DNA from: Candidatus Binatus sp.
Lineage (GTDB): Bacteria > Desulfobacterota > Binatia > Binatales > Binataceae
Direction of reading: 5' to 3'
DNA: 64,000 nt
Assembly: GCF_030646925.1 (NCBI RefSeq)
Contig: NZ_JAUSKL010000069.1
Location: 1 to 64,000 of the forward strand
The translations under genes and the position numbers were made by a program. A model generated the notes under the pieces. It was not told the origin of the DNA. It did not search any database and was given only the letters and a program-made list of their open reading frames with translations. How positions within the stretch are numbered: position 1 is the first letter of the stretch; the number at the start of each line of letters is the position of its first letter. This document shows positions 1 to 64,000 of this stretch, one piece after another.

Positions 1-714
1 TGGATCATGCTCGGATGCGCCGATCCCGAGACCCACGGCCCGCGCGTTCATGTCGTTATCCCGCGCGCCGAGATCGAGGTCGATGACACCTGGCACGTCC
101 TCGGGCTGCAAGGAACCGGCAGCAAGGATCTCCTCGCGCACGACGTCTTCGTCCCAGCGCATCGCACTATCGACACCCGCCTGATGTTTCGTGGCGACAG
201 TCCTCACGCCGCCAATCACGCCACCAATCTTTATCGTATGTCTGCCGAATCGATGCTCTCGACGTCGGTCGCCACCGCGGTCCTCGGTTCCGCAAAATTC
301 GCCGTCGATAGTTTTGTTGAGCGCACCAAGGAACGCCGCGTGATTCAGACCGGAGCGCGCAAGGCCGAGCACGCGCCGACCCAGGTCCGCCTCGCCGAGG
401 CCGCCGCCGAGGTCCGATGCGCCGACTTGTTGCTGCATGATAGCCTCGCGAATTTCGATCGCCTGATGACCACCGGCGAGAAGTTCACCACCCAGGATCG
501 CGCGCGCGCCAAATGGTCGGCTGCCTACACCGCCGAGCTATGCCGCCGCGCCGTCGCGCGTCTCTTCTCCGGCTCGGGCGCGCACGCGGTGTATCAAGCT
601 AGTCCGCTGCAAACAGCCTTTCGCAATGTGAATGTAGGCGCGCAGCACGCCAGCATCGATTTCGACAATTCCGCCGAGTTTTACGGCCGCACGCTATTGG
701 GTTTGGGTATCTAG
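1..714 (+). CDS. Acyl-CoA dehydrogenase-fold flavin monooxygenase, C-terminal part
   Basis: The open frame runs in from the left edge, so the N-terminus is missing. The visible 237 residues match the C-terminal half of acyl-CoA dehydrogenase-fold flavoproteins. The segment GLQGTGSKDLLAHDVFVPAHR is the usual beta-domain motif of the HsaA/HpaH-type two-component flavin monooxygenases. The end has the family's SGAHAVYQASPLQ and the QHASIDFDNSAEFYG helix. Such enzymes use reduced flavin from a separate flavin reductase to hydroxylate aromatic or steroid-like substrates. Two flavin reductase genes occur near 44.5 and 47 kb, but any partnership is inference. The substrate cannot be read from the sequence; a true acyl-CoA dehydrogenase is the alternative. 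Confidence 0.75.
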   Translation, partial: WIMLGCADPETHGPRVHVVIPRAEIEVDDTWHVLGLQGTGSKDLLAHDVFVPAHRTIDTRLMFRGDSPHAANHATNLYRMSAESMLSTSVATAVLGSAKFAVDSFVERTKERRVIQTGARKAEHAPTQVRLAEAAAEVRCADLLLHDSLANFDRLMTTGEKFTTQDRARAKWSAAYTAELCRRAVARLFSGSGAHAVYQASPLQTAFRNVNVGAQHASIDFDNSAEFYGRTLLGLGI

Positions 715-989
715 TCTTTCAGTCAACGCGACGATTCTCGCGTCATGTGTCTGCATAGGTGTTGCAGGTTGCGACACTCTGCCTTGCGCGACGCGTTTTT
801 TGCCGAGCGCCGATAAAATGCCGCGCCGACATTTCTTTGCCGCTTGATCCTCGTCCGATCGCCGTTGCACCCACGATTACTCACTTCTTTTCCGGCACTG
901 CCCTCGATCGCATTCCGGCACGGACTTTGCCCCTTGACCACTGCGCACCTCGGGTCCTCAATTTTGCGCTCGACAGCAGGCAGGCAACC

Positions 990-1394
990 GTGAGTCACAG
1001 CACGAAAATGTGGGCACTCGCAACTTTGACGCTGATCGCGATGTTGACCTTCGCAAGCACGGAATTTCCCGGACTCGCACATAGTACTGGCAGCATTGCC
1101 GCCACCGCTCCCCAGCAACCACTTATCCTCGAGCAAAATCTGCACATAAGTCCAACCGACCGCTTGGTACGATCGTTCGAGGCCTTTGCGCCCGTGCTCG
1201 CCCTCTTGTTCCTCACCCTGGTTGTGCTCGACACCATCTCGCACCGCGCAGGCGATCGCCGCCAACCCCGAGATCACCGCCGCCGCGATCATCTCGCCGT
1301 GGGCGGGTTCGGGGTGAATCGGCGCTCGATGGAGGCGATGGCCGCGGCGCCAAAGCGGCTCAGCGATCCGGCGGCATTAGCTAGTCGAACTTAG
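990..1394 (+). CDS. Possible small two-helix membrane protein
   Basis: A GTG start at 990 or an ATG at 1008 opens a frame whose product has two hydrophobic stretches. The first begins MWALATLTLIAMLTF and looks like a signal or anchor. The second, about 50 residues later, is APVLALLFLTLVVLD. The remainder is Arg-rich and looks less natural, so the real protein may be shorter or frameshifted. No family is recognised and the ribosome site is weak. Treat it as a tentative call filling the gap between the monooxygenase and the transposase remnant. Confidence 0.3.
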   Translation: MSHSTKMWALATLTLIAMLTFASTEFPGLAHSTGSIAATAPQQPLILEQNLHISPTDRLVRSFEAFAPVLALLFLTLVVLDTISHRAGDRRQPRDHRRRDHLAVGGFGVNRRSMEAMAAAPKRLSDPAALASRT

Positions 1395-1416
1395 GGCGCC
1401 AACCAGCAAAATAGGT

Positions 1417-1614
1417 CAGCGCGGCTTGAAAGGTACTTATATCAGCGTCGAACCATTTCACCTGTTCCGCTATCTGGACGAACAGACGTTTCGATTCAAT
1501 TAACGCAAAGCGAATGATGGCGGGCGATTTGTCAGTGCGATGCAGGGCATTACCGGAAAGCGCGTCACGTACGAAAAGCTGACTGGTAAGATGGAAGCAA
1601 CTACGCCTGTCTGA
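1417..1614 (+). pseudogene. IS1595-family (ISXO2-like) transposase C-terminal remnant
   Basis: Reading 1417-1614 on the plus strand gives GTYISVEPFHLFRYLDEQ followed by TFRFN, a TAA stop at 1501-1503, then RKANDGGRFVSAMQGITGKR and VTYEKLTGK before a TGA at 1612. This is the conserved C-terminus of ISXO2-type transposases, in which the residue at the TAA is normally Glu, so one GAA-to-TAA change explains the stop. The N-terminal domain and most of the DDE core are gone. It is a dead fragment of an element related to, but not identical with, the one at 45 kb. Confidence 0.85.
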
Positions 1615-1807
1615 AGGAAACGGCAAGAACGTGGAAAGCGCGGGCGAGTCAGCCAGCCGGGTTCTTCTTCAACCGTCGAGCTTCGCGCCAGCGTGCCTCT
1701 TCAATTGCCACTTCCTTTTTCGGTACGGTGATGATTCCACGAATAAGCTTCTGGACACGCTGGAAAAGAGTAGCGCTATTGGTTGGTTGGTTCGTTTTTC
1801 TTCGTTT

Positions 1808-2293
1808 TCATTGGTCCCAATCGTAACGGCGCCGCCTTAAAATACGAACGACTTGCCCGTATGTTCCGGTTCGTTCTAGGGTTTCAAGCGTCGCGTGTTC
1901 TATGTCAGAAAGATTGCCCAACTTACTAGACCATTTTCCATCTGGAAGTTGTCGCGCAACGTGCGAAGCTCCTTCGTCGTCTGCGTAAATCGCGACTTTT
2001 TCAAATCCCGGTTCATGGTTGCGATTATTCGCTAGTTCGTAGCCATGTAAAACAAAGATCTCCGCCCATTGGTCTGCCGTGTCGTCGTCGCCAACACCGG
2101 GAGGCCAATAGTAACCTTTAACTACGGCTCCAGAAACCCATTTCGTCCCTATGTCACCAACCGCCCAAGAGACACAATTGTACTTCGGGGTAGCGCAACT
2201 GGTAATCGCGCAGTCGGACCAGTTTAGGCCGGGAAATTCCTCGCCAATGTCGTCATGCGCCTTCAAGAGACGAGCTGTCTTTTCTTTCCCCAA
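1808..2293 (-). CDS. DUF7689-like hypothetical protein
   Basis: This 161-residue protein of unknown function has the hallmark pattern of a widespread uncharacterised family: FPGLNWSDCAITS, YNCVSWAVGD, the Tyr-Trp-Pro-Pro-Gly motif YYWPPGV, then EPGFEKVAIYADDEG, SHVARQLPDGKWSSKLG and DIEHATLETLE. I assign it from memory to the family now called DUF7689. It is soluble, with no signal peptide. The ATG at 2293 overlaps the end of the upstream gene by 31 bases; an in-frame TTG a few codons later would shorten the overlap. It appears co-transcribed with the next gene, and the patch has lower GC than the flanking chromosome, suggesting transfer. Confidence 0.7.
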   Translation of the reverse strand: MGKEKTARLLKAHDDIGEEFPGLNWSDCAITSCATPKYNCVSWAVGDIGTKWVSGAVVKGYYWPPGVGDDDTADQWAEIFVLHGYELANNRNHEPGFEKVAIYADDEGASHVARQLPDGKWSSKLGNLSDIEHATLETLERTGTYGQVVRILRRRRYDWDQ

Positions 2294-2766
2294 CTAAGCC
2301 AAGCATCAACTGCTTCGTCGAAACTAGCCTTCTCGGGTGCGGGGTCTTCGTGGGTAATTGAGTTAAGCGCCCACATCCAATCGTCTGGTCGCTCTGATAG
2401 TTCATTGAGGATTAACGGTACAACACCTGGGCCCATGCCAATTATTTGCTGGTACGCCGGATGAAGTATCTTTCGTTTTAGTGCAGATATAGCACGCGTT
2501 TCTCTTCGCCAAATACCAGCAAGCGTCCTAAATCTTTGCGGGAAATCGCTTTCTGTAGACTGCGGCTCATTTTCGGGATTTGTCTCGCGAATGTAGTGTA
2601 TCGCGATCGCGAAACGATCGACAGAACGTCTAAAATCTACGGAAGGTTTAGTCCGAAGCCATGGTCGTATCTTTTGACTAGGCTTCAATTCAAAAATTTG
2701 ATGGCTTTTAGTTGCGCGGGATTGGCGCGTTGGAGCCTCCATACACAATGCTAAAGATGCACGCAT
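2263..2766 (-). CDS. Hypothetical protein, partner of the DUF7689-like gene
   Basis: Unknown function. The C-terminal half carries a pattern I recognise from small bacterial proteins without a described role: FRTLAGIWRRET, then HPAYQQIIGMGPGVVPLILN, ELSERPDDWMWALNSITHED and a final AWLSWGKK. Such proteins are often found next to DUF7689-like genes, as here, where the two frames overlap. The first roughly 50 residues are low in recognisable structure, and a later start, for example the Met near 2742, is possible. There is no membrane segment or signal peptide. Base composition matches its two neighbours, not the surrounding GC-rich genes. Confidence 0.65.
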   Translation of the reverse strand: MRASLALCMEAPTRQSRATKSHQIFELKPSQKIRPWLRTKPSVDFRRSVDRFAIAIHYIRETNPENEPQSTESDFPQRFRTLAGIWRRETRAISALKRKILHPAYQQIIGMGPGVVPLILNELSERPDDWMWALNSITHEDPAPEKASFDEAVDAWLSWGKKRQLVS

Positions 2767-2770
2767 TGGC

Positions 2771-3451
2771 TTATGACTCCACGACCGGGATGTTCACCAT
2801 TTCGAAAGTCTTTTTAAGACTTTCTTCCTTTTGTTGGGCCCGATCGAGTACGTCTTTTAGGTATTCAACATCGTCTTTATCCAAGGCGATAAAAAACTCC
2901 CCGAAGCCATCGTCTTTTGAAAAGTTAAGTTTAAGAGTATGCGAAATTACGAAAGCTGAAGGAGTGCTACTTGGGTCAGCACCGTATACAGGCCGAGCAT
3001 CAGTCAGGACGCGTGCGTAGTAAAACACTCTCTCGTGATCAGTTCGCAAATGCATCGCCTTAGATGCAGTCCTAAGCGAATCGAAGCTGAGTAGCCGGGT
3101 TAGGCGGTCTCTGACTTCTTTTTCCTTGTCTGCCGAAACAACAAGCTCCTTGCGCCCACTCTGCGCCATCGCGTCCAGAACGTCATCGACGAATTCAGGC
3201 ACCGGAGCATCGAAATGTCCGCGCGTTGCGTTCAACGTGAGCAAGACATGAATTAGTTTATCTAGTTCCTCTGAAGTCGCTGACGTTACTTTTGACGAGA
3301 TAACCTTGCGAATGGTCTCTCTATTCAGAGAAACCGGAACCTCCTCTGCCGCTGACAACAATTCAGACATCACTTCGTCCGATACTCGGACTAGTGTGCC
3401 TAACGCTTCTAGTGATGACTCGGGAATAGTAATGCCAGCCAAATCGTTCAC
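2771..3451 (-). CDS. Hypothetical protein (226 aa) in lower-GC patch
   Basis: A soluble, acidic, mostly helical protein of unknown function. The N-terminal half is Leu/Glu-rich (SLEALGTLVRVSDEVMSELL, then a helix around LDKLIHVLLTL). The C-terminal half has LLSFDSLRTASKAMHLRTDH, ERVFYYARVLTDARPVYG and a final segment with DDVEYLKDVLDRAQQKEESL that looks like a coiled helix. I recognise similar proteins scattered in bacterial genomes but no named domain. It ends 5 bases before the start of the next gene on the same strand, so the three minus-strand genes probably form one unit. Confidence 0.65.
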   Translation of the reverse strand: MNDLAGITIPESSLEALGTLVRVSDEVMSELLSAAEEVPVSLNRETIRKVISSKVTSATSEELDKLIHVLLTLNATRGHFDAPVPEFVDDVLDAMAQSGRKELVVSADKEKEVRDRLTRLLSFDSLRTASKAMHLRTDHERVFYYARVLTDARPVYGADPSSTPSAFVISHTLKLNFSKDDGFGEFFIALDKDDVEYLKDVLDRAQQKEESLKKTFEMVNIPVVES

Positions 3452-4059
3452 CTTCAGGCGGCGGGCGAATCGATGGCTTTGATGACCTTTATTTCTAGAA
3501 CCAACCGCTACTCGATTGTCAAGCCTCCTAACCCGTCCGCCTCAGAGGACTTTAGGCGAAGCATACCGGGCGTGCAAGCATGCGAGCGCTGGCATGCTGC
3601 GTCGGGGCGCGGCGGATCGTAGCGGGCAGGACTACGCCCCTGCCCGCATTTGCTTCAGTCCGTTTAGCGCCGACTGCTTGGATCGCGCGGATTGGTGTCG
3701 ATTATCTCAACCCATTTTCCGCCTCGATGCTGCGTCGGAGGTGCAGTTTTGCCTCGAACAAGCGTCGAACGCTCGCCCGAAGACGTGTCGCGGTAAATGC
3801 CCGAATCGGTCACTTTCCCGGAGGAACAATCTTCTTGCTCACTTTGCGCAAGACTCCATTGTGCGGCTTCAAGGTGAAGCCGGTTATGGACTTGCCAAGC
3901 TGTCGGGAAATCGCTAGTGTCGCGCTTGCGTAAAGCACAACAAAACGGTTTCTGACTAGCTCGTCAAGTCAGTATGAGAAGGCCCTTTCGACTCCAATCG
4001 ATTGGGCCTTCGCCTTCAGATTAATAGCATGATCTGGTGGGTCTGAAACAATAGGTAGT

Positions 4060-4091
4060 GCCATATATGGCGCGCGAGGCGCTATATATAG
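4060..4091. promoter_or_regulatory. Pair of AT-rich palindromes (operator candidate)
   Basis: GCCATATATGGC at 4060-4071 is a perfect 12-bp palindrome. CTATATATAG at 4082-4091 is a perfect 10-bp palindrome, both embedded in GC-rich sequence. Their centres are 21 bp apart, two helical turns, and the flanks GTGCC...GGCGCG and GGCGC...TAGTG resemble each other. This is the look of a two-site operator or an AT-rich promoter; which protein binds is unknown. Confidence 0.35.
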
Positions 4092-4153
4092 TGTTTCGAG
4101 TTTTGATCGCCCACCTTCTAGCCTATCGCGTCATACGCACTCTAGCAGGTCGG

Positions 4154-4173
4154 GTGAACTGCGCGCAGTTCAC
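4154..4173. promoter_or_regulatory. Perfect 20-bp palindrome upstream of mnmG
   Basis: GTGAACTGCGCGCAGTTCAC is a perfect 20-bp inverted repeat without spacer, 127 bases before the mnmG start. Its central 12 bases, ACTGCGCGCAGT, recur at 8066-8077 just before parA. Perfect spacer-free palindromes of this length usually bind dimeric regulators. No matching regulator is visible in the window. Confidence 0.45.
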
Positions 4174-4300
4174 CGATCGCGCAGCTCTAGCGCAAACTTG
4201 TTTGAATGCCTCTTCTACTGTAGTTAAGCACGATCGGGACGATCTCGCCGCTGCACGGCTTTGCGCGCGAGTGCAGCACAGGACATAATCGCCCATCGCC

Positions 4301-6178
4301 ATGAACTATGACGTTATCGTAGTCGGCGCCGGCCACGCCGGTATCGAAGCCTCGCTCGCCACAGCGCGGATGGGCGCGAGCACCCTGATGCTCACGCTCA
4401 ACCTCGACCATATCGGCCAGATGTCGTGCAACCCCGCGATCGGCGGGATCGGCAAGGGCCACCTGGTGCGCGAGATCGACGCGCTCGGCGGCGAGATGGG
4501 ACTCGCGATCGACGAGACCGGAATCCAGTTCCGCTTCCTCAATACGCGCAAGGGCCCCGCGGTCCGCGCGCGCCGCGCCCAAGCCGACAAGGCGGCCTAT
4601 CGAACGCGCAGCAAGCGCGTCCTCGAGCAACAGCCGAACCTGCAGATTCGGCAAGCCAGCGTCGAGCGATTGATCGTCGAGGACGGCGCGGTGCGAGGCG
4701 TCGAATCGCAGATCGGCGAGGTGTTCGAAGCGCCGACCGTCGTCCTGACGACCGGCACGTTCCTGAAGGGGCTGGTGCATATCGGGCTCAAGAATTTCTC
4801 GGCCGGTCGCGCGGGTGATTTCGCTGCGATGGGCCTGAGTTCTCATCTCGCCGAGTTGGGATTTCGAATCGGGCGGCTCAAGACCGGCACCTGTCCGCGG
4901 CTCGACGCGCGCTCGATCGATTACTCGGCGCTCGAGATTCAGCCGGGCGACGAACCGCCCCCGCCGTTCTCGTTCCGCACCCGCCGGATCGAGCAGCCGC
5001 AAATCCCCTGTCATCTGACTTACACCAACGCGCGCACCCACGAGATTATCCGCGCCGGAATCGACCGCTCGCCGATGTACTCGGGCGTGATTCAGAGCAA
5101 GGGGCCGCGCTACTGCCCGTCGGTCGAGGACAAGGTGATGCGCTTCGCCGACAAGACGCGGCATCAGATTTTCCTCGAGCCCGAGGGGCGCGACACGGTC
5201 GAGGTTTATCCAAACGGACTCTCGACCAGCCTGCCGCTCGACGTACAGCTCGAGATGGTGCGATCGATAGCTGGCCTCGAGCACGCCGAGATCATGCGGC
5301 CGGGCTACGCGATCGAGTATGACTTCTCGGATCCGACGCAGCTCGAGGCGTCGCTCGAGACCCGGCTCGTTGGCGGGCTCTTTTTCGCCGGACAAATCAA
5401 CGGGACGACCGGCTATGAAGAAGCAGGCGCGCAGGGGCTGATTGCGGGAATTAACGCGGCGCTCAAATGCCGCCGCGAGCCGCCGCTGCTCCTGCGCCGC
5501 GACGAAGCCTATATCGGCGTGATGATCGACGACCTGGTCACGCGCGGAATCGGCGGCGAGCCATACCGGATGTTCACCTCGCGCGCCGAGTACCGGCTGC
5601 TGCTCCGCGAAGACAACGCCGACCGGCGGCTCTCGCCAATCGGCGCGCGGCTCGGCCTGCTCGACGCGTCGGCAATCGCGCGGGTGAGCGCCAAGACCGA
5701 GGCGGTGCGCAGTGAGATCGCGCGGCTCAGTGCGGCGGTGGTGTATCCGTCGGAGTCGGTCAACGCGATCATGGCGGAGCATGGCGCAACTCCGATCGGG
5801 CAGGCGGTGAAGGCGATCGAGCTGCTGAGGCGTCCCGAACTTGCCTTTCGTGCCGTTGTCGAGATGATCGGCGGTGTGGCGAGCGCGCTCAACCTCGACG
5901 AGGCGGCCGAACTCGAAACCGAGGTCAAATACGACGGCTATATCCGGCGGCAGGCCGAGACGGTCGAGCGGGCGAGGCGGCTCGAGGACACTGCGATTCC
6001 CGATTGGATGGATTTCAGCGGGATCAGCGGACTCTCGGCCGAGGTATCGGAGCGGCTCACGCGGATTCGGCCGCGCTCGCTCGGGCAGGCGGCGCGCATG
6101 CCTGGAATCACGCCGGCGGCGATCTCGCTGCTCGCGGTGCATCTCAAGGCCCGCCGCGCCGGCTCAGCATCAGGCTAG
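4301..6178 (+). CDS. mnmG: tRNA uridine-5-carboxymethylaminomethyl modification enzyme MnmG
   Basis: FAD-dependent subunit of the MnmE-MnmG complex, which places carboxymethylaminomethyl (or aminomethyl) groups on the wobble uridine of several tRNAs. The 625 residues equal the family length. The N-terminus MNYDVIVVGAGHAGIEAS is the dinucleotide-binding site, SCNPAIGGIGKGHLVREIDA the first conserved Cys motif, and YCPSVEDKVMRF the second catalytic Cys. RLKTGTCPRLD replaces the usual TGTPPR, a small deviation. The C-terminal helical domain that meets MnmE is complete. No strong Shine-Dalgarno precedes the ATG, but the N-terminal motif fixes the start. The order mnmG-rsmG-parA-parB is typical of the replication-origin neighbourhood. 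Confidence 0.97.
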   Translation: MNYDVIVVGAGHAGIEASLATARMGASTLMLTLNLDHIGQMSCNPAIGGIGKGHLVREIDALGGEMGLAIDETGIQFRFLNTRKGPAVRARRAQADKAAYRTRSKRVLEQQPNLQIRQASVERLIVEDGAVRGVESQIGEVFEAPTVVLTTGTFLKGLVHIGLKNFSAGRAGDFAAMGLSSHLAELGFRIGRLKTGTCPRLDARSIDYSALEIQPGDEPPPPFSFRTRRIEQPQIPCHLTYTNARTHEIIRAGIDRSPMYSGVIQSKGPRYCPSVEDKVMRFADKTRHQIFLEPEGRDTVEVYPNGLSTSLPLDVQLEMVRSIAGLEHAEIMRPGYAIEYDFSDPTQLEASLETRLVGGLFFAGQINGTTGYEEAGAQGLIAGINAALKCRREPPLLLRRDEAYIGVMIDDLVTRGIGGEPYRMFTSRAEYRLLLREDNADRRLSPIGARLGLLDASAIARVSAKTEAVRSEIARLSAAVVYPSESVNAIMAEHGATPIGQAVKAIELLRRPELAFRAVVEMIGGVASALNLDEAAELETEVKYDGYIRRQAETVERARRLEDTAIPDWMDFSGISGLSAEVSERLTRIRPRSLGQAARMPGITPAAISLLAVHLKARRAGSASG

Positions 6179-6293
6179 GCGATCGGTCGGCGCAGCACCT
6201 GCGATTTTCTGGATGATCGTTCGGGTTAGAGCTTGAGGCCCGACTCCTCGCGGAGTCAGGTTTGCTCCGCTTCGGACGAGATGGCTGAAAAAA

Positions 6294-6309
6294 CGTTTCA
6301 CGTGAAACA
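6294..6309. other. parS site 1
   Basis: CGTTTCACGTGAAACA matches the parS consensus TGTTTCACGTGAAACA at 15 of 16 positions, with the 14-bp palindromic core intact. It is the left site of a duplicated parS-repeat-parS module (6294-6478). Confidence 0.93.
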
Positions 6310-6314
6310 TTCCG

Positions 6315-6440
6315 GAGTGCGAAACCCCTCACGGGTGGAGTTTACCCTGAGCCTCGAAGGGCGCTTCCTGGGGTGACGCGAAGCCGACTTCGGGCCGCAG
6401 GGCCGAATCGCGATAAGTGAAGATGCGCGCTTCGCGCTGT
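6315..6440 (+). repeat. Two-hairpin intergenic repeat, long form, copy A
   Basis: It starts with GAAACCCCTCACGGGT, continues through a middle part containing ACTTCGGGCCGCAGGGCCGA and ends in GATGCGCGCTTCGCGCTGTT. It is closely similar to copy B (7551-7682) and copy C (10061-10170). The terminal stretch can fold into a short GCGC-rich hairpin. It lies between parS sites 1 and 2. Confidence 0.85.
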
Positions 6441-6462
6441 TCGTAAAGGACAACACCGGTGA

Positions 6463-6478
6463 CGTTTCACGTGAGACG
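6463..6478. other. parS site 2, degenerate
   Basis: CGTTTCACGTGAGACG has one change inside the palindromic core (A to G at 6475) besides both outer bases. It may bind ParB more weakly. Position and context equal those of site 6 in the duplicated module. Confidence 0.75.
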
Positions 6479-6499
6479 TCAGCGCTCTGGTCGTCCGAG

Positions 6500-6530
6500 C
6501 GATGCGCGCTGCGCGCTGTTAGTAGAGGAT
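6500..6530 (+). repeat. Fragment of the intergenic repeat, copy E
   Basis: GATGCGCGCTGCGCGCTGTT followed by AGTA is the terminal hairpin part of the repeat family, without the GAAACC part. A single short fragment between parS sites 2 and 3. Confidence 0.6.
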
Positions 6531-6659
6531 GCGGAAGGGAGGATGCTGAAGAGATGTTTCTCGTCCGATGCCTCGCCCGCTTTGTTGCGAGAGGCAGACC
6601 GAGGCGCGCAGCGACGAGGGCGGTGAGGGTGCAGTCGGAGCGGCGCGCCATCCATGGGA

Positions 6660-6675
6660 CGTTTCACGTGAAACG
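6660..6675. other. parS site 3
   Basis: CGTTTCACGTGAAACG has the full 14-bp core; only the two outermost bases differ from consensus. Confidence 0.92.
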
Positions 6676-6701
6676 TGCTATCTCAACGTCTTCTGCTACT
6701 A

Positions 6702-6763
6702 AACAGTGCGTAGCGCGCATCTTCGTTGCAACGGGAAGCCCGAAACTTGCGGGAGGTTTCGGC
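6702..6763 (-). repeat. Two-hairpin intergenic repeat, short form, copy F
   Basis: Inverted relative to copy A. It begins AACAGTGCGTAGCGCGCATC and ends with the stem-loop CCGAAACTTGCGGGAGGTTT. It lacks the roughly 50-base middle part of the long copies, like copies G and H. It lies between parS sites 3 and 4. Confidence 0.8.
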
Positions 6764-6771
6764 CTCCTGAA

Positions 6772-6787
6772 TGTTTCACGTGAAACA
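6772..6787. other. parS site 4, perfect consensus
   Basis: TGTTTCACGTGAAACA matches the consensus at all 16 positions and lies 15 bases before the rsmG start codon, so ParB bound here could affect rsmG expression. Confidence 0.97.
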
Positions 6788-6802
6788 TGATAGGGCGATG
6801 CG

Positions 6803-7525
6803 ATGAAGAAGGCGGTCAAGGAGAAAATGGTCGATCCGGCGAAAATCGGTGCGGAGGTCCGCGCCCGGATCGCGCCGGCGCTGCCCGGAATCGGAATAAT
6901 CGCTAAAAATCAGCAGTTTCTCGACCGAATCGAGCATCTGGCGACGACGTTGGCGCTCTGGGGCCCTAAAATCAATCTCACCGCGAATCCCACCGACCCC
7001 GACGAGATCGTCTTTCATATCTTCGATAGCCTGATTCCGATTTCGCTGGCGGTGGCCGGCAAGGTACTCAAGCTGCGGGCGCCGTCGGAGCCGGAACGGC
7101 GGATTGCCGACATCGGCAGCGGCGCCGGCTTTCCGGGGCTGGTGATCGCGGCGGCGCTGAATGCGCACGTCACGCTGATCGAGTCGAGGCGGAAGCGGGC
7201 GACGTTTCTCGAGGCGGCCGCGATGGAGATGGAGCTGCGTGATGTGACGGTCGAGGGGCGGCGGGCCGAGGAGGTCGGATCGGCGCCCGGCGGCTTTGAC
7301 CTGGTGACGGCGCGCGCGGTCGGAAGGCCGGGGGAGCTGTTCGCGGTCGCGGCGCGGCTGCTTCATCCGGGGGGCCTGCTGATGCTGTACGCGGGCGGCT
7401 CGACTCGATTTGACCGGGCCGAGGCGGTTGCGGCGGGATTGGTCGAGAATACGGTGCTCGATTACGACCTGCGGCACGGGAAGTCGGAATCGCGGCGGGT
7501 CGCAGTGGTGTGGACCCGTCACTGA
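6803..7525 (+). CDS. rsmG: 16S rRNA (guanine-527-N7) methyltransferase RsmG
   Basis: Methylates N7 of G527 in 16S rRNA using S-adenosylmethionine. The SAM-binding motif IADIGSGAGFPGLVIAA lies near residues 97-113, after the family segment LALWGPKINLTANPTDPDEI and HIFDSLIPISLA. VTLIESRRKRATFLEAAAME follows as motif II, and VTARAVGRPGELFAVAARLL is the typical substrate loop. At 240 residues it is slightly longer than the usual 205-220, the excess being a charged N-terminus (MKKAVKEKMVDPAKIGAEVR). A Met at 6830 could be an alternative start. The gene stands alone between two parS-rich gaps. Confidence 0.95.
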   Translation: MKKAVKEKMVDPAKIGAEVRARIAPALPGIGIIAKNQQFLDRIEHLATTLALWGPKINLTANPTDPDEIVFHIFDSLIPISLAVAGKVLKLRAPSEPERRIADIGSGAGFPGLVIAAALNAHVTLIESRRKRATFLEAAAMEMELRDVTVEGRRAEEVGSAPGGFDLVTARAVGRPGELFAVAARLLHPGGLLMLYAGGSTRFDRAEAVAAGLVENTVLDYDLRHGKSESRRVAVVWTRH

Positions 7526-7541
7526 CGTTTCACGTGAAACA
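7526..7541. other. parS site 5
   Basis: CGTTTCACGTGAAACA, full core, begins directly after the rsmG stop codon. It is the left site of the second parS-repeat-parS module (7526-7710), offset by the same 169 bases as sites 1 and 2. Confidence 0.93.
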
Positions 7542-7550
7542 TTTCAGCAG

Positions 7551-7682
7551 AGTGCGAAACCCCTCACGGGTGTAGTTTACCCTGAGCCTCGAAGGGCGTT
7601 TCCTGGGGTGACGCGCAGCGACTTCGGGCCGCAGGGCCGAATCGCGATAAGTGAAGATGCGCGCTACGCGCTGCTAGTAGTG
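7551..7682 (+). repeat. Two-hairpin intergenic repeat, long form, copy B
   Basis: Nearly collinear with copy A: GCGAAACCCCTCACGGGTG, then TTTACCCTGAGCCTCGAAGG, ACTTCGGGCCGCAGGGCCGA and GATGCGCGCTACGCGCTGCT. It lies between parS sites 5 and 6, as copy A lies between sites 1 and 2. Confidence 0.87.
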
Positions 7683-7694
7683 GGAAAGACCAGA

Positions 7695-7710
7695 GGTTTC
7701 ACGTGAAACA
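7695..7710. other. parS site 6
   Basis: GGTTTCACGTGAAACA, 14-bp core intact, first base non-consensus. Right site of the second duplicated module. Confidence 0.92.
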
Positions 7711-7812
7711 TTGCAAGAGTTGGGTGCGGATGACTCTCCGAGTCAGAGCAGAATGCGCGACTTGCCCGCAGAGCCGGTTCGGGCAATAGTCCGGACGAGA
7801 CGGCTGAAAAAA

Positions 7813-7828
7813 TGTTTCACGTGAAACA
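7813..7828. other. parS site 7, perfect consensus
   Basis: TGTTTCACGTGAAACA matches at all 16 positions. The 20 bases before it (CGGACGAGACGGCTGAAAAA) are nearly identical to those before site 1, showing that flanking DNA was copied with the site. Confidence 0.97.
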
Positions 7829-7943
7829 TTATCGCCCATTATCCTCGTTTTACCTAGGGTTTTTTCAGGATGATCGGTGCTCATGCGAGATCGGACGTTA
7901 TCGGATTGATTTTGTTGGAGTGGGTCGGTTTAATGGAGAGGGA

Positions 7944-7959
7944 TGTTTCACGTGAAACG
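7944..7959. other. parS site 8
   Basis: TGTTTCACGTGAAACG, 15 of 16 consensus positions and the full core, 129 bases upstream of the chosen parA start. Confidence 0.94.
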
Positions 7960-7984
7960 TCGCGCGGTTCGGAATCTTGTTATG

Positions 7985-8046
7985 AACAGCGCGTAGCGCG
8001 CATCTTATCAGCCACGGGAAGCCCGAAACCTGCGTGAGGTTTCGGA
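7985..8046 (-). repeat. Two-hairpin intergenic repeat, short form, copy G
   Basis: AACAGCGCGTAGCGCGCATC, then GGGAAGCCCGAAACCTGCGT and a closing AGGTTTCGG. CCGAAACCT and AGGTTTCGG form a perfect 9-bp stem. Same orientation and form as copies F and H. Confidence 0.83.
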
Positions 8047-8065
8047 TTCTTCCGAGTCCGCATTG

Positions 8066-8077
8066 ACTGCGCGCAGT
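8066..8077. promoter_or_regulatory. 12-bp palindrome upstream of parA
   Basis: ACTGCGCGCAGT is identical to the centre of the 20-bp palindrome before mnmG (4154-4173). It lies 10 bases before the preferred parA start, where a bound protein would cover the ribosome site or promoter. Confidence 0.4.
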
Positions 8078-8087
8078 GGGGTGGGTT

Positions 8088-8969
8088 GTGGGGCGGATAA
8101 TCTCTATAGCCAATCAGAAAGGCGGAGTCGGCAAGACTACGACTGCGATTAACCTCGCGGTCGCGCTGGCCGAACTAGGTCGGCGAGTGCTGCTGCTCGA
8201 CCTGGACCCCCAAGGCAACGCCACTTCGGGCGTGAGCCAACGCGAAGTGGCGACGGTGGCGCGGGAATCGGGCCGGACGATCTACCAGGTGCTGATCGGC
8301 GAGACGCCGCTGGCGCAGGTAACTATCCCGGTGCGGGCGACGCTCGATCTGGCGCCGGCGGGGGCGGATCTGGTCGGGGCGGAGATCGAGTTGGTGGCGG
8401 CGGAAGGGCGCGAACGTCGTTTGAAAATGGTACTAGGGCCGCTCGTGACAGATTATAACTATGTTCTAATCGATACGCCACCGTCGCTCGGAATCCTCAC
8501 CCTGAATGCCCTCGTCGCGGCCGACTCGGTGCTGGTCCCGATGCAGTGCGAGTACTACGCACTGGAAGGTCTAAGCGCGCTGCTCGGCACGATCAAGAAG
8601 GTCAAGGCGGCGTTTCGGCCCGGGCTCGAAATCGAGGGGCTGCTGCTCACGATGTTCGACGCGCGAAATCGCCTGAGCCATGAGATCGCCGGCGAGATCC
8701 GGAGCCACTTTCCCGCGGAGACATTTAAAAGCGTGATTCCGCGCAGTGTGCGCCTGTCGGAAAGCCCGAGTCATGGGCTGTCGGTGCTCGAGTACGAATC
8801 GAAGTCGTCGGGGGCGGCTGCCTATCGGGCGCTCGCGGCCGAAATTATCCGCAAGCGCGAGGCGGGCGCCGAAGTCGCGGAGCAGAGTGCGGCGCCGGCG
8901 GATAAAAACGACGAGACGGATGCGGCGGCCGGCAAATCGCGCCTGGCGCGGCTGTTTGGACGGCGCTGA
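8088..8969 (+). CDS. parA: Chromosome partitioning ATPase ParA (Soj)
   Basis: Deviant Walker-type ATPase that, with ParB and parS, segregates the origin region. The N-terminus GRIISIANQKGGVGKTTT holds the deviant Walker A (KGGVGKTT). The A' box is LLLDLDPQGNATSG, and YVLIDTPPSLGILTLNAL is the Walker B region. QCEYYALEGLSALLGTI and GLLLTMFDARNRLS are also family-typical. The GTG at 8088 gives the canonical start; an in-frame GTG at 8076 would add four residues. The last 40 residues (KNDETDAAAGKSRLARLFGR) are an extra charged tail. It is followed by parB after 129 bases and preceded by a field of parS sites. Confidence 0.96.
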   Translation: MGRIISIANQKGGVGKTTTAINLAVALAELGRRVLLLDLDPQGNATSGVSQREVATVARESGRTIYQVLIGETPLAQVTIPVRATLDLAPAGADLVGAEIELVAAEGRERRLKMVLGPLVTDYNYVLIDTPPSLGILTLNALVAADSVLVPMQCEYYALEGLSALLGTIKKVKAAFRPGLEIEGLLLTMFDARNRLSHEIAGEIRSHFPAETFKSVIPRSVRLSESPSHGLSVLEYESKSSGAAAYRALAAEIIRKREAGAEVAEQSAAPADKNDETDAAAGKSRLARLFGRR

Positions 8970-9024
8970 ATTTTGATTTCACCGAATGCTGAAACGCCCG
9001 CGACCCGATCGAGTCGAAAAATCG

Positions 9025-9072
9025 GAAAATCTGAGAATCAGAAAAATTGAAAATCTGAAAATCAGAAAAACG
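9025..9072. repeat. 24-bp tandem repeat, two copies, AT-rich
   Basis: Two adjacent copies of a 24-base unit beginning GAAAATCTGAGAATCAGAAA (first copy; the second has AAAATC in place of GAGAATC) fill the gap between parA and parB. The unit is far richer in A and T than its surroundings and contains the inverted halves TCTGA and TCAGA. It could be an operator for parB or an easily melted segment. Confidence 0.6.
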
Positions 9073-9098
9073 AAATCGATCGGAAAGGATGATGAAGG

Positions 9099-10040
9099 AT
9101 GATGCGGAAACCGTTGGGACGCGGACTCGATGCGTTGATTGGAAATTTCAGCGGGGCGTTGGCCGACAGCGCGCCATCAAACCCGACGGAGAATTTTCCC
9201 GGTAACGGAGGCCTGATGATGATGATCCCGGTCGGGCAAATCGTGCCCGGCAAATATCAGCCGCGGCTGAATTTCACGAAAGAACGGATGGAGGAGTTGA
9301 AGCGCGCGATCCAGTCGCAAGGGATTATCGAGCCGCTGATCGCGCGGCGAATCGAGCCGGGCGAGGACACTACACCGCGCTACGAGCTAGTCGCGGGCGA
9401 GCGGCGTCTGCGCGCGGCGCGCGAAGTGGGATTCGAGGCGGTGCCGGTGGTGGTGCGCGAGCTCGACGATCGGGCGGCGCTCGAGATGGCGCTGGTCGAG
9501 AATCTGGCGCGCGAGGAGCTGAGCGCGATCGAGGAAGGAATCGCGTTCAAGCGGCTGCATAAGCATTTCGAGCAGAGCCACGACGAAATCGCGGAGCGAG
9601 TCGGCAAGAGCCGGCCCTACGTGAGCAATACGATTCGGCTGCTCGAGCTGCCGCAGGAAGTGATCGAGCTGATCGCGGGCGGGCAGTTGAGCGCGGGGCA
9701 GGCGCGTCCGCTGCTGTCGATCGGCACGTCGGAAGGGCAGATTGCGGCGGCGCGAGGGATCGTCGCGGGGCGAATCTCGGCGCGCGGCGCGGAGCAGATC
9801 GGCGCGGCAGTGCGCGCGGGGCGGGCGCCGTCGTCGCGGGAGCGAGAAAATCTCGAAGGCGATCCGAATGAGAATGCGCTGGCGGAGAGCATGCAGCGGG
9901 CGCTGAAAAGAAAGGTCAGGATTGTGCGGGCGCGCGGGAACAGCGCCGGGCGAATCGAGATCGAGTACTACGACGATAACGATCTGACGGCGCTGGCGGA
10001 GACGATCGCGGGGCGCGGCCGCGATGGCGTGCACGCGTAG
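9099..10040 (+). CDS. parB: Chromosome partitioning protein ParB (Spo0J)
   Basis: CTP-dependent DNA clamp that loads at parS and spreads. MMRKPLGRGLDALIGNF is the usual N-terminus that stimulates ParA ATPase. GQIVPGKYQPRLNF and VAGERRLRAAREVGFEAVPV form the ParB N-terminal domain, including the GERR nucleotide motif. ALVENLAREELSAIEEG follows. The helix-turn-helix that reads parS is HDEIAERVGKSRPYVSNTIR. The C-terminal dimerisation domain ends in IEIEYYDDNDLTALAETIAG. Its 313 residues are the normal length. A GGATGAAGGATG stretch supplies the ribosome site. The eight parS sites 1-3 kb upstream are its expected targets. Confidence 0.96.
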   Translation: MMRKPLGRGLDALIGNFSGALADSAPSNPTENFPGNGGLMMMIPVGQIVPGKYQPRLNFTKERMEELKRAIQSQGIIEPLIARRIEPGEDTTPRYELVAGERRLRAAREVGFEAVPVVVRELDDRAALEMALVENLAREELSAIEEGIAFKRLHKHFEQSHDEIAERVGKSRPYVSNTIRLLELPQEVIELIAGGQLSAGQARPLLSIGTSEGQIAAARGIVAGRISARGAEQIGAAVRAGRAPSSRERENLEGDPNENALAESMQRALKRKVRIVRARGNSAGRIEIEYYDDNDLTALAETIAGRGRDGVHA

Positions 10041-10060
10041 GAGGTAAAGAGGATCCGGAC

Positions 10061-10170
10061 TCTGAAACCCCTCACGGGTTTCAGGCTTCCTGGGGCGACG
10101 CGAAGCCGACTTCGGGCCGCAGGGCCGAATCGCGATAAGTGAAGATGCGCGCTACGCGCTGTTAGTAATA
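10061..10170 (+). repeat. Two-hairpin intergenic repeat, long form, copy C
   Basis: CTGAAACCC, loop CTCAC, GGGTTTCAG gives a perfect 9-bp stem. It is followed by GCTTCCTGGGGCGACGCGAA, ACTTCGGGCCGCAGGGCCGA and GATGCGCGCTACGCGCTGTT. It lies directly after parB and has no parS beside it. Confidence 0.85.
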
Positions 10171-10239
10171 GGAGGGATGACGGCAAGCGTGGGGATCATG
10201 AGGTCGATGCGGCACCCTCACCGCCTCTTTATCCTGGAG

Positions 10240-10274
10240 CGATTCGGCCCTGCGGCCCGACGTCGGCTTCGCGT
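10240..10274 (-). repeat. Partial inverted copy D of the repeat middle part
   Basis: GCGATTCGGCCCTGCGGCCC followed by GACGTCGGCTTCGC is the reverse complement of the middle of copies A-C. It sits beside the IS1595-type insertion and may be part of a copy broken before or by that insertion. Confidence 0.6.
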
Positions 10275-10312
10275 GCGTTCCGCCACTGCGGCCGCCTCGC
10301 CCGTAACTTAAG

Positions 10313-10335
10313 GGGACTATGCCGTACTTGACGAC
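10313..10335 (+). repeat. Left terminal inverted repeat of IS1595-type element
   Basis: It starts GGGACTATGCCGTACTTGAC and pairs with 12266-12288 at 21 of 23 positions. Confidence 0.9.
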
Positions 10336-10363
10336 GCACCATAGAATTGCTATATTTATTTTC

Positions 10364-11290
10364 ATGAACGCAAAAGTTGAAGCTGGCGAACCGAAAATCA
10401 CCCGTCAAATGACCATGCCGCAATTCGACCGGCTGTTTCCCAATGAGGAAGCTTGCCGCGCCTATCTGCGGGATCGCCGCTGGCCCAACGGCGTGCACTG
10501 CCCGCGTTGCGGGAACGAAAAGGTTTACGCGGGAAAAGCGCGTCCGTGGACTTGGGAATGCAAGAAGTGCGGAGCCGGTAAGAGCGCCTACCGCTTCTCC
10601 GTTATCGCGGGAACGATTTTCGAGAATACCAACTACCCGCTTCTGGTCTGGTTCAAAGTTCTGTACTTGATGCTGACCAGCAAGAAGGGGATCAGCGCGC
10701 TTCAAATCCATCGCATGATCGGCTCTGGCTCCTATCGTACCGCATGGTTCATGTGCCATCGGCTCCGCGCTGGCATGGCCGATCCTGACTTCCGGCAACT
10801 GATGGGCATCGTCGAAATCGACGAAACCTATTTTGGCGGCAAAGACTCTAATCGCCATTGGGATAAGAAGCGCCACATTCGCGGGACTGGCGACAAAACT
10901 CCGGTCATTGGCGCGATTTCCCGCAAGGGCAACGTGGTCTGCCAGATGATTGAGCACGCCGACATGCCGACGATGCACAGCTTTGTTGCAAAGATGGTCA
11001 GCCCGAAAGTCGAACTGGTCGCGACGGACGAGCACAGCGGCTATCAGTACCTTGATCGCTGGGCCAAACTGCCGCATCAGACCGTGAATCATCGTCAAGG
11101 CGAGTACGCGCGTGGCGTCATCCACACTAACAGCATGGAAAGCCTCTGGTCGCTATTAAAACGCGGAGTCGCCGGCACGTACCACAACGTGAGCAAAAAG
11201 TATCTGCCACTCTACCTGAACGAATTTCAATTCAGGTTCAACAATCGGAACGAGCGAGACATTTTCGGGAAGGCCGTTGCAGGATGCTGA
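10364..11290 (+). CDS. IS1595-family transposase, intact
   Basis: DDE transposase of the ISXO2/IS1595 type. An N-terminal zinc ribbon (Cys-x2-Cys in HCPRCGNEK and ECKKCGAG) recognises the ends. The catalytic residues are the Asp of EIDETYFGGK, the Asp of LVATDEHSGYQYL and the Asn/Glu of HTNSMESLWSLLKRG. The C-terminus GTYHNVSKKYLPLYLNEFQF and the final IFGKAVAGC are family hallmarks. The Met at 10364 is the likely start; the frame is open from 10319, but that start would lie within the terminal repeat. No stop or gap interrupts it, so it is probably active. Confidence 0.95.
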   Translation: MNAKVEAGEPKITRQMTMPQFDRLFPNEEACRAYLRDRRWPNGVHCPRCGNEKVYAGKARPWTWECKKCGAGKSAYRFSVIAGTIFENTNYPLLVWFKVLYLMLTSKKGISALQIHRMIGSGSYRTAWFMCHRLRAGMADPDFRQLMGIVEIDETYFGGKDSNRHWDKKRHIRGTGDKTPVIGAISRKGNVVCQMIEHADMPTMHSFVAKMVSPKVELVATDEHSGYQYLDRWAKLPHQTVNHRQGEYARGVIHTNSMESLWSLLKRGVAGTYHNVSKKYLPLYLNEFQFRFNNRNERDIFGKAVAGC

Positions 11291-11366
11291 AGCGTCCGAA
11301 CTGGCGGATGCTTCTGCATCATTCCAGCAAGCCAACTCAACTGGAGCTTTTCCCGAGGGCACGGCG

Positions 11367-11504
11367 CTATACCTGACTGGCTGACCCTTTCGCCTTTCGC
11401 CGCTTCGCTGCTCTGCGTTTCTGCGCGCGATAGTGCGGGTGAGTTTTGAGGTGGTATTCCCCGCATGGTCGGCAGAAAAAATGGAGAATCTTTTGTTTGT
11501 ACAT
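11367..11504 (-). CDS. Small basic CxxC protein (45 aa), IS passenger
   Basis: The ATG at 11504 lies two bases after the stop codon of the upstream passenger gene, a tight translational coupling. The product starts MYKQKILHFFCRPCGEYHLK, with one Cys-x2-Cys pair and His residues that could complete a zinc knuckle, and continues with HYRAQKRRAAKRRK, a strongly basic tail suited to nucleic acid binding. It is not a recognised family. The amino-acid pattern is too ordered for chance. It is part of the cargo of the IS1595-type element. Confidence 0.6.
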   Translation of the reverse strand: MYKQKILHFFCRPCGEYHLKTHPHYRAQKRRAAKRRKAKGSASQV

Positions 11505-11506
11505 TT

Positions 11507-12253
11507 TTACGCTACTAATTCGCAGGCATGAAGTTCCAATCCGTGCGAACTTACTTTATTAATCCGGCGTTGCACGGTGATGTTAGTGTCACGCGTGATC
11601 AATGATAGACGCTCGGTCCATGTATCGGAGAAGTACAGCGCAATCTGAATGTCAGGATATCTTTTATCCTCGTTCTTGACGAAGACGAACACTTGCCACA
11701 ACTTCAACATGTCTGCGTGGTGTGACGCGTTGGAAACCTGGCCAGATATCTTCAGCCATTTGCCGATGTATGGTTGGATAAGCTTTTCGGCTTGTACGTC
11801 GATTAAATCTTTAAAAAATCCCGTTAGCTCTTGCGGCGATTTGGCGACAAACAATCGCTCACTGAGAGGCTGGTGCACCATCATAGGATAATACAACGCT
11901 ATCCAATCAATTTCCTTCTGCGCGACGGGCGCTTGAACCCCTTTGGGCTCAGTCGGCGGGTGACTGCGTATCGCTATCGGATAACCTTCGCGATCATTGA
12001 GCAGACGACCTAGGCTCGCATGCGCGATGGCGTTGGCGACGAGTGCCATAATCGCCAAGCCAACCCCTACACTTAAGGATACAGAACCCGCCCACGCAGG
12101 CATCTGAGCATGGAAAGTCGGAAAGTGGTCAAGATACCAAGAGATCAAAGGTGGAACGCTCAATATGGACGCCCAGATGGATATTTTTGCAGTTATCTTC
12201 AAGGACGCACCCCCCGCATCGGGAAATTCATTCCCGAATTGCGAAGGTAGCAC
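11507..12253 (-). CDS. Membrane protein with C-terminal OB-like domain, IS passenger
   Basis: Unknown function. Two hydrophobic helices (ISIWASILSVPPLISWYL near residues 24-41 and SLSVGVGLAIMALVANAIAH near 59-78) anchor a cytoplasmic region of about 150 residues. The last 90 residues, from GKWLKISGQVSN through YPDIQIALYFSD to NITVQRRINKVSSHGLELH, have the alternating strand pattern of an OB-fold domain of the kind annotated tRNA_anti-like. Codon use is lower in GC than the chromosome. It lies inside an insertion element opposite the transposase, so it is cargo; a role in defence or element fitness is only a guess. Confidence 0.65.
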   Translation of the reverse strand: MLPSQFGNEFPDAGGASLKITAKISIWASILSVPPLISWYLDHFPTFHAQMPAWAGSVSLSVGVGLAIMALVANAIAHASLGRLLNDREGYPIAIRSHPPTEPKGVQAPVAQKEIDWIALYYPMMVHQPLSERLFVAKSPQELTGFFKDLIDVQAEKLIQPYIGKWLKISGQVSNASHHADMLKLWQVFVFVKNEDKRYPDIQIALYFSDTWTERLSLITRDTNITVQRRINKVSSHGLELHACELVA

Positions 12254-12265
12254 CGGCGAACTCTA

Positions 12266-12288
12266 GTCGTCAAGTCCGGCATAATCCC
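12266..12288 (-). repeat. Right terminal inverted repeat of IS1595-type element
   Basis: It ends GTCAAGTCCGGCATAATCCC on the plus strand, complementary to the left end at 21 of 23 positions. Confidence 0.9.
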
Positions 12289-12475
12289 GTAACTTAAGGG
12301 GAGAGGTATTAAGGACAAAGATCCGAGATTCTTCGGCTGCGCAGCGTTCGGCTCAGAATGACAGCGGTGGCGCGAACGATCACCCGACCAAACATTCACA
12401 AACTCTGAGCGAAGTCGAAAGGAGGCCCGCCGCGCCGAGGCGGGTAGGTACCGATGCCGGATCGCCTGCCCACGC

Positions 12476-13489
12476 TCAACTGAAGTGCGGCATCAGATGC
12501 GTATACACATCGTCGAAGGTCTTCTGGGGCGGCACGCCCGGCGCCTCGAAGAACACCGGCGCGTTCATGCCGGCTTCGACAAGCCGCGCCAGGTTCTCGC
12601 GGCATCGCGCGGGACTGCCGGCGATCGCGAACGTATCGACCATCGCATCGGTTACCATGTCCTTCGGTACGACGCCGCGCGAAAAGCTCTCGCCAAAGGA
12701 CTTGATCGTGTCAGGCGCGAGCCCTGCGGTCGCGAAGATCGGATTTTCGGGTTGCGGCGCCATGATTGATATCAGCATCGCGAGAAAAGGCCGCAGCGCA
12801 TCGCGCGCCGCGCGTTCGTTCTCTGATATCGACGACAGGATGTATGCGCTAACCGGAAAATCGGTCGCATCGCGGTTCGATTTTTGGAGCCCGACGCGCA
12901 AATGTTCGGTGGCGAACTTGACGTACGCCGGTGACGACATCACGCTGAGCAACAATCCGTCGGCGATCTCGCCGGTCATTTCCATGTTCTTCGGACCGAG
13001 CACGCCGAGGTAAATCGGAATCCCGGCGCGAGCCGGTTTGAAGTTCAACTTCATCCGATCGCTCTGAAACACCCGGCCCGCGTAGGAGACGACTTCGCCG
13101 CGGAAGAGCGCGCGCGTAATCTCGACCATCTCGCGCATCGCGGACGCGGGCCGCGTGTACGGAATCTTGAGCCGTCCTTCGATCCAATCCTTGATGCCGG
13201 TGCCGATTCCCATGATCGCGCGCCCGCCCGATAGTTCGTCGAGCGCCGCGAACTCCATCGCGGTGAGCGAGGGATGGCGCGTGTAGGGATTGACGATGCC
13301 GAGTCCGACTTTCATTTTGCTGGTCGAGCACGCGACCGCCGCCGCGAGCGTGAATGCGCCGCGCATGAACGGATCTTCTGGCACCCAGAAAGTGCCGAAG
13401 CCCATTTCCTCCGCGCGCTTGGCATGCGATGCGAACTCGCGCGCGCTGAGGCTTTCGAAACCGACGCCGAACTCCCGAACTTTGGGCAT
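12476..13489 (-). CDS. LLM-class (luciferase-like) F420/flavin-dependent oxidoreductase
   Basis: A TIM-barrel flavin or coenzyme F420 enzyme of the bacterial luciferase superfamily, 337 residues. EFGVGFESLSAREFASHAKR, EEMGFGTFWVPEDPFM, KMKVGLGIVNPYTRHPSLTA and LSGGRAIMGIGTGIKDWIEG are the standard superfamily segments. AGIPIYLGVLGPKNMEMTGE and IADGLLLSV follow as in 5,10-methylene-H4MPT reductase-like members. The substrate is unknown. A GGAG site precedes the ATG. It follows a SnoaL-like gene by 15 bases on the same strand, so the two probably act together. A second family member is encoded at 16-17 kb. Confidence 0.9.
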   Translation of the reverse strand: MPKVREFGVGFESLSAREFASHAKRAEEMGFGTFWVPEDPFMRGAFTLAAAVACSTSKMKVGLGIVNPYTRHPSLTAMEFAALDELSGGRAIMGIGTGIKDWIEGRLKIPYTRPASAMREMVEITRALFRGEVVSYAGRVFQSDRMKLNFKPARAGIPIYLGVLGPKNMEMTGEIADGLLLSVMSSPAYVKFATEHLRVGLQKSNRDATDFPVSAYILSSISENERAARDALRPFLAMLISIMAPQPENPIFATAGLAPDTIKSFGESFSRGVVPKDMVTDAMVDTFAIAGSPARCRENLARLVEAGMNAPVFFEAPGVPPQKTFDDVYTHLMPHFS

Positions 13490-13504
13490 CTCGATAGTCT
13501 CCGG

Positions 13505-13975
13505 TTATTTGTCGATGCCCATGCGCGGCTGGTCTTTGGGCGCGGCCCACGAAAAATGGCTATGCCACATTTTCCAGTTGGGATTGCCGTGTTCGTCTTC
13601 GCGCACGTAGATCTCGGTGCTGCGGAACCGGCCGCTGCCGGGGATCGCGGTGCCGTCTTCCATCGAGATCACGAAGTCGGCCGCGCAGGTGAGCCACGCG
13701 GTGTCGCCGCGGATCTGGATTTTCACATCTTCGTCGTCGCCGAGTTTGACGCGTGCTTTGGAGCCGATCAGAAATTTCCACAGCGTCGCCCATTCCTCGA
13801 TTCCGCTGTATGCCCAGCCATTGAGGTTGTAGCCGAAGAATTTGTCGCCGCCGACGAACGCCTCGCGCATCATCGCGATGCTGCCCTTGCGATTCGCCGT
13901 GGTCCAGACATTGTGCAGCCGCGTGATTGTTTGAACGTCCTGCTGGTGGCTGTCATTCTTATGGCCGTCCTGCAT
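13505..13975 (-). CDS. SnoaL/DUF4440-type nuclear transport factor 2-fold protein
   Basis: A 156-residue protein with the NTF2-like cone fold expected from its pattern: TITRLHNVWTTANRKGSIAM at the N-terminus, GWAYSGIEEWATLWKFLIGS in the middle, then strands KLGDDEDVKIQIRGDTAWLT, GRFRSTEIYVRED and NWKMWHSHFSW. Members are small polyketide-type cyclases, isomerases or ligand-binding proteins; this one cannot be narrowed further. A strong GGAGGAAT site precedes the ATG. It is the first gene of a two-gene unit with the LLM oxidoreductase and is divergent from the metallo-hydrolase. Confidence 0.8.
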   Translation of the reverse strand: MQDGHKNDSHQQDVQTITRLHNVWTTANRKGSIAMMREAFVGGDKFFGYNLNGWAYSGIEEWATLWKFLIGSKARVKLGDDEDVKIQIRGDTAWLTCAADFVISMEDGTAIPGSGRFRSTEIYVREDEHGNPNWKMWHSHFSWAAPKDQPRMGIDK

Positions 13976-14140
13976 CGCTGATTCCTCCGATCGCGCACGA
14001 TGTACCTATAGCTGACTTCCGCGAAATTGCACCACCGCCGGCACGGTCCGGCGCGTTTGTCGCGCGCGCGACGATCGGGATAAGTTTGGGCGGGTTAAGT
14101 TTGCCGGGAATCGCGGCGACACGACGATCAGGAGGATCGC

Positions 14141-14992
14141 ATGAACCAGTTCAAAATCGGCGACGTGAAAATCACCCGCATCATCGAAAGCGAGGCGCCG
14201 TGGCCGGGCACCTGGCTGATTCCCAACGCCACGCTCGACAACGTGAAGAAGGAAGCGGACTGGCTCTACCCGACGTTCTCGGACGAGAAGGGCAAACTCA
14301 GGATGAGCATCCACGCGCTGGTGATCGAATCGCAGGGCAAACGCATCATCGTCGATACCTGCATCGGCAACGAAAAGGTGCGCAGCAACGCCGCGTGGAA
14401 CAATCTGCAGACGCCGTTTCTGAGCGACCTCGAGAAGGCGGGCTTCACCCGCGACAAGATCGATCACGTAATCTGCACGCATCTGCACGTCGATCACGTG
14501 GGCTGGAACACGATGCTGAAGAACGGCAAGTGGGTGCCGACTTTCACCAACGCGCAGTACCTGATCGGCGGCACCGAGTGGGATTACTGGTCGAAGTCCG
14601 ACGTTAAGGACATGCGCGATCCGGTCGAGGATTCAGTGCGGCCGGTGATCGAAGATGGAATGGCGAAGCTGGTCGAATCGAATCATCGCGTCACCGGCGA
14701 GGTGTGGCTGGAGCCGACGCCGGGGCATACGCCGGGGCATCATAGCGTGCGGATTTCGTCGAATGGCGTCGAGGCGGTGATCACCGGCGATTTGATGCAT
14801 CATCCGATTCAATGCCGCTATCCGGAGTGGGACGACACGTTCGATTCCGATGGCGCGCAGGCGAAGAAGACGCGGCGCGCGTTCTGCGAGAAGTACGCGG
14901 ACTCGGGCGTGCTGGTGTTCGGGACGCATTTCGCGACGCCGTCGGCGGGCAAGATCGTCAAGAAGGACGATTCGTTCCGCTTCGTCGCCTAG
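14141..14992 (+). CDS. Metallo-beta-lactamase-fold hydrolase
   Basis: A zinc-dependent hydrolase of 283 residues with the signature THLHVDHVGWN (H-x-H-x-D-H) near residue 110, the third metal ligand in EPTPGHTPGHHSV near 190, the bridging Asp in ITGDLMHHP near 212, and the terminal His in FGTHFATPSAG. The arrangement is that of the lactonase/AHL-degrading and related branch, with TFSDEKGKLRMSIHALVIES typical of this subgroup. The substrate is not determined. AGGAGG lies 6 bases before the ATG. It is transcribed divergently from the SnoaL gene; their starts are 165 bases apart. Confidence 0.88.
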   Translation: MNQFKIGDVKITRIIESEAPWPGTWLIPNATLDNVKKEADWLYPTFSDEKGKLRMSIHALVIESQGKRIIVDTCIGNEKVRSNAAWNNLQTPFLSDLEKAGFTRDKIDHVICTHLHVDHVGWNTMLKNGKWVPTFTNAQYLIGGTEWDYWSKSDVKDMRDPVEDSVRPVIEDGMAKLVESNHRVTGEVWLEPTPGHTPGHHSVRISSNGVEAVITGDLMHHPIQCRYPEWDDTFDSDGAQAKKTRRAFCEKYADSGVLVFGTHFATPSAGKIVKKDDSFRFVA

Positions 14993-15055
14993 CGAGGAAT
15001 GTTTCGCGGCGCCAATCGCGATCCTAATTAGACGCGGCTGGCGCCATTTTTTTCC

Positions 15056-15835
15056 CTACGATACTTCGCTCGAAAATCGAATCGTCTTGTTCTTCATTCC
15101 TGCGAGCACCACCTCGACGCCGCCGCTGCGGATGATCCATTCGAGCCGATGATCGCGATACTGGCGCGCGAACGCGCCCGATTCGAGCATCTGCGGCAAC
15201 ACGTCGAGCGAGCCGGCGAATTGCGCGGCCGCATCGATCGTATTGCGCACGCTCGCCCGCTCCTCGACCCGGCTGAGCCATCGTGCCAGCGGCGTGTTTG
15301 CTTTCGGGCCGACGCCCCAGACCACCGAGCCGTGCACGTGCGGATAGACGCTCAAATCGCCGTAGCCGAACGATGCGCCGTTGAAATAATCGGACGATCC
15401 AAGCTCGCGTTCGAGCCATTTGAACACGCCGGCGGTCTGCAATGTCGCGCGCGATTCGAGTTGCCGCGCAGCGTCGCCGGTGACGCGCTTCCACGCGCGA
15501 ACTTCCATCAGTCCCCAGTTGATCGCTTCGTAATAAGTGTCGCAGACGTCCTCGATCATGCGGACGCGGGCGCGCTCGCGCGGCGATGGCGGCAGCATCG
15601 CGGGCGCCGGCCATTTCTCCTCGATGTAATCGAGGATGATCGTCGAATCGAAAATCGCGAAGCCGTCGTCGATCAGCGCGGGCACTTCGAGGCGCGGATT
15701 CAGCTTGCCGAATTCGGTCGGCGCGCCGCTGAACGCGTCGGGCACTTCGGCTTCGAACGCGAGGTTCTTCTCGTAGAGCGCGATTTTGACCTTCTGCACG
15801 TAGGGCGAAAACGGATGCTCGAACAGTTTCAACAT
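15056..15835 (-). CDS. Glutathione S-transferase family protein
   Basis: A 259-residue GST. The thioredoxin-fold N-domain begins MLKLFEHPFSPYVQKVKIAL, with Ser/Pro in place of a catalytic Cys, and contains the cis-Pro motif LEVPALIDDG and the glutathione-binding DSTIILDYIEE. The all-helical C-domain includes YFNGASFGYGDLSVYPHVHG. AAGGA precedes the ATG at 15835; the frame is open further upstream but with no homologous sequence, so the later start is chosen. The last 40 residues are an unusual extension. It is divergent from the LLM gene at 15972. Confidence 0.88.
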   Translation of the reverse strand: MLKLFEHPFSPYVQKVKIALYEKNLAFEAEVPDAFSGAPTEFGKLNPRLEVPALIDDGFAIFDSTIILDYIEEKWPAPAMLPPSPRERARVRMIEDVCDTYYEAINWGLMEVRAWKRVTGDAARQLESRATLQTAGVFKWLERELGSSDYFNGASFGYGDLSVYPHVHGSVVWGVGPKANTPLARWLSRVEERASVRNTIDAAAQFAGSLDVLPQMLESGAFARQYRDHRLEWIIRSGGVEVVLAGMKNKTIRFSSEVS

Positions 15836-15971
15836 GATTGGTCCTTTTCGACGCAAGAGGATTGGAGGCCTCAAAACGATACGCGGATTTTCGCCGCGCG
15901 AAATGGTGATATTGAAGTGCAAGCCGGGCGACTCGCGTGCACCGCGATCGCGCCGCAAAAGGAGCATCGCG

Positions 15972-17024
15972 ATGGATTTTGGAGTTGCACTCGCCTCGAA
16001 CCTGGATGCGTGGAAAACGGTCAAGCGCGCCGAGGAGCTCGGTTTTTCGCACGCGTGGTTCTACGACTCGCAAATGCTGGCGCCCGACATCTTCGTCGCG
16101 ATGGCGCTGGCGGCCGATCGGACATCAACCATCAAACTCGCGATGGGCGTGCTGGTACCGACGAATCGGATCGCGCCGGCCGCCGCCAACGGTCTCGCGT
16201 CGCTCAACAAGCTCGCGCCGGGGCGAATCGTCTTCGGCGTCGGCACCGGATTCACCGCGCGCAACACGATGGGATTGCCGCCGATGCGGCTCAGCGATCT
16301 GCGCGAGTATCTGCGTGTCGTGAAGGGGTTGCTCGGCGGCGAAACGGTGGAATGGGAATGCGAAGGCGCGCGCCACAAAATTCGCTTCCTCAATCCCGAG
16401 GCCGGCCTGATCAACATCAAGGATAAGATCCCGCTGCATCTGTCGGCGTTCGCTCCGAAGGCGCGCAAGATGACCGCCGAAATCGCGGACGGATGGATCA
16501 CGTTTACGCCCACGGTGCCGCGCGCGATTAGCGAAGCCGGCGAACTCGCGAAAGCGTGCAAAGAAGTTGGTCGCGCGCCGGAGACGCTCTATCGCACGGC
16601 ATTCGCGCTCGGATGCGTGCTCGGCCAAGGCGAATCGGCGGGTAGTGCGCGCGCCAAAGCGCAGGCCGGTCCGATGTCGGTGGTCTATCTGCACGGACTG
16701 GTGGAGGCGACGCTCGGTTTCGGCGTACCGCCGGAAGTTGCGACGATAATCGAGGCGTATCGCAAGCAGCACGCGACTTATCAGCCGTCCGACGCGAAGT
16801 ATCTCCAGATGCACAAAATGCATTTGATCGGCGTGCGTCCCGAAGAGGAAAAATTTCTCTCGCCCGAGTTGATCAAGGCCACGACTTTCACCGCGACAAG
16901 CCTCGAGTTGCGCGATCGCATCCGGGCGCTGCGCGACGGCGGCTACAATCAATTCGTGGTTCAACTCGTGCCGGGCCACGAAGCGGCGCTCGAGGACTGG
17001 GCCGCGGTGTTCGACAGCGTGTGA
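15972..17024 (+). CDS. LLM-class F420/flavin-dependent oxidoreductase
   Basis: A 350-residue luciferase-like enzyme with MDFGVALASNLDAWKTVKRA, AEELGFSHAWFYDSQM, TIKLAMGVLVPTNRIAP, RIVFGVGTGFTARNTMGL and IPLHLSAFAPKARKMTAEIA, the standard barrel segments of this superfamily. Its closest relatives by pattern are MupA/Atu3671- and mer-like F420 enzymes, but the cofactor is not proven. An AAAAGGAG ribosome site lies 9 bases before the ATG at 15972; the frame is open upstream but overlaps the divergent GST promoter. Together with the SnoaL, MBL and GST genes it suggests a small detoxification or catabolic neighbourhood. Confidence 0.9.
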   Translation: MDFGVALASNLDAWKTVKRAEELGFSHAWFYDSQMLAPDIFVAMALAADRTSTIKLAMGVLVPTNRIAPAAANGLASLNKLAPGRIVFGVGTGFTARNTMGLPPMRLSDLREYLRVVKGLLGGETVEWECEGARHKIRFLNPEAGLINIKDKIPLHLSAFAPKARKMTAEIADGWITFTPTVPRAISEAGELAKACKEVGRAPETLYRTAFALGCVLGQGESAGSARAKAQAGPMSVVYLHGLVEATLGFGVPPEVATIIEAYRKQHATYQPSDAKYLQMHKMHLIGVRPEEEKFLSPELIKATTFTATSLELRDRIRALRDGGYNQFVVQLVPGHEAALEDWAAVFDSV

Positions 17025-17065
17025 TCGATCTTTTCGGTGCCGCGACGCTCTGGTAACCTCGACTT

Positions 17066-17611
17066 ATGCGTGTCTTGAAGGGTGTGCCTGATTACCAGCG
17101 ATTCAGTCGCCGAATTTTGTGCGTGGCGATGCTCGCAGTTACGTTGCTTACGACCGCGGCATCCTGCTTCGCTTTCGATCTCGGCAAGTTCATCACCAAC
17201 GACCCGGCGCCGCCCGATAAATTCAAAGTCATTCATATCGCCGATCTTCAAGGGATGCTTGCCAACCTGAATTCCCACGTCGAAATCTACGACGCCAACG
17301 GATGGGGGCTGCGCTCGCGGGTCGGAATCATCCCGGGCGCGCATCTGCTGAGCAGCGACGACAGATACGACGTCGCCGGTACGCTGCCGCCAAACAGAAA
17401 CGCGAACCTGGTATTCTACTGCGCCGACACGCTTTGAATGGCCTCACATGAAGCCGCCCGTCGGGCGACTGATGCGGGATACATGAATGTGAGCGTGATG
17501 GCCGACGGTATTTTCGGCTGGAAGAACGCGGGGCAGCCGCTCGAGGTCGCGAGCACTTTGACTCCGATCGACAAGAATTCCGCGCCACCGTCCACCGACA
17601 AGGACCAGTAG
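17066..17611 (+). CDS. Exported rhodanese-like protein, probable selenoprotein (Sec124)
   Basis: The N-terminus has Arg-Arg then a hydrophobic stretch (ILCVAMLAVTLLTTAASC), a signal peptide that may be a lipoprotein signal. The rhodanese domain spans about residues 50-165. The catalytic loop reads LVFYCADTL, then TGA (17435-17437), then MASHEAARRATDAGYMNVSV and ADGIFGWKNAG in the same frame to a TAG at 17609. Relatives have a C-x4-C pair here, so the TGA replaces the second Cys (Cys119-x4-Sec124). A small hairpin at 17452-17470 has the position and loop of a bacterial SECIS. The simplest reading is selenocysteine insertion; a nonsense mutation with restart at the adjacent ATG is the alternative. 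Rhodaneses move sulfane sulfur; a selenium form would be an exported redox or sulfur enzyme. Confidence 0.72.
17452..17470 (+). promoter_or_regulatory. Bacterial SECIS-like hairpin in rhodanese gene
   Basis: CGCCC (17455-17459), loop GTC (17460-17462), GGGCG (17463-17467) form a 5-bp perfect stem; one mismatch outward, AG pairs with CT. The loop begins with G and is 22 bases after the TGA, inside the 16-37 base range used for bacterial SECIS prediction. E. coli fdhF has its GGUCU loop at nearly the same distance. Confidence 0.6.
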
Positions 17612-17735
17612 CTCCACCTCGTTCGACACTTCTCGCGGCGCGGAAGACTTTCATCGCGCTGGACGGATAGCCTCGCGATTAGTCAGAATCAATCGCAAGC
17701 TTTGTAAATTGCCATTCGCGAGGCGAGACAGGTTC

Positions 17736-18938
17736 ATGATTCGAGCCGGCGTTGGTTTTTCCAATTCGCACAATCCGCGGGTCGCGGCGGCCGAAGCGAC
17801 CGCCTCTGCGCTCGCACAGGCGGGCCTGAATCGCGCGTTAGGTGCGCTCTGCTTCGCGACGCCCGCGTACGCTGCCGCATATCCGATGATTCTGCGGGTG
17901 GTGGGGAGCGACGCCCACACGCGCGAAGTCGCGGGATGCTCGAGCATGGGCGTGATCGCCGGTGAACACGAAGTAGAATCGGGTCACGCTCTCTGCGTGA
18001 TGGTGATCGGCGCGGACGAGCATCGCGACGAACTTCGCGCGGCGCGATTTTTCGTGCCCTCGCTGCGCGGCCGCGCACAAGGCGTCGCTGCCGAGGTCGC
18101 CACCGCCGTCAGGCCCGCGCTCGGCAAAACGAATTTGCTCATCCTGCTCGCCGATACGTACAACTTCGAAGCCGAAGCGACTCTCGCGGCGCTTACCAGC
18201 GAACTGCCGAAGGTCGCAATCACCGGCGGCGGCGCCAGCGAGGACGGCTCGATCGGCGAGACGTTTGTTTTCTGCGGCGACGTGGTTAGTTCGAATGCCG
18301 TCTCCGGGATGCTGCTGTCCGGCGATTTCGATCTCACGATGATGAGTTCGCTCGCCTGTTCTCCTATCGGTCCCGCGCATCGCGTGACCGCCGCACGTGA
18401 CAATATCCTGCTCGAACTCGACGGCCGCGGCGCCTTCGACGTTTTCGCCGAAGCCGCCGGTCCGCTGGCGACTGATCTGCGCCGCGCGCTCAGGTATGTC
18501 TTCGCGGCCATCCCGCTCGACCCGCGCGCGACGACTATCGAGCGCGGACGTTTCGTCGTACGTAACATAGTCGGCGCCAGCGAAGAGCATGGCGTCGTGG
18601 CCGTGTCGTTCGTGCCCAGGGTCGGCGACACGATCGGATTCGTCCTGCGCGACGCGGAACGATCGCGCCGCGACCTGAAGGCTTCGCTCGAGGAGGTCAG
18701 CGGAAAACTTATTTCGCCGCCAGCGTTTGGATTATATTTCGATTGTATCTCGCGCGGCGCGGGACTCTATGGTATCCCGGGCCACGACTCGGCCTATCTC
18801 CGCCAGTCGCTCGGCCAAGTGCCTATCGGCGGCTTCTTCACGGGCTTTGAAATCGGCCCGTTAGGCGACCAAACCGCGCTGCTGCAGTATTCCGGTGTCC
18901 TCGCGCTGATTTCCAACAAGCCGGTAGCGCCCTCCTGA
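17736..18938 (+). CDS. FIST domain sensory protein
   Basis: A 400-residue soluble protein with FIST N- and C-domains, presumed small-ligand (amino-acid) sensors in signal transduction. N-domain features are FSNSHNPRVAAAEATASALA, VAGCSSMGVIAGEHEVESGH and LLILLADTYNFEAEATLAAL, with VAITGGGASEDGSIGETFVF. The C-domain shows SCISRGAGLYG-like sequence (CISRGAGLYGIPGHDSAYLR) and GQVPIGGFFTGFEIGPLG, the conserved FIST_C end. The Met at 17736 is taken as the start since homology begins there; the frame is open from 17709. It is followed by 340 bases without a gene. Confidence 0.9.
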   Translation: MIRAGVGFSNSHNPRVAAAEATASALAQAGLNRALGALCFATPAYAAAYPMILRVVGSDAHTREVAGCSSMGVIAGEHEVESGHALCVMVIGADEHRDELRAARFFVPSLRGRAQGVAAEVATAVRPALGKTNLLILLADTYNFEAEATLAALTSELPKVAITGGGASEDGSIGETFVFCGDVVSSNAVSGMLLSGDFDLTMMSSLACSPIGPAHRVTAARDNILLELDGRGAFDVFAEAAGPLATDLRRALRYVFAAIPLDPRATTIERGRFVVRNIVGASEEHGVVAVSFVPRVGDTIGFVLRDAERSRRDLKASLEEVSGKLISPPAFGLYFDCISRGAGLYGIPGHDSAYLRQSLGQVPIGGFFTGFEIGPLGDQTALLQYSGVLALISNKPVAPS

Positions 18939-19278
18939 TTCGATAGATGGCAAGGCTCGATGTGAATAGCGAGCGAATGTCGCTACTATTCATCAACTAG
19001 AGATGGGAGTAGGGCGGTGCAGAGCGCCAGCTGTCCTCTCAACGATCCGGCTCGTGGATGGCCGCGTGCTTAGTCGTTGGCGGCGACTCCCAAGGACAGG
19101 GCTCAAGACTCGCGAGTGCGGGGCTGTACGATCCGGCGACACGCTAAGCCAGCTTAACGTGCCATCTCATACGCGCCCGGGATGCGATCGAAAACGCTTG
19201 CGGTAGCCGGAACCCGCCACGGAATCCGGCAGAGAGATCGGATCGGGAACACGCGCCCGGTGGGTCAACCGCGTCGCA
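18939..19278. other. Intergenic region between FIST gene and gas vesicle cluster
   Basis: About 340 bases between convergent genes. A short plus-strand frame (19003-19206) shows no recognisable protein. I see no tRNA fold, repeat copy or clear terminator here. Confidence 0.4.
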
Positions 19279-19920
19279 TCAGGCGGAGCCGCGCGTCGCT
19301 TCGCGGAGCTTTCTTCCCAATCCGGCCGCCTCGCCCGACAACGGACGCGTCGCGATGACGGTGATGTCGCTTGCGAGGTAGCGCTGCACCGAATGCAGCA
19401 TCCCGACGAACAGAATCCCAATCTCGCCGGGCTGCAGCGTGCGATCGATTCGCTCCGCCATGAATCGATCGCGCTTCTGAATCAGCGCCGGGCCCGCGTC
19501 GATCGTCCGGCCAGCTTTCGCCGTCGCGCCCGATTGGGCGAGGATCTGCTTCACGCGCCGGTACTCCTCGATCAGAAGCTCCCCGGATTCGGTGCCCATT
19601 ATCGTCGCGCCCTTTTTGGCAAGCTCCGCGATTAGGCGATGATTGCGGCTCCCCGCTTTAGCCAGTTCATTGACGATATCCATCTCGCGTCCGCAGACCG
19701 GAAGACCGTCCTGGTAAATCCGCACCTTGCCGTACGGCAGGTCGATTTCGGCGAGCATCGTTTCGATTCTGTCCCACAGGCTATCGACGGCGGTTTCGTT
19801 TTTTTGCTGCCATCGCGGACCAAGTTCTTTGGCGAGCCGGCTCCCGATTTCCTTCGCCAGCGTACCCATCTCGGCCTGGGTGTGAATTATCGGGATATGA
19901 ATGAGAACCCTGTCCGCCAC
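19279..19920 (-). CDS. Hypothetical protein at the end of the gas vesicle cluster
   Basis: A 213-residue soluble protein of unknown function. It begins MADRVLIHIPIIHTQAEMGT and holds KVRIYQDGLPVCGREMDIVN, ATIMGTESGELLIEEYRRV and IQKRDRFMAERIDRTLQPGE followed by IGILFVGMLHSVQRYL. The last segment is reminiscent of the small-hydrolase-like ends of TraB/GumN-type proteins, but this is only a resemblance. It lies 80 bases downstream of the last gvpL/F gene on the same strand, so it may be a further member of the gas vesicle unit. Confidence 0.65.
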   Translation of the reverse strand: MADRVLIHIPIIHTQAEMGTLAKEIGSRLAKELGPRWQQKNETAVDSLWDRIETMLAEIDLPYGKVRIYQDGLPVCGREMDIVNELAKAGSRNHRLIAELAKKGATIMGTESGELLIEEYRRVKQILAQSGATAKAGRTIDAGPALIQKRDRFMAERIDRTLQPGEIGILFVGMLHSVQRYLASDITVIATRPLSGEAAGLGRKLREATRGSA

Positions 19921-20000
19921 TGGCTACCTTATATACCCCGCGTCGGGCAGGGTAAACGCGAGGTCGCGGCGCCGACACGCGAGGAGGTCGCGCGCAAATG

Positions 20001-20717
20001 TCAGATAGTTAGCGCGCGGGTTTTCGTCGAGACGAAGTTATAGGGCGGCCATGGTCCGCTGACTTCGATCGATCGACGACGATCTGCCAGCAACGCACGG
20101 GAGAATTCCGCGACGCCCGCGCGCGGGACTAGGAAGTGGATCGTCAGCATCGATTTCCGGTCGTGACTCGAGTGCTCGGCGATGGCGCGCATGAACTTCC
20201 CCTCGGCCATCGCGCAGAGTGATTTGCGAACTTCCTCGCGCCGCGCGCCGGACTGATCGACAAGCGAGTAATGCCGCGCCCGCCCAGCGAGATAGCCCAT
20301 GCCGGTTGGCATCGCGGACGATAACAATCGCGAAGGAGGCGTCGCGCGATCATCGCGAGGGTCGTCGAAGGCCACACTGGCCGACATTTCCACGCGCCCA
20401 TCGAGTTCGTCGAGCAATGCGCCGAAGGGTCCCTGCTCTCTCTTAAGAAACTCGGCGATGTCGCCGATGGTTTTGAAGCGGCAGCCGTATCGCATCGGGA
20501 TAACGGCGCGCTCATGGTTGAACGACTCGATTATTTTCGAATAGATCAGCAGGCGCGCCACGTCGGGGTCCGCATCCGCCGGCGACAGCTTGGATACGAT
20601 CGCACCCAGCCGAGTGGTCCGCGCCATGATCGAAGCGCGCGGATAGCCCAGGAACCTGAGCTTTTCACGCGGCTCGATTCGGTCGCCGTGAACGATGCCG
20701 TAAAGCAGGAAGCTCAC
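20001..20717 (-). CDS. Gas vesicle protein GvpL/GvpF family (third paralogue)
   Basis: The GvpF/GvpL fold supports gas vesicle assembly at the growing shell. Family features are SFLLYGIVHGD at the N-terminus, HERAVIPMRYGCRFKTIGDI in the middle, and the C-terminal signature SMLTIHFLVPRAGVAEFSRA with VSGPWPPYNFV. The start is a GTG at 20717 whose GTGA overlaps the TGA of the upstream gene, a classic coupling; an upstream ATG would create a 46-base overlap. One of three GvpL/F-type genes in the cluster. Confidence 0.88.
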   Translation of the reverse strand: MSFLLYGIVHGDRIEPREKLRFLGYPRASIMARTTRLGAIVSKLSPADADPDVARLLIYSKIIESFNHERAVIPMRYGCRFKTIGDIAEFLKREQGPFGALLDELDGRVEMSASVAFDDPRDDRATPPSRLLSSAMPTGMGYLAGRARHYSLVDQSGARREEVRKSLCAMAEGKFMRAIAEHSSHDRKSMLTIHFLVPRAGVAEFSRALLADRRRSIEVSGPWPPYNFVSTKTRALTI

Positions 20718-21499
20718 GGCGGTGACTCGAGGGCCGGACAGAAGCTGTACGGCGGCCACGGCCCGCTGACGGCGAAGCTCAATCCATCCTCGGCGCGCTC
20801 GCGGTTGATAGCCTCGATGCGCCGGCGAAATTCGGCCACTCGGTCACGCGCCAGCAGCGCCGCCAGGTTGAAAACCTCTTCGCGCCCATCGGGCTGCTTT
20901 GAATCGTCGATAATTCGCCGCTCACACGAACGCGCCGCACATTGGTCGAGCGCGTCGGCAACTACTCCAAGATTCTGCTCGAGCCACGCACTCGACTGTT
21001 GATCCGCCATCTGCTCGGCGCGGCGCTCGCGCAGATAGCGAAGGCCGGGAGAGGCGGCGGCGGATTCCGTTTGCGTGATCGATTCGACCAGCGATCGCTT
21101 GAGCCGCTCGCGATCAAGCAATGCCTTGATGCCCCATTCCTCGCAGTCCGCCGCATACTCGAAGAATCCCTTGATCAGATCGGCGTTCCGCTCGAGAAAA
21201 TCGCCTAAAACCGCGGGCGACGAGAACAGCGTGCCGAACGGTACCGGCAACACCGGGCTGCCACGAAAGACCTCCGCGATGACCCGTCCATGGTCGATCG
21301 CGCGGGGCGTCACCCACTCCGGATCCGCGAGCCGCCGGTCAGCATCGGGTCCGCAGAATTCCTCGAGCGAAACCCGTTTGGCGATTGCGCAGAGGTTGCC
21401 GTGCCGATGCAGAAATAAGCGGTCGAGCTCCGAGGACGACTCGGGGAGGTCCGGGCACTGCAGGTTGCTGAGGCAGAAGATATATAGTCCAGCGTCCAT
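20714..21499 (-). CDS. Gas vesicle protein GvpL/GvpF family (second paralogue)
   Basis: A 261-residue GvpL/F protein. DAGLYIFCLSNLQ starts the family N-domain, RVIAEVFRGSPVLPVPFGTL is the diagnostic central motif, and FNLAALLARDRVAEFRRRIE with FAVSGPWPPYSFCP the C-terminal signature. It is expected to bind GvpA monomers before their addition to the shell, acting as an accessory protein. It begins 4 bases downstream of the CDC48-type ATPase gene, arguing for one transcript. Confidence 0.9.
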   Translation of the reverse strand: MDAGLYIFCLSNLQCPDLPESSSELDRLFLHRHGNLCAIAKRVSLEEFCGPDADRRLADPEWVTPRAIDHGRVIAEVFRGSPVLPVPFGTLFSSPAVLGDFLERNADLIKGFFEYAADCEEWGIKALLDRERLKRSLVESITQTESAAASPGLRYLRERRAEQMADQQSSAWLEQNLGVVADALDQCAARSCERRIIDDSKQPDGREEVFNLAALLARDRVAEFRRRIEAINRERAEDGLSFAVSGPWPPYSFCPALESPP

Positions 21500-21503
21500 T
21501 TAC

Positions 21504-23654
21504 CTAGGCCGGGTTTCTGTCGGTCAGATGAGCTGCGAGATCTTCCGGCTCGACGCGCACTTTCACGCTCGAGTCGGGTTTTTCAGCGAGTCGCCCCACC
21601 GCGCGGCGAACCGCGCTCAAGCCGGCCTTCCTGCATAGCCACGCCAGATCGGCGCCGCTGTAGCCCTCGGTATCCCGGGCCAGGCGCTCGACGCTGACCT
21701 CCGGCGCCACCAATTTGCCGCGCAAATGAACCTCGAGGATGGCTTTGCGATCTGCTTCGCCCGGCGGCGGAATCTCGATGATCTCGTCGAAACGTCCGGG
21801 GCGGAGCACTGCGGGATCGAGCCGGTCGAGCCGATTGGTCGCCCCGAGCACCAGCACGCCTTTGAGTTCCTCGATTCCGTCGAACTCGCTTAGAAACTGG
21901 CTGAGTACGCGGTCGGCCACCGGGTCGCTCGAGAGGCCGCCGCCGCGAGTCGGCACCAGCGCATCGATCTCGTCGAAAAAAATGATCGCCGGAGCGGCCT
22001 GGCGCGCCTTGCGGAAGATGTCGCGCAATCCACGCTCCGACTCGCCCACCCATTTCGATAGCAGCTCGGGACCTTTCACCGACAAGAAATTGACGCCGCT
22101 CTCAGTTGCCAAGGCTTTCGCGAGCATGGTCTTGCCGCATCCCGGCGTACCCGACAGCAAGATCCCTTTGGGTGGCTTAAGATGGGCCTGCGCGAACAGT
22201 TCGCCATACTTAAGCGGCCATTCGACGCTCTCGCGCAACCGCTGCTTGGTCTCCAGCAGCCCGCCGATGTCGCTCCAGGCGACGTTCGGCACCTCGACGA
22301 ACACCTCGCGAATCGCGGACGGCTCGACTTCCCGCAGTGCGTTGCGGAAGTCATCCATCCGCACTTCGATTTTCGAAAGCCGTTCATAAAAGACTTGCTC
22401 GGTGGCGGAATCGATGTCGGGCAGAATACCGCGGATGGTCAGCATCGCGGCCTCCCGGCACAGCGCCGCCAGATCGGCACCGACGAAGCCGTGGGTAATC
22501 GAAGCAAGATGCGGCAGATCGACGTCGGCCGCGAGCGGCATCCCGCGGCTGTGTATTTCCAGCATCTCGAGCCGCGCCGATCGATCGGGGATCGGGATTG
22601 CCAGTTCGCGATCGAAGCGGCCCGGACGGCGCAGCGCGGGATCGAGCGCATTGGGCAGGTTGGTGGCCCCAATCACAATCACGTTCTGGCGCTGATTCAG
22701 CCCGTCCATCAGCGCCAGCAACTGCGCGACGATCCGCTTCTCGACCTCGCCGGTTACGCGTTCGCGTGGCGGCGCGATCGCATCGATCTCGTCGATAAAA
22801 ATGATGCTCGGTCCCTGGCGAGCCGCATCTTCGAAGATCTTGCGCAGGCGCGCTTCGCTTTCGCCGTAAAATTTGTGGACGATCTCGGGGCCGCTGACCG
22901 AGAAGAAGTTCGCCTCGGTTTCGTGCGCAATCGCGCGCGCGATCAGCGTCTTGCCGCATCCTGGCGGACCGTGGAGCAAGACCCCCTTGGGCGCGTCGAT
23001 TCCCAGCCGATCGAAAATTTCGGGATGCCGCAGCGGCAATTCGATCATCTCGCGGATGCGCTGAAGTTGCGGCTTGAGTCCGCCGATATCCTCATAAGAG
23101 ATCGAACGCGCCGTCGGTCCGGCGGTCGGCTCCCCGATGATCAGCCGGGTGGTCGGCGCGATCAGGACCGGACCCCTGGGCACCGTGGCTTCGACTTTGA
23201 AATCCGCCCAGCGGCTGCCGAACAGCGTCGCGCGGATGCGATTCCCCTCCAGCACCGGCAGCCCGTCGAGCAGGCTTCCGATATAATCGAGGTCGCGCTC
23301 CGACGGACGCACGTTGGTCGGCGCGAGCGTTACCTGGTCTGCGATCCGGCACGCGACCTTGCGGATAGTCACGAATTCGCCCAAGCCCGCTCCCGCGCTC
23401 TCGCGGCTCACGCCGTCCATCTGCACCGAAGATTTGCCGCGCGACTCGGCATACGCCGGCATCAGCTTGCACACGGTCTTGCGCTTGCCGGAGATCTCGA
23501 CGGTGTCGCCGATAGCGGCGTTCATCCGGACAATGTCCTCGGGACTTATCCGCGCATACGCGTGGCCAGTATCCCTGGTCATCGCCTCCGCGACCTTCAG
23601 CTTGATACCGGCGGCGGCGGACTTTTCCGGCTCGATGGGCGCGGCGCTGTTCAT
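21504..23654 (-). CDS. CDC48/p97-type tandem AAA+ ATPase in gas vesicle operon
   Basis: A 716-residue type II AAA+ protein with the p97/VAT architecture. An N-terminal double-psi-barrel region (residues about 15-190; DTGHAYARISPEDIVRMNA, IGDTVEISGKRKTV) precedes D1 with Walker A GPPGCGKT and Walker B IIFIDEIDAI, and D2 with Walker A GTPGCGKT and Walker B IIFFDEIDAL. GATNLPNALDPALRRPGRFD and the matching GATNRLDRLDPAVLRPGRFD are the arginine-finger regions. Such ATPases unfold or remodel protein complexes. They are standard in archaea and less common in bacteria; within a gvp operon the likely job is assembly or disassembly of the vesicle, alongside GvpN. Its ATGA overlaps the gvpH stop. Confidence 0.95.
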   Translation of the reverse strand: MNSAAPIEPEKSAAAGIKLKVAEAMTRDTGHAYARISPEDIVRMNAAIGDTVEISGKRKTVCKLMPAYAESRGKSSVQMDGVSRESAGAGLGEFVTIRKVACRIADQVTLAPTNVRPSERDLDYIGSLLDGLPVLEGNRIRATLFGSRWADFKVEATVPRGPVLIAPTTRLIIGEPTAGPTARSISYEDIGGLKPQLQRIREMIELPLRHPEIFDRLGIDAPKGVLLHGPPGCGKTLIARAIAHETEANFFSVSGPEIVHKFYGESEARLRKIFEDAARQGPSIIFIDEIDAIAPPRERVTGEVEKRIVAQLLALMDGLNQRQNVIVIGATNLPNALDPALRRPGRFDRELAIPIPDRSARLEMLEIHSRGMPLAADVDLPHLASITHGFVGADLAALCREAAMLTIRGILPDIDSATEQVFYERLSKIEVRMDDFRNALREVEPSAIREVFVEVPNVAWSDIGGLLETKQRLRESVEWPLKYGELFAQAHLKPPKGILLSGTPGCGKTMLAKALATESGVNFLSVKGPELLSKWVGESERGLRDIFRKARQAAPAIIFFDEIDALVPTRGGGLSSDPVADRVLSQFLSEFDGIEELKGVLVLGATNRLDRLDPAVLRPGRFDEIIEIPPPGEADRKAILEVHLRGKLVAPEVSVERLARDTEGYSGADLAWLCRKAGLSAVRRAVGRLAEKPDSSVKVRVEPEDLAAHLTDRNPA

Positions 23655-24163
23655 TTCAGCGGACAGCTGATTTCGACGATTCCGTTGTTGCAGGCAACTT
23701 TGATCCGGCTGCGCAGCACCGGCTTGGGGAGCAGAATCTCCTTGCTATACTTGCGGTCGCGGCGCGAGGCCTCGACGTTCATCACGTCCCCGTCGACCGA
23801 GACCGAAATGTCATCGGTGGTGATCCCCGGCATCTCGGCGATCACCAGGATTCGATCCTTCTCTTCGATCACGTCGAAGAGCGGTTCGCGGACTTCATGG
23901 ACCACCGCCTGGCGCGACTTCTTGTCTAACTTGACGTTGCCAAATGGCTCGATATCGACGGCGTCACCGCCGTGCCCGACTTTCATGCGGAAGCCGTAAA
24001 CGCCCTTGAGCTGGTCGCCCTCGCCGAGCACGCCCTCGCGGCGCATTTCGCGGCCGGTCTCGGCCAGGTCGCCCAGTTTTTCGATCAAGTCGGACAGCCC
24101 CTTGACGAATCCTGAGCCGGCTTCGCCGGCGCCGTCGCGCGCTACTCTTCGTTTAACGCTCAT
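23651..24163 (-). CDS. gvpH: Hsp20-like gas vesicle protein GvpH
   Basis: A 170-residue small-heat-shock-type protein. The N-terminal region has the amphipathic segment GFVKGLSDLIEKLGDLAETG seen in GvpH proteins of gas vesicle clusters. The alpha-crystallin domain runs from EPLFDVIEEKDRILVIAEMP through GITTDDISVSVDGDVMNVEA to IKVACNNGIVEISCPLK. In haloarchaea GvpH acts as a chaperone and binds other Gvp proteins; that role here is inferred. It overlaps gvpJ by 11 bases. Confidence 0.85.
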   Translation of the reverse strand: MSVKRRVARDGAGEAGSGFVKGLSDLIEKLGDLAETGREMRREGVLGEGDQLKGVYGFRMKVGHGGDAVDIEPFGNVKLDKKSRQAVVHEVREPLFDVIEEKDRILVIAEMPGITTDDISVSVDGDVMNVEASRRDRKYSKEILLPKPVLRSRIKVACNNGIVEISCPLK

Positions 24164-24491
24164 CGTGAGCCTCCTTGGGAACCATCGAACGATTGGCTGC
24201 GAGTTCGGCTTCGAGTTTTGCGATCCGGGCTTCGAAGCCCTGCTCTGGCGCGGGCAGGAGTTGCCCCTCGGCGAGCGCCTCGACCCGCTTGGGATTCCAC
24301 CAATCGAGGCCGAGCTCCTTGGCCTTTTCGACCGAGCACACCACCAGCCGGATTTGGATCGTAAGCAGTTCCACCTCGACCAGTTTGATCTTGATGTCGC
24401 CGGCGATGACGATTCCCTTGTCGAGCACCCGCTCGAGCAGGTCGGCGAGGGTCGACGACTGGACCGAATGCTGCATGGATTGCGACGCCAT
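24153..24491 (-). CDS. gvpJ: Gas vesicle structural protein GvpJ (GvpA family)
   Basis: A GvpA-related minor shell protein of 112 residues. The core TLADLLERVLDKGIVIAGDI and IKIKLVEVELLTIQIRLVVC, then SVEKAKELGLDWW, is the two-helix/two-strand GvpA fold. The added C-terminal tail with an EARIAKLEAELAA coil separates GvpJ/M types from the short GvpA. Minor GvpA paralogues probably form nucleation complexes or cone tips. Confidence 0.85.
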   Translation of the reverse strand: MASQSMQHSVQSSTLADLLERVLDKGIVIAGDIKIKLVEVELLTIQIRLVVCSVEKAKELGLDWWNPKRVEALAEGQLLPAPEQGFEARIAKLEAELAANRSMVPKEAHDER

Positions 24492-24504
24492 GAATCGAGT
24501 TACC

Positions 24505-24882
24505 TCAAACCAGTTTGCCCAACGGCCCGAGATCGATATTCAGGTCCTCGCGTGAGAGCCCGAACCCTTCCCGAAGGGCGTCTATTTGTTCACTTTGCCG
24601 CATCAAGGTCAGTCCCAAGCGCTCGCAATCCCCCTCGCTCAGGCGGCCGGATTCAATCCGGGCGAGGGCCTGGCGTTCGAGCAATTCGTGCAGCAGGTTC
24701 ACCAGCGCCAGCACCAGTTGCGCGAGCCCATTCTTGAGATCGTCGGGTTTCAGATTGATCCGGCGCTCGCCGCCGGTCTGCGGCGGATCGCCGAGCAGCG
24801 TCTCGCCGAAGCCGCTGTCGCGCGGCCGCGAAAACGGCTCGCGAACCGGTTTGCCGGCCGGGCGCCGGGATGCGTTAATCAT
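24505..24882 (-). CDS. gvpK: Gas vesicle protein GvpK
   Basis: A 125-residue GvpK. The conserved core is RINLKPDDLKNGLAQLVLAL, VNLLHELLERQALARIESG and LTLMRQSEQIDALREGFGLS, ending EDLNIDLGPLGKL. GvpK is an essential small helical accessory protein of unknown mechanism. The N-terminal 40 residues are variable. It overlaps the preceding gvpA-like gene by 8 bases. Confidence 0.92.
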   Translation of the reverse strand: MINASRRPAGKPVREPFSRPRDSGFGETLLGDPPQTGGERRINLKPDDLKNGLAQLVLALVNLLHELLERQALARIESGRLSEGDCERLGLTLMRQSEQIDALREGFGLSREDLNIDLGPLGKLV

Positions 24883-25078
24883 CGCGCGCCGCCTCGACCG
24901 AGCTGATCATGACCTGGAGCCCGAGGTAGATGAGGTCGATATCGGCGACCGAGATAGTGACCTCGCCCGCGACTACCGCGCCCTTGTTCAGCACCCGATC
25001 GAGGGTTTCGCAGAGCGAGACTCGCTCGCTCGGACGCATCGAGAGTCTTTCCATGGGACGCACGCGCTCAGTCTTCAT
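24875..25078 (-). CDS. GvpA-family minor gas vesicle protein (GvpS/GvpM type)
   Basis: The ATG at 25078 gives a 67-residue product with SERVSLCETLDRVLNKGAVV, AGEVTISVADIDLIYLGLQV and MISSVEAARDD, a GvpA-fold domain close to the GvpS/GvpM paralogues. The frame is open further upstream but would overlap gvpG by about 100 bases with no homology. It overlaps gvpG by 11 bases (start inside the last codons of gvpG). Confidence 0.82.
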   Translation of the reverse strand: MKTERVRPMERLSMRPSERVSLCETLDRVLNKGAVVAGEVTISVADIDLIYLGLQVMISSVEAARDD

Positions 25079-25340
25079 CGTCGTGATTTGCTGCGGCGCT
25101 CTCGAGGTCTTCGGTTTCGCCGCGGATCCGGTCGAGATGATCGAGCATTTCCTTCTCGCGCGCATCGAATTGCGCTTCGGAGATCGCGCCGCTTTCGAGC
25201 TTTCGATGCAGCTCGCTCAATTCCGCCGTGATGCGCACGGCGTCGTTCTCGAGTTCTTCGGCGGCGGCCTCATGGACCTTGCGCATCACCCAGATGAGAA
25301 AACTGCCCGGAGCCAGGATCAGATCGTCGATTAAAAACAT
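25068..25340 (-). CDS. gvpG: Gas vesicle protein GvpG
   Basis: A 90-residue helical protein: MFLIDDLILAPGSFLIWVMR, then KVHEAAAEELENDAVRI, and LHRKLESGAISEAQFDAREK with EMLDHLDRIR, the GvpG pattern of a short hydrophobic start and a charged coiled helix. The acidic tail ESAAANHDDED ends the gene. The ATG at 25340 was chosen because all homology starts there. It follows gvpF by 5 bases; GvpF and GvpG are usually neighbours. Confidence 0.9.
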   Translation of the reverse strand: MFLIDDLILAPGSFLIWVMRKVHEAAAEELENDAVRITAELSELHRKLESGAISEAQFDAREKEMLDHLDRIRGETEDLESAAANHDDED

Positions 25341-25345
25341 GGCGG

Positions 25346-26131
25346 CTAACTCTTGATCGTGATCTCGGCGAAGCTGGCGGGCGGCCACGGGCCGTTGTAG
25401 TCGAAGGCGAAGTTGTTGTCGAAATGAGTCGCCGCGCGGAACACGCCTTGCTCGAATTCCGCGCGCCGGTCCTTTCCGACCAGGCACGCGAGGTTCATTA
25501 TCTCGCGATCGTCGCGCAGCGCGCCGCGCTTGATTGCCGCGCATAGCGGTTCGAGTTCTTCCTCGACCATCGCGCAATGGGCCACGCGATCGGCTTCGTG
25601 CAGCCGCTCGAACATCCGTCCGAGCTCGATCCGATCATTCTGCGACGGCTGATTGGCGCCGCCGAACAGGCCGTCGCGCGCCTCTTTAAGATCCGGATGC
25701 GCATCGATGAAATATTCGAAGATATTGGGCACGTCCCATACCACCCGCACCCCCATCTCGAGCTTCCCCGCGATCCCCTTCAGTTGGCTTTCGAAGATCT
25801 GCCGGTTGGACGTGAGCAGGCTTTTGATCTCGTTCGCGTTCGCCGCGATAGTGCCGAAGCGCATCGGCAGAACCGCTTCTTCCACCGCCATCAGCCCGTT
25901 CAGGACCGCGCGATGCGCCGCGAGATTGCGCCGCTCTGGACGGATCCTGCCGCTCTCGAGGTCGCTGACCACCGCCGCTATCCCGCGATGCGTAATCGCA
26001 TACACGGGCCGATCGTCCAGCCCTCTGAAATCGAGCGCCTGCTCTGCGGCCTGCGCGACCACTGCATAGATGTAGCGGCCACGCGCGGCTTTGACACCCG
26101 CATCGATCCGGCGCACGGGCTCTCCGCTCAC
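25346..26131 (-). CDS. gvpF: Gas vesicle protein GvpF (GvpF/L family, first paralogue)
   Basis: A 261-residue GvpF. GRYIYAVVAQAAEQALDFRG begins the N-domain, AITHRGIAAVVSDLESGRIR and AAHRAVLNGLMAVEEAVLPM with RFGTIAANANEIKSLL follow, and the C-terminal signature is LACLVGKDRRAEFEQGVFRA with FDYNGPWPPASF. In structurally studied members the protein binds the inner gas-facing side of the shell or GvpA. It overlaps the zinc-ribbon gene by 4 bases (ATGA). Confidence 0.92.
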   Translation of the reverse strand: MSGEPVRRIDAGVKAARGRYIYAVVAQAAEQALDFRGLDDRPVYAITHRGIAAVVSDLESGRIRPERRNLAAHRAVLNGLMAVEEAVLPMRFGTIAANANEIKSLLTSNRQIFESQLKGIAGKLEMGVRVVWDVPNIFEYFIDAHPDLKEARDGLFGGANQPSQNDRIELGRMFERLHEADRVAHCAMVEEELEPLCAAIKRGALRDDREIMNLACLVGKDRRAEFEQGVFRAATHFDNNFAFDYNGPWPPASFAEITIKS

Positions 26132-26391
26132 TGGATTTTGTCCGCATGCTCGAGCCGCGCGCGGCCGTGCAGCTCAGGTCCGCGGTGGTGATTGTCCGAC
26201 TGATCGCCGTTGGCCGCGCGCTCGAGAAGCTCGTGCGGTGCGCACAGATGAACCCGGCGCAGGCCGCCCTGCTCAGTCTTGATCTTGAGCGTCGCGCCGC
26301 AGGCGTAGCACTTGATCGCGCCTTCGTAATTCTCCGCGTAGGCGTCATCAAGGTCCACGTTATGCCCGCATGAGAGGCAGTTTATCTTCAT
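26128..26391 (-). CDS. Small zinc-ribbon protein in gas vesicle operon
   Basis: An 87-residue protein starting MKINCLSCGHNVDLDDAYA and followed by GAIKCYACGATLKIKTEQGG. Cys-x2-Cys twice, 20-odd residues apart, is a zinc ribbon. The C-terminal half, rich in His, Arg and Asp, has no recognised fold. It is not one of the classic Gvp proteins, but its translational coupling to gvpF (4-base overlap) places it in the operon. A regulatory or assembly role is only inferred. Confidence 0.75.
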   Translation of the reverse strand: MKINCLSCGHNVDLDDAYAENYEGAIKCYACGATLKIKTEQGGLRRVHLCAPHELLERAANGDQSDNHHRGPELHGRARLEHADKIQ

Positions 26392-26400
26392 TGATCTTCC

Positions 26401-26718
26401 TCAGTATTTGAGTGAGACGCCGCCGGAGCGCCGTGCTTGCGAGCGATGCGCGCCCTGGCGCACGCCCACCGTGCATCCAGCCGGCGCTTCCATCGCGGCC
26501 AGCAGCGCCGCTTTCTCGTGGCCGATTTCCTCGCAGCGCGCATCGATCTCGCCGATCCGCCGCGCGGCGTGCTGCCGGACCCGGCTCAGGCGCAATTTCT
26601 CGAGCTCGAGCGAAGTGATCTTCATGTACGCCGCATGCGGCGCAAGGGTGGCCGCGCCGAGTGCGCCGGTGGTGCGCAGATCTTTCATTCCGCGAAGATG
26701 GCGTTTGGGCTGCTGCAT
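26401..26718 (-). CDS. Small helical protein in gas vesicle operon
   Basis: A 105-residue basic protein of unknown function. The middle part TLAPHAAYMKITSLELEKLR and IGEIDARCEEIGHEKAALLA forms an amphipathic helix or coil. I recall similar short proteins, with the PHAAYMKI.LE.EK pattern, inside other bacterial gvp clusters, so it seems a cluster-specific accessory protein. It begins directly after the gvpN stop codon. Confidence 0.7.
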   Translation of the reverse strand: MQQPKRHLRGMKDLRTTGALGAATLAPHAAYMKITSLELEKLRLSRVRQHAARRIGEIDARCEEIGHEKAALLAAMEAPAGCTVGVRQGAHRSQARRSGGVSLKY

Positions 26719-27771
26719 CTAGCCTCCAACTTTTCGCCGCGCGCGCGCGCGCGGCCGGCAGACCTTGCGGATCGCTTCGTCGATCTTGTGACTCATCTGG
26801 GATTCGCCGCCGCGCGTCACCTTGGCGGTGTCGACGTTGAGCACGTCGTGACAAACCCAGCGGAACACGGCGTCGTCGATACGCGCCCGCGCGCCCTTGC
26901 GCGCCAGTACGCTGGCGATCGCGATGCACGCGCGGATGGTCGGACGATGATTGTTGACCCCGACTCCGCGCAGTTCCCGCACCAGGTCGACCACGATTTC
27001 GCCGTCGGCGCGCGCGATTCCCGAGCGCGCCGCTGCAATCCTGATTTCGGTCTCGCGATCATAGTGGCCGAGGTCGAGCGTGATCAGCCGGTCCATCAGG
27101 GCGTCGGGCGCCTTATGCACCCCGGCATACTCCTCGGGATTGGAGGTGAAGATGGCGCGAAACTCGGGATGCACCTCGATGTAGCCGCCCTGGACCTTGC
27201 CCAGCGACGGCAGGCTCAGCATCTTTTCTTCCAGCACGCTCAGCAGCACGTTGTTGGCTTCCGCGCGGGAGCGGTTGAATTCGTCGTAGATAAGCGTGTA
27301 GCCGTCGCGGCAGGCGGTGGTCAGGCGATTCTCCATCCACAGCACCCGCATGTTCTCTTCCGACTTGAGCACCGAGTGGATGTAATTGTCGATGAACTTG
27401 GATTTCTTGTAGCCGACATCCTTGCCGGTGAGGTCCGAGCTCACGAACTCGTCGTCGCCATGAATCAGGATGACCGGGCGCCCGAGTTTGGCCGCGATAT
27501 GAAAGGCGATGGTGGTCTTGCCGGTGCCGGCGAAGCCCGCCAGGTGCAGTGGGTACCCGATTTCGAGATAGGTCAGCGCCCGCTGCGTAAGATCCTCGAC
27601 GTAGGGGCTGGATACGAAGCCGTCGCTAGCCTCGGGCAGAAAGACGCTGTCGGGAGCGTCCGGCGCGCGGTCATCCGCGCGCGCGTCCGCTTCGGTCTCC
27701 TCCTGCTCGAGCAGGCTTTCGAGCGGCGCGCTGCGGTATCCCGACCCGTTGAGATCTTGCGCGCCCTTCAT
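26719..27771 (-). CDS. gvpN: Gas vesicle AAA+ ATPase GvpN
   Basis: A MoxR-related AAA+ ATPase of 350 residues needed for gas vesicle enlargement. Walker A is GFAGTGKTTIAFHIAAKLGR, followed by ILIHGDDEFVSSDLTGKDVG typical of GvpN. Walker B is TLIYDEFNRSRAEANNVLLS; FRAIFTSNPEEYAGVHKAPD, ALMDRLITLDLGHYDRETEI and RPTIRACIAIASVLARKG follow. The first 50 residues are an acidic leader. The operon thus holds two different AAA+ machines, GvpN and the CDC48 type. Confidence 0.93.
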   Translation of the reverse strand: MKGAQDLNGSGYRSAPLESLLEQEETEADARADDRAPDAPDSVFLPEASDGFVSSPYVEDLTQRALTYLEIGYPLHLAGFAGTGKTTIAFHIAAKLGRPVILIHGDDEFVSSDLTGKDVGYKKSKFIDNYIHSVLKSEENMRVLWMENRLTTACRDGYTLIYDEFNRSRAEANNVLLSVLEEKMLSLPSLGKVQGGYIEVHPEFRAIFTSNPEEYAGVHKAPDALMDRLITLDLGHYDRETEIRIAAARSGIARADGEIVVDLVRELRGVGVNNHRPTIRACIAIASVLARKGARARIDDAVFRWVCHDVLNVDTAKVTRGGESQMSHKIDEAIRKVCRPRARARRKVGG

Positions 27772-28055
27772 GCTTTCTTACCCATGAAATTGCGCCGCGC
27801 GCGCGCCCGCTCGCCGTGCAGTCCGCGCATCAGGTCGTGGATACCGCGCTGATTTTCCGCGTTGAAGGCGCCGCGCATCTCGCGCATCTTGCCATGCTCC
27901 TCGTGCATCGCTTTGCGCATCGCCGCGAGCATCTTCGCGGTGTCGGACTGGAGGCTGCTGCCAAATCGGCGCAGCCGATCGACCATTTTTCGCCGATCGC
28001 GGCGCAGGGTGTCAATTTCGTGCCGGAGATTCATCATGTCGCTGGCAAAGTGCAT
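27768..28055 (-). CDS. Coiled-coil protein between gvpA and gvpN
   Basis: A 95-residue Met/Arg-rich helical protein: MHFASDMMNLRHEIDTLRRD, RRKMVDRLRRFGSSLQSDTA, KMLAAMRKAMHEEHGKMREM and a basic end (GERARARRNFMGKKA). Heptad-like spacing suggests a long coil. It is not a known Gvp family to me; its place and 4-base ATGA overlap with gvpN make it an operon member, perhaps a minor shell-binding protein. The start at 28055 is preferred; the longer open frame upstream covers the hairpin region behind gvpA. Confidence 0.7.
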   Translation of the reverse strand: MHFASDMMNLRHEIDTLRRDRRKMVDRLRRFGSSLQSDTAKMLAAMRKAMHEEHGKMREMRGAFNAENQRGIHDLMRGLHGERARARRNFMGKKA

Positions 28056-28106
28056 TGTTGTGATCCTCGTTTTTTTTCGATTGGTTGCTGCGGTCCCTCG
28101 GCTAGC

Positions 28107-28135
28107 GCCGGAAAGGTTTCTTTCACCCTTCCGGC
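28107..28135 (-). terminator. Hairpin behind gvpA (attenuator candidate)
   Basis: On the minus strand GCCGGAAGG, a 10-base loop and CCTTTCCGGC pair with a single bulge, 19 bases after the gvpA stop. There is no T-run, so it may be a partial terminator or RNA-stabilising stem, as often found after the highly expressed gvpA. Confidence 0.5.
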
Positions 28136-28153
28136 CGCTAACCTCGGGAGTCA

Positions 28154-28372
28154 CTACGCCGGCGTTGCCGCCGATGCCGTCAATCCGATCGCTTCGGCGT
28201 ACTTGAGGTACGTCTCGACCGACGCGATCACCACTCTCGCTTCGATCGAGAGCAGCTCGATCCCCACCAACGACACCTTGACCCACGCGTCAATCACGAT
28301 GCCTTTGTCGAGGATTCGATCCACGACCTCGGCGAGACTGGACGAATCGGTCGCCTTCTGAACTCGTGCCAC
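28154..28372 (-). CDS. gvpA: Major gas vesicle shell protein GvpA
   Basis: A 72-residue shell protein with the invariant GvpA core: [40 protein letters not shown] and [15 protein letters not shown]. It polymerises into ribs that enclose gas and give buoyancy. The GTG start at 28372 has a strong GGAGG site nine bases upstream. It is the first gene of the cluster and short, as expected for the major subunit. No GvpC-like repeat protein is seen in the window. Confidence 0.95.
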
Positions 28373-28646
28373 TTTGCAGTCCTCCTTTGTGTCTTCTCGC
28401 GATCACCTGCGGCGGTGGGCGGAAGCAATTTCGACAGTTCATTGCAGAGCACCGATCATGCCCGAAGTTAGGTGCTCGAATTGCTCGGTTAAGCGCGGGC
28501 AAGACCAAATTTGACGATCGGGAGACCCAAGTAGTGACATTTTGTGGACGTTCGATCGCACTCATGCGCCATTTTGACGCCACAGGTCTACATTCGGATG
28601 CGAACGGTTTGGCGAAAATGTTTGAAAAATAGGAGGCGAAGGGTCG
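28373..28646. other. Upstream region of the gas vesicle operon
   Basis: Leader and probable promoter of gvpA on the minus strand. The ribosome site AAAGGAGG (28383-28390 region) is clear. No convincing sigma-54 or sigma-70 boxes could be fixed by eye. A short plus-strand open frame has no recognisable content. Confidence 0.5.
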
Positions 28647-28778
28647 CGGAAACGCCCCCTGATCGAGTTCGGGCGGCGGTTCTACAACCAGGTGCAGCCA
28701 CACAGCGCATTGCGTGATAGCGCACCGGCCGTGTTCGCGGGGCCGGCCTTAACCGGACTGCGCAGGCCATATCCTTAA
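28647..28778 (+). pseudogene. IS3-family transposase C-terminal remnant
   Basis: The plus strand reads RPLIEFGRRFYNQVQPHSAL, then RDSAPAVFAGPAL and a stop at 28776. The FYN..-PHSAL-..-PA.F pattern is the C-terminal end of IS3/IS481-type integrase-fold transposases. Only about 40 residues survive; no ends or upstream domain are visible. It marks an old insertion upstream of the gas vesicle operon. Confidence 0.7.
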
Positions 28779-28996
28779 ATTCGACTTGGTATGCTTTTGC
28801 AGGGCAGGTCAGACGTGGCCTGCACCCCGATGCCCATCAAGGAGAAGTAGAGTCGTTTGATATTTGACCAGCCGACTGCTGTTCTGGAACGAATGCGGAA
28901 GTTAGAGGGCGAGATCAAATGACGAATTTCAACGATGATTGTTCGAGGGTTTAATCGAATGAGCAGCAAGACCAACAAAACGAGTTCGTTTGAAGA

Positions 28997-29284
28997 ATGG
29001 CTCGACGCGAAAGTCATCGCGAGGGCCTGAAGGAGGAAGTCGACGAATTGGTGGACGAGATTCCGATCCAGCAAAACCTGGTCGATTTGCGCGTCGTGCT
29101 CGGACTCAGCCAGCGTGAGTTGGCTCGCCGGATCGACGTCAGTCAGCCGGTGATCGCAAGAATCGAGTCGCGGCGCATCAAGAACGTGACGCTCGAAACC
29201 CTGGTCCGAGCCGCCGCTGCTTTGGGCGCGCGACTGAAAATTGAACTTGAATCGCCACGATTTCTGTCACGGGGGACCGCATGA
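28997..29284 (+). CDS. XRE-family helix-turn-helix regulator (antitoxin-like)
   Basis: A 95-residue DNA-binding protein. NLVDLRVVLGLSQRELARRI followed by DVSQPVIARIESRRIKNVTL and ETLVRAAAALGARLKIELES is a typical Cro/XRE domain with a short C-terminal strand, as in HigA-like antitoxins and small repressors. No toxin gene flanks it. An ATG at 28959 opens another frame reading SSFEEWLDAKV, which would suit the N-terminus of such a protein, so an old one-base shift may have cut the original start. The present ATG at 28997 still gives a complete HTH. Confidence 0.75.
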   Translation: MARRESHREGLKEEVDELVDEIPIQQNLVDLRVVLGLSQRELARRIDVSQPVIARIESRRIKNVTLETLVRAAAALGARLKIELESPRFLSRGTA

Positions 29285-29919
29285 GCATCGATTTTGTTTT
29301 GCTCGCCAGCCGCGCCGCGATCGCATTCGCACTGTGTCTTGGGGGATGCACCTACGTCGCGGAGCAGCCGGAGGTGAATCCGGCGAAATTTGCGCCGCCG
29401 TCGAGCGATCGTCCGTGAACTGCGCCGCGCGCCTACTCGATTCCGCTTGAACAGCGCCCCGGAAATTCACTGCCCGATACTGGCGCGCATGGAAGTTCTG
29501 CCAACGCCGCCAGCAAATACGATTTGTCCGCGCTGATCGATATCGCACTGCACAACAATCCGGATACGCGCGCGAGCTGGGATCGCGCACGCGCCGCCGC
29601 GTATGGCGCGTCGCAGCGCAACTCAAATCGTTGGAGGTGGGCGCGATCAGTTCGGTGTGGCGCGCGTATTACGAATTTCAGACCGCGCTGAAGGGTTACG
29701 ATTACGCGAAGGCATTGCTCGCGGCGTCGAACGAATCGTACGCCGCCAATATCGACACGTATCACCAGGGACTCAGCACGATCGTCGAGTTGCTGACCGC
29801 CGACCGCGATCTCGCGAGCGCCCGCTACACGATGGTGCAGAGCTGCGCCGATCTGCTGACGTCATCGGCGGGCGGTGGCATACGCGGTCGGGGCGATCGA
29901 AATGCCACGCCATCCGTGA
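29281..29919 (+). pseudogene. Outer-membrane efflux lipoprotein (TolC/OMF family), decayed
   Basis: The first part starts with a lipoprotein signal (AAIAFALCLGGCTY), meets a TGA at 29416 and continues in frame with AYSIPLEQRPGNSL and YDLSALIDIALHNNPDTRAS. The middle of the gene is missing. After a frame change comes the well-kept C-terminal part: AISSVWRAYYEFQTALKGYD, YHQGLSTIVELLTADRDLAS and ARYTMVQSCADLLTSSA; another shift is needed to reach AVGAIEMPRHP and a TGA at 29917. A stop, a large deletion and two shifts make it nonfunctional. The family forms the outer-membrane channel of RND pumps. It overlaps the XRE gene by four bases. Confidence 0.85.
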
Positions 29920-30237
29920 TCGAGTCGAGGCGCGTCGGGAATCGTTTGCAGTGCATACAATTCGCTGCTCGCAAAATGGAAGCATCCGCGAATTGCGGAA
30001 GTAGGAGAATGCAGGATTTTTCGAATATGCAATCGAATATTTCGCGAATCGCAAACTAGACAAAATGCACTAGTCAGAAATTCCGCTTGTGAATACTCAC
30101 TTGAAGCCCGCTGGCATCGGCCTTGCTCATACCCTCGCAAACGATTTCGACGCATCAAACTTTACCGAATGTCGAAATCACCATTTATCGGTCGACATAT
30201 AAACGAGACCGAACAGAAATACGGGAGAAAAAGAATC
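29920..30237. other. Intergenic region
   Basis: About 320 bases, richer in A and T toward its right end, between the dead efflux gene and a small membrane protein gene. I see no gene or repeat; the right part probably contains the promoter for the small protein. Confidence 0.4.
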
Positions 30238-30411
30238 ATGGCTGCTACCACTGCAAAAGCAACACTCGCGGGCTTCGGACGCAACCAGGAGCAGACCGAG
30301 ACGGCGCTGGCGGTACGGATCGCGCAAAACAGCTTTCTGAGCGAACTGCCAGGCGTAACTTTCGCGTTCCTGACCCTGGCTTACATCGTATTCTCGTTCG
30401 CGGCTCTTTAA
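30238..30411 (+). CDS. Small single-pass membrane protein (57 aa)
   Basis: A GGAGAAA ribosome site lies about ten bases before the ATG at 30238. The product starts MAATTAKATLAGFGRNQEQT, has a charged middle (ETALAVRIAQNSFLSELPGV) and ends in one membrane helix, TFAFLTLAYIVFSFAAL. The family is not recognised. The size and layout resemble tiny accessory subunits of membrane complexes, but no partner is present. A second tiny membrane protein follows 75 bases later. Confidence 0.6.
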   Translation: MAATTAKATLAGFGRNQEQTETALAVRIAQNSFLSELPGVTFAFLTLAYIVFSFAAL

Positions 30412-30486
30412 GCGCCCGCGACTTGGGAACGATCGACCAGGTCATACTGCGCCTTTTGGGGCGGTGTGATTGGAGAGAGTAGTACA

Positions 30487-30639
30487 ATGACTATGGAAGT
30501 AATCTCACTGTTCGCGGGAGTAGCTATTGCCGCGATCATCATCGTGACGCCGGCGCGGAACTATTTCAGGCGCTCGCGCGCGCAGGACGTAAGTTCCCCG
30601 ACAACGCCTGATCGTGTTGAGGCGCGGAGGGGTCGCTGA
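30487..30639 (+). CDS. Small single-pass membrane protein (50 aa)
   Basis: The ATG at 30487 has GGAGAGAG about nine bases upstream. The product is MTMEVISLFAGVAIAAIIIV followed by TPARNYFRRSRAQDVSS and a basic tail. One N-terminal membrane helix with positive residues after it predicts an outside-in N-terminus. The protein is unrecognised. The good ribosome site and adjacency to another tiny membrane protein argue that both are real. Confidence 0.55.
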   Translation: MTMEVISLFAGVAIAAIIIVTPARNYFRRSRAQDVSSPTTPDRVEARRGR

Positions 30640-30679
30640 GCGGCCGCTCCGCGTCCTCGCTCACTGGCAAACTCGATAG

Positions 30680-31564
30680 CTAATTCTTGCGAGGCGCATC
30701 GGGGAACATCCCGATCTTCTGGATGTTCGCGTGCAGGTCGCCGATTGGCACCGTCGGCGGATCGGGCAAGTCGCCCGCCGCTCGCGGCCAGGCAATCGGC
30801 GTGACGGGACTATCGATCGCGTCGCCAATCTTGATCCCGAAGCGATCCACCGCGAAATGCGGGAACTGATTTCCGCGCGTGGTTCCATCGCGAAAGAAAA
30901 TCATCGTATGCACGCGCCGCGTATGCGATCCGCGGTTCGGCTTCGCCAGATGCACCGTCAGGCCGTGATGAAACGCGACGCCTCCGCGCGGCGCCTCGAT
31001 CCACTCGGGCGGCGTATCCTTGAATTGCGGTAGCGCGAGAATGTCCAGCGCTTCTTCGGGCTGGAAGATGTTCACGAACTTCTTGAGTCCGGCCAGATGC
31101 GAACCCGGAATATATCCCATGCATCCGGTCGCATGCGATGAGCCGTCGAACGGAATCCACGCGGTGATCGTGTCGGTCTCGCGCATCGGCCAGTACGGCT
31201 GATCCTGATGCGGGTCGGTCTTGCGTCCGCCCGCTTCCTTGTAGAGCGCCTGATCGTGCCACAGCCGGATCGCATCGACGCCGAGCAATCGCGCCGCCGC
31301 CTCGCACACAACCGGATGAAACGTCAGCGGCCGCACCGCCGGCGAGTCCTCCCACAAATTGATGCACTGGATGAACGACTGCTCGTAGAGTGACTTCTGC
31401 CGAAGCTCGCGATGGTCGAAACGCTTGCGCCGCGCGACCGCTTCATCGACCGCCGCGCCGTAGCGATCGATCTCCTCGAGGCTCAGCAAGTCAGGCACCA
31501 TGACGAATCCGTCGCGCCGAAACTGCGCGGCATAGGGAGCGATCTTCTCAGCGAGACTCGTCAC
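30680..31564 (-). CDS. Phytanoyl-CoA dioxygenase (PhyH) family protein
   Basis: A 294-residue Fe(II)/2-oxoglutarate oxygenase. The iron ligands are His and Asp of DPHQDQPYWPM (near residue 140) and a distal His in FHHGLTVHLAKPNRGSHTRR, whose Arg would bind 2-oxoglutarate. QFRRDGFVMVPDLLSLEEID is the usual PhyH start, and TITAWIPFDGSSHATGCMGY followed by IPGSHLAG is strongly conserved. The start is the GTG at 31564, with AAGGAGG seven bases upstream; the longer frame lacks homology. The substrate is unknown. It follows the PPOX gene by 43 bases on the same strand. Confidence 0.92.
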   Translation of the reverse strand: MTSLAEKIAPYAAQFRRDGFVMVPDLLSLEEIDRYGAAVDEAVARRKRFDHRELRQKSLYEQSFIQCINLWEDSPAVRPLTFHPVVCEAAARLLGVDAIRLWHDQALYKEAGGRKTDPHQDQPYWPMRETDTITAWIPFDGSSHATGCMGYIPGSHLAGLKKFVNIFQPEEALDILALPQFKDTPPEWIEAPRGGVAFHHGLTVHLAKPNRGSHTRRVHTMIFFRDGTTRGNQFPHFAVDRFGIKIGDAIDSPVTPIAWPRAAGDLPDPPTVPIGDLHANIQKIGMFPDAPRKN

Positions 31565-31607
31565 TGCGCCTCCTTGATCATCCGGCACGACTCCGACGCT
31601 GCATGAA

Positions 31608-32051
31608 TTATAGTTCCGCCTTGAACGTCTGCCGATCTGCGCCCGCATAGGACAGGCGCTTCGGCTTGATCGTCAGCATCCGGAGCGTCGGATACTTGAA
31701 GAATGGCGCCTCGAAGGGACTCTTCTTCAGGAACACCTGCTTCAAGCGCTGCCATTCGGCGCTATCGCGCGGGACCTCGGCCGCGACGCCCTGGATCATC
31801 AGCCGCGAAATCTCGAACGTCTCGACCTTGCCTTTTTCGCGCGCGTCGAAATACACCGTAACGTGCGGATTTCCGAGCGCGTTCTGAAATTTGTCGGCGG
31901 TGTCATTCATGATGAAAATCAGGTCGAGTTCGGGCGTTTCCGCGAACGCCTGCATCGTGGCCGTCGGCCACTGCTCTCCCTGCGTTACGATAATTGCTAC
32001 TTGCTCTTCGGCGAGCAACGCGGCAACTCTTTCTTTCTGTGCGGCATCCAC
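31608..32051 (-). CDS. Pyridoxamine 5'-phosphate oxidase-fold flavoprotein
   Basis: A 147-residue split-barrel protein of the PPOX class: QVAIIVTQGEQWPTATMQAF, DLIFIMNDTADKFQNALGNP, HVTVYFDAREKGKVETFEIS and RLMIQGVAAEVP. Members bind FMN, F420 or haem and act as small oxidoreductases. The end, YPTLRMLTIKPKRLSYAGAD, is a stress-protein-type variant. The start is a GTG at 32051 preceded by GAGGAA. It is probably co-transcribed with the PhyH gene. Confidence 0.83.
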   Translation of the reverse strand: MDAAQKERVAALLAEEQVAIIVTQGEQWPTATMQAFAETPELDLIFIMNDTADKFQNALGNPHVTVYFDAREKGKVETFEISRLMIQGVAAEVPRDSAEWQRLKQVFLKKSPFEAPFFKYPTLRMLTIKPKRLSYAGADRQTFKAEL

Positions 32052-32217
32052 CTGTGATTCCTCGTCGATTCGAATCGCGCCGATCGCGCGCGAGAATTGA
32101 GTCTAGTCAGCGGCGCGCGCTATGGAAGCGCAGTCGCGAACGCTGCGATGCCTAATCTTCCTTGCCATGCCATTCTCGATCCGCAATGTTGACCATTCGT
32201 GACCTCGTGAGGCTTCC

Positions 32218-33519
32218 ATGAAATACGACAGTCGCGGCCTGCCTGTCACCACCGATTCGGACGCGGTGATCCGCGCGATCGACAGTTACGCGCACGAACT
32301 GGTCTCGCTCGGCTCCAACTCCGCGCTGGTGCGCGCCGCCGCCGACTCGAATCCCGGATGCGCTATCCTGCAGGCGTACGCGGCGTCGCTTTTTCTTTAC
32401 TCGCAGACTACCGCCGACGCGAAGAGAGCTGCGCCCTACCTTTCGCGCGCGATCGAACGGCTCGGCGACTTGACTGAACGCGAGCAGGTTTTCATCCGCG
32501 CAGTTAACGCTGGATGCGCCGGCGACTTCGAATCGGCGCTCCAACTTTACGAAACGATCGCCGAACGCTGGCCGCGCGATATCGTTGCGGCCAAAATCGC
32601 GGAGTTCCATTTCTTCGAGACCGGCCTCGCGCGGCGCCAACTCGACGTGATGAGCAAGGCCGCGGCGGCGAATCCCGATATCAGCCACGTGCTCGCGATG
32701 CATGCGTTTGCGCTCGAACTGAACGGCGATCGGGATCGCGCCGACGAGGTCGCTCTGACAGCGCTCGCGATCGACTACGACACGATGTGGGCGCAGCATT
32801 GCCGCGCGCACGTGTTCGCGGGCCAGTCGCGAATCGCGGAAGGGATTGCCGCGATGGAGCAATACGCGCCGTCGTGGAATCGCTACAGCCATTACGTGAT
32901 CTCGCACAACTGGTTCCATCTAGCGACGCTCTACCTGGCCGACTTGAGATTCGACGCGGTCAGCAGCGCCTATCGAAAATACATCTGGGGCGTCGCGCCG
33001 GACGCGGTGGTCGAGCACACCGACGCGATCCTGCTGCTGTGGTACGTCGAGCTTGCGGGCGGCAAAGTTGATTCCGAGTGGCGCGAGATCGCCCCGCACA
33101 TCCGGGCCAACGCGCGCGATCATCTGTTTCCATTTTTGAATTGCATCTATCTGTACGCGCTCGCGCGCGCGGGCGAATCGAAGGAAGTGGCAATCGCGAT
33201 CGCGGAAATGGAACGGCACGCGCAACGCCAGAGCGGCGAGCTTGCTCACGTGTGGCAACGAGTCGGAGTGCCGATCGCGAAAGGATCGATTGCGTTTGCC
33301 AACGGCGACTACGATCGCGCCGCCGATCTGCTTGGTCCGGTTCTTGGCGAAGTCGCTTGCGGCGGAGGCAGCGACGAGCAACGCGGCGTGTTCATCGAAT
33401 CGTATCTCGTTGCGCTGATTCGCGCCGGCCGCAAGGATGAAGCGCGCAGCGCGCTGACTGATTATATCGCGGATCGTCCCGAGACTTCGCTCCAGCGCCG
33501 GTGGTCATCCTGGATCTGA
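32218..33519 (+). CDS. TPR protein similar to tetratricopeptide repeat protein 38
   Basis: A 433-residue all-helical protein. Repeating helical pairs (ALVRAAADSNPGCAILQAYA, FIRAVNAGCAGDFESALQLY, AFALELNGDRDRADEVALTA, YSHYVISHNWFHLATLYLAD) match the TTC38-like family, in which the HNWFHLAL motif is diagnostic. There is no signal peptide. The function in bacteria is not known; protein-protein interaction is assumed. The start codon follows a short GAGG. Confidence 0.85.
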   Translation: MKYDSRGLPVTTDSDAVIRAIDSYAHELVSLGSNSALVRAAADSNPGCAILQAYAASLFLYSQTTADAKRAAPYLSRAIERLGDLTEREQVFIRAVNAGCAGDFESALQLYETIAERWPRDIVAAKIAEFHFFETGLARRQLDVMSKAAAANPDISHVLAMHAFALELNGDRDRADEVALTALAIDYDTMWAQHCRAHVFAGQSRIAEGIAAMEQYAPSWNRYSHYVISHNWFHLATLYLADLRFDAVSSAYRKYIWGVAPDAVVEHTDAILLLWYVELAGGKVDSEWREIAPHIRANARDHLFPFLNCIYLYALARAGESKEVAIAIAEMERHAQRQSGELAHVWQRVGVPIAKGSIAFANGDYDRAADLLGPVLGEVACGGGSDEQRGVFIESYLVALIRAGRKDEARSALTDYIADRPETSLQRRWSSWI

Positions 33520-34525
33520 CGTTGCGCCAACGCTTTCGAGTATCGATTGCGACTGTCCTCGCGCTGGCGGGGATTTTTCTGGCGGCGCCGAGAGCCATCT
33601 CTGCCGCCACAACCAACTCGGTTGCAGCAACGGCCACTCCCGAAGATCTCACTTCCAACACTCTGAATAGGCTCGCCGCGAAGCGCTTTGGCGCGCTCAG
33701 CGCCGCCGAACTCAAACTGGTGCGCGCCGCATCGCATCGGGAATTGCCGTGGCTCGGACCCAGCGACGATCCCAATGCGCCGGCGAATGACGTCACGCAT
33801 GGGCACGCGCCGGCGGTATCTGGGACGATGAAGCAAGTTGGCCCGGGCCCGGCAACCTGGTTATCAACGGTTTCGTTTACAATGAGATCGCGGGCGGCCC
33901 CGGCGATGCGAGTGAGCGGCTGCGATGGCTCTCCCTGCAATCACCCGCCTATCGTCCTCAACCTTATAGGCAGCTAGCTAAGGTACTGACTGACAACGGC
34001 CGCGAGAACGGCGCGACCGAGGTGCGGATCGCCAAGGAGATCGCGCTGCGCAATTTCGGCCATCTTAGCCGCCTGCAACGCGCGTGGAGCATGATGCTCC
34101 AGGTGACGATTGGATTCGGCTATCGGCCGCTAAGAGCGCTTTGGTGGATAGGCGCATTCGTGCTGCTAGGTACGATACTGTTCGAGTGGGGTTATCATGC
34201 GGGACTGGTAACCCCGACCGAAGAAGGGGCTTACAAAACCTTCGTCAAGACCGGCGATGCGCCGCCGCACTATCCGTCCTTCAATCCGTTCGTCTATTCG
34301 CTCGAGAATTTTCTGCCAGTTGTCGTGCTCTATCAGGACCAATACTGGCGGCCGAATGCCCGCCATACGATTCGCCGCAAGATGCGGCGCGTGAACGATC
34401 GTCTCGACGGTAGTTCGCGACCCAGCCGGCTACTTAGGAGCTACTTGTGGCTGCACATCCTGGCCGGATGGATGATCACGCCGCTGCTATTCGCCGGCCT
34501 CTCCGGCCTGGTGCGCCCCGACTAG
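33501..34525 (+). pseudogene. Pentapeptide-repeat-type membrane protein, internally deleted
   Basis: The N-terminal piece (33501 to about 33800) has a signal-like start (IATVLALAGIFLAAPRAISA) and NRLAAKRFGALSAAELKLVR with HRELPWLGPSDDPNAPAND, the known N-terminus of proteins whose middle is a pentapeptide-repeat domain. That middle is absent. In another frame the C-terminal piece follows: GIWDDEASWPGPGNLVINGF, RLRWLSLQSPAYRPQPYRQL, then two membrane helices (LRALWWIGAFVLLGTILFEW and LWLHILAGWMITPLLFAGLS) and a stop at 34523. A large deletion plus frame change means the protein cannot be made whole. Its start overlaps the end of the TPR gene. Confidence 0.78.
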
Positions 34526-34715
34526 CAGCGCGCCCGCCAAGTTCGATGCGACAACGTTTCGCATAGCGGCTCAAGCGCGTGCCATGAAAGCGAGCTCTGC
34601 CGCAGGCTGATAACGGCACCAAATGGTCGATCACGCAACGCATCGCGTCGGTGTTCGATACGCTCGTGCGGGTTATTTCCTCACCTTGCCTGCAATCCGG
34701 TGCGCGGCACCTGAT

Positions 34716-35522
34716 ATGCTTCTAGATGTGATGCGGCGATCTCAGGTGCGGAATCTTTCGATTCGGTTGTATGCGTTGATGCTGTGCGCGCTGATTTTTT
34801 GCAGCGCGGCGGCGGCGCTCGCACAATCGACGCTCGAGGTCCCTCCGCCTACTCAGCAGAATCAGCCGAACTTCGCGCAGCCGCCACCGATCTTCGTGCT
34901 GCCCCAGCCGCGCGAGGGTGAGCCGATTCAATTGCTGCCGCCAGAACTGTTCATGCCGCAGCAGCAGGCGCCGCCTCCTCCTCGGCAACCGATACCGGCG
35001 CAGCCTCAGCCCGAGTCATCGCCCGAGCCGCCGCCGAGGATTAACGCGCCGATGACCACCCAAGGTCCGGTCCTGCCCGAAGTTTTCCGCGGATGCTGGC
35101 AGGGGATGGTGAGCAACGTCGATTGGATTCGCAAGGAACCGGGCGCGCGCAAGATCGGCTACTGGACGCCCAAGACTTATCGCATCTGCTACAAACGCGT
35201 CGGCAACGCGCCATTCAAGATGACGTTCACCGAGACCGGCATCGCGCCCAACGATCAGATACTCAATGTGCGGGGAAGCGTCGAGCCGCTGACGACTGAC
35301 GGCCGCGCCTTCGCCACGATGCGCGCGAAGTTGCACTTCGACGAATACAGCGTCGGCCGCAACGCTACCGCGCCGACGTTCGCCGTCGATGAAGTCACGC
35401 ATCTCGATTGCAAGATCAACGGCGACCTGATGACCGTCAGCGCCGACGTGTACGGCACGCGCGACGGCGCGCCGTGGTTCCGCGCTCATTGGCGCGCCGA
35501 CTTCCGCCATTTTCCCGGCTAG
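34716..35522 (+). CDS. Exported proline-rich hypothetical protein
   Basis: The signal peptide is NLSIRLYALMLCALIFCSAA with cleavage after ALAQ. A linker of about 100 residues rich in Pro and Gln (PPPTQQNQPNFAQPPPIFVL; PPPPRQPIPAQPQPES) leads to a globular domain with FRGCWQGMVSNVDWIRKEPG, YWTPKTYRICYKRVGNAPFK and VDEVTHLDCKINGDLMTVSA. Three Cys could form disulfides. It is unrecognised, probably a periplasmic or envelope protein. Starts at 34716 or 34731 are both possible; the open frame further upstream is not convincing. Confidence 0.7.
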   Translation: MLLDVMRRSQVRNLSIRLYALMLCALIFCSAAAALAQSTLEVPPPTQQNQPNFAQPPPIFVLPQPREGEPIQLLPPELFMPQQQAPPPPRQPIPAQPQPESSPEPPPRINAPMTTQGPVLPEVFRGCWQGMVSNVDWIRKEPGARKIGYWTPKTYRICYKRVGNAPFKMTFTETGIAPNDQILNVRGSVEPLTTDGRAFATMRAKLHFDEYSVGRNATAPTFAVDEVTHLDCKINGDLMTVSADVYGTRDGAPWFRAHWRADFRHFPG

Positions 35523-35628
35523 TGCGCCTCCGCTTGCTATCGACGACGACAGTAGCCTAGGTTTTTTCCAGACGCCGCAATCGGCAATCAGTCCGCCGCG
35601 ATTTCGCGATGACTCCAAGGAGACCCGC

Positions 35629-36573
35629 ATGGCTCACGCACTCGATCCCCAGATGAAACAGTTCCTCGACTTCGCCAATGCGGCAGGCCCCTTGTTTCTG
35701 CGCGCCGAAACTCCCGAGCAGGCGCGCGCCAAGATGCAGGCGTTGCTCGCGGCGAGTCCCACGCCGCCCGCGCCGATCTATCGCGTCGAGGATCGGCATA
35801 TCCCCGGACCCGCGGGCCAAATCCCGGTGCGCATCTACACCCCCGAAGGACAACCGCCGATGGGCGTGCTGGTGTACTATCACGGCGGCGGATGGGTGCT
35901 CGGCGATCTCGAGAGTCACGACAATGTTTGCCGCTCGCTCGCCAACGGCGCGGGATGCCTGGTCGTATCGATCGACTACCGGCTCGCGCCTGAGCATCCC
36001 TTTCCGGCCGCGCCCGAGGATTGCTACGCCGCCACCAAGTGGGTCGCCGAGAATGCAGAGTCGTTCGGTGGCGATCCGTCGCGGATCGCGGTCGGCGGCG
36101 ACAGCGCCGGCGGCAATCTCGCGGCTGCGGTATCGATCATGGCGCGCGATCGTTCCGGTCCGGCGATTCGTTTCCAGTTGCTCTTCTATCCCGTCACCGA
36201 TTGCGCGCTCGATACGCCCTCGCAGAAGGAGTTCGCCGGCGACGGTTTCGTACTCTCGCGCGCCGACATGGAATGGTTCTGGAATCACTACCTGGAGCCC
36301 CGCACCGATCGCCAGAATCCGTACGCCTGCCCGTTTCGCGCAAAAGATTTATCCAAACTGCCACCCGCTTTGATTTTGACCGCCAGCCACGATCCGCTCC
36401 GCGATGAAGGCGAGCGATTTGCCGAGCGCCTGATGACCGCCGGCTGCAAGGTCACCTGCACGCGCTACGACGGCGTCGTGCACGGCTTCGTCAGCTTCGC
36501 CGACGCGCTCGACCAGGGCAAAAAGGGCCTCCAGCAAGCGGCGGACGCATTGCGCCAGGCGTTCGCGCAATGA
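35629..36573 (+). CDS. Alpha/beta-hydrolase esterase, HSL/GDXG family
   Basis: A 314-residue esterase of the hormone-sensitive-lipase type. The oxyanion motif is VYYHGGGWVLGDLESHDNVC, the nucleophile Ser lies in GGDSAGGNLAAAVS, the Asp in LTASHDPLRDEGERF and the His in GVVHGFVSFADAL. An N-terminal cap (LDPQMKQFLDFANAAG; ARAKMQALLAA) is typical. It hydrolyses short or medium acyl esters or lactones; the physiological substrate is unknown. AAGGAGA precedes the ATG by six bases. Confidence 0.95.
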   Translation: MAHALDPQMKQFLDFANAAGPLFLRAETPEQARAKMQALLAASPTPPAPIYRVEDRHIPGPAGQIPVRIYTPEGQPPMGVLVYYHGGGWVLGDLESHDNVCRSLANGAGCLVVSIDYRLAPEHPFPAAPEDCYAATKWVAENAESFGGDPSRIAVGGDSAGGNLAAAVSIMARDRSGPAIRFQLLFYPVTDCALDTPSQKEFAGDGFVLSRADMEWFWNHYLEPRTDRQNPYACPFRAKDLSKLPPALILTASHDPLRDEGERFAERLMTAGCKVTCTRYDGVVHGFVSFADALDQGKKGLQQAADALRQAFAQ

Positions 36574-36633
36574 CGCCGGCGCTCGCGCGGCTATCTGTAT
36601 GTAATCCGCGCGCGTGCAGTATATTCTGCGCCC

Positions 36634-37503
36634 ATGGCGCATCGCGTTCCGCGACCGGAGAGTGACAATGGTCCGTTCGTCCGCGCTCGTCCGGGCCCGC
36701 TCGACGATCTCTATCACTACCTGCTGACTGCGCCGTGGCCCGAACTGATCGCGTTCGTCGCGCTCTTTTTCGTCGCCGCGAATCTTGTGTTCGCGACCGG
36801 CTACTACCTCGACGGCGGCATCGAGAACACCCACTCGGGATCGTTTCTCGACATGTTCTTTTTCAGCATCCAGACCATGGCGACGATCGGTTACGGCAAG
36901 ATGGCGCCGATATCGCTCTTTTGCAACGTCCTGGTTTCGATCGAGGCGCTGTTCGGACTGCTCGGGCTCGCGATGGTCACCGGGCTGGTGTTCTCGAAGT
37001 TTTCGCGGCCTACTGCGCGCGTCAGATTCAGCAGTTGCGCGATCGTCGCGCCGCGCGAGGGCGTCCCGAGCCTGATGTTCCGCATGGCGAATCTCCGCAA
37101 CAACCGGATCGTCGAGGGCGAGATTCACGTCGTAGTCGCGCGCCAGGAAAACACGCTCGAGGGCGAATCGGTGCGCCGCTTCCATGATCTCGCGATGTCG
37201 CGCTCGCGCAGTGCGCTGTTCCAACTGACCTGGACCGCGATTCATCCGATCGTCGAGAACAGCCCCCTGCATGGGCATACGCGCGAATCGCTGGCGCGCT
37301 GCGAAGGCGAAATACTGGTCTCGCTGATCGGCTTCGACGAGACCTTCTCGCAGACGGTTCACGCGCGTCATTCGTATCGTTTCGATCAGATCGAATGGGG
37401 CGTGCGGTTCCTCGACGTACTGAAACGGCAACCCGACGGCCGCCTGAAGGTGGACTACGCGCACTTCGACGAGGTCGAGCCGCTGCAATCCGGGAAACCA
37501 TAA
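36634..37503 (+). CDS. Inward-rectifier potassium channel (KirBac type)
   Basis: A 289-residue bacterial Kir channel. The slide helix and first membrane helix are LDDLYHYLLTAPWPELIAFV and ALFFVAANLVFATGYYLDGG. The pore helix and filter are FFFSIQTMATIGYGKM (filter TIGYG). The second membrane helix is VLVSIEALFGLLGLAMVTGL. The cytoplasmic domain holds RVRFSSCAIVAPREGVPSLM, FRMANLRNNRIVEGEIHVVV and DETFSQTVHARHSYRFDQIE, as in KirBac1.1/3.1. It conducts potassium and is gated by lipids in relatives. No strong ribosome site precedes the ATG. Confidence 0.94.
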   Translation: MAHRVPRPESDNGPFVRARPGPLDDLYHYLLTAPWPELIAFVALFFVAANLVFATGYYLDGGIENTHSGSFLDMFFFSIQTMATIGYGKMAPISLFCNVLVSIEALFGLLGLAMVTGLVFSKFSRPTARVRFSSCAIVAPREGVPSLMFRMANLRNNRIVEGEIHVVVARQENTLEGESVRRFHDLAMSRSRSALFQLTWTAIHPIVENSPLHGHTRESLARCEGEILVSLIGFDETFSQTVHARHSYRFDQIEWGVRFLDVLKRQPDGRLKVDYAHFDEVEPLQSGKP

Positions 37504-37618
37504 AATTCATCGCAAATCGTGCTTAAGCGCCCTTTAGCTGTTCACACAGACCCTGAAATCTGTGCATGATCACGGACTGCTCTTGCGCGTCGCCGCGGCG
37601 CGCATGACGGAGAAACGT

Positions 37619-38731
37619 ATGAACTCAAAGGTGCGCAGATTTTTGATCGCGTTCGCGCGATGGTTCGATACTTCGGCCGGCGGTATGCCGGAGGCCGACG
37701 GTCCCCAGGAAACGGATTGGCTGCGATGCATCCCGTTCGCGCTCGTTCACCTGATGTGCTTCGGCGTCATCTGGGTGGGATGGAGCCCGATTGCCGTCGC
37801 GGTCGCGGTCGCGATGTATTTCGCGCGGATGTTCGCGATTACCGGCTTCTACCATCGCTATTTTTCGCATCGCACGTTCAAGACTTCGCGCGTCGCGCAG
37901 CTTCTGTTCGGCGTCGCGGCTATGACTTCGGCGCAGCGCGGGCCGCTCTGGTGGGCGTCGCATCATCGATTGCATCATCAACGCTCCGACGAGCCGGCCG
38001 ACGTCCATTCGCCGCGCCAGCACGGCTTCATCTGGAGCCACATCGGATGGATCACGTCGGAGTCGAATTTCCGCTCCGAGCTTCGCGTCGTGCGCGATCT
38101 ATCGAAATATCCCGAACTGATGTTCCTCGATCGCTTCGACGTTCTGGTTCCCACCGCGCTTGGCTTCTCGATGTTCGGGCTGGGCGCGCTACTCGCGCAT
38201 TACGCGCCGAGCCTCCACACCAGCGGCGCGCAGATGCTGATCTGGGGATTTTTTATTTCGACTGCGGTGCTCGCACACGGCACGTTTACGATCAACTCGC
38301 TCGCACACGTTATCGGCCGCCAGCGCTACAAGACCGGCGACGACAGCCGTAACAGCTTCGCACTCGCGCTGATCACGCTCGGCGAGGGCTGGCACAACAA
38401 TCACCATCATTTTCCCGCGGCGGCGCGCAACGGATTTTTCTGGTGGGAGATCGACATCACCTACTACCTCCTGAAGATGCTGGCTGCGATGGGAATTATC
38501 TGGGATTTGCGTCCGGTGCCGGAGCAATTGCTGTACGAAGATCGCGTCGATATGCACCCGCGCGCGATCGCCACCGATCGGGCGCCGACGGCGGGCCACG
38601 TCACTGCGCCGGCGTATCGCGAGGAAGCCGAACGACGCAGCCCGGCGGCCACGATGCTCCAGGATGCCGCGGCGAAAGTCGTGCCGCGCGCGCGCCTCGG
38701 TGCGACGGCCGAGTCCGAAGCGGCGGGCTGA
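37619..38731 (+). CDS. Fatty acid (acyl-CoA) desaturase
   Basis: A membrane di-iron desaturase of 370 residues. The three His boxes are HRYFSHRTFKTSR, SHHRLHHQRSDEPADVHSPR and GEGWHNNHHHFPAAARNGF, with hydrophobic helices between (LVHLMCFGVIWVGWSPIAVA; VPTALGFSMFGLGALLAHYA). It introduces a cis double bond (delta-9 type by similarity). The ATG at 37619 follows GGAGAAACGT; earlier in-frame ATGs at 37562 and 37604 are possible. The C-terminal 60 residues are a low-conservation tail. It ends one base before the start of the cyclopropane synthase gene, a logical pair since that enzyme methylates such double bonds. Confidence 0.93.
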   Translation: MNSKVRRFLIAFARWFDTSAGGMPEADGPQETDWLRCIPFALVHLMCFGVIWVGWSPIAVAVAVAMYFARMFAITGFYHRYFSHRTFKTSRVAQLLFGVAAMTSAQRGPLWWASHHRLHHQRSDEPADVHSPRQHGFIWSHIGWITSESNFRSELRVVRDLSKYPELMFLDRFDVLVPTALGFSMFGLGALLAHYAPSLHTSGAQMLIWGFFISTAVLAHGTFTINSLAHVIGRQRYKTGDDSRNSFALALITLGEGWHNNHHHFPAAARNGFFWWEIDITYYLLKMLAAMGIIWDLRPVPEQLLYEDRVDMHPRAIATDRAPTAGHVTAPAYREEAERRSPAATMLQDAAAKVVPRARLGATAESEAAG

Positions 38732-38732
38732 G

Positions 38733-40034
38733 ATGCCCAAGTCCGGTTCAATCGTCGCGTCGGGCGTCGATGCGGCGCGGCGCCGCCGCCCCGCCATCAT
38801 CGATCGCTTTGCGCGCGGCGCCGTGCTGGCGCGGTTGCAGGGCCTGAAGCGCGGCCGCCTCGTAATCGAGGATAGCGAACTCCCCGCCACTCGCGCGTTC
38901 GGCCAAAACGCCGATCAAGTCGGGTCCTCGGCCGAACTCTGCGCCACGATTCGCGTTCGCGACCCACGCTTCTACTCCGACCTCGCACTCGCCGGCAGTA
39001 TCGGCGCCGGCGAAGCCTACATGGCGGGCTCGTGGACTACCGACGATCTCACCGCGCTCGTGCAAATCATGATTCGCAATCGCGACGTGATGGACGCGAT
39101 GGATTCCGGCCTTGCGCGCCTAGCCAACCCGGTGCGGAAACTGCTCCACTACCTGAATCGCAACACCAAAGACGGCAGCGCGCGCAATATCGCGGCACAC
39201 TACGATCTCGGCAATGACTTCTTCGAACTGGTGCTCGATCGCTCGCTGATGTACTCGTGCGCGATTTTCGAGCGGCCCGACGCGACGCTGGAAGAGGCGG
39301 CGCTCGCCAAGATCGATCGCATCTGCCGCAAGCTGGACCTTCGCCCGACTGATCATCTCGTTGAGATTGGCACCGGGTGGGGCGCGTTCGCGATTCACGC
39401 CGCGAAGAACTACGGATGCCGTGTTACGACCACCACTATCTCGCGCGAACAGCATGATTACGCCGTCAAGCGCATCGCGGATGAGAGCTTGCAGGATCGA
39501 ATCACCGTACTGCTCAAGGACTATCGCGACTTGCAAGGTCAGTTCGACAAGGCCGTATCGATCGAGATGATCGAAGCGGTGGGGCATCACTTCGTCGATT
39601 CATATTTCAAGAAATGCAGTGAGCTGCTGAAGCCCGACGGCACGATGCTGCTGCAGGCGATCACGATCGCCGACCAGTACTACGCGAGCGCGCTGCGTAA
39701 CGTCGATTTCATCAAGAAGTACATTTTCCCCGGCAGCTTCATCCCGTCGGTCACGGCGCTTTGCGATTCAATCACGCGCGCCAGCGACATGCGCCTCTTC
39801 CATCTCGAGGATCTCACGCCGAACTACGCCGAAACCCTCAAGCACTGGCGGCTCAATATGTTCCGCCATATCGATCGCGTGCGCGCGCTCGGCTATCCGG
39901 AGGAATTTATCCGGATGTGGGAATTTTATCTTTGCTACTGCGAAGGCGGCTTCCGTGAGCGCTATATCGGCGACGTCCAGATGCTACTGACCAAGCCCGC
40001 CTCCCGCCGCCCCCCGATCCTGCCTAGCTTGTAG
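38733..40034 (+). CDS. cfa: Cyclopropane-fatty-acyl-phospholipid synthase
   Basis: A 433-residue SAM-dependent enzyme adding a methylene group across cis double bonds of membrane phospholipids. The N-domain includes GSIGAGEAYMAGSWTTDDLT. The catalytic domain has HYDLGNDFFELVLDRSLMYS, the SAM motif LVEIGTGWGAFAIHAAKNYG, TTTISREQHDYAVKRIADES and VSIEMIEAVGHHFVDSYFKK. PGSFIPSVTALCDSITRASD and RMWEFYLCYCEGGFRERYIG end it. All positions of the bicarbonate and SAM sites appear present. It is translationally adjacent to the desaturase. Confidence 0.96.
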   Translation: MPKSGSIVASGVDAARRRRPAIIDRFARGAVLARLQGLKRGRLVIEDSELPATRAFGQNADQVGSSAELCATIRVRDPRFYSDLALAGSIGAGEAYMAGSWTTDDLTALVQIMIRNRDVMDAMDSGLARLANPVRKLLHYLNRNTKDGSARNIAAHYDLGNDFFELVLDRSLMYSCAIFERPDATLEEAALAKIDRICRKLDLRPTDHLVEIGTGWGAFAIHAAKNYGCRVTTTTISREQHDYAVKRIADESLQDRITVLLKDYRDLQGQFDKAVSIEMIEAVGHHFVDSYFKKCSELLKPDGTMLLQAITIADQYYASALRNVDFIKKYIFPGSFIPSVTALCDSITRASDMRLFHLEDLTPNYAETLKHWRLNMFRHIDRVRALGYPEEFIRMWEFYLCYCEGGFRERYIGDVQMLLTKPASRRPPILPSL

Positions 40035-40127
40035 TGCCGGAATCGGACCAATCAGTCTGAACTGAGATCGTGTTCGAGACTTTGGGATATTTTGCCGATC
40101 TCACTTTTCCGCGAGCGGAAGGGCTGA

Positions 40128-40607
40128 TCAATGTGGCGTCTGCTCAGCCGCAAATTCCTCGGGACTCGCATAATTTCGGATCCCTCTCGCACGGTTGCGC
40201 TTGCCCAGAATCGTTCGGTCAACGCACCGCGGCAAATATTCCACCAGCTCGTTGAATCGTGCAGCGGGGCTAAAATATGTGGGGGCCTTGAACTCGCGCT
40301 CGATGTTTTTGAAGATAACCGCGTAACTGAATCGAGCCGTGCCACTGCCAAATCTCGCGTCGGCCTCGCGGAAACGGTGATAACGTTCGACCAGATATCT
40401 GACGTAGTTTCGCTGCAACAGGTTTCTTCCAATCGAACCAACGGGATATTCGGTCGGCCGACTGGACGGTCGGCTGCGATGAATCTGATTGATGGTCGTC
40501 GGACCGGTGTGCACGCCGCCGTGAATGGCATTGTTCGCGATCGAGGTGACGTTCACGCCGTTTATGATCGTGCTTTTCTCCGCGCCTGTTGAGCTGCTGC
40601 GTTTCAT
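40128..40607 (-). CDS. Hypothetical protein
   Basis: The ATG at 40607 has GAGGAAGAAG upstream and gives 159 residues. The N-terminus is Ser/Asn-rich (STIINGVNVTSIANNAIHGG), then RNLLQRNYVRYLVERYHRFR and YAVIFKNIEREFKAPTYFSP, and finally RFNELVEYLPRCVDRTILGK. This helical pattern occurs in many unannotated bacterial proteins, but no function is known to me. Base composition is somewhat lower in GC than neighbours. It is convergent with cfa. Confidence 0.65.
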   Translation of the reverse strand: MKRSSSTGAEKSTIINGVNVTSIANNAIHGGVHTGPTTINQIHRSRPSSRPTEYPVGSIGRNLLQRNYVRYLVERYHRFREADARFGSGTARFSYAVIFKNIEREFKAPTYFSPAARFNELVEYLPRCVDRTILGKRNRARGIRNYASPEEFAAEQTPH

Positions 40608-40733
40608 CGCTTCTTCCTCGCGATCGCAACCACTTCGGAAACGCACTTGCAGACGGAAGAAAGGAAGAAATTTTCTTAACTGCGCGGAGCGCGCACCCGA
40701 CCTTTCTCAATCCTGGACTGACCGTCCCCTTCT

Positions 40734-40794
40734 AACAGCGCGGAGCGCGCATCTTTGTTGCAACAGGAAGCCCGAAACCCGTAAGGGGTTTCGG
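40734..40794 (-). repeat. Two-hairpin intergenic repeat, short form, copy H
   Basis: AACAGCGCGGAGCGCGCATC, GGAAGCCCGAAACCCGTAAG and GGGTTTCGG. The stem CCGAAACCC/GGGTTTCGG is perfect. This copy lies 30 kb from the copies around rsmG, showing the family is dispersed. A half copy of the GCGC hairpin lies just upstream at 40680-40696. Confidence 0.8.
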
Positions 40795-40809
40795 ACAGAC
40801 ATCTTCGAC

Positions 40810-40935
40810 CTACTTGCCGCGGATGCGAGTGCGGCGCATCTTGCGCAGCCTCGACTTGGCCTGATGCGAATCGCTGCGTTTTTTGCGCGCGAGCTTGCGA
40901 TTGCGGCGATTTCGCTGTTTGGACTCTACCTTCAT
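40810..40935 (-). CDS. Highly basic 41-residue protein
   Basis: The minus-strand ATG at 40935 follows AGGAGA at good spacing. The product MKVESKQRNRRNRKLARKKR then SDSHQAKSRLRKMRRTRIRG has about 18 Arg/Lys in 41 residues and no hydrophobic core, as in small ribosomal or nucleic-acid-binding proteins. It is unrecognised. Arg-rich short frames can arise by chance in GC-rich DNA, but the ribosome site and Lys content speak for a gene. Confidence 0.5.
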   Translation of the reverse strand: MKVESKQRNRRNRKLARKKRSDSHQAKSRLRKMRRTRIRGK

Positions 40936-40960
40936 TGGGTCTCCTGACTATATGTGAAAT

Positions 40961-42211
40961 CTAGGGCGCCGGCGCCGCGACCGCGTTGTATCCTTCGGTT
41001 ACGACCTGGTCGCTCGGGGTCGTGAACGCGATCGGGCAGATTGCCGAGGCTTCGGTCAGCACTTCGCCCTGGCTATGCACTGTCACCCGGCCGAGCGGAT
41101 CTCCCGGACGCAACGGCCCCTCGACCATCGGCGGTATATCGTACACGAGCTTGACCGACGAGACATCGGTCTTGCGCATCACCACGTTCAGATCGCTGGC
41201 CGCCACCGGCCGGATTGCCGGCCCGCTTCGGATCTGCACTTGCACCGGCAGGGCCTCGCCCGATTTGAGCAGCGACACTGCGGTGTAGTGATCAAACGCC
41301 CATTCCATCAACTTGGCCGCCTGCGCGAAACGCTGCGCATTGGAGGGCGCGCCGAGCACGACCGCGATAATCCGCATATTGCCGCGCTTCGCGGTAGTCG
41401 TGACGTTGAATCCGGCCTGGTAGGTGAAGCCGGTCTTAAGCCCGTCGCATCCGTCGAAATGTCCGACCAGATGATTGGTGTTGTGCAGCATGCAGACGCC
41501 GCCGTCGAAATCCACGCTCTCCTGACTGGACCATTCGAGCAGGTTCGTCTCGCGGATGATCGCGCGGCCCACCGTCGCCAGATCGTATGCGGTGGTGCGA
41601 TCGGCGTCGTGCGTCGGACGCGGCGGGAGTCCATCGACGGTCTGATACTCGGTGTGCGTCATGCCGAGTTCGCGCGCGCGTTGATTCATCATGCGAACCA
41701 TCGCCTCGACCGAGCCGCCGATCTTTTCCGCGACCGCCACTGCGGCGTCATTCGCAGATTTGACCAGCGCCGCCTTGATCAACTCGCGCAGCGGATAAAT
41801 GTCGCCCTCTTTGAGCCCGACCCGCGAGCCGCCGGTATGGGCCGAGCGCTCCGAGATGCGCACCATGTCGTTCGGACTGAAGCGTCCCTGCGAGATCTGC
41901 TCCTGCGCGACGAGCAGGAGCATCATCTTGGCCATCGAAGCCGGCGGCCATTCCATGTCGGCGTTGTATGCGAGCAACACGCGCCCGGTGTCAGCATCCT
42001 CGATCAGCGCGCCCTTATAGAGACGCCCATCCGTATAGGTGCGAGCGGGGGCCGCCGCGGCTGCTTTTTTCGCGTGCGATACTTTATGACGTCGCGGCGC
42101 TTGCTTGGTCGCGTTCGCGGTTGCCGAATCGGCGATACTCGCGAGACTGAAGATCGCAACCGCCAGCAGGAATCTCCTGGTAATCCACCGCCACCCTGCG
42201 CATCCCTCCAC
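40961..42211 (-). CDS. D-alanyl-D-alanine carboxypeptidase (PBP5/DacA family)
   Basis: Trims the terminal D-Ala of peptidoglycan in the periplasm. The signal peptide is ITRRFLLAVAIFSLASIADS. The active-site motifs are S-x-x-K in PPASMAKMMLLLVAQE, S-x-N in ALVKSANDAAVAVAEKIGG and K-T-G in GCDGLKTGFTYQAGFNVTT. The C-terminal beta domain of the PBP5 type follows (RPVAASDLNVVMRKTDVSSV; LRPGDPLGRVTVHSQGEVL). The GTG at 42211, behind AGGAAGAGG, is the preferred start; 416 residues. It is preceded on the same strand by a TPR gene. Confidence 0.93.
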   Translation of the reverse strand: MEGCAGWRWITRRFLLAVAIFSLASIADSATANATKQAPRRHKVSHAKKAAAAAPARTYTDGRLYKGALIEDADTGRVLLAYNADMEWPPASMAKMMLLLVAQEQISQGRFSPNDMVRISERSAHTGGSRVGLKEGDIYPLRELIKAALVKSANDAAVAVAEKIGGSVEAMVRMMNQRARELGMTHTEYQTVDGLPPRPTHDADRTTAYDLATVGRAIIRETNLLEWSSQESVDFDGGVCMLHNTNHLVGHFDGCDGLKTGFTYQAGFNVTTTAKRGNMRIIAVVLGAPSNAQRFAQAAKLMEWAFDHYTAVSLLKSGEALPVQVQIRSGPAIRPVAASDLNVVMRKTDVSSVKLVYDIPPMVEGPLRPGDPLGRVTVHSQGEVLTEASAICPIAFTTPSDQVVTEGYNAVAAPAP

Positions 42212-42240
42212 CTGTATTACCTCTTCCTTGAAACGCCGTC

Positions 42241-43041
42241 CTACGGCGTGTGCGTGAAGATGCTGACGCCGACGGTACCCTTCGGCGTGCTGCTCTCCAC
42301 GTTCTGCAAGATTGCAAGATTGGTCCGCGCCGGCGTGTAATCCGGATTGGCCGACACCAGGTCGCGCCATTCCTCTCCGGCGCGCAAGAATTTGCCTTCC
42401 TCGGCGTAGATCGCGCCAAGCGTATTGCGCGCATCCGGCTGATTCGGATCGATTTGCAAGGATAGCAGCGCCTCCTGCTCGGCCTGTGCTAGCGCGCCGC
42501 GCCGCTCGTATGCCAACGCCAGGTTGAAGTGCGTCTCCGGCCGCGCCGGTCCGAGCAGGGTCGCGAGGCGCAGGACTGCGGTCGCGTCGGCGACCTGGCC
42601 ATTTTCAAGATAAGCGAGGCCCAAATTCAGGAACAACTGCCAGTCCTCGAGACCGAGGTTCACCGCGCGCTGGTACTCGGAGAGTTCCTTCCGATGCTGC
42701 CCCGTGACGCCATACGCAAAGCCTAAGTGATAGTGTGCGAGCGCATTGCTCGGATCATCGACGAGGACTCCGCGATGACGCTGGATTGCTTCGTTGTAGT
42801 CTTCCATCCCGAGGAAATAATCGGCGAGCGGATTGCAAACCTGCTCGTCAACCGCGTTATTGTCGTTGGTGGCGAGGGCCCACGCGCTGATTGGCACCTG
42901 GAAAACCAGGCTTATCAGAGCCACCAAATAGAGGCGTGAAGCGCGCCAGCTCAACGAATCAACGGCTCCCGCGGCCCGCAAAAATGCGCGGGGACGCGTA
43001 CGGATGCTAGCAGAAACTTTCGATGAAAAAAAAGCGCACAA
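42241..43041 (-). CDS. Membrane-anchored or exported TPR protein
   Basis: A 266-residue protein with an N-terminal hydrophobic stretch, RLYLVALISLVFQVPISAWA, then about four TPR units: YFLGMEDYNEAIQRHRGVLV, ALAHYHLGFAYGVTGQHRKE, WQLFLNLGLAYLENGQVADA and THFNLALAYERRGALAQAEQ with ARNTLGAIYAEEGKFLRAGE. It likely scaffolds envelope proteins. It ends 29 bases before the D,D-carboxypeptidase start, hinting at joint function. The first 40 residues may not be translated if a later start is used. Confidence 0.8.
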   Translation of the reverse strand: MCAFFSSKVSASIRTRPRAFLRAAGAVDSLSWRASRLYLVALISLVFQVPISAWALATNDNNAVDEQVCNPLADYFLGMEDYNEAIQRHRGVLVDDPSNALAHYHLGFAYGVTGQHRKELSEYQRAVNLGLEDWQLFLNLGLAYLENGQVADATAVLRLATLLGPARPETHFNLALAYERRGALAQAEQEALLSLQIDPNQPDARNTLGAIYAEEGKFLRAGEEWRDLVSANPDYTPARTNLAILQNVESSTPKGTVGVSIFTHTP

Positions 43042-43127
43042 CGCATTTCTACGCTGCGCGCGTCAGGAAGGTGCGACGGACACGCTCCTGCGCGCCGCCG
43101 ACAAGCGAGCGGCGGTCCGGCGCCGGA

Positions 43128-43146
43128 GGCGGAAGTCGTTTCCGCC
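43128..43146 (-). terminator. Hairpin downstream of His-rich protein gene
   Basis: GGCGGAA, loop GTCGT, TTCCGCC, 7-bp perfect stem, 23 bases after the stop of the minus-strand gene. No T-run follows, so termination is uncertain. Confidence 0.35.
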
Positions 43147-43168
43147 CCCGGTCTTCAGATGATCGAAG

Positions 43169-43477
43169 TTACTTGGTTGTCGGCTCGGTGCTGGCCGGCG
43201 AAGCCGCTGCCGCAGGGGCGCTGCTGTCAGTCGAAGACTCGGTCGTGGTCGTCGACTTCTTGTGATGATGGCGATGGCGATGCTTGGGGGCCGAGGCGGT
43301 CGTCGAGGACGAATCGGTCGCGGTGGTCGTCGAAGACGAGGTTTCCGCAGCCGCAGCCGGGCTAGCCATTGCCGCCGGCGACGCGTCGCCAGCCGGCATC
43401 GCATCGGCCGCAAAGACCGGTGCCGAGAGGGCGGTCGCGAAGAGGGCTGCGGTCAGAACTGATAGGGTGCGCTTCAT
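43169..43477 (-). CDS. Small exported low-complexity His-rich protein
   Basis: The signal peptide is MKRTLSVLTAALFATALSAP with cleavage after VFA. The mature part of about 80 residues consists of Ala/Pro/Ser/Thr runs (AETSSSTTTATDSSSTTASA) around a basic His cluster (KHRHRHHHKK). Such proteins may bind metal ions in the periplasm, but no family can be named. The signal peptide and start are clear. Confidence 0.72.
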   Translation of the reverse strand: MKRTLSVLTAALFATALSAPVFAADAMPAGDASPAAMASPAAAAETSSSTTTATDSSSTTASAPKHRHRHHHKKSTTTTESSTDSSAPAAAASPASTEPTTK

Positions 43478-43682
43478 AACGAGAATCTCCTTGAGTTGGG
43501 CGGCGTTGAGTTGGCCGCGGTGTCATTCGCGTATAGTGCGATACCCGTGCCATGAATGCCGACCCGAAATCTCAAGCAGAATACGCGCGTTTGCGGAATT
43601 GGATACACGCCCTATGACGTAAAGGGGCGATACCCTACCCCTTTGGCGTACATCGATACCGAACCTTGGCAGGATACGCCGC

Positions 43683-44423
43683 CTAGCTGACCGACCTTCG
43701 CTGATCCTTTAATTCACGGTAAAGCGCGAACAATTCCTTGAAAGCGAGCGTAACTACCTTTAGATTCGCGCCCGATTGCTCTCCCGCCAGCCGTGGCAGA
43801 TGCTGCACCTCGACTTCCTTCACTTTTGCGCCGCGGCCGGCCAGTCGCGCCATCAATTCGGTCGAGATCATCGCGCCGTGCGCGCGCAGTTCGAGACCGT
43901 CGAGCAGTTCGCGCTTGAACAGCTTGAAGCCGCAATCGATATCCCTGATTGTGATTCCGAGCAGCGCGCGGACCAGCATCGTCCACGCCTTGCCATTGAT
44001 TCGGCGCATCAGGGGGTCCGCGCGGCGCGCCCGATGGCCGGCGACGACATCGTAATCGGGCACGAACGGGAGCATGCGCTCGATATCAGCCGGGTCAAAC
44101 TGCCCGTCGCCGTCGGAGAGCAGCACGTACGGTTGCGTGCTCGCCCTGATTCCGGACGTCACCGCGCCGCCGTAGCCGCGATTTACCGGATGATGGACCA
44201 CTTTGACGCGGGGATTCTCTGCGGCCAGCCGATCGGCGATCTCGCCGGTGCGATCGCGACTGCCGTCATCGACGACGATCACCTCGTAATTGTCGGCGAC
44301 GCGCGGCAATTCGGCGAGAAACGCGCTCACGATCCGCTCGACGTTGCCTTCCTCGTTATGCGAGGGCAGGAAGACGCTCAGCCCGGGCACGCGCACGGGT
44401 GATATCCCCTTTGCCTGGCTCAT
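43683..44423 (-). CDS. Glycosyltransferase family 2 (dolichol/polyprenol-phosphate type)
   Basis: A 246-residue GT-A enzyme. GLSVFLPSHNEEGNVERIVS and YEVIVVDDGSRDRTGEIADR form the nucleotide-sugar site; HPVNRGYGGAVTSGIRAS, YVLLSDGDGQFDPADIERML (catalytic D-x-D-like) and DIDCGFKLFKRELLDGLELR follow. The pattern is that of polyprenyl-phosphate mannose/glucose synthases without membrane helices. It likely makes a lipid-linked sugar for envelope glycans. No close partner gene is adjacent. Confidence 0.9.
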   Translation of the reverse strand: MSQAKGISPVRVPGLSVFLPSHNEEGNVERIVSAFLAELPRVADNYEVIVVDDGSRDRTGEIADRLAAENPRVKVVHHPVNRGYGGAVTSGIRASTQPYVLLSDGDGQFDPADIERMLPFVPDYDVVAGHRARRADPLMRRINGKAWTMLVRALLGITIRDIDCGFKLFKRELLDGLELRAHGAMISTELMARLAGRGAKVKEVEVQHLPRLAGEQSGANLKVVTLAFKELFALYRELKDQRRSVS

Positions 44424-44501
44424 CGTGGCCGCGGATGGGCGCGCGGTATCGGCAACCGACTCCGGGTGCCTGATTTCGCCGCGCGATCGAGTGAATACCG
44501 G

Positions 44502-44981
44502 CTAGTCACCCATCTCGCGATAGCCGCCGCGGAAAAACAGCAATGGCTTGCCTTCGTGCGGAGTCTCGGCCTGCTGAATGTCGCCGAGATAGAGGGTGTG
44601 ATCGCCTGCATCGACTTCCTGCGAGACCGCGCACTCGATATATGCGAGCGTGCCGTCGAGAATGGGCGCGCCGTTGGCCCCGATCCGGTAGCTGACGCCT
44701 TCGAACTTGTTGCCGCCACTGACGGAGAACTTGCGCGACAGCGCTTCCTGATCGGACGAGAGGATGTTCACGGTGAAGACCCTGGTTTCCGAGAAGCATG
44801 GGTAGCTCTCGGCCTTCTTGTCCACGCAAATCAGCAGGAGCGGCGGCACCAGGGAGACCGAGGTAAAGGCATTGGCGGTAAGGCCGTGCAGTTCGCCCGA
44901 GCTTCGCACCGACGTGATAATCGTGACGCCGGTGGCGAAATGGCCCATGATGCGCCGCAGTTCATTCTTCTCAATTGGCAT
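44502..44981 (-). CDS. Flavin reductase-like FMN-binding protein
   Basis: A 159-residue split-barrel flavin reductase. LRRIMGHFATGVTIITSVRS is the diagnostic N-terminus, GLTANAFTSVSLVPPLLLIC, VFTVNILSSDQEALSRKFSV and LAYIECAVSQEVDAGDHTLY follow, with GDIQQAETPHEGKPLLFFRG at the end. It provides reduced flavin to two-component monooxygenases. GGAGA lies before the ATG. It is separated from a second reductase gene by the IS1595-type element at 45039-46852, and the two may once have been neighbours. Confidence 0.9.
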   Translation of the reverse strand: MPIEKNELRRIMGHFATGVTIITSVRSSGELHGLTANAFTSVSLVPPLLLICVDKKAESYPCFSETRVFTVNILSSDQEALSRKFSVSGGNKFEGVSYRIGANGAPILDGTLAYIECAVSQEVDAGDHTLYLGDIQQAETPHEGKPLLFFRGGYREMGD

Positions 44982-45087
44982 CTAAAGTCTCCAACGAAGG
45001 CGGATGGTATCAGACGATTTTGCAGGAGGTCAAATTAGGGCAGGCAACATACTTGACTAATCCTCGGGCAGTTGTTACTCTCTAAAC

Positions 45088-45759
45088 GTGAACGCGAAAA
45101 CACCCACCACGCTTGTCAATGCCGTTCGATACTTCCGCGATCAGAAAGCCTGCATAGATTTCATGGTTGCCCTTCGCTGGCCCGATGGCGTGCGATGCCC
45201 GACGTGCGAAAATGAGACGGTCAGTTTCCTGGAGCATCAAGGGCGCTGGCAATGCAGTAAAAAACATCCGAAGCGCCAGTTCAGTACCAAGGTAGGAACT
45301 ATCTTTGAAGACTCGCCAATCGGGTTAGATAAGTGGTTGCCCGCCGTATGGGAAATTGTGAATTGCAAGAACGGAATCAGTTCTTACAAAACGGCACGCG
45401 CTCTTAGCGTGACACAAAAAACCGCGTGGTTCATGAGTCTTCGCATCCGGCTCGCGATGCATACGGGATCGTTCGAGAAGATGGTCGACCATGCCGAACG
45501 CTACGTTGACGGCAACGTGCATACAAATAAGATCGAGAATTTCTGGAGTCTGCTCAAGCGCGGCGAGCAAGCATTTCGCTTCAACGAGCGGAAGGGCACG
45601 GATGCCGATCGATTCGCGAAAGCGATGCGTTCCGTAACCGGACGGCGGGTCACGTACAAGCAGTTGATCGGAGAAAGCGAAGCGCCGCCGCATAAATCAC
45701 GACAGGTAGAGGCAAGCGTTTTGGTCGGCACCGTCCGGTATGATATGCGAAAAGAGTGA
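45088..45759 (+). pseudogene. ISXO2-like transposase lacking its catalytic core
   Basis: The N-terminal domain is complete: AVRYFRDQKACIDFMVALRW, zinc ribbon CPTCENE, GRWQCSKKHPKRQFSTKVGT and IFEDSPIGLDKWLPAVWEIV, then TARALSVTQKTAWFMSLRIR. After GSFEKM it jumps to VDHAERYVDGNVHTNKIENF, so about 80 residues with the first two catalytic Asp are missing. A second gap of about 17 residues removes the usual GTY.SVEPFHLFRYLD between LLKRG and EQAFRFNERKGTD. Both gaps keep the frame. At 223 residues against about 310 it cannot catalyse transposition, though it could still bind element ends. The start is a GTG at 45088. Confidence 0.85.
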
Positions 45760-45764
45760 GGCGT

Positions 45765-45926
45765 GTGATCGAATCTCAGTCCGATGATACCGCTTTTAGG
45801 CGATTCGCCAAGACCATGCGCGCGTTGATTGCGGTTCCCAAGAGCGAACTAGATAACAAACTGGCGGAAAACAAAGCAGAAAAGAGAAGCCGTGGCAGAG
45901 GAAAAAAAGACACTCACGTTAGGTGA
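45765..45926 (+). CDS. 53-residue protein accompanying the transposase
   Basis: A GTG at 45765, five bases after the transposase stop, opens a frame reading AFRRFAKTMRALIAVPKSEL then DNKLAENKAEKRSRGRGKKD. The FRRFA...LLAVPKSE(L/I)D pattern is a known small companion frame of IS1595-type elements. It is strongly charged at its C-terminus. It overlaps the next frame by 35 bases. Confidence 0.65.
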   Translation: MIESQSDDTAFRRFAKTMRALIAVPKSELDNKLAENKAEKRSRGRGKKDTHVR

Positions 45927-46179
45927 TCAGGAAGTTTCCGTCACCGAACTCGAAATTGTGAAACGCTCAGGTGAAAGCGTCGCTGAATATCTGTTGGAAG
46001 ATGAAAGCGTTATCCGGGTCGCAAACGCTGCGGCAATTGTGTACCGGATGAATGATTCATTCGATACCGACGGTAATCCTTTCTATTTAGTGAAAATCGG
46101 AACGAGCGTAACAACAGTCAAGGCTCCAAAGCAGAACAAAAAGTTTGCACGAAAAAACGATGGAAAGACCGGTTCATAA
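45892..46179 (+). CDS. Hypothetical 95-residue passenger protein
   Basis: It begins MAEEKKTLTLGDQEVSVTEL, continues VKRSGESVAEYLLEDESVIR and ANAAAIVYRMNDSFDTDGNP with FYLVKIGTSVTTVKAP. The predicted strands suggest a small beta protein. Function unknown. The start lies in a GTGGCAGAGG context that partly doubles as ribosome site. It is part of the IS cargo, upstream of and overlapping the DUF29 gene. Confidence 0.6.
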   Translation: MAEEKKTLTLGDQEVSVTELEIVKRSGESVAEYLLEDESVIRVANAAAIVYRMNDSFDTDGNPFYLVKIGTSVTTVKAPKQNKKFARKNDGKTGS

Positions 46180-46786
46180 CCCGCTTCAGGATACGCTGAA
46201 TGAAGGTTTCGCACAGTTTGTCGCAGGGCAACAACAGCTTGTCGGATCGCTCAAGGCTCCCAATCCCGTCCTTGTCGTCACGCCCACCCGTACCTTGCAC
46301 GGAGCACTCGATTCGTTTTATCTGAGTTTTGTGGAGTCAACCCGAATAGAGAATGATTTCTGCGGCTGGCTTGCTGATCAAGTCAAGGTACTTCATTCTC
46401 GGCAGTACAATCGTCTCGATTGGGATAATCTAGCCGAGGAACTTGAAGCAATGGGGGTCAGCCAGCGAAGCGAACTTAAGAGTCGGCTTCATACTCTGTT
46501 GCTTCATTTGCTTAAATGGCAGACGCAATCAAATGAACGGGAGCAGAGAGCCCGCAGTTGGATGCAAACGATTCGCGAACAACGACGCAAGATAACCGAT
46601 TTGCTGAAGCTTTCGCCCTCCCTCAAACACTATCTACCCGATCTTCTGGCCGAGGCTTGGGAATGGGCTTGCGAAGACGCGCTTGACGACAGCCCTGGTC
46701 ACAGTTTTCCTGCCACTTGCCCTTGGGCTTACGACTTATTTATGGCGCGCGATTTCTTGTCGCCCGACTTGCCCGTCACTTCATAA
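46160..46786 (+). CDS. DUF29 family protein, IS passenger
   Basis: The C-terminal 145 residues match DUF29: IENDFCGWLADQVKVLHSRQ, YNRLDWDNLAEELEAMGVSQ, RSELKSRLHTLLLHLLKWQT, WMQTIREQRRKITDLLKLSP and FPATCPWAYDLFM. An N-terminal extension of about 60 residues is not part of the domain. DUF29 proteins are abundant in cyanobacteria and proteobacteria, often near mobile elements, and have no proven function. The ATG at 46160 is preferred; a TTG at 46145 would add five residues. Confidence 0.85.
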   Translation: MERPVHNPLQDTLNEGFAQFVAGQQQLVGSLKAPNPVLVVTPTRTLHGALDSFYLSFVESTRIENDFCGWLADQVKVLHSRQYNRLDWDNLAEELEAMGVSQRSELKSRLHTLLLHLLKWQTQSNEREQRARSWMQTIREQRRKITDLLKLSPSLKHYLPDLLAEAWEWACEDALDDSPGHSFPATCPWAYDLFMARDFLSPDLPVTS

Positions 46787-46889
46787 AAACTTTCCCGACC
46801 TGTCACGTCGCGATCAGTTTATCACGAAGGATTAGTCAAGTATATTATTGCCCAAATTAGCCTTGGGCCGGGCGCGATCGGCCGTCGGA

Positions 46890-47405
46890 TCAATCCCAGC
46901 CGGTGCGGTCGCGCGCGATCACCTGCTTGCCGCCGATATAAACGTAGTCGAGTTCGAGCGACGTCAGGGGACGATCATTGTCGCCGATTCGCACGCCGAC
47001 CGGCGCGGCGACAAAGATGGTGTGATCGCCCACGACGAATCGATCGACGACGCGGGCCTCGATCGATACCATCGCGAGCGCGAGCCACGGCACCTGCAGC
47101 GCCGGCGACAGTTCGTACGCGAACTCGTCGAGGTTGTCCTCGCGGCGCGCGCGCGCCGAATAGAAGTAATCCTCTAGCGAGCGGCCGCGGCGTCCCACTA
47201 TATTGAGGCCGAACGCTGCGGTCCGCGAGATCGCGCCGTTGCTGAAATGGCGGTTATCCACGGCGGCGGTGAAGAGCGGCGGCTCGCCCGAGACCTGCGC
47301 GACCCACGACGACGACATCCCGTGGCATCGCGCGTTTTCGCGCACGGTCAGAACGTAGATGCCGGTGGTCAACGACGCAAACGCATCCGCGAAATTTTCG
47401 TCCAT
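46890..47405 (-). CDS. Flavin reductase-like protein (second copy)
   Basis: A 171-residue FMN-binding split-barrel protein: FADAFASLTTGIYVLTVREN, GMSSSWVAQVSGEPPLFTAA, AFGLNIVGRRGRSLEDYFYS and VVDRFVVGDHTIFVAAPVGV. It is more divergent than the gene at 44.5 kb. The ATG at 47405 follows GGGGAG; a longer frame starts at 47447 without homology. It lies just beyond the right end of the IS, so the insertion separates two same-strand flavin reductase genes. Confidence 0.87.
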   Translation of the reverse strand: MDENFADAFASLTTGIYVLTVRENARCHGMSSSWVAQVSGEPPLFTAAVDNRHFSNGAISRTAAFGLNIVGRRGRSLEDYFYSARARREDNLDEFAYELSPALQVPWLALAMVSIEARVVDRFVVGDHTIFVAAPVGVRIGDNDRPLTSLELDYVYIGGKQVIARDRTGWD

Positions 47406-47559
47406 CGCAAAATGACTCCCCTGCGTCAGGTTTCCAGTTGCATGCAAGCATGCTGAAATTCCATCTTCAAATGAAATTTCAGCGTTCGACCCGCTTGGGA
47501 ATTGATCTTCGCCTCAAGCGTTTCCACAATGTAAAGCGTCAGGGGTGCATGTGGCTTAG

Positions 47560-48450
47560 ATGGGCCGGATCGTTCGAAGTATAATCGCCGCCAGCTTGAT
47601 TGTCCTGATCGCGCCCGCGCCGGCGTCGTGGGCGGCGCGCCACGGCAGGAGATCGCATCGAGCAACTGCGACCGCGACGCGCACTGCGACCCGCACACCG
47701 ACTGCCACCGCGACGCCGACCCCGACTGCGAGTCCGACGCCGACTTTAGTCGTCGCAGAGAACGCGATCACCGCCAGCGACGCCGAAAGCGCCGGTACGC
47801 TGCCGCCGATGCCGTACGATCCCACGGTAGTGCAGTACGTCGATCCTGGGATGCCGACGCCGGAACCGCCCAGCCTGGGCCCGACTCCGTCGCCGACGCC
47901 GACGCCAACGCCCGCAGCGAAAAAAGATCCAAAAATGGTGGCGCTGACGCCGGGGCAAATCGCTTACCGCGCAACTCGCGACGCGTCATACATCGATCCG
48001 ATCAATTGGTCGGTCACCATCTGGAAGAAGCGCCATCAACTGATCGTCTATTACAAGGGACGGCTCTTCAAAACTTATCACGCGGTATTCGGACGCAGCT
48101 TCGATCCCGGCACCAAGCTCTGGGAGGGAGATCGGCGAACGCCCGAGGGCGTGTATGCGATAATCGAGAAGCATCAGAGCCGCCGCTGGCTGTGTTTCCT
48201 GAAGCTCAACTATCCCAACGAGATCGATCGGCGCCGCTACGAGCAACTGCGCGACGGTGGTATCGTGCCGGCGGAGGATGGCAGCCCGATTGGCGCGGGC
48301 GGCAGAATCGGGATTCACGGTACCGACAATCCCATCCTGAACAAGGGCAACGTGAACTGGACCACCGGATGCATTTCGGTCGAGAACCAGATTATCGTCG
48401 AACTAAACAAGCTGCTGCCGGTGGGCACGGTTGTGATAATCAAGCCCTGA
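47560..48450 (+). CDS. L,D-transpeptidase (YkuD family)
   Basis: A periplasmic cross-linking enzyme of 296 residues. The signal peptide is RIVRSIIAASLIVLIAPAPA. A long Thr/Pro/Ala linker (ATATRTATRTPTATATPTPT; PSPTPTPTPAAKK) follows. The YkuD domain begins SVTIWKKRHQLIVYYKGRLF and has the catalytic region RIGIHGTDNPILNKGNVNWT then TGCISVENQIIVELNKLLP, with His of HGTD and Cys of GCIS. It forms 3-3 links in peptidoglycan or attaches lipoproteins. The linker repeats are built from ACT/CCG-rich codons. Confidence 0.93.
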   Translation: MGRIVRSIIAASLIVLIAPAPASWAARHGRRSHRATATATRTATRTPTATATPTPTASPTPTLVVAENAITASDAESAGTLPPMPYDPTVVQYVDPGMPTPEPPSLGPTPSPTPTPTPAAKKDPKMVALTPGQIAYRATRDASYIDPINWSVTIWKKRHQLIVYYKGRLFKTYHAVFGRSFDPGTKLWEGDRRTPEGVYAIIEKHQSRRWLCFLKLNYPNEIDRRRYEQLRDGGIVPAEDGSPIGAGGRIGIHGTDNPILNKGNVNWTTGCISVENQIIVELNKLLPVGTVVIIKP

Positions 48451-48499
48451 CCCGGTAATTCCGAACTCGACCGGAGCAAACCGCTCGCAGGAGGTTCAC

Positions 48500-49630
48500 G
48501 TGGACAAGACCGCTGGCGAATACCGCTTTACCCGGCTCGAGAGCGTGATCTTCGGCGCCGGCAAAATTGAATCGCTGGGCCCGGAACTTACGCGCCGCGA
48601 CGCCAAGCGCACGCTGATCGTCACCGGCAATACGCTCGGCCGTTCGAAGCTGCTGGACAAAGTGAAGATGGCCGCGGGGTCCGCGCTGGCCGGAGTTTTC
48701 AGCGGCGCCGTGCAGCACGTGCCGTCGCGCACGGTGGCGGAGTTGATCGCGGATGCGCGCCGGCTCGAAGCGGACTCGATGGTGAGTTTCGGTGGCGGCA
48801 GTCCGATCGATACGGTGAAGGCCGCGGCGATGGCATTGATGAAAGAAAATGGTGGCCGCGAGATTTTGCATATCGCCGTGCCAACCACGCTGTCAGCAGG
48901 CGAATTTACACCAGCGGGCGGCATCACCGACGAAGCGACGCGGGTCAAAGGCGGCGTCGCGGACCCGCGCCTGCAGGCGAAGGTCGTCATTCTCGATCCG
49001 GCGCTGACGGTCGAAACGCCAGCGTGGCTGTGGGCCTCGACCGGGATGCGCGCGCTCGATCACGCGGTCGAGGGTTCGTATTCGATTCGGCATCAGATGA
49101 TCACCGACACGCTGGCCACGAAGGCAATCGCGTTGCTCGACGCGCATCTGCTGCCGTCGCTGCAGACCGCCGGCGACGAGGAGCTCGAGCATCGGCTGCA
49201 ATGCCAGTTGGCCGCGTGGTTTTCGATTTTCGGCATGATGAACACGCGGGTCGGCATCTCGCACGCGCTCGGTCATCAGATTGGACCGTACTGGAACGTG
49301 CCGCACGGCGTAACGTCATGCATCACGCTGCCGCACGTGATGCGCTTCATGGCCGGCGTCGCGGCGGATCGCTTTGGTCCGATCGCCGACGGCTTCGGCG
49401 TCCGCTTCGATCGCCAAAGTCCGCGCTCGGCCGCGCTGGAATGCGCCGATCGCACCGCAAAATTTATCAAGAAATTCGAAGTGCCGACGCGGCTGCGCGA
49501 CGTCGGCGTGCCGCGCGAGGAGATTTCGCGGATCGCGGACACCGTGCTGGAGGAAGTGAAACGCTCGAACACGGTCGGCGCGGAAGTCAGCCTCGAGCAA
49601 ATCGTCGCGATTCTGGATTCGGCGTACTGA
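48500..49630 (+). CDS. Iron-containing alcohol dehydrogenase family protein
   Basis: A 376-residue group III dehydrogenase. The NAD site is VSFGGGSPIDTVKAAAMALM. Metal ligands are expected in ALDHAVEGSYSIRHQ, ISHALGHQIGPYWNVPHGVT and following. IAVPTTLSAGEFTPAGGITD resembles maleylacetate reductases, so reduction of maleylacetate or a related keto acid is possible. The GTG start has AGGAGG six bases upstream. It stands between the L,D-transpeptidase and the MscS channel without obvious functional tie. Confidence 0.88.
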   Translation: MDKTAGEYRFTRLESVIFGAGKIESLGPELTRRDAKRTLIVTGNTLGRSKLLDKVKMAAGSALAGVFSGAVQHVPSRTVAELIADARRLEADSMVSFGGGSPIDTVKAAAMALMKENGGREILHIAVPTTLSAGEFTPAGGITDEATRVKGGVADPRLQAKVVILDPALTVETPAWLWASTGMRALDHAVEGSYSIRHQMITDTLATKAIALLDAHLLPSLQTAGDEELEHRLQCQLAAWFSIFGMMNTRVGISHALGHQIGPYWNVPHGVTSCITLPHVMRFMAGVAADRFGPIADGFGVRFDRQSPRSAALECADRTAKFIKKFEVPTRLRDVGVPREEISRIADTVLEEVKRSNTVGAEVSLEQIVAILDSAY

Positions 49631-49647
49631 GTAGTCCGGCGCGCCTG

Positions 49648-51798
49648 ATGATTTTTTTCCGCGGCAATTTTTGGCGGCCTTGCGGCACCGCTGCGATCCT
49701 GATCGCCACGATGCTCGCGGTGATGAACAATCGCGCCGCGGCGCAATCGCCGCAGCCCGCGGATCCTGCTTCGCTCTCGTCTTCAGCGCCGACTGCGTCT
49801 CCGCTTTCGCCAACCGCGACGCCAAAAGGTAACCCGACGGGCACGCCGTCGCGCGCGCCGAAATCCGCCGCGACCGCGAAGCAACAACAAAACGCCACGA
49901 CTGTCTCGCCGACCGATCCGCAAACGGTGCTCTCGTACCTAAGCGATCTGATCAGTTGGTATCGGCATCTCGGCGTCGAAGCGGAACTGGTCGAGGAGCC
50001 ATACGAAACGCTGTTCCTTGCGAACAGCCGCCAGATCGCGAACGAGGTGTTGAACCTCGGCTTCGAGTATGCGCGCGCGCAGGCGAATTACATCGCGCAA
50101 ACCACGGGCAAGACCGGCGCGGGCAACGGCAGGATCGTCGATTCGACCGAAGCTGCGCGGCTGACTGATCTCAAGCAGAAAGCCGACGCCGCCGATGCGC
50201 AGGTCGCAGCGCTGCAGACGCGCATCAAGGGTTTGCAAACCCGGCTGAACGCGTCGCGGGGGAGACCGCGGACCGTAATCGCGTCGGAGATCGGCACGGC
50301 GCAGAGCGAACTGGATCTCGCGCAGGCGCGGGCCGACGCGGCGAAGGCGATCCTGCAATTCGAGAGCGGGACGATCATGCCGGCCGAGGGCAACGACCTC
50401 GCCACTCAGATCGACGAACTCGAGCATTCGATTCCCGACGCCGAGCGCAACGCGAAGCATCCTGTGACGGGCGCTCCCGCCGCCGCGTCCGCTGCCGCAC
50501 CCGCCACGTTCGCCGCGATCGCGCCGCGGAGACCGCAGCCGACCGGGATCCTCAGCCTGGCGACCGATCTGCTGGCGCTGCAACGCAAGGATGACACGCT
50601 CGAGCAAACGGCGGCGCTCACGCGCCAGCTAATCAAGCGCGCGCAAGGCGTGCTCGATCCGGTGCTGGCCCTGCTCAGGGACATCGATCGGCAGGGCAAT
50701 TCGCTGCCGCAGGGAACCGCAGTTGCCGACGCCCAGGCGCTGCGGGATCGCAAATTAACGCTGGCAGCGCTGCTCGAACAGCATCGGCTCGCGGTGGCGG
50801 TTTCGCTGCCGCTGAACAAGCAGATCGCCGTCCTCAATCTGCATCTGAAGAATATCGCGCGATGGCAGGCGACGATCGATCAGCGCTCCTCGACCGAACT
50901 GCGGAGCCTCGCACTCCGGCTGGGCGGCCTCGCGACCATCCTGATCGTGATTTTTTTGAGCGGTGCGCTGTGGCGCATCTTTACCGACAAGTACGTGCAG
51001 GATATCCGCCGGCGCGGACAAGTGATGGCGCTACGGCGCATCGTGATAAGCCTGGTGATAGTTCTGGTCCTGATCATCACGTTCTCGGACGAACTCGGCT
51101 CGTTTGCGACTGTCATGGGCTTTGCGGCAGCCGGAATCGCGGTAGCGCTGCAGAACGTGATCCTGTCGATCGCCGGCTATTTTTTCCTGATCGGACGCTT
51201 CGGAATCAAGGCGGGCGATCGTGTTCAGATTGGCGGCGTGACCGGCGACGTGATCGAAATCGGACTCGTCAAGCTATCGCTGCTGGAACTCGCCGGCACC
51301 GGAATCTATCGACAGCCGACCGGGCGCGTGGTGGTCTTCTCGAACGCGATCGTATTTCAGCCGAGCGGCAACTTCTTCAAGCAGGCGCCCGGCACCAGCT
51401 TCATCTGGAATGAAGTCCGGCTCACGCTGGCGCCTGATTGTGATTATCGATTGGCGGAGAAGCGGCTGCTCGACGCGGTTGACGAAGTGTTCAGCCGCTA
51501 TCGTGACCGGGTGCAGAGCGATTACCGGCATCTCGAGCGCGACCTCAACCTGCTGCTCGATACGCCCAAGCCGCAGAGTAGGCTGAGCCTCAGCCAGAGC
51601 GGCCTCGAGGTGATAATTCGCTATCCTTGCGAGGCGCATGCCGCGCCGCAGATCGCCGACGAAGTTTCGCGCCGCGTGCTCGACGCGATCAATCGCGAGC
51701 CGAGCCTAAGGCTTGCGATGCAGGGAATCGCGAACATCCAGGCGCAGGAGCCGCCGCCGCCGCCATCGCCGGGCGACGGTACCGTGATCCAAAAGTAG
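49648..51798 (+). CDS. Mechanosensitive channel, MscS family, large periplasmic domain
   Basis: A 716-residue protein. The signal is GTAAILIATMLAVMNNRAAA; then a low-complexity linker and about 400 residues with coiled-coil stretches (QADKARLTD-like region TEAARLTDLKQKADAADAQV; LQTRIKGLQTRLNASRGRPR). Membrane helices are LGGLATILIVIFLSGALWRI and IVISLVIVLVLIITFSDELG. The pore-lining helix and beta domain are TVMGFAAAGIAVALQNVILS and GYFFLIGRFGIKAGDRVQIG with GVTGDVIEIGLVKLSLLEL, as in MscS. It opens under hypo-osmotic stress. The frame is open far upstream over the dehydrogenase gene; the ATG at 49648 begins the signal peptide. Confidence 0.92.
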   Translation: MIFFRGNFWRPCGTAAILIATMLAVMNNRAAAQSPQPADPASLSSSAPTASPLSPTATPKGNPTGTPSRAPKSAATAKQQQNATTVSPTDPQTVLSYLSDLISWYRHLGVEAELVEEPYETLFLANSRQIANEVLNLGFEYARAQANYIAQTTGKTGAGNGRIVDSTEAARLTDLKQKADAADAQVAALQTRIKGLQTRLNASRGRPRTVIASEIGTAQSELDLAQARADAAKAILQFESGTIMPAEGNDLATQIDELEHSIPDAERNAKHPVTGAPAAASAAAPATFAAIAPRRPQPTGILSLATDLLALQRKDDTLEQTAALTRQLIKRAQGVLDPVLALLRDIDRQGNSLPQGTAVADAQALRDRKLTLAALLEQHRLAVAVSLPLNKQIAVLNLHLKNIARWQATIDQRSSTELRSLALRLGGLATILIVIFLSGALWRIFTDKYVQDIRRRGQVMALRRIVISLVIVLVLIITFSDELGSFATVMGFAAAGIAVALQNVILSIAGYFFLIGRFGIKAGDRVQIGGVTGDVIEIGLVKLSLLELAGTGIYRQPTGRVVVFSNAIVFQPSGNFFKQAPGTSFIWNEVRLTLAPDCDYRLAEKRLLDAVDEVFSRYRDRVQSDYRHLERDLNLLLDTPKPQSRLSLSQSGLEVIIRYPCEAHAAPQIADEVSRRVLDAINREPSLRLAMQGIANIQAQEPPPPPSPGDGTVIQK

Positions 51799-51831
51799 AT
51801 TGAGGGACTCGCGCGCTCGAGGGGACGTTCT

Positions 51832-52197
51832 TTAGGGCGTGGTGCCCGCGACGTTATCGACGATGTCGGCGAGTTCGGGAATCCGATAGCGTTCGCCGTT
51901 GTAGGCCTTGTACATCAGGATGACCCAGAAAACCGCAAAGCCAGCATCGACCAGGCCCGAGATGAATCCGAGCAGTGAGGCAATCGGACGGGGCATCACT
52001 GCGATAAAAACCGCGAAGACGATGTGGGCGGCGAACCACGCGATCGTAAACGCGATCGATTGGCGCGCGTGGAAGCGAATGAAGTCGTCCTGGCTGTACG
52101 GTTCGACGAACAGAAAAATCACCCCGGTGACGAAAAATCCGAGGTACGCGAGCGCTGCGATCGGTTGGTTGCGGGCTCTGGCGGCGTCGCCGTTCAT
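51832..52197 (-). CDS. DUF4870-like membrane protein
   Basis: A protein of about 121 residues with three to four membrane helices: PIAALAYLGFFVTGVIFLFV, SIAFTIAWFAAHIVFAVFIA and GLVDAGFAVFWVILMYKAYN, and the conserved DDFIRFHARQSIAF preceding the second. This is the DUF4870/YtxG-type layout. It ends with YRIPELADIVDNV. No function is known. A start six codons earlier at 52215 is possible. Confidence 0.8.
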   Translation of the reverse strand: MNGDAARARNQPIAALAYLGFFVTGVIFLFVEPYSQDDFIRFHARQSIAFTIAWFAAHIVFAVFIAVMPRPIASLLGFISGLVDAGFAVFWVILMYKAYNGERYRIPELADIVDNVAGTTP

Positions 52198-52330
52198 TGC
52201 GAATCCCTCCGTCACTTCGGATCCGGAATCAAGATCGACTCGTGAGCCATAAGGTGTAACCGAACGAGCGAGTGGATCGCAATGCGCGGCGGTGCAGCCG
52301 GGAGCCTGCGGCGATCGCGGCGAAATTCGG

Positions 52331-52774
52331 CTAGTGCTTTTCCGCGCGCTCCAGGCGATCGAGCGCCGCGGTGGCGTTGCGCGACGCTTCGAGAACCTCC
52401 AGTTGCGCGCGCACGCGAGTCGCGAGCTGCTTGCGGAAAACCGGCTTGGCGAGGAAGTCGCTCACGCCGAGGCGCATGCCCTCCTCGCGCGCGTCAAGGT
52501 CGTCGCGGGCGGTGATCATGATGATCGGGATTTCGGCGGTGATCGGATCGTTTTTCAGCGCGCGGACAACTTCGAAGCCGTCCATCTCGGGCATCATCAG
52601 GTCGAGCAGAATGACATCGACTTCGTTCTCGTGAACCAATTTGAGACATTGTGCGCCAGAGTTGGTCTCAATTGGAAGAAAGCCTTCGCGCTGAAGATGC
52701 CGCGAAAGAATAGCGACCGTGTCCTGGTCGTCATCCACCACCATGATTTGGGGCAGCCTGATTGAATCGCTCAT
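52331..52774 (-). CDS. Response regulator receiver (CheY-like) protein
   Basis: A 147-residue receiver: IMVVDDDQDTVAILSRHLQR with the acidic pocket, VDVILLDLMMPEMDGFEVVR with the phospho-acceptor Asp, PIIMITARDDLDAREEGMRL with the Thr switch, and VSDFLAKPVFRKQLATRVRA with the conserved Lys. No output domain; the last 25 residues form a short coil. It starts one base after the stop of the sigma-54 activator gene, so phosphorylation may be linked to it or to an unlinked kinase. Confidence 0.92.
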   Translation of the reverse strand: MSDSIRLPQIMVVDDDQDTVAILSRHLQREGFLPIETNSGAQCLKLVHENEVDVILLDLMMPEMDGFEVVRALKNDPITAEIPIIMITARDDLDAREEGMRLGVSDFLAKPVFRKQLATRVRAQLEVLEASRNATAALDRLERAEKH

Positions 52775-52775
52775 A

Positions 52776-53852
52776 CTATACCTGGCGTGAGTCTTTCTGG
52801 TTATCGTCCGCGGCGATTGCGATCACGCCGCATCGTCTGAGCTTGGCGGAAAACGTGGTCCGCTTGAGTCCCAGCAGCCGCGCCGCCGCCTGCTTGTTGC
52901 CGCCGGCCTGCTTGAGCGCGTCGTTGATCAACCTTCCTTCCAAGTCCCGTACCAATTGGTTCAGGTCGAGGCCGTCTTCCCCGAGTGATTCCGGGATTTG
53001 CGGAACCACCGGACGCGTGACTGCGACCACATTCTCGGGCAGGTTTGAAATATCGATTACGGAGCCGTCGCACAGGATCGCCATCCGCTCGATCAGGTTT
53101 TCCAGCTCGCGGATGTTGCCGGGCCAATCGTAGGACCACATCGCCACCATCGCTTCGCGGCTCACCTGGATATCGCGGTCCGGATTGCGCGCGCGGATTC
53201 GCTCGAGGAAGTGCGTTACCAGCAGCGGGATATCCGAGCGGCGCTCGCGGAGCGGCGGAATCATGATCGGAATCACCTGCAATCGATAAAACAGGTCCGC
53301 GCGAAACACGCCTCTCTGCACCGCTTTTGGCAAATCGACGTTGCTGGCCGCGATTACGCGCACGTCGATATGGCTCGCCCGATCGGAGCCGACCGGCCGC
53401 ACCACGCCGTCCTCGATCACGCGCAGCAGTTTGGCTTGTAGCACATACGGCATTTCGCTGATCTCGTCGAGAAAGATCGTTCCGCGATCGGCACTCGCAA
53501 GCAGGCCGCCGCGCGGCGCCGCGGCGCCGGTGAAAGCTCCGCGCTCATGCCCGAACATTTCGGATTCCAGCAGTTCAGTTGGAATCGCGGCGCAGTTCAC
53601 CGCCACGAATGGCTGGCGGCATCGCGGCGACAGCGCATGGATGGTATGCGCAACGACTTCTTTGCCGGTGCCGCTCTCGCCTGTGATCAGCACCGTTGCT
53701 TCGCTGGTCGCCACGCGTTCGACCAGTTTGCGCAGCTTGGCGATCGCGGGATGCTGCCCGATCATGGCGCGCTCGAACGGCGGAGGATTTTCGCTGGGAG
53801 CCAGTTTTGATTCGAGAGCCACAGATTTTCCGGCGGAGTGTTCCACCGCCAT
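52776..53852 (-). CDS. Sigma-54-dependent transcriptional activator
   Basis: A 358-residue bacterial enhancer-binding protein without a receiver domain. The AAA+ domain has Walker A TGESGTGKEVVAHTIHA, the sigma-54 contact GAFTGA in HERGAFTGAAAPRGG, Walker B GTIFLDEISEMP, and DLFYRLQVIPIMIPPLRERR with DIPLLVTHFL. The C-terminal Fis-type helix-turn-helix is DALKQAGGNKQAAARLLGLK followed by RTTFSAKLRR. It likely couples with the receiver protein encoded next. An inverted repeat 40-60 bases upstream may be its own operator. Confidence 0.93.
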   Translation of the reverse strand: MAVEHSAGKSVALESKLAPSENPPPFERAMIGQHPAIAKLRKLVERVATSEATVLITGESGTGKEVVAHTIHALSPRCRQPFVAVNCAAIPTELLESEMFGHERGAFTGAAAPRGGLLASADRGTIFLDEISEMPYVLQAKLLRVIEDGVVRPVGSDRASHIDVRVIAASNVDLPKAVQRGVFRADLFYRLQVIPIMIPPLRERRSDIPLLVTHFLERIRARNPDRDIQVSREAMVAMWSYDWPGNIRELENLIERMAILCDGSVIDISNLPENVVAVTRPVVPQIPESLGEDGLDLNQLVRDLEGRLINDALKQAGGNKQAAARLLGLKRTTFSAKLRRCGVIAIAADDNQKDSRQV

Positions 53853-53893
53853 CTAAACTTCGGGGTAGCGAATAATCGCACTTCCATCGCGAT

Positions 53894-53909
53894 GTGTACA
53901 GATGAACAC
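53894..53909. promoter_or_regulatory. Inverted repeat upstream of sigma-54 activator
   Basis: GTGTACAGATGAACAC is a 12-of-16 palindrome (GTGT..ACAC outer arms). A further half site GTGGACA follows at 53915-53921. Fis-type activators often bind such TGT-N-ACA repeats; autoregulation is inferred. Confidence 0.35.
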
Positions 53910-54005
53910 TCGGAGTGGACAGCATAGCCTAGCAATGCTCGCGATAACCTTTGCTTGCTGAATTTCGACTCGACCAGCGTGAGCGCAGCGGCGCAGAGAG
54001 GCGGG

Positions 54006-54512
54006 TTATCTTTCCTGCGGCGGGATTTCGCTCCGATAAATCGCCGACTGGCCGGGGCCCTCGGCCACCGAAATCTCGATGACGGTGACGTCCGTGAGGG
54101 CGTCGCGCGCTTTCAGCGCGTTGGTGAGCTGATTCCAGATGTAGCGCGCGAGTTCCTCGGCGGAGCTATGAACGATCGGCACGAGGCAAACGTCGCTGGC
54201 CGGGAAAACGAACTCCTCGTTTTCGTAACGGACGCTGATGCGTCCGTCGGCGGGACCATCGATCGTCAGGCAATCGCTATCAGCGGGGATGATCGTATGC
54301 TCGTCGAGGCGATCGACGATTTCCTTGGTCAATTTTTTGATCAACCCGAAATCGATCACGTAGCCTGTGTTCGCAAGTCCGCCCTCGACGTAAACGCCGA
54401 CCTGGTAGTTGTGCCCGTGCAGCGGTTCGCGGAAGCCCGCGTACGCGATGAAATGCGCGGCAGAAAATTTGAGGTTTTCCTTCGCGACGTGCACTGAAAA
54501 TTTCGCCGTCAT
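54006..54512 (-). CDS. queD: 6-carboxytetrahydropterin synthase / PTPS family (QueD)
   Basis: A 168-residue pterin synthase. Zinc ligands are His of NLKFSAAHFIAYAG and the two His of REPLHGHNYQVGVYVEG. GYVIDFGLIKKLTKEIVDRL and DEHTIIPADSD are conserved, and HSSAEELARYIWNQLTNAL with VIEISVAEGPGQSAIYR complete it. The reaction is conversion of dihydroneopterin triphosphate toward preQ0 in queuosine synthesis. An active-site Cys as in classic QueD is not evident at the usual position, so a sister activity (PTPS-III-like) is possible. It follows the GGCT-like gene by 10 bases. Confidence 0.87.
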   Translation of the reverse strand: MTAKFSVHVAKENLKFSAAHFIAYAGFREPLHGHNYQVGVYVEGGLANTGYVIDFGLIKKLTKEIVDRLDEHTIIPADSDCLTIDGPADGRISVRYENEEFVFPASDVCLVPIVHSSAEELARYIWNQLTNALKARDALTDVTVIEISVAEGPGQSAIYRSEIPPQER

Positions 54513-54522
54513 CGCTATTCAA

Positions 54523-55425
54523 CTATATGACGCCCGCGAGCTTGAGAAGCGCCGACATGCTCGGATGCGCGCTCGCCGGGAAGCGCGCGCCGTAGCGCGC
54601 GATGTCGAGCGAAGTCGCCCGGATGAAGCGATCGCGCTCGCTTGCATGATGAAGCGAAATCCACTCGGCGAGTTCGGCGGCGCATCGCGCGTCGCCGGCG
54701 ATGCTCTCCGCAAGGTCGTGAATCGCGACGCCGTGCAGGCCGCCGAGCAGGCATTCGGCGAAATATCCGATCTGGCCGGCGCGATCGAAGCCGGGCAATT
54801 CAAGTTGCAGCGCGTCCTCGAGCGAGAGCAGCCGATGCATCGCAAATTCTTCGCGCCGCGAGCGAATCGCGGGATCTCCGCTGCCATCGACACCCGATGC
54901 GATCGCGATGATCGCGACGCGGCCGTCGTCGATTTCCACGGGATGGAAAACGTAGCCGGGCGAAGTGTAATCGAGCAGGCTCCGGAGCGCGCGCCGATAG
55001 CCGAGCAGATCGAAGCGGGTCGCGCGCGCAATCGCGAGCAGATACTCGCCGAGTGGCTGGCCGGCGCGGTCCGCAATCGCGATCAGGCGCTCGAAAGCCT
55101 CGGGCGAATATTCCTCGCGGCGCGCAATCATCGGCGCGGATTCGCGATCGAAGGTGAGCAGCAATCCGCCGATACCACTATTGCCGCCGGCGATCGACGC
55201 CCATATCGGCGCCGCGCGATCGATCGGCTCGATATCCATCGCGAGATAACTGCCGTGGCTCGACGGCTTGGCGAGCCCGCGCCGCGCGTTGTGAATCGAG
55301 ACCGGCTCGGCGTCGAGTGCGATCAGACGGCTGTTGCCGGCGCGCCGCTCACCCAGCAGGCCATAGCCGCTCAGCAGCGACCCGTATCCGATAACCAGCA
55401 GCCTACGATTCGATTCTTCCGCCAC
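54523..55425 (-). CDS. Gamma-glutamylcyclotransferase-like protein
   Basis: A 300-residue protein starting RLLVIGYGSLLSGYGLLGER, the YGSL motif of the gamma-glutamylcyclotransferase fold, followed by RLIALDAEPVSIHNARRGLA and GGLLLTFDRESAPMIARREE, where the Glu of REE is at the expected catalytic place. The C-terminal 130 residues are extra and helical. It may act on glutathione or gamma-glutamyl amines. The start is GTG at 55425. It lies between the redoxin and queD genes on the same strand, within 40 bases of each. Confidence 0.7.
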   Translation of the reverse strand: MAEESNRRLLVIGYGSLLSGYGLLGERRAGNSRLIALDAEPVSIHNARRGLAKPSSHGSYLAMDIEPIDRAAPIWASIAGGNSGIGGLLLTFDRESAPMIARREEYSPEAFERLIAIADRAGQPLGEYLLAIARATRFDLLGYRRALRSLLDYTSPGYVFHPVEIDDGRVAIIAIASGVDGSGDPAIRSRREEFAMHRLLSLEDALQLELPGFDRAGQIGYFAECLLGGLHGVAIHDLAESIAGDARCAAELAEWISLHHASERDRFIRATSLDIARYGARFPASAHPSMSALLKLAGVI

Positions 55426-55458
55426 CGCGATTAGATGCGAGCGCTCCGCCTGAATTTA

Positions 55459-56559
55459 TTACTGGATGTCTTCGGCGGCCGGATAATATTTTCCTTCGCC
55501 CAGCGAATCGACGGCAGCCCAGAACTCGGGCCCGCCCGCTTTCATCGGATCCTCGAGCGCCCACGCCTGGCGCTTGTAATTCCAGCTCTCGGGACAAAGC
55601 CGCTTCGCTTCCTCGAAATATTTCTTCGCCGCGTCGGCGTGCCCTTGTTCGAACAGGTACTCGCCGAGCCGAAAATTTGCCGCCGCGCGAACGTGCGAAT
55701 CGTCCGGCGTATGCATCCGGCGCAGAACCTCGTCCTCGCTGAGCGCAAAGCGGCTGGCCGATCCGTTGGCGACCCAGTCGCGGAGCGCATCGAGATACGC
55801 CTTGCGCTTGTTCTGCAACTCGTTCATCGCTTCGGTCGGTATCGAAAAATTGGTGCGATCCATCTTGCGGAACGCGTCGGTCACGCCGGCCGGCTCGCTC
55901 GGGCGAACGATCTTTCCGCGCTCGTCGATCCACACCGCGGTCGGCACGTTGACCATGTCGTAAAGTTCGGCGACGACGTGACGCCGATCGATCAAGCTCG
56001 GATAAGTGGGGTTCGCGGCCTTGATCCACGGCTCGGCGGCCGCATTGCCGCCGCTGTCGAACGCAATCGCGATTGGCACAAATCCTTTGGGTCCGAGTTC
56101 TTCGTAAAGGGCCTGCCAGACCGGCAGGTCAAAGCGGCATCCTCACCATGAGGCCCATGAAACGACCAGCACCTTCTTGCCGCGATAATCCGCCAGCGAA
56201 TGCAGGTTGCCGTCGAGATCGGGCAGCGTGAAATTCGGGCCTTCGAGCGAAGTCAGACTGCGCTTGCGATCCGACGCGGCCTCGCCGACGCACCACACCT
56301 GATGCTCCGTGTCGGCGACCACGGGCCGTCCGAGCAGGCCCGCGAGCGCAACCAGGTTGTATCGATCGCCTGCGACGACGCCGTCTTTCAGCGACGCGGG
56401 CACCGGGATGCATACGTCGCCGCGGCAAAAGCCCTCGGGGCGATGCGTCCAGCCGGCGATTCGCTCGAGATCGGCGGCCTTCAGCCACAGTGCGGAACCT
56501 TTTTCCTGGGCGTCCACCCCGTGGATGACTTGCTCGCCATAGATGATGTCGATCGCCAT
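55459..56559 (-). CDS. Redoxin (TlpA/AhpC-TSA-like), probable selenoprotein with UGC site
   Basis: Read through the TGA at 56143-56145, the frame is 366 residues from ATG 56559 (GAGG upstream). An N-domain of about 100 residues with a Cys pair (EGFCRGDVCIPVP) precedes a thioredoxin-fold domain: PNFTLPDLDGNLHSLADYRG, VLVVSWASW, then TGA, then GCRFDLPVWQALYEELG, FVPIAIAFDSGG and NVPTAVWIDERGKIVRPSE. The C-terminal 150 residues are helical (RLGEYLFEQGHADAAKKYFE). The family has WCGC here, so TGA sits exactly at the first active-site Cys (Sec139-Gly-Cys141). A 6-bp hairpin with GGTCT loop follows 14 bases later. Without read-through both halves would be useless, so selenocysteine is the best reading. 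Confidence 0.78.
56112..56128 (-). promoter_or_regulatory. Bacterial SECIS-like hairpin in redoxin gene
   Basis: On the minus strand CCTGCC, loop GGTCT, GGCAGG: a perfect 6-bp stem starting 15 bases after the TGA, with the loop beginning 21 bases after it. The loop GGUCU equals the SelB-contacting apical sequence of the E. coli fdhF SECIS, which begins about 19 bases after its UGA. Confidence 0.7.
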
Positions 56560-56613
56560 TGCGGTTGCCTCGGTTTGGATTTCACCACAACTAAGCGCCG
56601 ACACCAAACCGAA

Positions 56614-59600
56614 TCAAATCCAGAGAATTGCACCTCTCACAGGGCATCCGGTGCTGCGAGCGAGCGCCCGCATGTACAAATCGATCTGCGCGCGATACTC
56701 GTCGAGGCGGCCGCCGAGGCCGGCGTCGGTTTTGAAATCGACGACAGTCCACGAGACGGCGCCCGCGATTTTTTCCGCAAACACGAGGTCGGCGATTCCT
56801 TCGACCGCGGCGCCGTCGTCGAGCGTGAGCATCAGCGGGCATTCGCGCATCGCAGTTTGCGCGACTCGCGCGCGGCGCATCAGCGAAGAATCGAGCGCTG
56901 CTACCACCGCGATCGCGGCGGCGGCGACATCGTTTTCCGGCGCGCCGAGGATTCGCCCCGCGCCGGCCGCGATACGCGCAACCTGCGCCGCGTCGGCGTC
57001 GAACGGCGTGCGGAGCATCGCGAGATGCACCAGCGTGCCAAACTCTTTGCCGTGCGGGCGTCCCGCTTCGCGCGCGATGCGCTCGATCGCGATCGCGTCG
57101 GCATATTTTTGCGCAGCGTCGGGCGCCGCGATCGCAAGTTCGGTTGCGGTGCTCACCTTCAGCGACGGCATCGCGCCAGCCGCGAGCATCGCCGCTCGAT
57201 TCGCGCGCCAAGCCTCGTAGGCTTGCTTGCCTTGTTCCGAAACGAGCTTTTTTTCATCGACTTGCAGCAGCTTGTTTTGCCTGAGGCCCATCTGCTCTTC
57301 GACTTGCAACTCGAGGCGCGACGGATCCCACCAGACCACGTTGTGTTCGCCGTCGTGCGCGCGATGCAATCCCGGCATCACCGATTTATTTCGTAGTGGC
57401 GCTCGCGCCGGACGCGTCAGCACGCTGTCATCGCCAAACTCGGGGCATCCCGCGTGCTTCGGCATCAGCGGAGGACGCCGATTTTGCGTCGCGGGATATA
57501 TCACTGGATCGAGGCGATCGAGCCATCCGTCGCGTTCGTTGGGCCGCGGCGTCTGCGCGAACGGATCGACGTCGCCGACCGTCGGCACGACGATCAAATC
57601 GCGCGCACGAGTCGTCGCGACGTAGAGCAAGCGCTCAGCTTCCCGCTTGTCGCGTTCGAGTTCCTCGGCATTGTGATCGAGCAATTCGCGCGGAGCACAG
57701 CCGGCCAACTCCATCGCACAGAGCCGGCTCGCGGGCTCTGCGTAGCGCGACGCCTCGGCGCGAGTTTCGTTGCAGGTCGGATCGGCGAGAATGACGATCG
57801 GAAATTCGAGGCCCTTCGCGCGATGCACCGTCATGATGCGCACGCCTTCGGTGCCTTCCTCGACGATCGGCGTCTCGCTCGCCTCGTCGCGATCGGCGCG
57901 CGCTTCGAGTTCATCCACGAAGCCGCGAAACGAGGTCGCGCCGCTGCGCGCCTCGTAGCGCCGCGCCTGATCCATGATGCGCATGACGTTGGCGAGAGCC
58001 TGCTCGCCGGTCGGCCAGATCGCGATTCCGGCGTGTGCGCGCGTTTTCGCGAGCACCATCGCGAGCGTCTCAGCAATCGGACGGCGATTGCGCCCGCGAT
58101 GCAGATCCCTGATCACGTCGAGCGCGTCTTTGACTTCCTTGAGATGCGGCGCCAAGCCGTCCGGAATTTTTCGGAACGGATGCAAGCTGCCGATCGTCTC
58201 GCGGAACTCGAGCAGCGCGGCGTCGGAAAGCGCGAACAGCGGCCCGTGCAACGATGCGAACACCAGCAGCTCGTCGTCGGGACGCTCGATCGCGCCGAGC
58301 ACGTTGCGAATCGCGACGACTTCCTCGCGCTCGTTGAACGAACCGCCCTTGACCAGCACGTGCGGCAGATGCCGCGCTTCGAGTTCGCGCAAGTACGCGC
58401 GGGTGATGTCCTGGCCGAAGGAATTCATGCGGCGGAACAGCACGCAGATGTGGCGCGGACGAATCGCAACCGGCGTGTCGGGCGCCTCGCGCTCGGTGAC
58501 TCGCCATCCGCTTTTATCGACCAGCCACTTTATGAAGGCAGCGATTGCCTTCGGAATCGATTCGTCGATTTTCCAATTGAAGACGCGACCGTAATCGCCA
58601 TACGGCTCCGGAACCGGCAGCGCGACAATCGCCGGCTGGCCTTCGATCTGCTGACGATACTGCATCAACGGCGCGTATTGCGGCTGCGAGCGCGATTCCT
58701 GATTCATCAACGGAGCGAAGGCGGCGTTGGCCATATGCTGCAATTCCGGATTGGCGCGAAAGCTGACGGTCAAATGCTCGAGCGCGGCGCCGTGCAACAG
58801 CAGCATCTGCTTCACACCCTGATAGAGCGCTACGTCGGCGCGGCGAAATCGATAGATCGATTGCTTGGGATCGCCCACGATAAAGAGCCGCCCCGGATGC
58901 GGTCGCACGCGGCGCCAATCCGACTCGGCCGGATCGGAAGCTGAAAGCAGGATCAGGATCTCCGCTTGCAGCGGATCGGTGTCCTGGAATTCATCGACAA
59001 AAATGTGCGTGAAGCGCTTTTGCAAAGTCGCGCGCACCGCGGCGTTGTCGCGCACGAGATCGCGCGCTTTCAGCAGCAAGTCGAGAAAGTCGAGGCGGCC
59101 CGCGCGGCTTTTCAACTCTTCGTAATAGCCCACGACCGGCCACAGTTCGTCGCGCAAAAGAGGAGCGAGATTAGCGCCCGCGGTCTCGCGAAATTTCTTG
59201 AGCCGCTCCCGCAGCGCCTCGCGACGGCGGAAAACCTCGCCCCGTTCGACCTCGCCAAAGTCGCCGCCGAAGCCGCGCCAATCCCAATGCCGGCCGCGCG
59301 AATTGGATACCAGCACCGATTCGAGCGCGTCGTGATCGCGGCCGCGGACCGATTCAAGCCGAATCGCCTCGCTGACCGGTTTCGCGATGGCGCTTAGACT
59401 TTTACCCAGCCAATCGTCCGGACTGCTCTCATCGGCGAGTCTGCCGAACGCGAGAATTTCTTTTATCAGCGAATCGATCTCCGAATCGCGATCGAACGGC
59501 GACGGCTGCCACGGAGAATCGAAATCGCGCCATTGCAAAAGATCGTAGGCGGCGCGCCGCGCGATTTCGCGCGGCCCCGTGCGCTGCGAAAGATCGCGCC

Positions 59601-60093
59601 GCCGCAGCAGCCGGCGCATCCCCTCGCCCGGATTTTCGAGCACCATCTCGAACCACCGGTCGAACGCCGCGTCGAACATCTCGCTCGCGACATCCTCGGG
59701 CGCAACTTCGAACATCGGATCGACGCGCGCTTCCACCGGACGCTCGCGCAGCAGGTCGGCGCAGAATGAATGGATCGTGCCGATGCGCGCCTCTTCGAGT
59801 TGCTCGAGCGCCTTGTCGAGCCGCGCGCGAACTTCGACGTCGAGGGCCGCGCCATGCCGCGCCTGCTCGATCTCGGCGCGCAGCCTGAGCTTCAATTCGC
59901 CGGCCGCTTTTTCCGTGAACGTGACCGCGACGATTTGCGAGAGTTGGCCGCGCCCCGACTCGATCACCGACACGATTCGATTCACCAGCGCCGTGGTCTT
60001 GCCGGTGCCAGCCGCCGCTTCGATCACGAGCGTGGTATCGAGATCGTTGCGGATGCGATCGCGAACCTGCTGATCGGATGGAATCGCGCTCAT
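56614..60093 (-). CDS. addA: ATP-dependent helicase/nuclease subunit AddA
   Basis: A 1159-residue UvrD-like helicase with C-terminal nuclease. Walker A is VIEAAAGTGKTTALVNRIV; further helicase motifs are VAVTFTEKAAGELKLRLR, HIFVDEFQDTDPLQAEIL, RLFIVGDPKQSIYRFRRADV and VRIMTVHRAKGLEFPIVIL. The RecB-type nuclease is at the end: DLVFAEKIAGAVSWTVVDFK followed by TDAGLGGRLDEYRAQIDLYM. With AddB it resects double-strand breaks for RecA loading. The ATG at 60093 overlaps the addB stop by four bases. It ends 54 bases before the redoxin start. Confidence 0.95.
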   Translation of the reverse strand: MSAIPSDQQVRDRIRNDLDTTLVIEAAAGTGKTTALVNRIVSVIESGRGQLSQIVAVTFTEKAAGELKLRLRAEIEQARHGAALDVEVRARLDKALEQLEEARIGTIHSFCADLLRERPVEARVDPMFEVAPEDVASEMFDAAFDRWFEMVLENPGEGMRRLLRRRDLSQRTGPREIARRAAYDLLQWRDFDSPWQPSPFDRDSEIDSLIKEILAFGRLADESSPDDWLGKSLSAIAKPVSEAIRLESVRGRDHDALESVLVSNSRGRHWDWRGFGGDFGEVERGEVFRRREALRERLKKFRETAGANLAPLLRDELWPVVGYYEELKSRAGRLDFLDLLLKARDLVRDNAAVRATLQKRFTHIFVDEFQDTDPLQAEILILLSASDPAESDWRRVRPHPGRLFIVGDPKQSIYRFRRADVALYQGVKQMLLLHGAALEHLTVSFRANPELQHMANAAFAPLMNQESRSQPQYAPLMQYRQQIEGQPAIVALPVPEPYGDYGRVFNWKIDESIPKAIAAFIKWLVDKSGWRVTEREAPDTPVAIRPRHICVLFRRMNSFGQDITRAYLRELEARHLPHVLVKGGSFNEREEVVAIRNVLGAIERPDDELLVFASLHGPLFALSDAALLEFRETIGSLHPFRKIPDGLAPHLKEVKDALDVIRDLHRGRNRRPIAETLAMVLAKTRAHAGIAIWPTGEQALANVMRIMDQARRYEARSGATSFRGFVDELEARADRDEASETPIVEEGTEGVRIMTVHRAKGLEFPIVILADPTCNETRAEASRYAEPASRLCAMELAGCAPRELLDHNAEELERDKREAERLLYVATTRARDLIVVPTVGDVDPFAQTPRPNERDGWLDRLDPVIYPATQNRRPPLMPKHAGCPEFGDDSVLTRPARAPLRNKSVMPGLHRAHDGEHNVVWWDPSRLELQVEEQMGLRQNKLLQVDEKKLVSEQGKQAYEAWRANRAAMLAAGAMPSLKVSTATELAIAAPDAAQKYADAIAIERIAREAGRPHGKEFGTLVHLAMLRTPFDADAAQVARIAAGAGRILGAPENDVAAAAIAVVAALDSSLMRRARVAQTAMRECPLMLTLDDGAAVEGIADLVFAEKIAGAVSWTVVDFKTDAGLGGRLDEYRAQIDLYMRALARSTGCPVRGAILWI

Positions 60094-63000
60094 GGCATCT
60101 CGCGGAGCCGCGTCAGCGCGTCGAGCCGCGGCTTCGGCTTTCTTGCGGAGCGGCGCTGCTCGTACGGCCCGCAGACGCGCTTGTAATCGCACCAGTCGCA
60201 TTCGCGATCGCCGGGCGCCGCGGGCAGAAATCCGCGACTCAGCGCGTCGCCGAGAATCGCGACGAACTCGCGCGCCGATTTGCGCGCGCCGTCGTTGATC
60301 TCGACGCTTCGTTCCTGGTAGCCGCCGGTGGCAGTGCAGTAATAGAGCCGCCCCACCCCGATCGGCTCGTGCAAAACGTGCTCGGCCGCGAGCGCATAAA
60401 AGACCGGCTGCAACGTTTTACCGCCGCCGATCACGAAATGCTTGTCGGCGCGCACTTTGCCGGTCTTGTGATCGGTGACGCGGATTCGCCCGTCCGGGTC
60501 GCGCTCGATCAAATCGATCGAACCGCGCAGCGTCAGTCCGCCCTCGATTGCGACCGGATCCGGCGAACTGCGCGGGTCGGCCTGCGCGCGATCGTGAAGC
60601 CCGAAGCCAAGCTCGAACGCTTCCGGCGTCCAATGCTCCGGGTCGTCGGCCGCGCGCCGCAGCCATTCGCGCAAGTCGGCGCGGATTCCTTCGATACCGT
60701 CGTCCCACACGCGCTCGATCGCCGGCGCCAGCTTCTCGCGCCATCGCGCCGCGGCTTCCTCGATTCGCTCGTCGAGCAACCCCGACGCGTCGTCGAGATT
60801 GTCGCGCGTGACCGGCAGCGCATCCAGTTCGCGCAGCTCGCTCAATATCTCGTACTGCACTTCGGCGAAAATACTCCCGCGCGTCAGCGGTTCGAGCATC
60901 TCGATCGCGTCGGGCTCCTCGCGCGGCTCGAGACGATGAATCGCCTGGAGCAGAAATCGATACGGGCAGGCTGCGAAATGTTGCAGCGCGGTCGGCGAAT
61001 AGGATCGCGCCGACAATTGATGACGTCCCAATGCGCTGAGCGACGACGGCTCGGGATCGACCAGCCCGTCGGCGAAGGTCCATCGCTTCAGCCATTTGCG
61101 CGCGCGCGATCGCAGAGCGCGGCCGAGATGATCGTTGGCGTCGAGCAAATAATTCGCAGTGCCAATCGTCGTTTCCGGGTCGGCGTCGACGAGCTTGTCG
61201 AGCACCGCGAGATCGAATTCGGCGTCGTCGATCGCGTCATCGGGATTTTCCGGCGCGGGCCATCCGAGCCGCGACGCACGCTCGGACGCAGCGCGCCGCG
61301 CGAGTTCGTCGAAGCCGGGCAACTGTCCTTCCGCGGCGCGCAGAATTTCAAGCGCGTAGAAAGATGGAACGCGCGGACGCCCCTGATCGAGATCGACGCG
61401 TGGGTACGAAAAAATCGCGCGCTCGCGCGCCGCGCCGGCGGCGATTCGAAGCGCCAGCCGCTCCGCGGAGGAACGGCGCTCGACCCGCGCGAGCATCGGG
61501 CTGAGCCGCGCGCGCATCGAGTCGGGCAGGAGCGGATCCTCGATCAGCTTGCGCGGAAAAACCCGCTCGGCGAGCCCGGGCGCGATCACGACGTCGAACG
61601 CCATGCCCTTCGCGCGCCACGGTGAAGCGACGAACACCGCGCCGTGGCGGCGTTTTCTGCGCGGAGTCTCGAGCCGGCCGAGGCGCACGCCGAGCACCAT
61701 CCGCACTTCGTCGAGGCCGATCGGACCGACCGGCGCCATCGGCTCGAGCTCGCCGAGCGCCGCGAGCACCGGCTCGGCATCGCGAATCGCGAGCGCGACC
61801 AAATCGCGCAGATACTGAAGCCACTCTCCCCACGTCGTGGAAATCGGACGCGCGCCGAGCCGATTCAGAATCGGCATCGCGACCTTGGTCAAGTGATCGA
61901 GATCGAGAATCCGCCGTTCGAGTCCCGCCACGTGCGTATCGTCGTCCTCATATTCGGCGCGCCGCGCGAGGAGCTCATTGCGCAGTCCGCCGAGCCGCCG
62001 TTCCCAGCGCTCGGCGCTGCCAATTACCGCCGCATCGACGATCAACCGCTCCCATCGCCACGGCGCGCGCACGGTTCCTGCGACCACCGGAATCGGATCT
62101 GAACTCTCCGGCTCCGACTCGGGCTGATCGTTCTCGATTTCCAAATCGTCGGCCAGCGGAGCCGGCGCCAGTTCGCTGTCGGGACTCGCGATCGTTGAGT
62201 TGCTCGGTGACGCATCGGCGTCGGGCACTTGCGCGAGCGAAAGATATTCGGCAAAGCGGCTGGCGGAAAGATCCTCCGACGCGCAACTGAGCAGCGCCAG
62301 CAGCGCACGCCCGCCGGGCTCGGGACGACGCGTGCCGCGCGCGAAGTACGCGGGAATTTCGGCGCGCGCGAGTGCCTCCTGCAAGTATGGAGCGTAGCGC
62401 ACCGGCTCATGGAGCAGTACCGCGATTCGATCGAAGCGCACGCCGCGCCGCGCTTCCGCGCAGATACGCCGCGCGATTTCGACGCACTCATGCATCTCGC
62501 CCGCCGCGGAAATCATCGCGACGGTGTCATCGACGTCGCGCTCCGGCACAGGACTGTCGCCAAACAGATGCGATTGCAGGCGAGCGAGCGAGGTCGCACC
62601 GCCGTCGTCGGAAGACTTCGTTGCGACCGTCTTCGCCGCCGTGCCGAGCGCCTGCTCGAGCAGAGAAATCACGTGCGTATCGCCCGTCGGCGCCGTCGCG
62701 AGGATCGAGGGCGATCGCGCCGCCAGCGCGGCCAGCAGATCGCGCTCGAGCGCGCCGTCGATCGACGGATCGAGCAGCAGCATCGGAAGGCCGGCGAATC
62801 GCGGGATTAAATCCGCGCGCACCGCATCGGCCGCGATTTGCAGCATCGCGGCCCGATCGATCAGCTTCGCGGCGGCCAGCTCCGCGTCGAATCGCTCGAG
62901 CATCGCGGCCAAGGATTCGCCCGCCGAATCGAGCGCGCGCAATTGCTCGGCCGTGACGTTGTTCAGCCGAAGCTCCGCGAGCGTGCGCGCCAGCGCCCGG

Positions 63001-63359
63001 GGAAATCCTGGACGTTCGAGCACCGGCTCGAAATACGAATCCGCCTTCGACGACGCCAGCCGAAATACCGCGCGCGTCGCGACCGCTTCCGCCGCAAGAC
63101 CGTCGGCGGGTGCGAGTCCGGCCTCCGCCATCCGATCGGCGGCGAGCAATCCGACCAGTCGATTGAGGGTCAGGCGATGCACCCCGAGCATCGAGCCGTG
63201 CGCGATCGCAAAATCGCGCACCAGGTCGTCGGCAGCCTCCGGCACCGACGCGATAACCAGCACCTCGCTCGCCCTGGGCTGCAATTCGAGCCACGCCCGC
63301 GCTGCGGCAATCCGCTCCGACGCGCGCGGGCTGACGACTATTTCAGATTTGTCCGGCAT
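60090..63359 (-). CDS. addB: Helicase/nuclease subunit AddB
   Basis: A 1089-residue inactive-helicase/nuclease partner of AddA. The N-half is a degenerate helicase (SERIAAARAWLELQPRASEV; EPGGRALLALLSCASEDLSA). The nuclease half holds GLTLRGSIDLIERDPDGRIR and VTDHKTGKVRADKHFVIGGG (motif D...D-x-K). A Cys in FAACPYRFLLQAIHRLEP and three in RECDWCDYKRVCGPYE are the iron-sulfur cluster ligands of AddB. Acidic linkers (LEIENDQPESEPESSDPIPV) occur in the middle. It overlaps addA by four bases and forms one operon with it. Confidence 0.92.
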   Translation of the reverse strand: MPDKSEIVVSPRASERIAAARAWLELQPRASEVLVIASVPEAADDLVRDFAIAHGSMLGVHRLTLNRLVGLLAADRMAEAGLAPADGLAAEAVATRAVFRLASSKADSYFEPVLERPGFPRALARTLAELRLNNVTAEQLRALDSAGESLAAMLERFDAELAAAKLIDRAAMLQIAADAVRADLIPRFAGLPMLLLDPSIDGALERDLLAALAARSPSILATAPTGDTHVISLLEQALGTAAKTVATKSSDDGGATSLARLQSHLFGDSPVPERDVDDTVAMISAAGEMHECVEIARRICAEARRGVRFDRIAVLLHEPVRYAPYLQEALARAEIPAYFARGTRRPEPGGRALLALLSCASEDLSASRFAEYLSLAQVPDADASPSNSTIASPDSELAPAPLADDLEIENDQPESEPESSDPIPVVAGTVRAPWRWERLIVDAAVIGSAERWERRLGGLRNELLARRAEYEDDDTHVAGLERRILDLDHLTKVAMPILNRLGARPISTTWGEWLQYLRDLVALAIRDAEPVLAALGELEPMAPVGPIGLDEVRMVLGVRLGRLETPRRKRRHGAVFVASPWRAKGMAFDVVIAPGLAERVFPRKLIEDPLLPDSMRARLSPMLARVERRSSAERLALRIAAGAARERAIFSYPRVDLDQGRPRVPSFYALEILRAAEGQLPGFDELARRAASERASRLGWPAPENPDDAIDDAEFDLAVLDKLVDADPETTIGTANYLLDANDHLGRALRSRARKWLKRWTFADGLVDPEPSSLSALGRHQLSARSYSPTALQHFAACPYRFLLQAIHRLEPREEPDAIEMLEPLTRGSIFAEVQYEILSELRELDALPVTRDNLDDASGLLDERIEEAAARWREKLAPAIERVWDDGIEGIRADLREWLRRAADDPEHWTPEAFELGFGLHDRAQADPRSSPDPVAIEGGLTLRGSIDLIERDPDGRIRVTDHKTGKVRADKHFVIGGGKTLQPVFYALAAEHVLHEPIGVGRLYYCTATGGYQERSVEINDGARKSAREFVAILGDALSRGFLPAAPGDRECDWCDYKRVCGPYEQRRSARKPKPRLDALTRLREMP

Positions 63360-63471
63360 GAGCGGCGCGGCGTTCGATGCGCCTTCACATCATGCTCCGC
63401 ACCGTCGCACCGCTCTGCAAGAGGGTGCAATCGCGCCTTTCAACAGTGCGACAACGGTTGTCGCGGGACGG

Positions 63472-64000
63472 CTACTGAACGAGATAGACCGGATCGCCGA
63501 CGCGAACTTTGCCGCCAGCGCCGATCGACGCGAACACGCCGACGTTCGCTTTATGATGATACGCAGCGGTGCGCAGAATCGCGTAGTCGCGCCCCAAATC
63601 TTCCTGCGGATGAGTCGTCATCACGCAGCGCAGCGCCGGTTGCATCGCGACGATTTTCAAACCCGCGCCGACTTCGAGCGTGCCGCCAATCCAGTCATCT
63701 TCGATAAACGCATCATCGCGCGCGCCCGTCTCGACCAGGATCGTCGGACGAAAACGGCGCGGATCGAAGTTCGACCCGGCGGTTAGCTTCGACAGATGGC
63801 GCAGCGTGCCGGTCGCGATCACGTGCATCACGTTGGTATCGAAAAAGCTCGCCTGCTCGAGTTTGAAGTTGTCCGGCATCGCCTTCATGCCGGGAAAAAT
63901 CTGGTCGAACGGCACATCGGCAAACACCGTGGCAGGATCGATTCCAGCGCGCTCATTGTGCGCCGTTTCGGCGCGTTCGAGCCTCATCTTGCGCCCGAGT
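63472..64000 (-). CDS. MOSC domain protein, C-terminal part
   Basis: The frame continues beyond the right edge (LGRKMRLERAET lies at the edge), so the N-terminus is outside. The visible part matches the MOSC beta-barrel that handles the molybdenum cofactor's sulfur: TLRHLSKLTAGSNFDPRRFR, PTILVETGARDDAFIEDDWI, GTLEVGAGLKIVAMQPALRC and VMTTHPQEDLGRDYAILRTA, with the conserved Cys in ALRCVMTT. It ends VRVGDPVYLV. Members sulfurate or carry sulfur to molybdenum enzymes. It precedes addB by 112 bases on the same strand. Confidence 0.88.
   Translation of the reverse strand, partial: LGRKMRLERAETAHNERAGIDPATVFADVPFDQIFPGMKAMPDNFKLEQASFFDTNVMHVIATGTLRHLSKLTAGSNFDPRRFRPTILVETGARDDAFIEDDWIGGTLEVGAGLKIVAMQPALRCVMTTHPQEDLGRDYAILRTAAYHHKANVGVFASIGAGGKVRVGDPVYLVQ

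Follow-up and report, generated by a model that had tools for sequence, protein, structure and literature searches.

A ResA-like redoxin with a probable selenocysteine in a U-G-C active site from Candidatus Binatus: a member of a sparse, already catalogued family

The window, by which we mean the whole stretch of 64,000 nucleotides of Candidatus Binatus sp. DNA that was analysed, carries on its minus strand a gene (55459-56559; 366 codons and a stop, from ATG to TAA) in which a single TGA lies in frame. That codon, at 56143-56145, very probably stands for selenocysteine in the active site of a protein with the thioredoxin fold. Comparisons at the level of sequence give us high confidence that the product is a selenoprotein with a redox-active U-G-C site, a confidence that concerns neither the electron relay considered below nor the question of whether the substrate is a disulfide or a peroxide. 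The interpretation of the gene in a preliminary description, as encoding a selenocysteine redoxin, is supported by the presence of the sel genes, the conservation of the TGA and the existence of cysteine homologues.

The gene and its in-frame TGA

The minus-strand frame is open from the ATG at 56559 to the TAA at 55459 except for the TGA at 56143-56145, which confirms that, as first proposed, the redoxin frame continues across this codon. The TGA, which is found at the same site in relatives, occupies the nucleophile position of the redoxin. Read as U it gives WASWUGC at residues 135-141, in which Sec139, Gly140 and Cys141 (56137-56145) make up a U-G-C motif that is one residue shorter than the ResA-type CXXC. 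Upstream of the ATG the frame can be extended by at most 18 codons (open frame 384 codons).

A mechanical ORF listing splits the gene into two ORFs (56143-56607 and 55459-56079), and this is the point in favour of taking the UGA as an ordinary stop in a decayed or split redoxin, the downstream part of which would restart, for example, at GTG 56079. Against this, the same TGA is found, with conserved flanks on both sides, in 100 of the 102 distinct loci collected, the other two having cysteine (12 of the 100, second-type paralogues, were picked by a motif containing U and are not independent evidence). The residues that are invariant in 68 aligned rows (W138, C141, R142, L145, W148, D191, N204 and W210) include R142, L145, W148, D191 and N204 downstream of the codon. 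A stop that splits an active-site motif and is conserved across phyla is hard to explain, and we regard this alternative as extremely unlikely.

Conservation and distribution

The TGA is present at the site in 83 of 85 loci, or in 76 of 78 after the removal of seven duplicates. The family is sparse, with 7 holders among 395 genomes sampled in the phylum of the window and 13 among 400 in the phylum of L097, one of the two cysteine loci; 12 of these 13 have the TGA and the thirteenth is L097 itself. Within the order of the window, the N-terminal domain of the family occurs in 23 of 41 genomes, and in every strong match extending across residue 139 a TGA is the only stop and occurs once. Paralogues occur within single genomes. 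The window genome itself has a second family gene (L055; G000, C87:46572-47729, minus strand), with the TGA and an intact hairpin, which represents a second sub-type in the order whose redoxin domain is longer by an insertion of some 20 residues.

By their labels, the carriers are 'Candidatus Binataceae' and 'Deltaproteobacteria' assemblies (relatives of the window), Rokubacteria, Acidobacteriota, Chloroflexota, Pseudomonadota (Reyranella), Actinomycetota, Myxococcota and Planctomycetota. Going by these labels, we place the holders in at least six phyla; the count is kept to this lower bound because Planctomycetota is represented by one row nested among Acidobacteriota rows, and because many of the rows labelled 'Myxococcota' come from 'Deltaproteobacteria' assemblies, which may be members of the phylum of the window. 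This distribution bears on a doubt raised at the outset, that a sequencing or assembly error might have turned a cysteine codon into TGA. The window genome is a draft of 126 contigs; however, independent genomes share the TGA, including that of a named strain, Reyranella aquatilis KCTC 52223 (L076), and conservation of the codon across at least six phyla, in assemblies independent of one another, excludes such an error for practical purposes, making it the least probable of the explanations that we weighed.

The SECIS hairpin

Fourteen nucleotides after the TGA there is a hairpin (56112-56128, minus strand) with a perfect 6-bp stem, CCTGCC/GGCAGG (arms 56123-56128 and 56112-56117), and the loop GGTCT (56118-56122), all as previously described. 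The likeness to E. coli fdhF in loop and distance also holds, GGTCT lying 18 nt after the UGA in fdhF and 20 nt after it here. The rule for bacterial SECIS elements, in the portion of PMC13188914 consulted, is a stem of 4-16 bp, a loop of 3-9 nt with G in the first two loop bases, 16-37 nt from UGA to loop and an energy of at most -7.5 kcal/mol. The window element falls within these bounds (6 bp, 5 nt, GG, 20 nt and -10.0 kcal/mol for the 17-nt hairpin alone), and the hairpins of some relatives, also taken alone, reach only -6.6 kcal/mol. An Rfam scan of 56060-56180, up to an E value of 10, gave one 12.6-bit match, to an unrelated family and far under the cut-off.

By itself, the window hairpin is weak evidence; the family-wide codon constraint is strong. 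The single hairpin carries little weight for three reasons. Synonymous recodings of the window gene give all six pairs in 44% of cases, because the codons for D-L-P-x-W-Q (D-L-P-V-W-Q in the window peptide) are nearly self-complementary. A comparable hairpin, defined as a 6-bp Watson-Crick stem, correctly spaced from the TGA, with a G in the first two loop bases, follows 47 of the 1652 TGA triplets of the window (2.8%). Lastly, when the 46 nt from the TGA onwards are folded, the structure of lowest energy is a competing hairpin, GACC paired with GGTC, instead of the SECIS stem. This competing fold is possible only with loops like GGTCT, found in 25 of 76 loci, and it is therefore not the conserved element.

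Across the family, 75 of the 76 loci (L052 and L108, which are identical over the compared stretch, are both counted) keep all six pairs, the exception being L082 with five, and at loop bases 2-3 all 76 have either GG or GT. The full stem is present in 66 of 66 non-redundant genes, against 20.9 expected from the codon use of each gene. The leucine codon within the stem is CTG or TTG in all 66, compared with 900 of 1956 leucine codons elsewhere in the same genes, and CTC, the commonest leucine codon elsewhere in these genes, is absent at the stem position. Glutamine is encoded by CAA only alongside TTG for leucine (7 of 7), which is a synonymous compensatory exchange. In 73 distinct rows, 438 of 438 base-pair cells are paired, and sliding the partner column by 1-3 positions, as a control, leaves only 27-60% paired. 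The same rows contain 20 cells with double-sided changes against 3.7 in shuffles, a comparison that is inflated by relatedness (the slid-column controls share the same inflation); the pairs that show a double-sided change at all number two, which is not above the shuffles (268 of 500 reach it). Taken as sequence evidence, these observations show that the hairpin after the TGA is under selection across the family.

The rows for these counts were assembled as follows. The duplicates L058-L063 (of L021-L024, L026 and L027) were removed, and L154 is L097 again. Clustering at 88% identity reduced 87 rows to 67 and left out L020 (the window), L027, L123 and L124, of which L020 was restored for the codon-use and stem test on 66 genes. 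L152 and L158 are absent from the 438 cells, their active sites (WUSC and YUGC) having been missed by the motif search; both variant sites, WSSWUSC in L152 and ASYUGCAFD in L158, have the TGA and, by eye, an intact hairpin.

Selenocysteine decoding and the cysteine forms

A search of the same genome for selA, selB, selC and selD had been proposed, and all are present. The tRNA-Sec scores 74.2 bits and is given the anticodon tca by ARAGORN; selA scores 580 bits; selB is carried; and selD (L018, G000:C58:64690-65616) has one in-frame TGA, so that SelD of this genome, judged from its gene, is probably also a selenoprotein. The tRNA-Sec model gives weaker matches in all 14 control genomes, above the cut-off in five of them, and therefore only a high score together with the tca anticodon is counted.

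Among the TGA-carrying genomes tested, selA is found in 44 of 46 (22 of 23 in the order, 3 of 3 and 19 of 20). Within the order this is uninformative, because selA is also present in 16 of the 18 genomes that lack the family. The two carriers in which selA was not found, G039 and G837, are what would favour a UGA read through with another amino acid, or by some route independent of selenocysteine; yet G039 has a tRNA-Sec of 74.2 bits, and the covariation of the SECIS hairpin, the 44 carriers with selA and the occurrence of the cysteine forms in two genomes without selA all stand against such readthrough, which we consider very improbable.

The cysteine forms are few. The preliminary description gave cysteine (WCGC) as the residue that relatives have at this place; most carry TGA, WCGC being found in one locus (L054, FSSWCGC) and WCSC in another (L097, a Dehalococcoidia assembly, WASWCSC). 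Exchange between U and C at the selenocysteine column thus exists among homologues, in these two loci only. In a tree the two cysteine rows are far apart and each lies among TGA rows: L097 falls in a Chloroflexota fork of nine rows (support 100/100), and L054 groups with two Actinomycetota rows (99/97). The tree, from which L147, L148 and L151 were left out, is midpoint-rooted, and the composition of the L054 row deviates from that of the alignment; because of both, we go no further than to infer from it a change from selenocysteine to cysteine.

Neither of the two cysteine-carrying genomes has selA, and one of them, G132, is rated 100% complete. The probability that both would fall among the 4 of 48 genomes without selA is about 0.005 (calculated by hand, ignoring relatedness). 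Their best tRNA-Sec scores, 50.8 and 47.0 bits, are formally at the cut-off of 47, but TGA carriers also give secondary matches of 48-49 bits, whereas the best matches in three TGA carriers reach 66.5-74.2 bits. Relics of the hairpin are visible by eye in both loci: L054 keeps the stem, with the loop CGCCT, and L097 has one mismatch and the loop GATCT, the G[G/T] of the loop being lost in both. Remnant SECIS-like structures in cysteine homologues descended from selenoproteins are described in PMC1794560, in the text available from it.

Architecture and fold of the protein

The two-domain architecture originally proposed gives way to three parts: an N-terminal domain with a CX4C pair, a redoxin domain and a C-terminal helical part. 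An AlphaFold2 model made with the 68-row alignment (mean pLDDT 95.4, pTM 0.91) has a strand-rich N-terminal domain, the redoxin domain and the helical part. The N-terminal domain (residues 1-100; 56260-56559, minus strand) has no Pfam match at an E value of 1, and the 29 matches that it gives in 41 genomes all fall within genes of this family; modelled alone it has a pLDDT of 92.5. Homology of this domain to chains in the PDB was considered and set aside as too weak (FimD N-terminal domain, E 0.37; 5h3k, Z 6.4 over 89 residues at 3.7 A). Its cysteine pair, C45-x4-C50 (56410-56427, minus strand), is placed on the two strands of a predicted beta-hairpin (43-46 and 49-51), and cysteine is found at both positions in 67 of 68 rows, the remaining row being a gap (alignment A2 excludes 13 of the 68 rows, whose N termini are short). 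In the model, the two could form a cross-strand disulfide.

The redoxin domain (residues 108-219; 55903-56238, minus strand) is of the AhpC-TSA, ResA/TlpA-like kind. The C-terminal helical part (residues 242-351; 55507-55836, minus strand) is drawn from the AlphaFold2 model and includes a weak TPR-like stretch at 292-324 (TPR_2, at 24.9 bits short of the cut-off of 27). Among PDB chains, those of the ResA type match best (2f9s, E 6.4e-11; 3gl3, Z 15.2 over 140 residues at 2.2 A), with 1st9 at Z 14.2 over 136 residues and 2.3 A. With ResA and TlpA the protein shares the thioredoxin fold, alignable over residues 103-266, in which Sec139 aligns with the first cysteine of the ResA-type CXXC and Cys141 with the second. 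It differs from them in having one residue fewer between Sec139 and Cys141, in its extra N- and C-terminal parts, and in leaving no room for a signal peptide or membrane anchor. ResA and TlpA have an export signal or a membrane anchor at the N terminus. The N terminus of the window protein is not hydrophobic (by eye), and the protein is probably soluble and cytoplasmic, because the at most 18 codons before the ATG leave no room for an export signal.

Relation to described families

The protein is a further member, as its profile match indicates, of a family already catalogued and without a described function. Against NCBIfam NF041054 (WAxxUGC_long, 'ResA-like WAxxUGC motif-containing protein') it scores 364.4 bits, where the curated cut-off is 300, and the match covers positions 8-352 of the 354 in the profile; the WAxxUGC motif is shared and no difference was found. 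The name and description of NF041054 are silent on function, on the CX4C pair and on SECIS. Of the suggestion that this would be a little-described selenoprotein, what stands is that no function is given; the family itself was already on record. A functional description was not found in the open-licence literature, and a term search of PMC12013277 gave no match.

It is likely that a group of UGC-containing proteins in the literature is this same long three-part family, the two having been compared by motif and domain descriptions. In the part of the 2008 GOS survey that was available (PMC2398784), a group named 'Prx-like (UGC-containing)' comprises 46 selenoproteins, commoner in nonmarine samples, and 855 cysteine homologues. 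In the corresponding parts of two reviews, a UGC-containing Prx-like selenoprotein family is listed (PMC9312934, 2022) and a UGC group is placed under TlpA disulfide reductase (PMC13188914, 2026); the two reviews name the sequences MBL6689828.1 and MDE0950781.1. As these sources describe it in the parts available, the group has a pfam00578 or TlpA-type domain and a UGC motif, as here; it is mostly of the cysteine form (855 against 46), in contrast to the 2 of 102 loci with cysteine in our collection. The UXC spacing, the invariant CX4C pair and the missing export signal are absent from the published descriptions in the portions at hand.

Genes nearby and other redoxins

No neighbouring gene is conserved beyond close relatives in 69 loci (68 and the window), and conserved neighbours as a clue to function were discarded, no ORF cluster being found at more than 10 of the 69; the largest cluster resembles wrong-frame translations of GC-rich DNA. 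A helicase gene lies 52-113 nt upstream in six close loci, the window included. The product of this gene in the window (56614-60201, minus strand; 54 nt before the selenoprotein gene) is a helicase of the UvrD type that also matches a PD-(D/E)XK nuclease, and further upstream (60090-63359, minus strand) lies the gene for another PD-(D/E)XK nuclease protein; we take the two to be, probably, an AddAB-like pair. Downstream (54523-55425, minus strand) is a gene for a 300-residue protein with no Pfam match at an E value of 1, and proteins similar to it by eye are encoded downstream in L060, L061 and L063.

A different redoxin with an in-frame TGA was also encountered in relatives (L163-L168). It has an RSADWUPYCR-type motif (UxxC) and a C-terminal part that ends in ECNDxxCKMP or similar. 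It resembles a Prx-like protein with a fused DsbC domain (Pfam11412) that is reported in the available part of PMC9402790, and is likely to be already known.

Proposed function

For the selenoprotein of the window, SelB and Sec-tRNA-Sec would bind the hairpin and Sec139 would be inserted at the UGA. Sec139, placed where the first helix of the ResA/TlpA-type thioredoxin fold begins, would then attack a disulfide (or peroxide) substrate, and Cys141 would resolve the product through a Sec-Gly-Cys selenenylsulfide. Our best guess, made from sequence comparison, is that the protein is a soluble Sec/Cys disulfide reductase that perhaps relays electrons through the CX4C pair. UXC departs from the normal CXXC spacing, so that disulfide exchange at this site is put forward as a proposal.

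The main rival on function is a selenoprotein that is a peroxidase, Prx- or GPx-like, in which the selenocysteine would reduce H2O2 or organic peroxides, and not a disulfide reductase or isomerase. The highest-scoring Pfam match is AhpC-TSA (PF00578, 63 bits), followed by Redoxin (54 bits); peroxiredoxins reach a Z of about 12 in the PDB comparison; and PMC2398784 and PMC9312934, in their available parts, name the UGC group Prx-like. However, ResA and DsbE-type chains outrank the peroxiredoxins in that comparison, the GSHPx (glutathione peroxidase) match, at 23.8 bits, is below its gathering score of 27, the selenocysteine aligns with the first cysteine of the ResA-type CXXC and has a cysteine two residues on, and PMC13188914, in the part consulted, lists a UGC group under TlpA disulfide reductase. 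We consider a peroxidase rather unlikely.

Returning to the disulfide reductase, C45-x4-C50 might re-reduce or re-oxidise the Sec-Gly-Cys site within the same chain, with the C-terminal helical part binding a partner, a scheme that we find plausible but doubtful. More tentative still is the full proposal of a one-chain selenium relay, in which a cytoplasmic UXC site on a ResA fold would be recharged by the invariant CX4C of a family-specific domain (41 genomes), and in which selenocysteine would almost never be exchanged for cysteine unless the genome had lost selenocysteine decoding. If such a relay is real, its chemistry would differ from that of the CXXC oxidoreductases.

Significance

NCBIfam already holds the family, and as a claim of discovery the result is therefore modest. 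It corrects a gene model where an ordinary ORF list splits at the TGA, and it describes a selenoprotein family with an unusually strict retention of selenocysteine. The UXC spacing and the invariant CX4C pair raise testable questions about why selenocysteine is kept.
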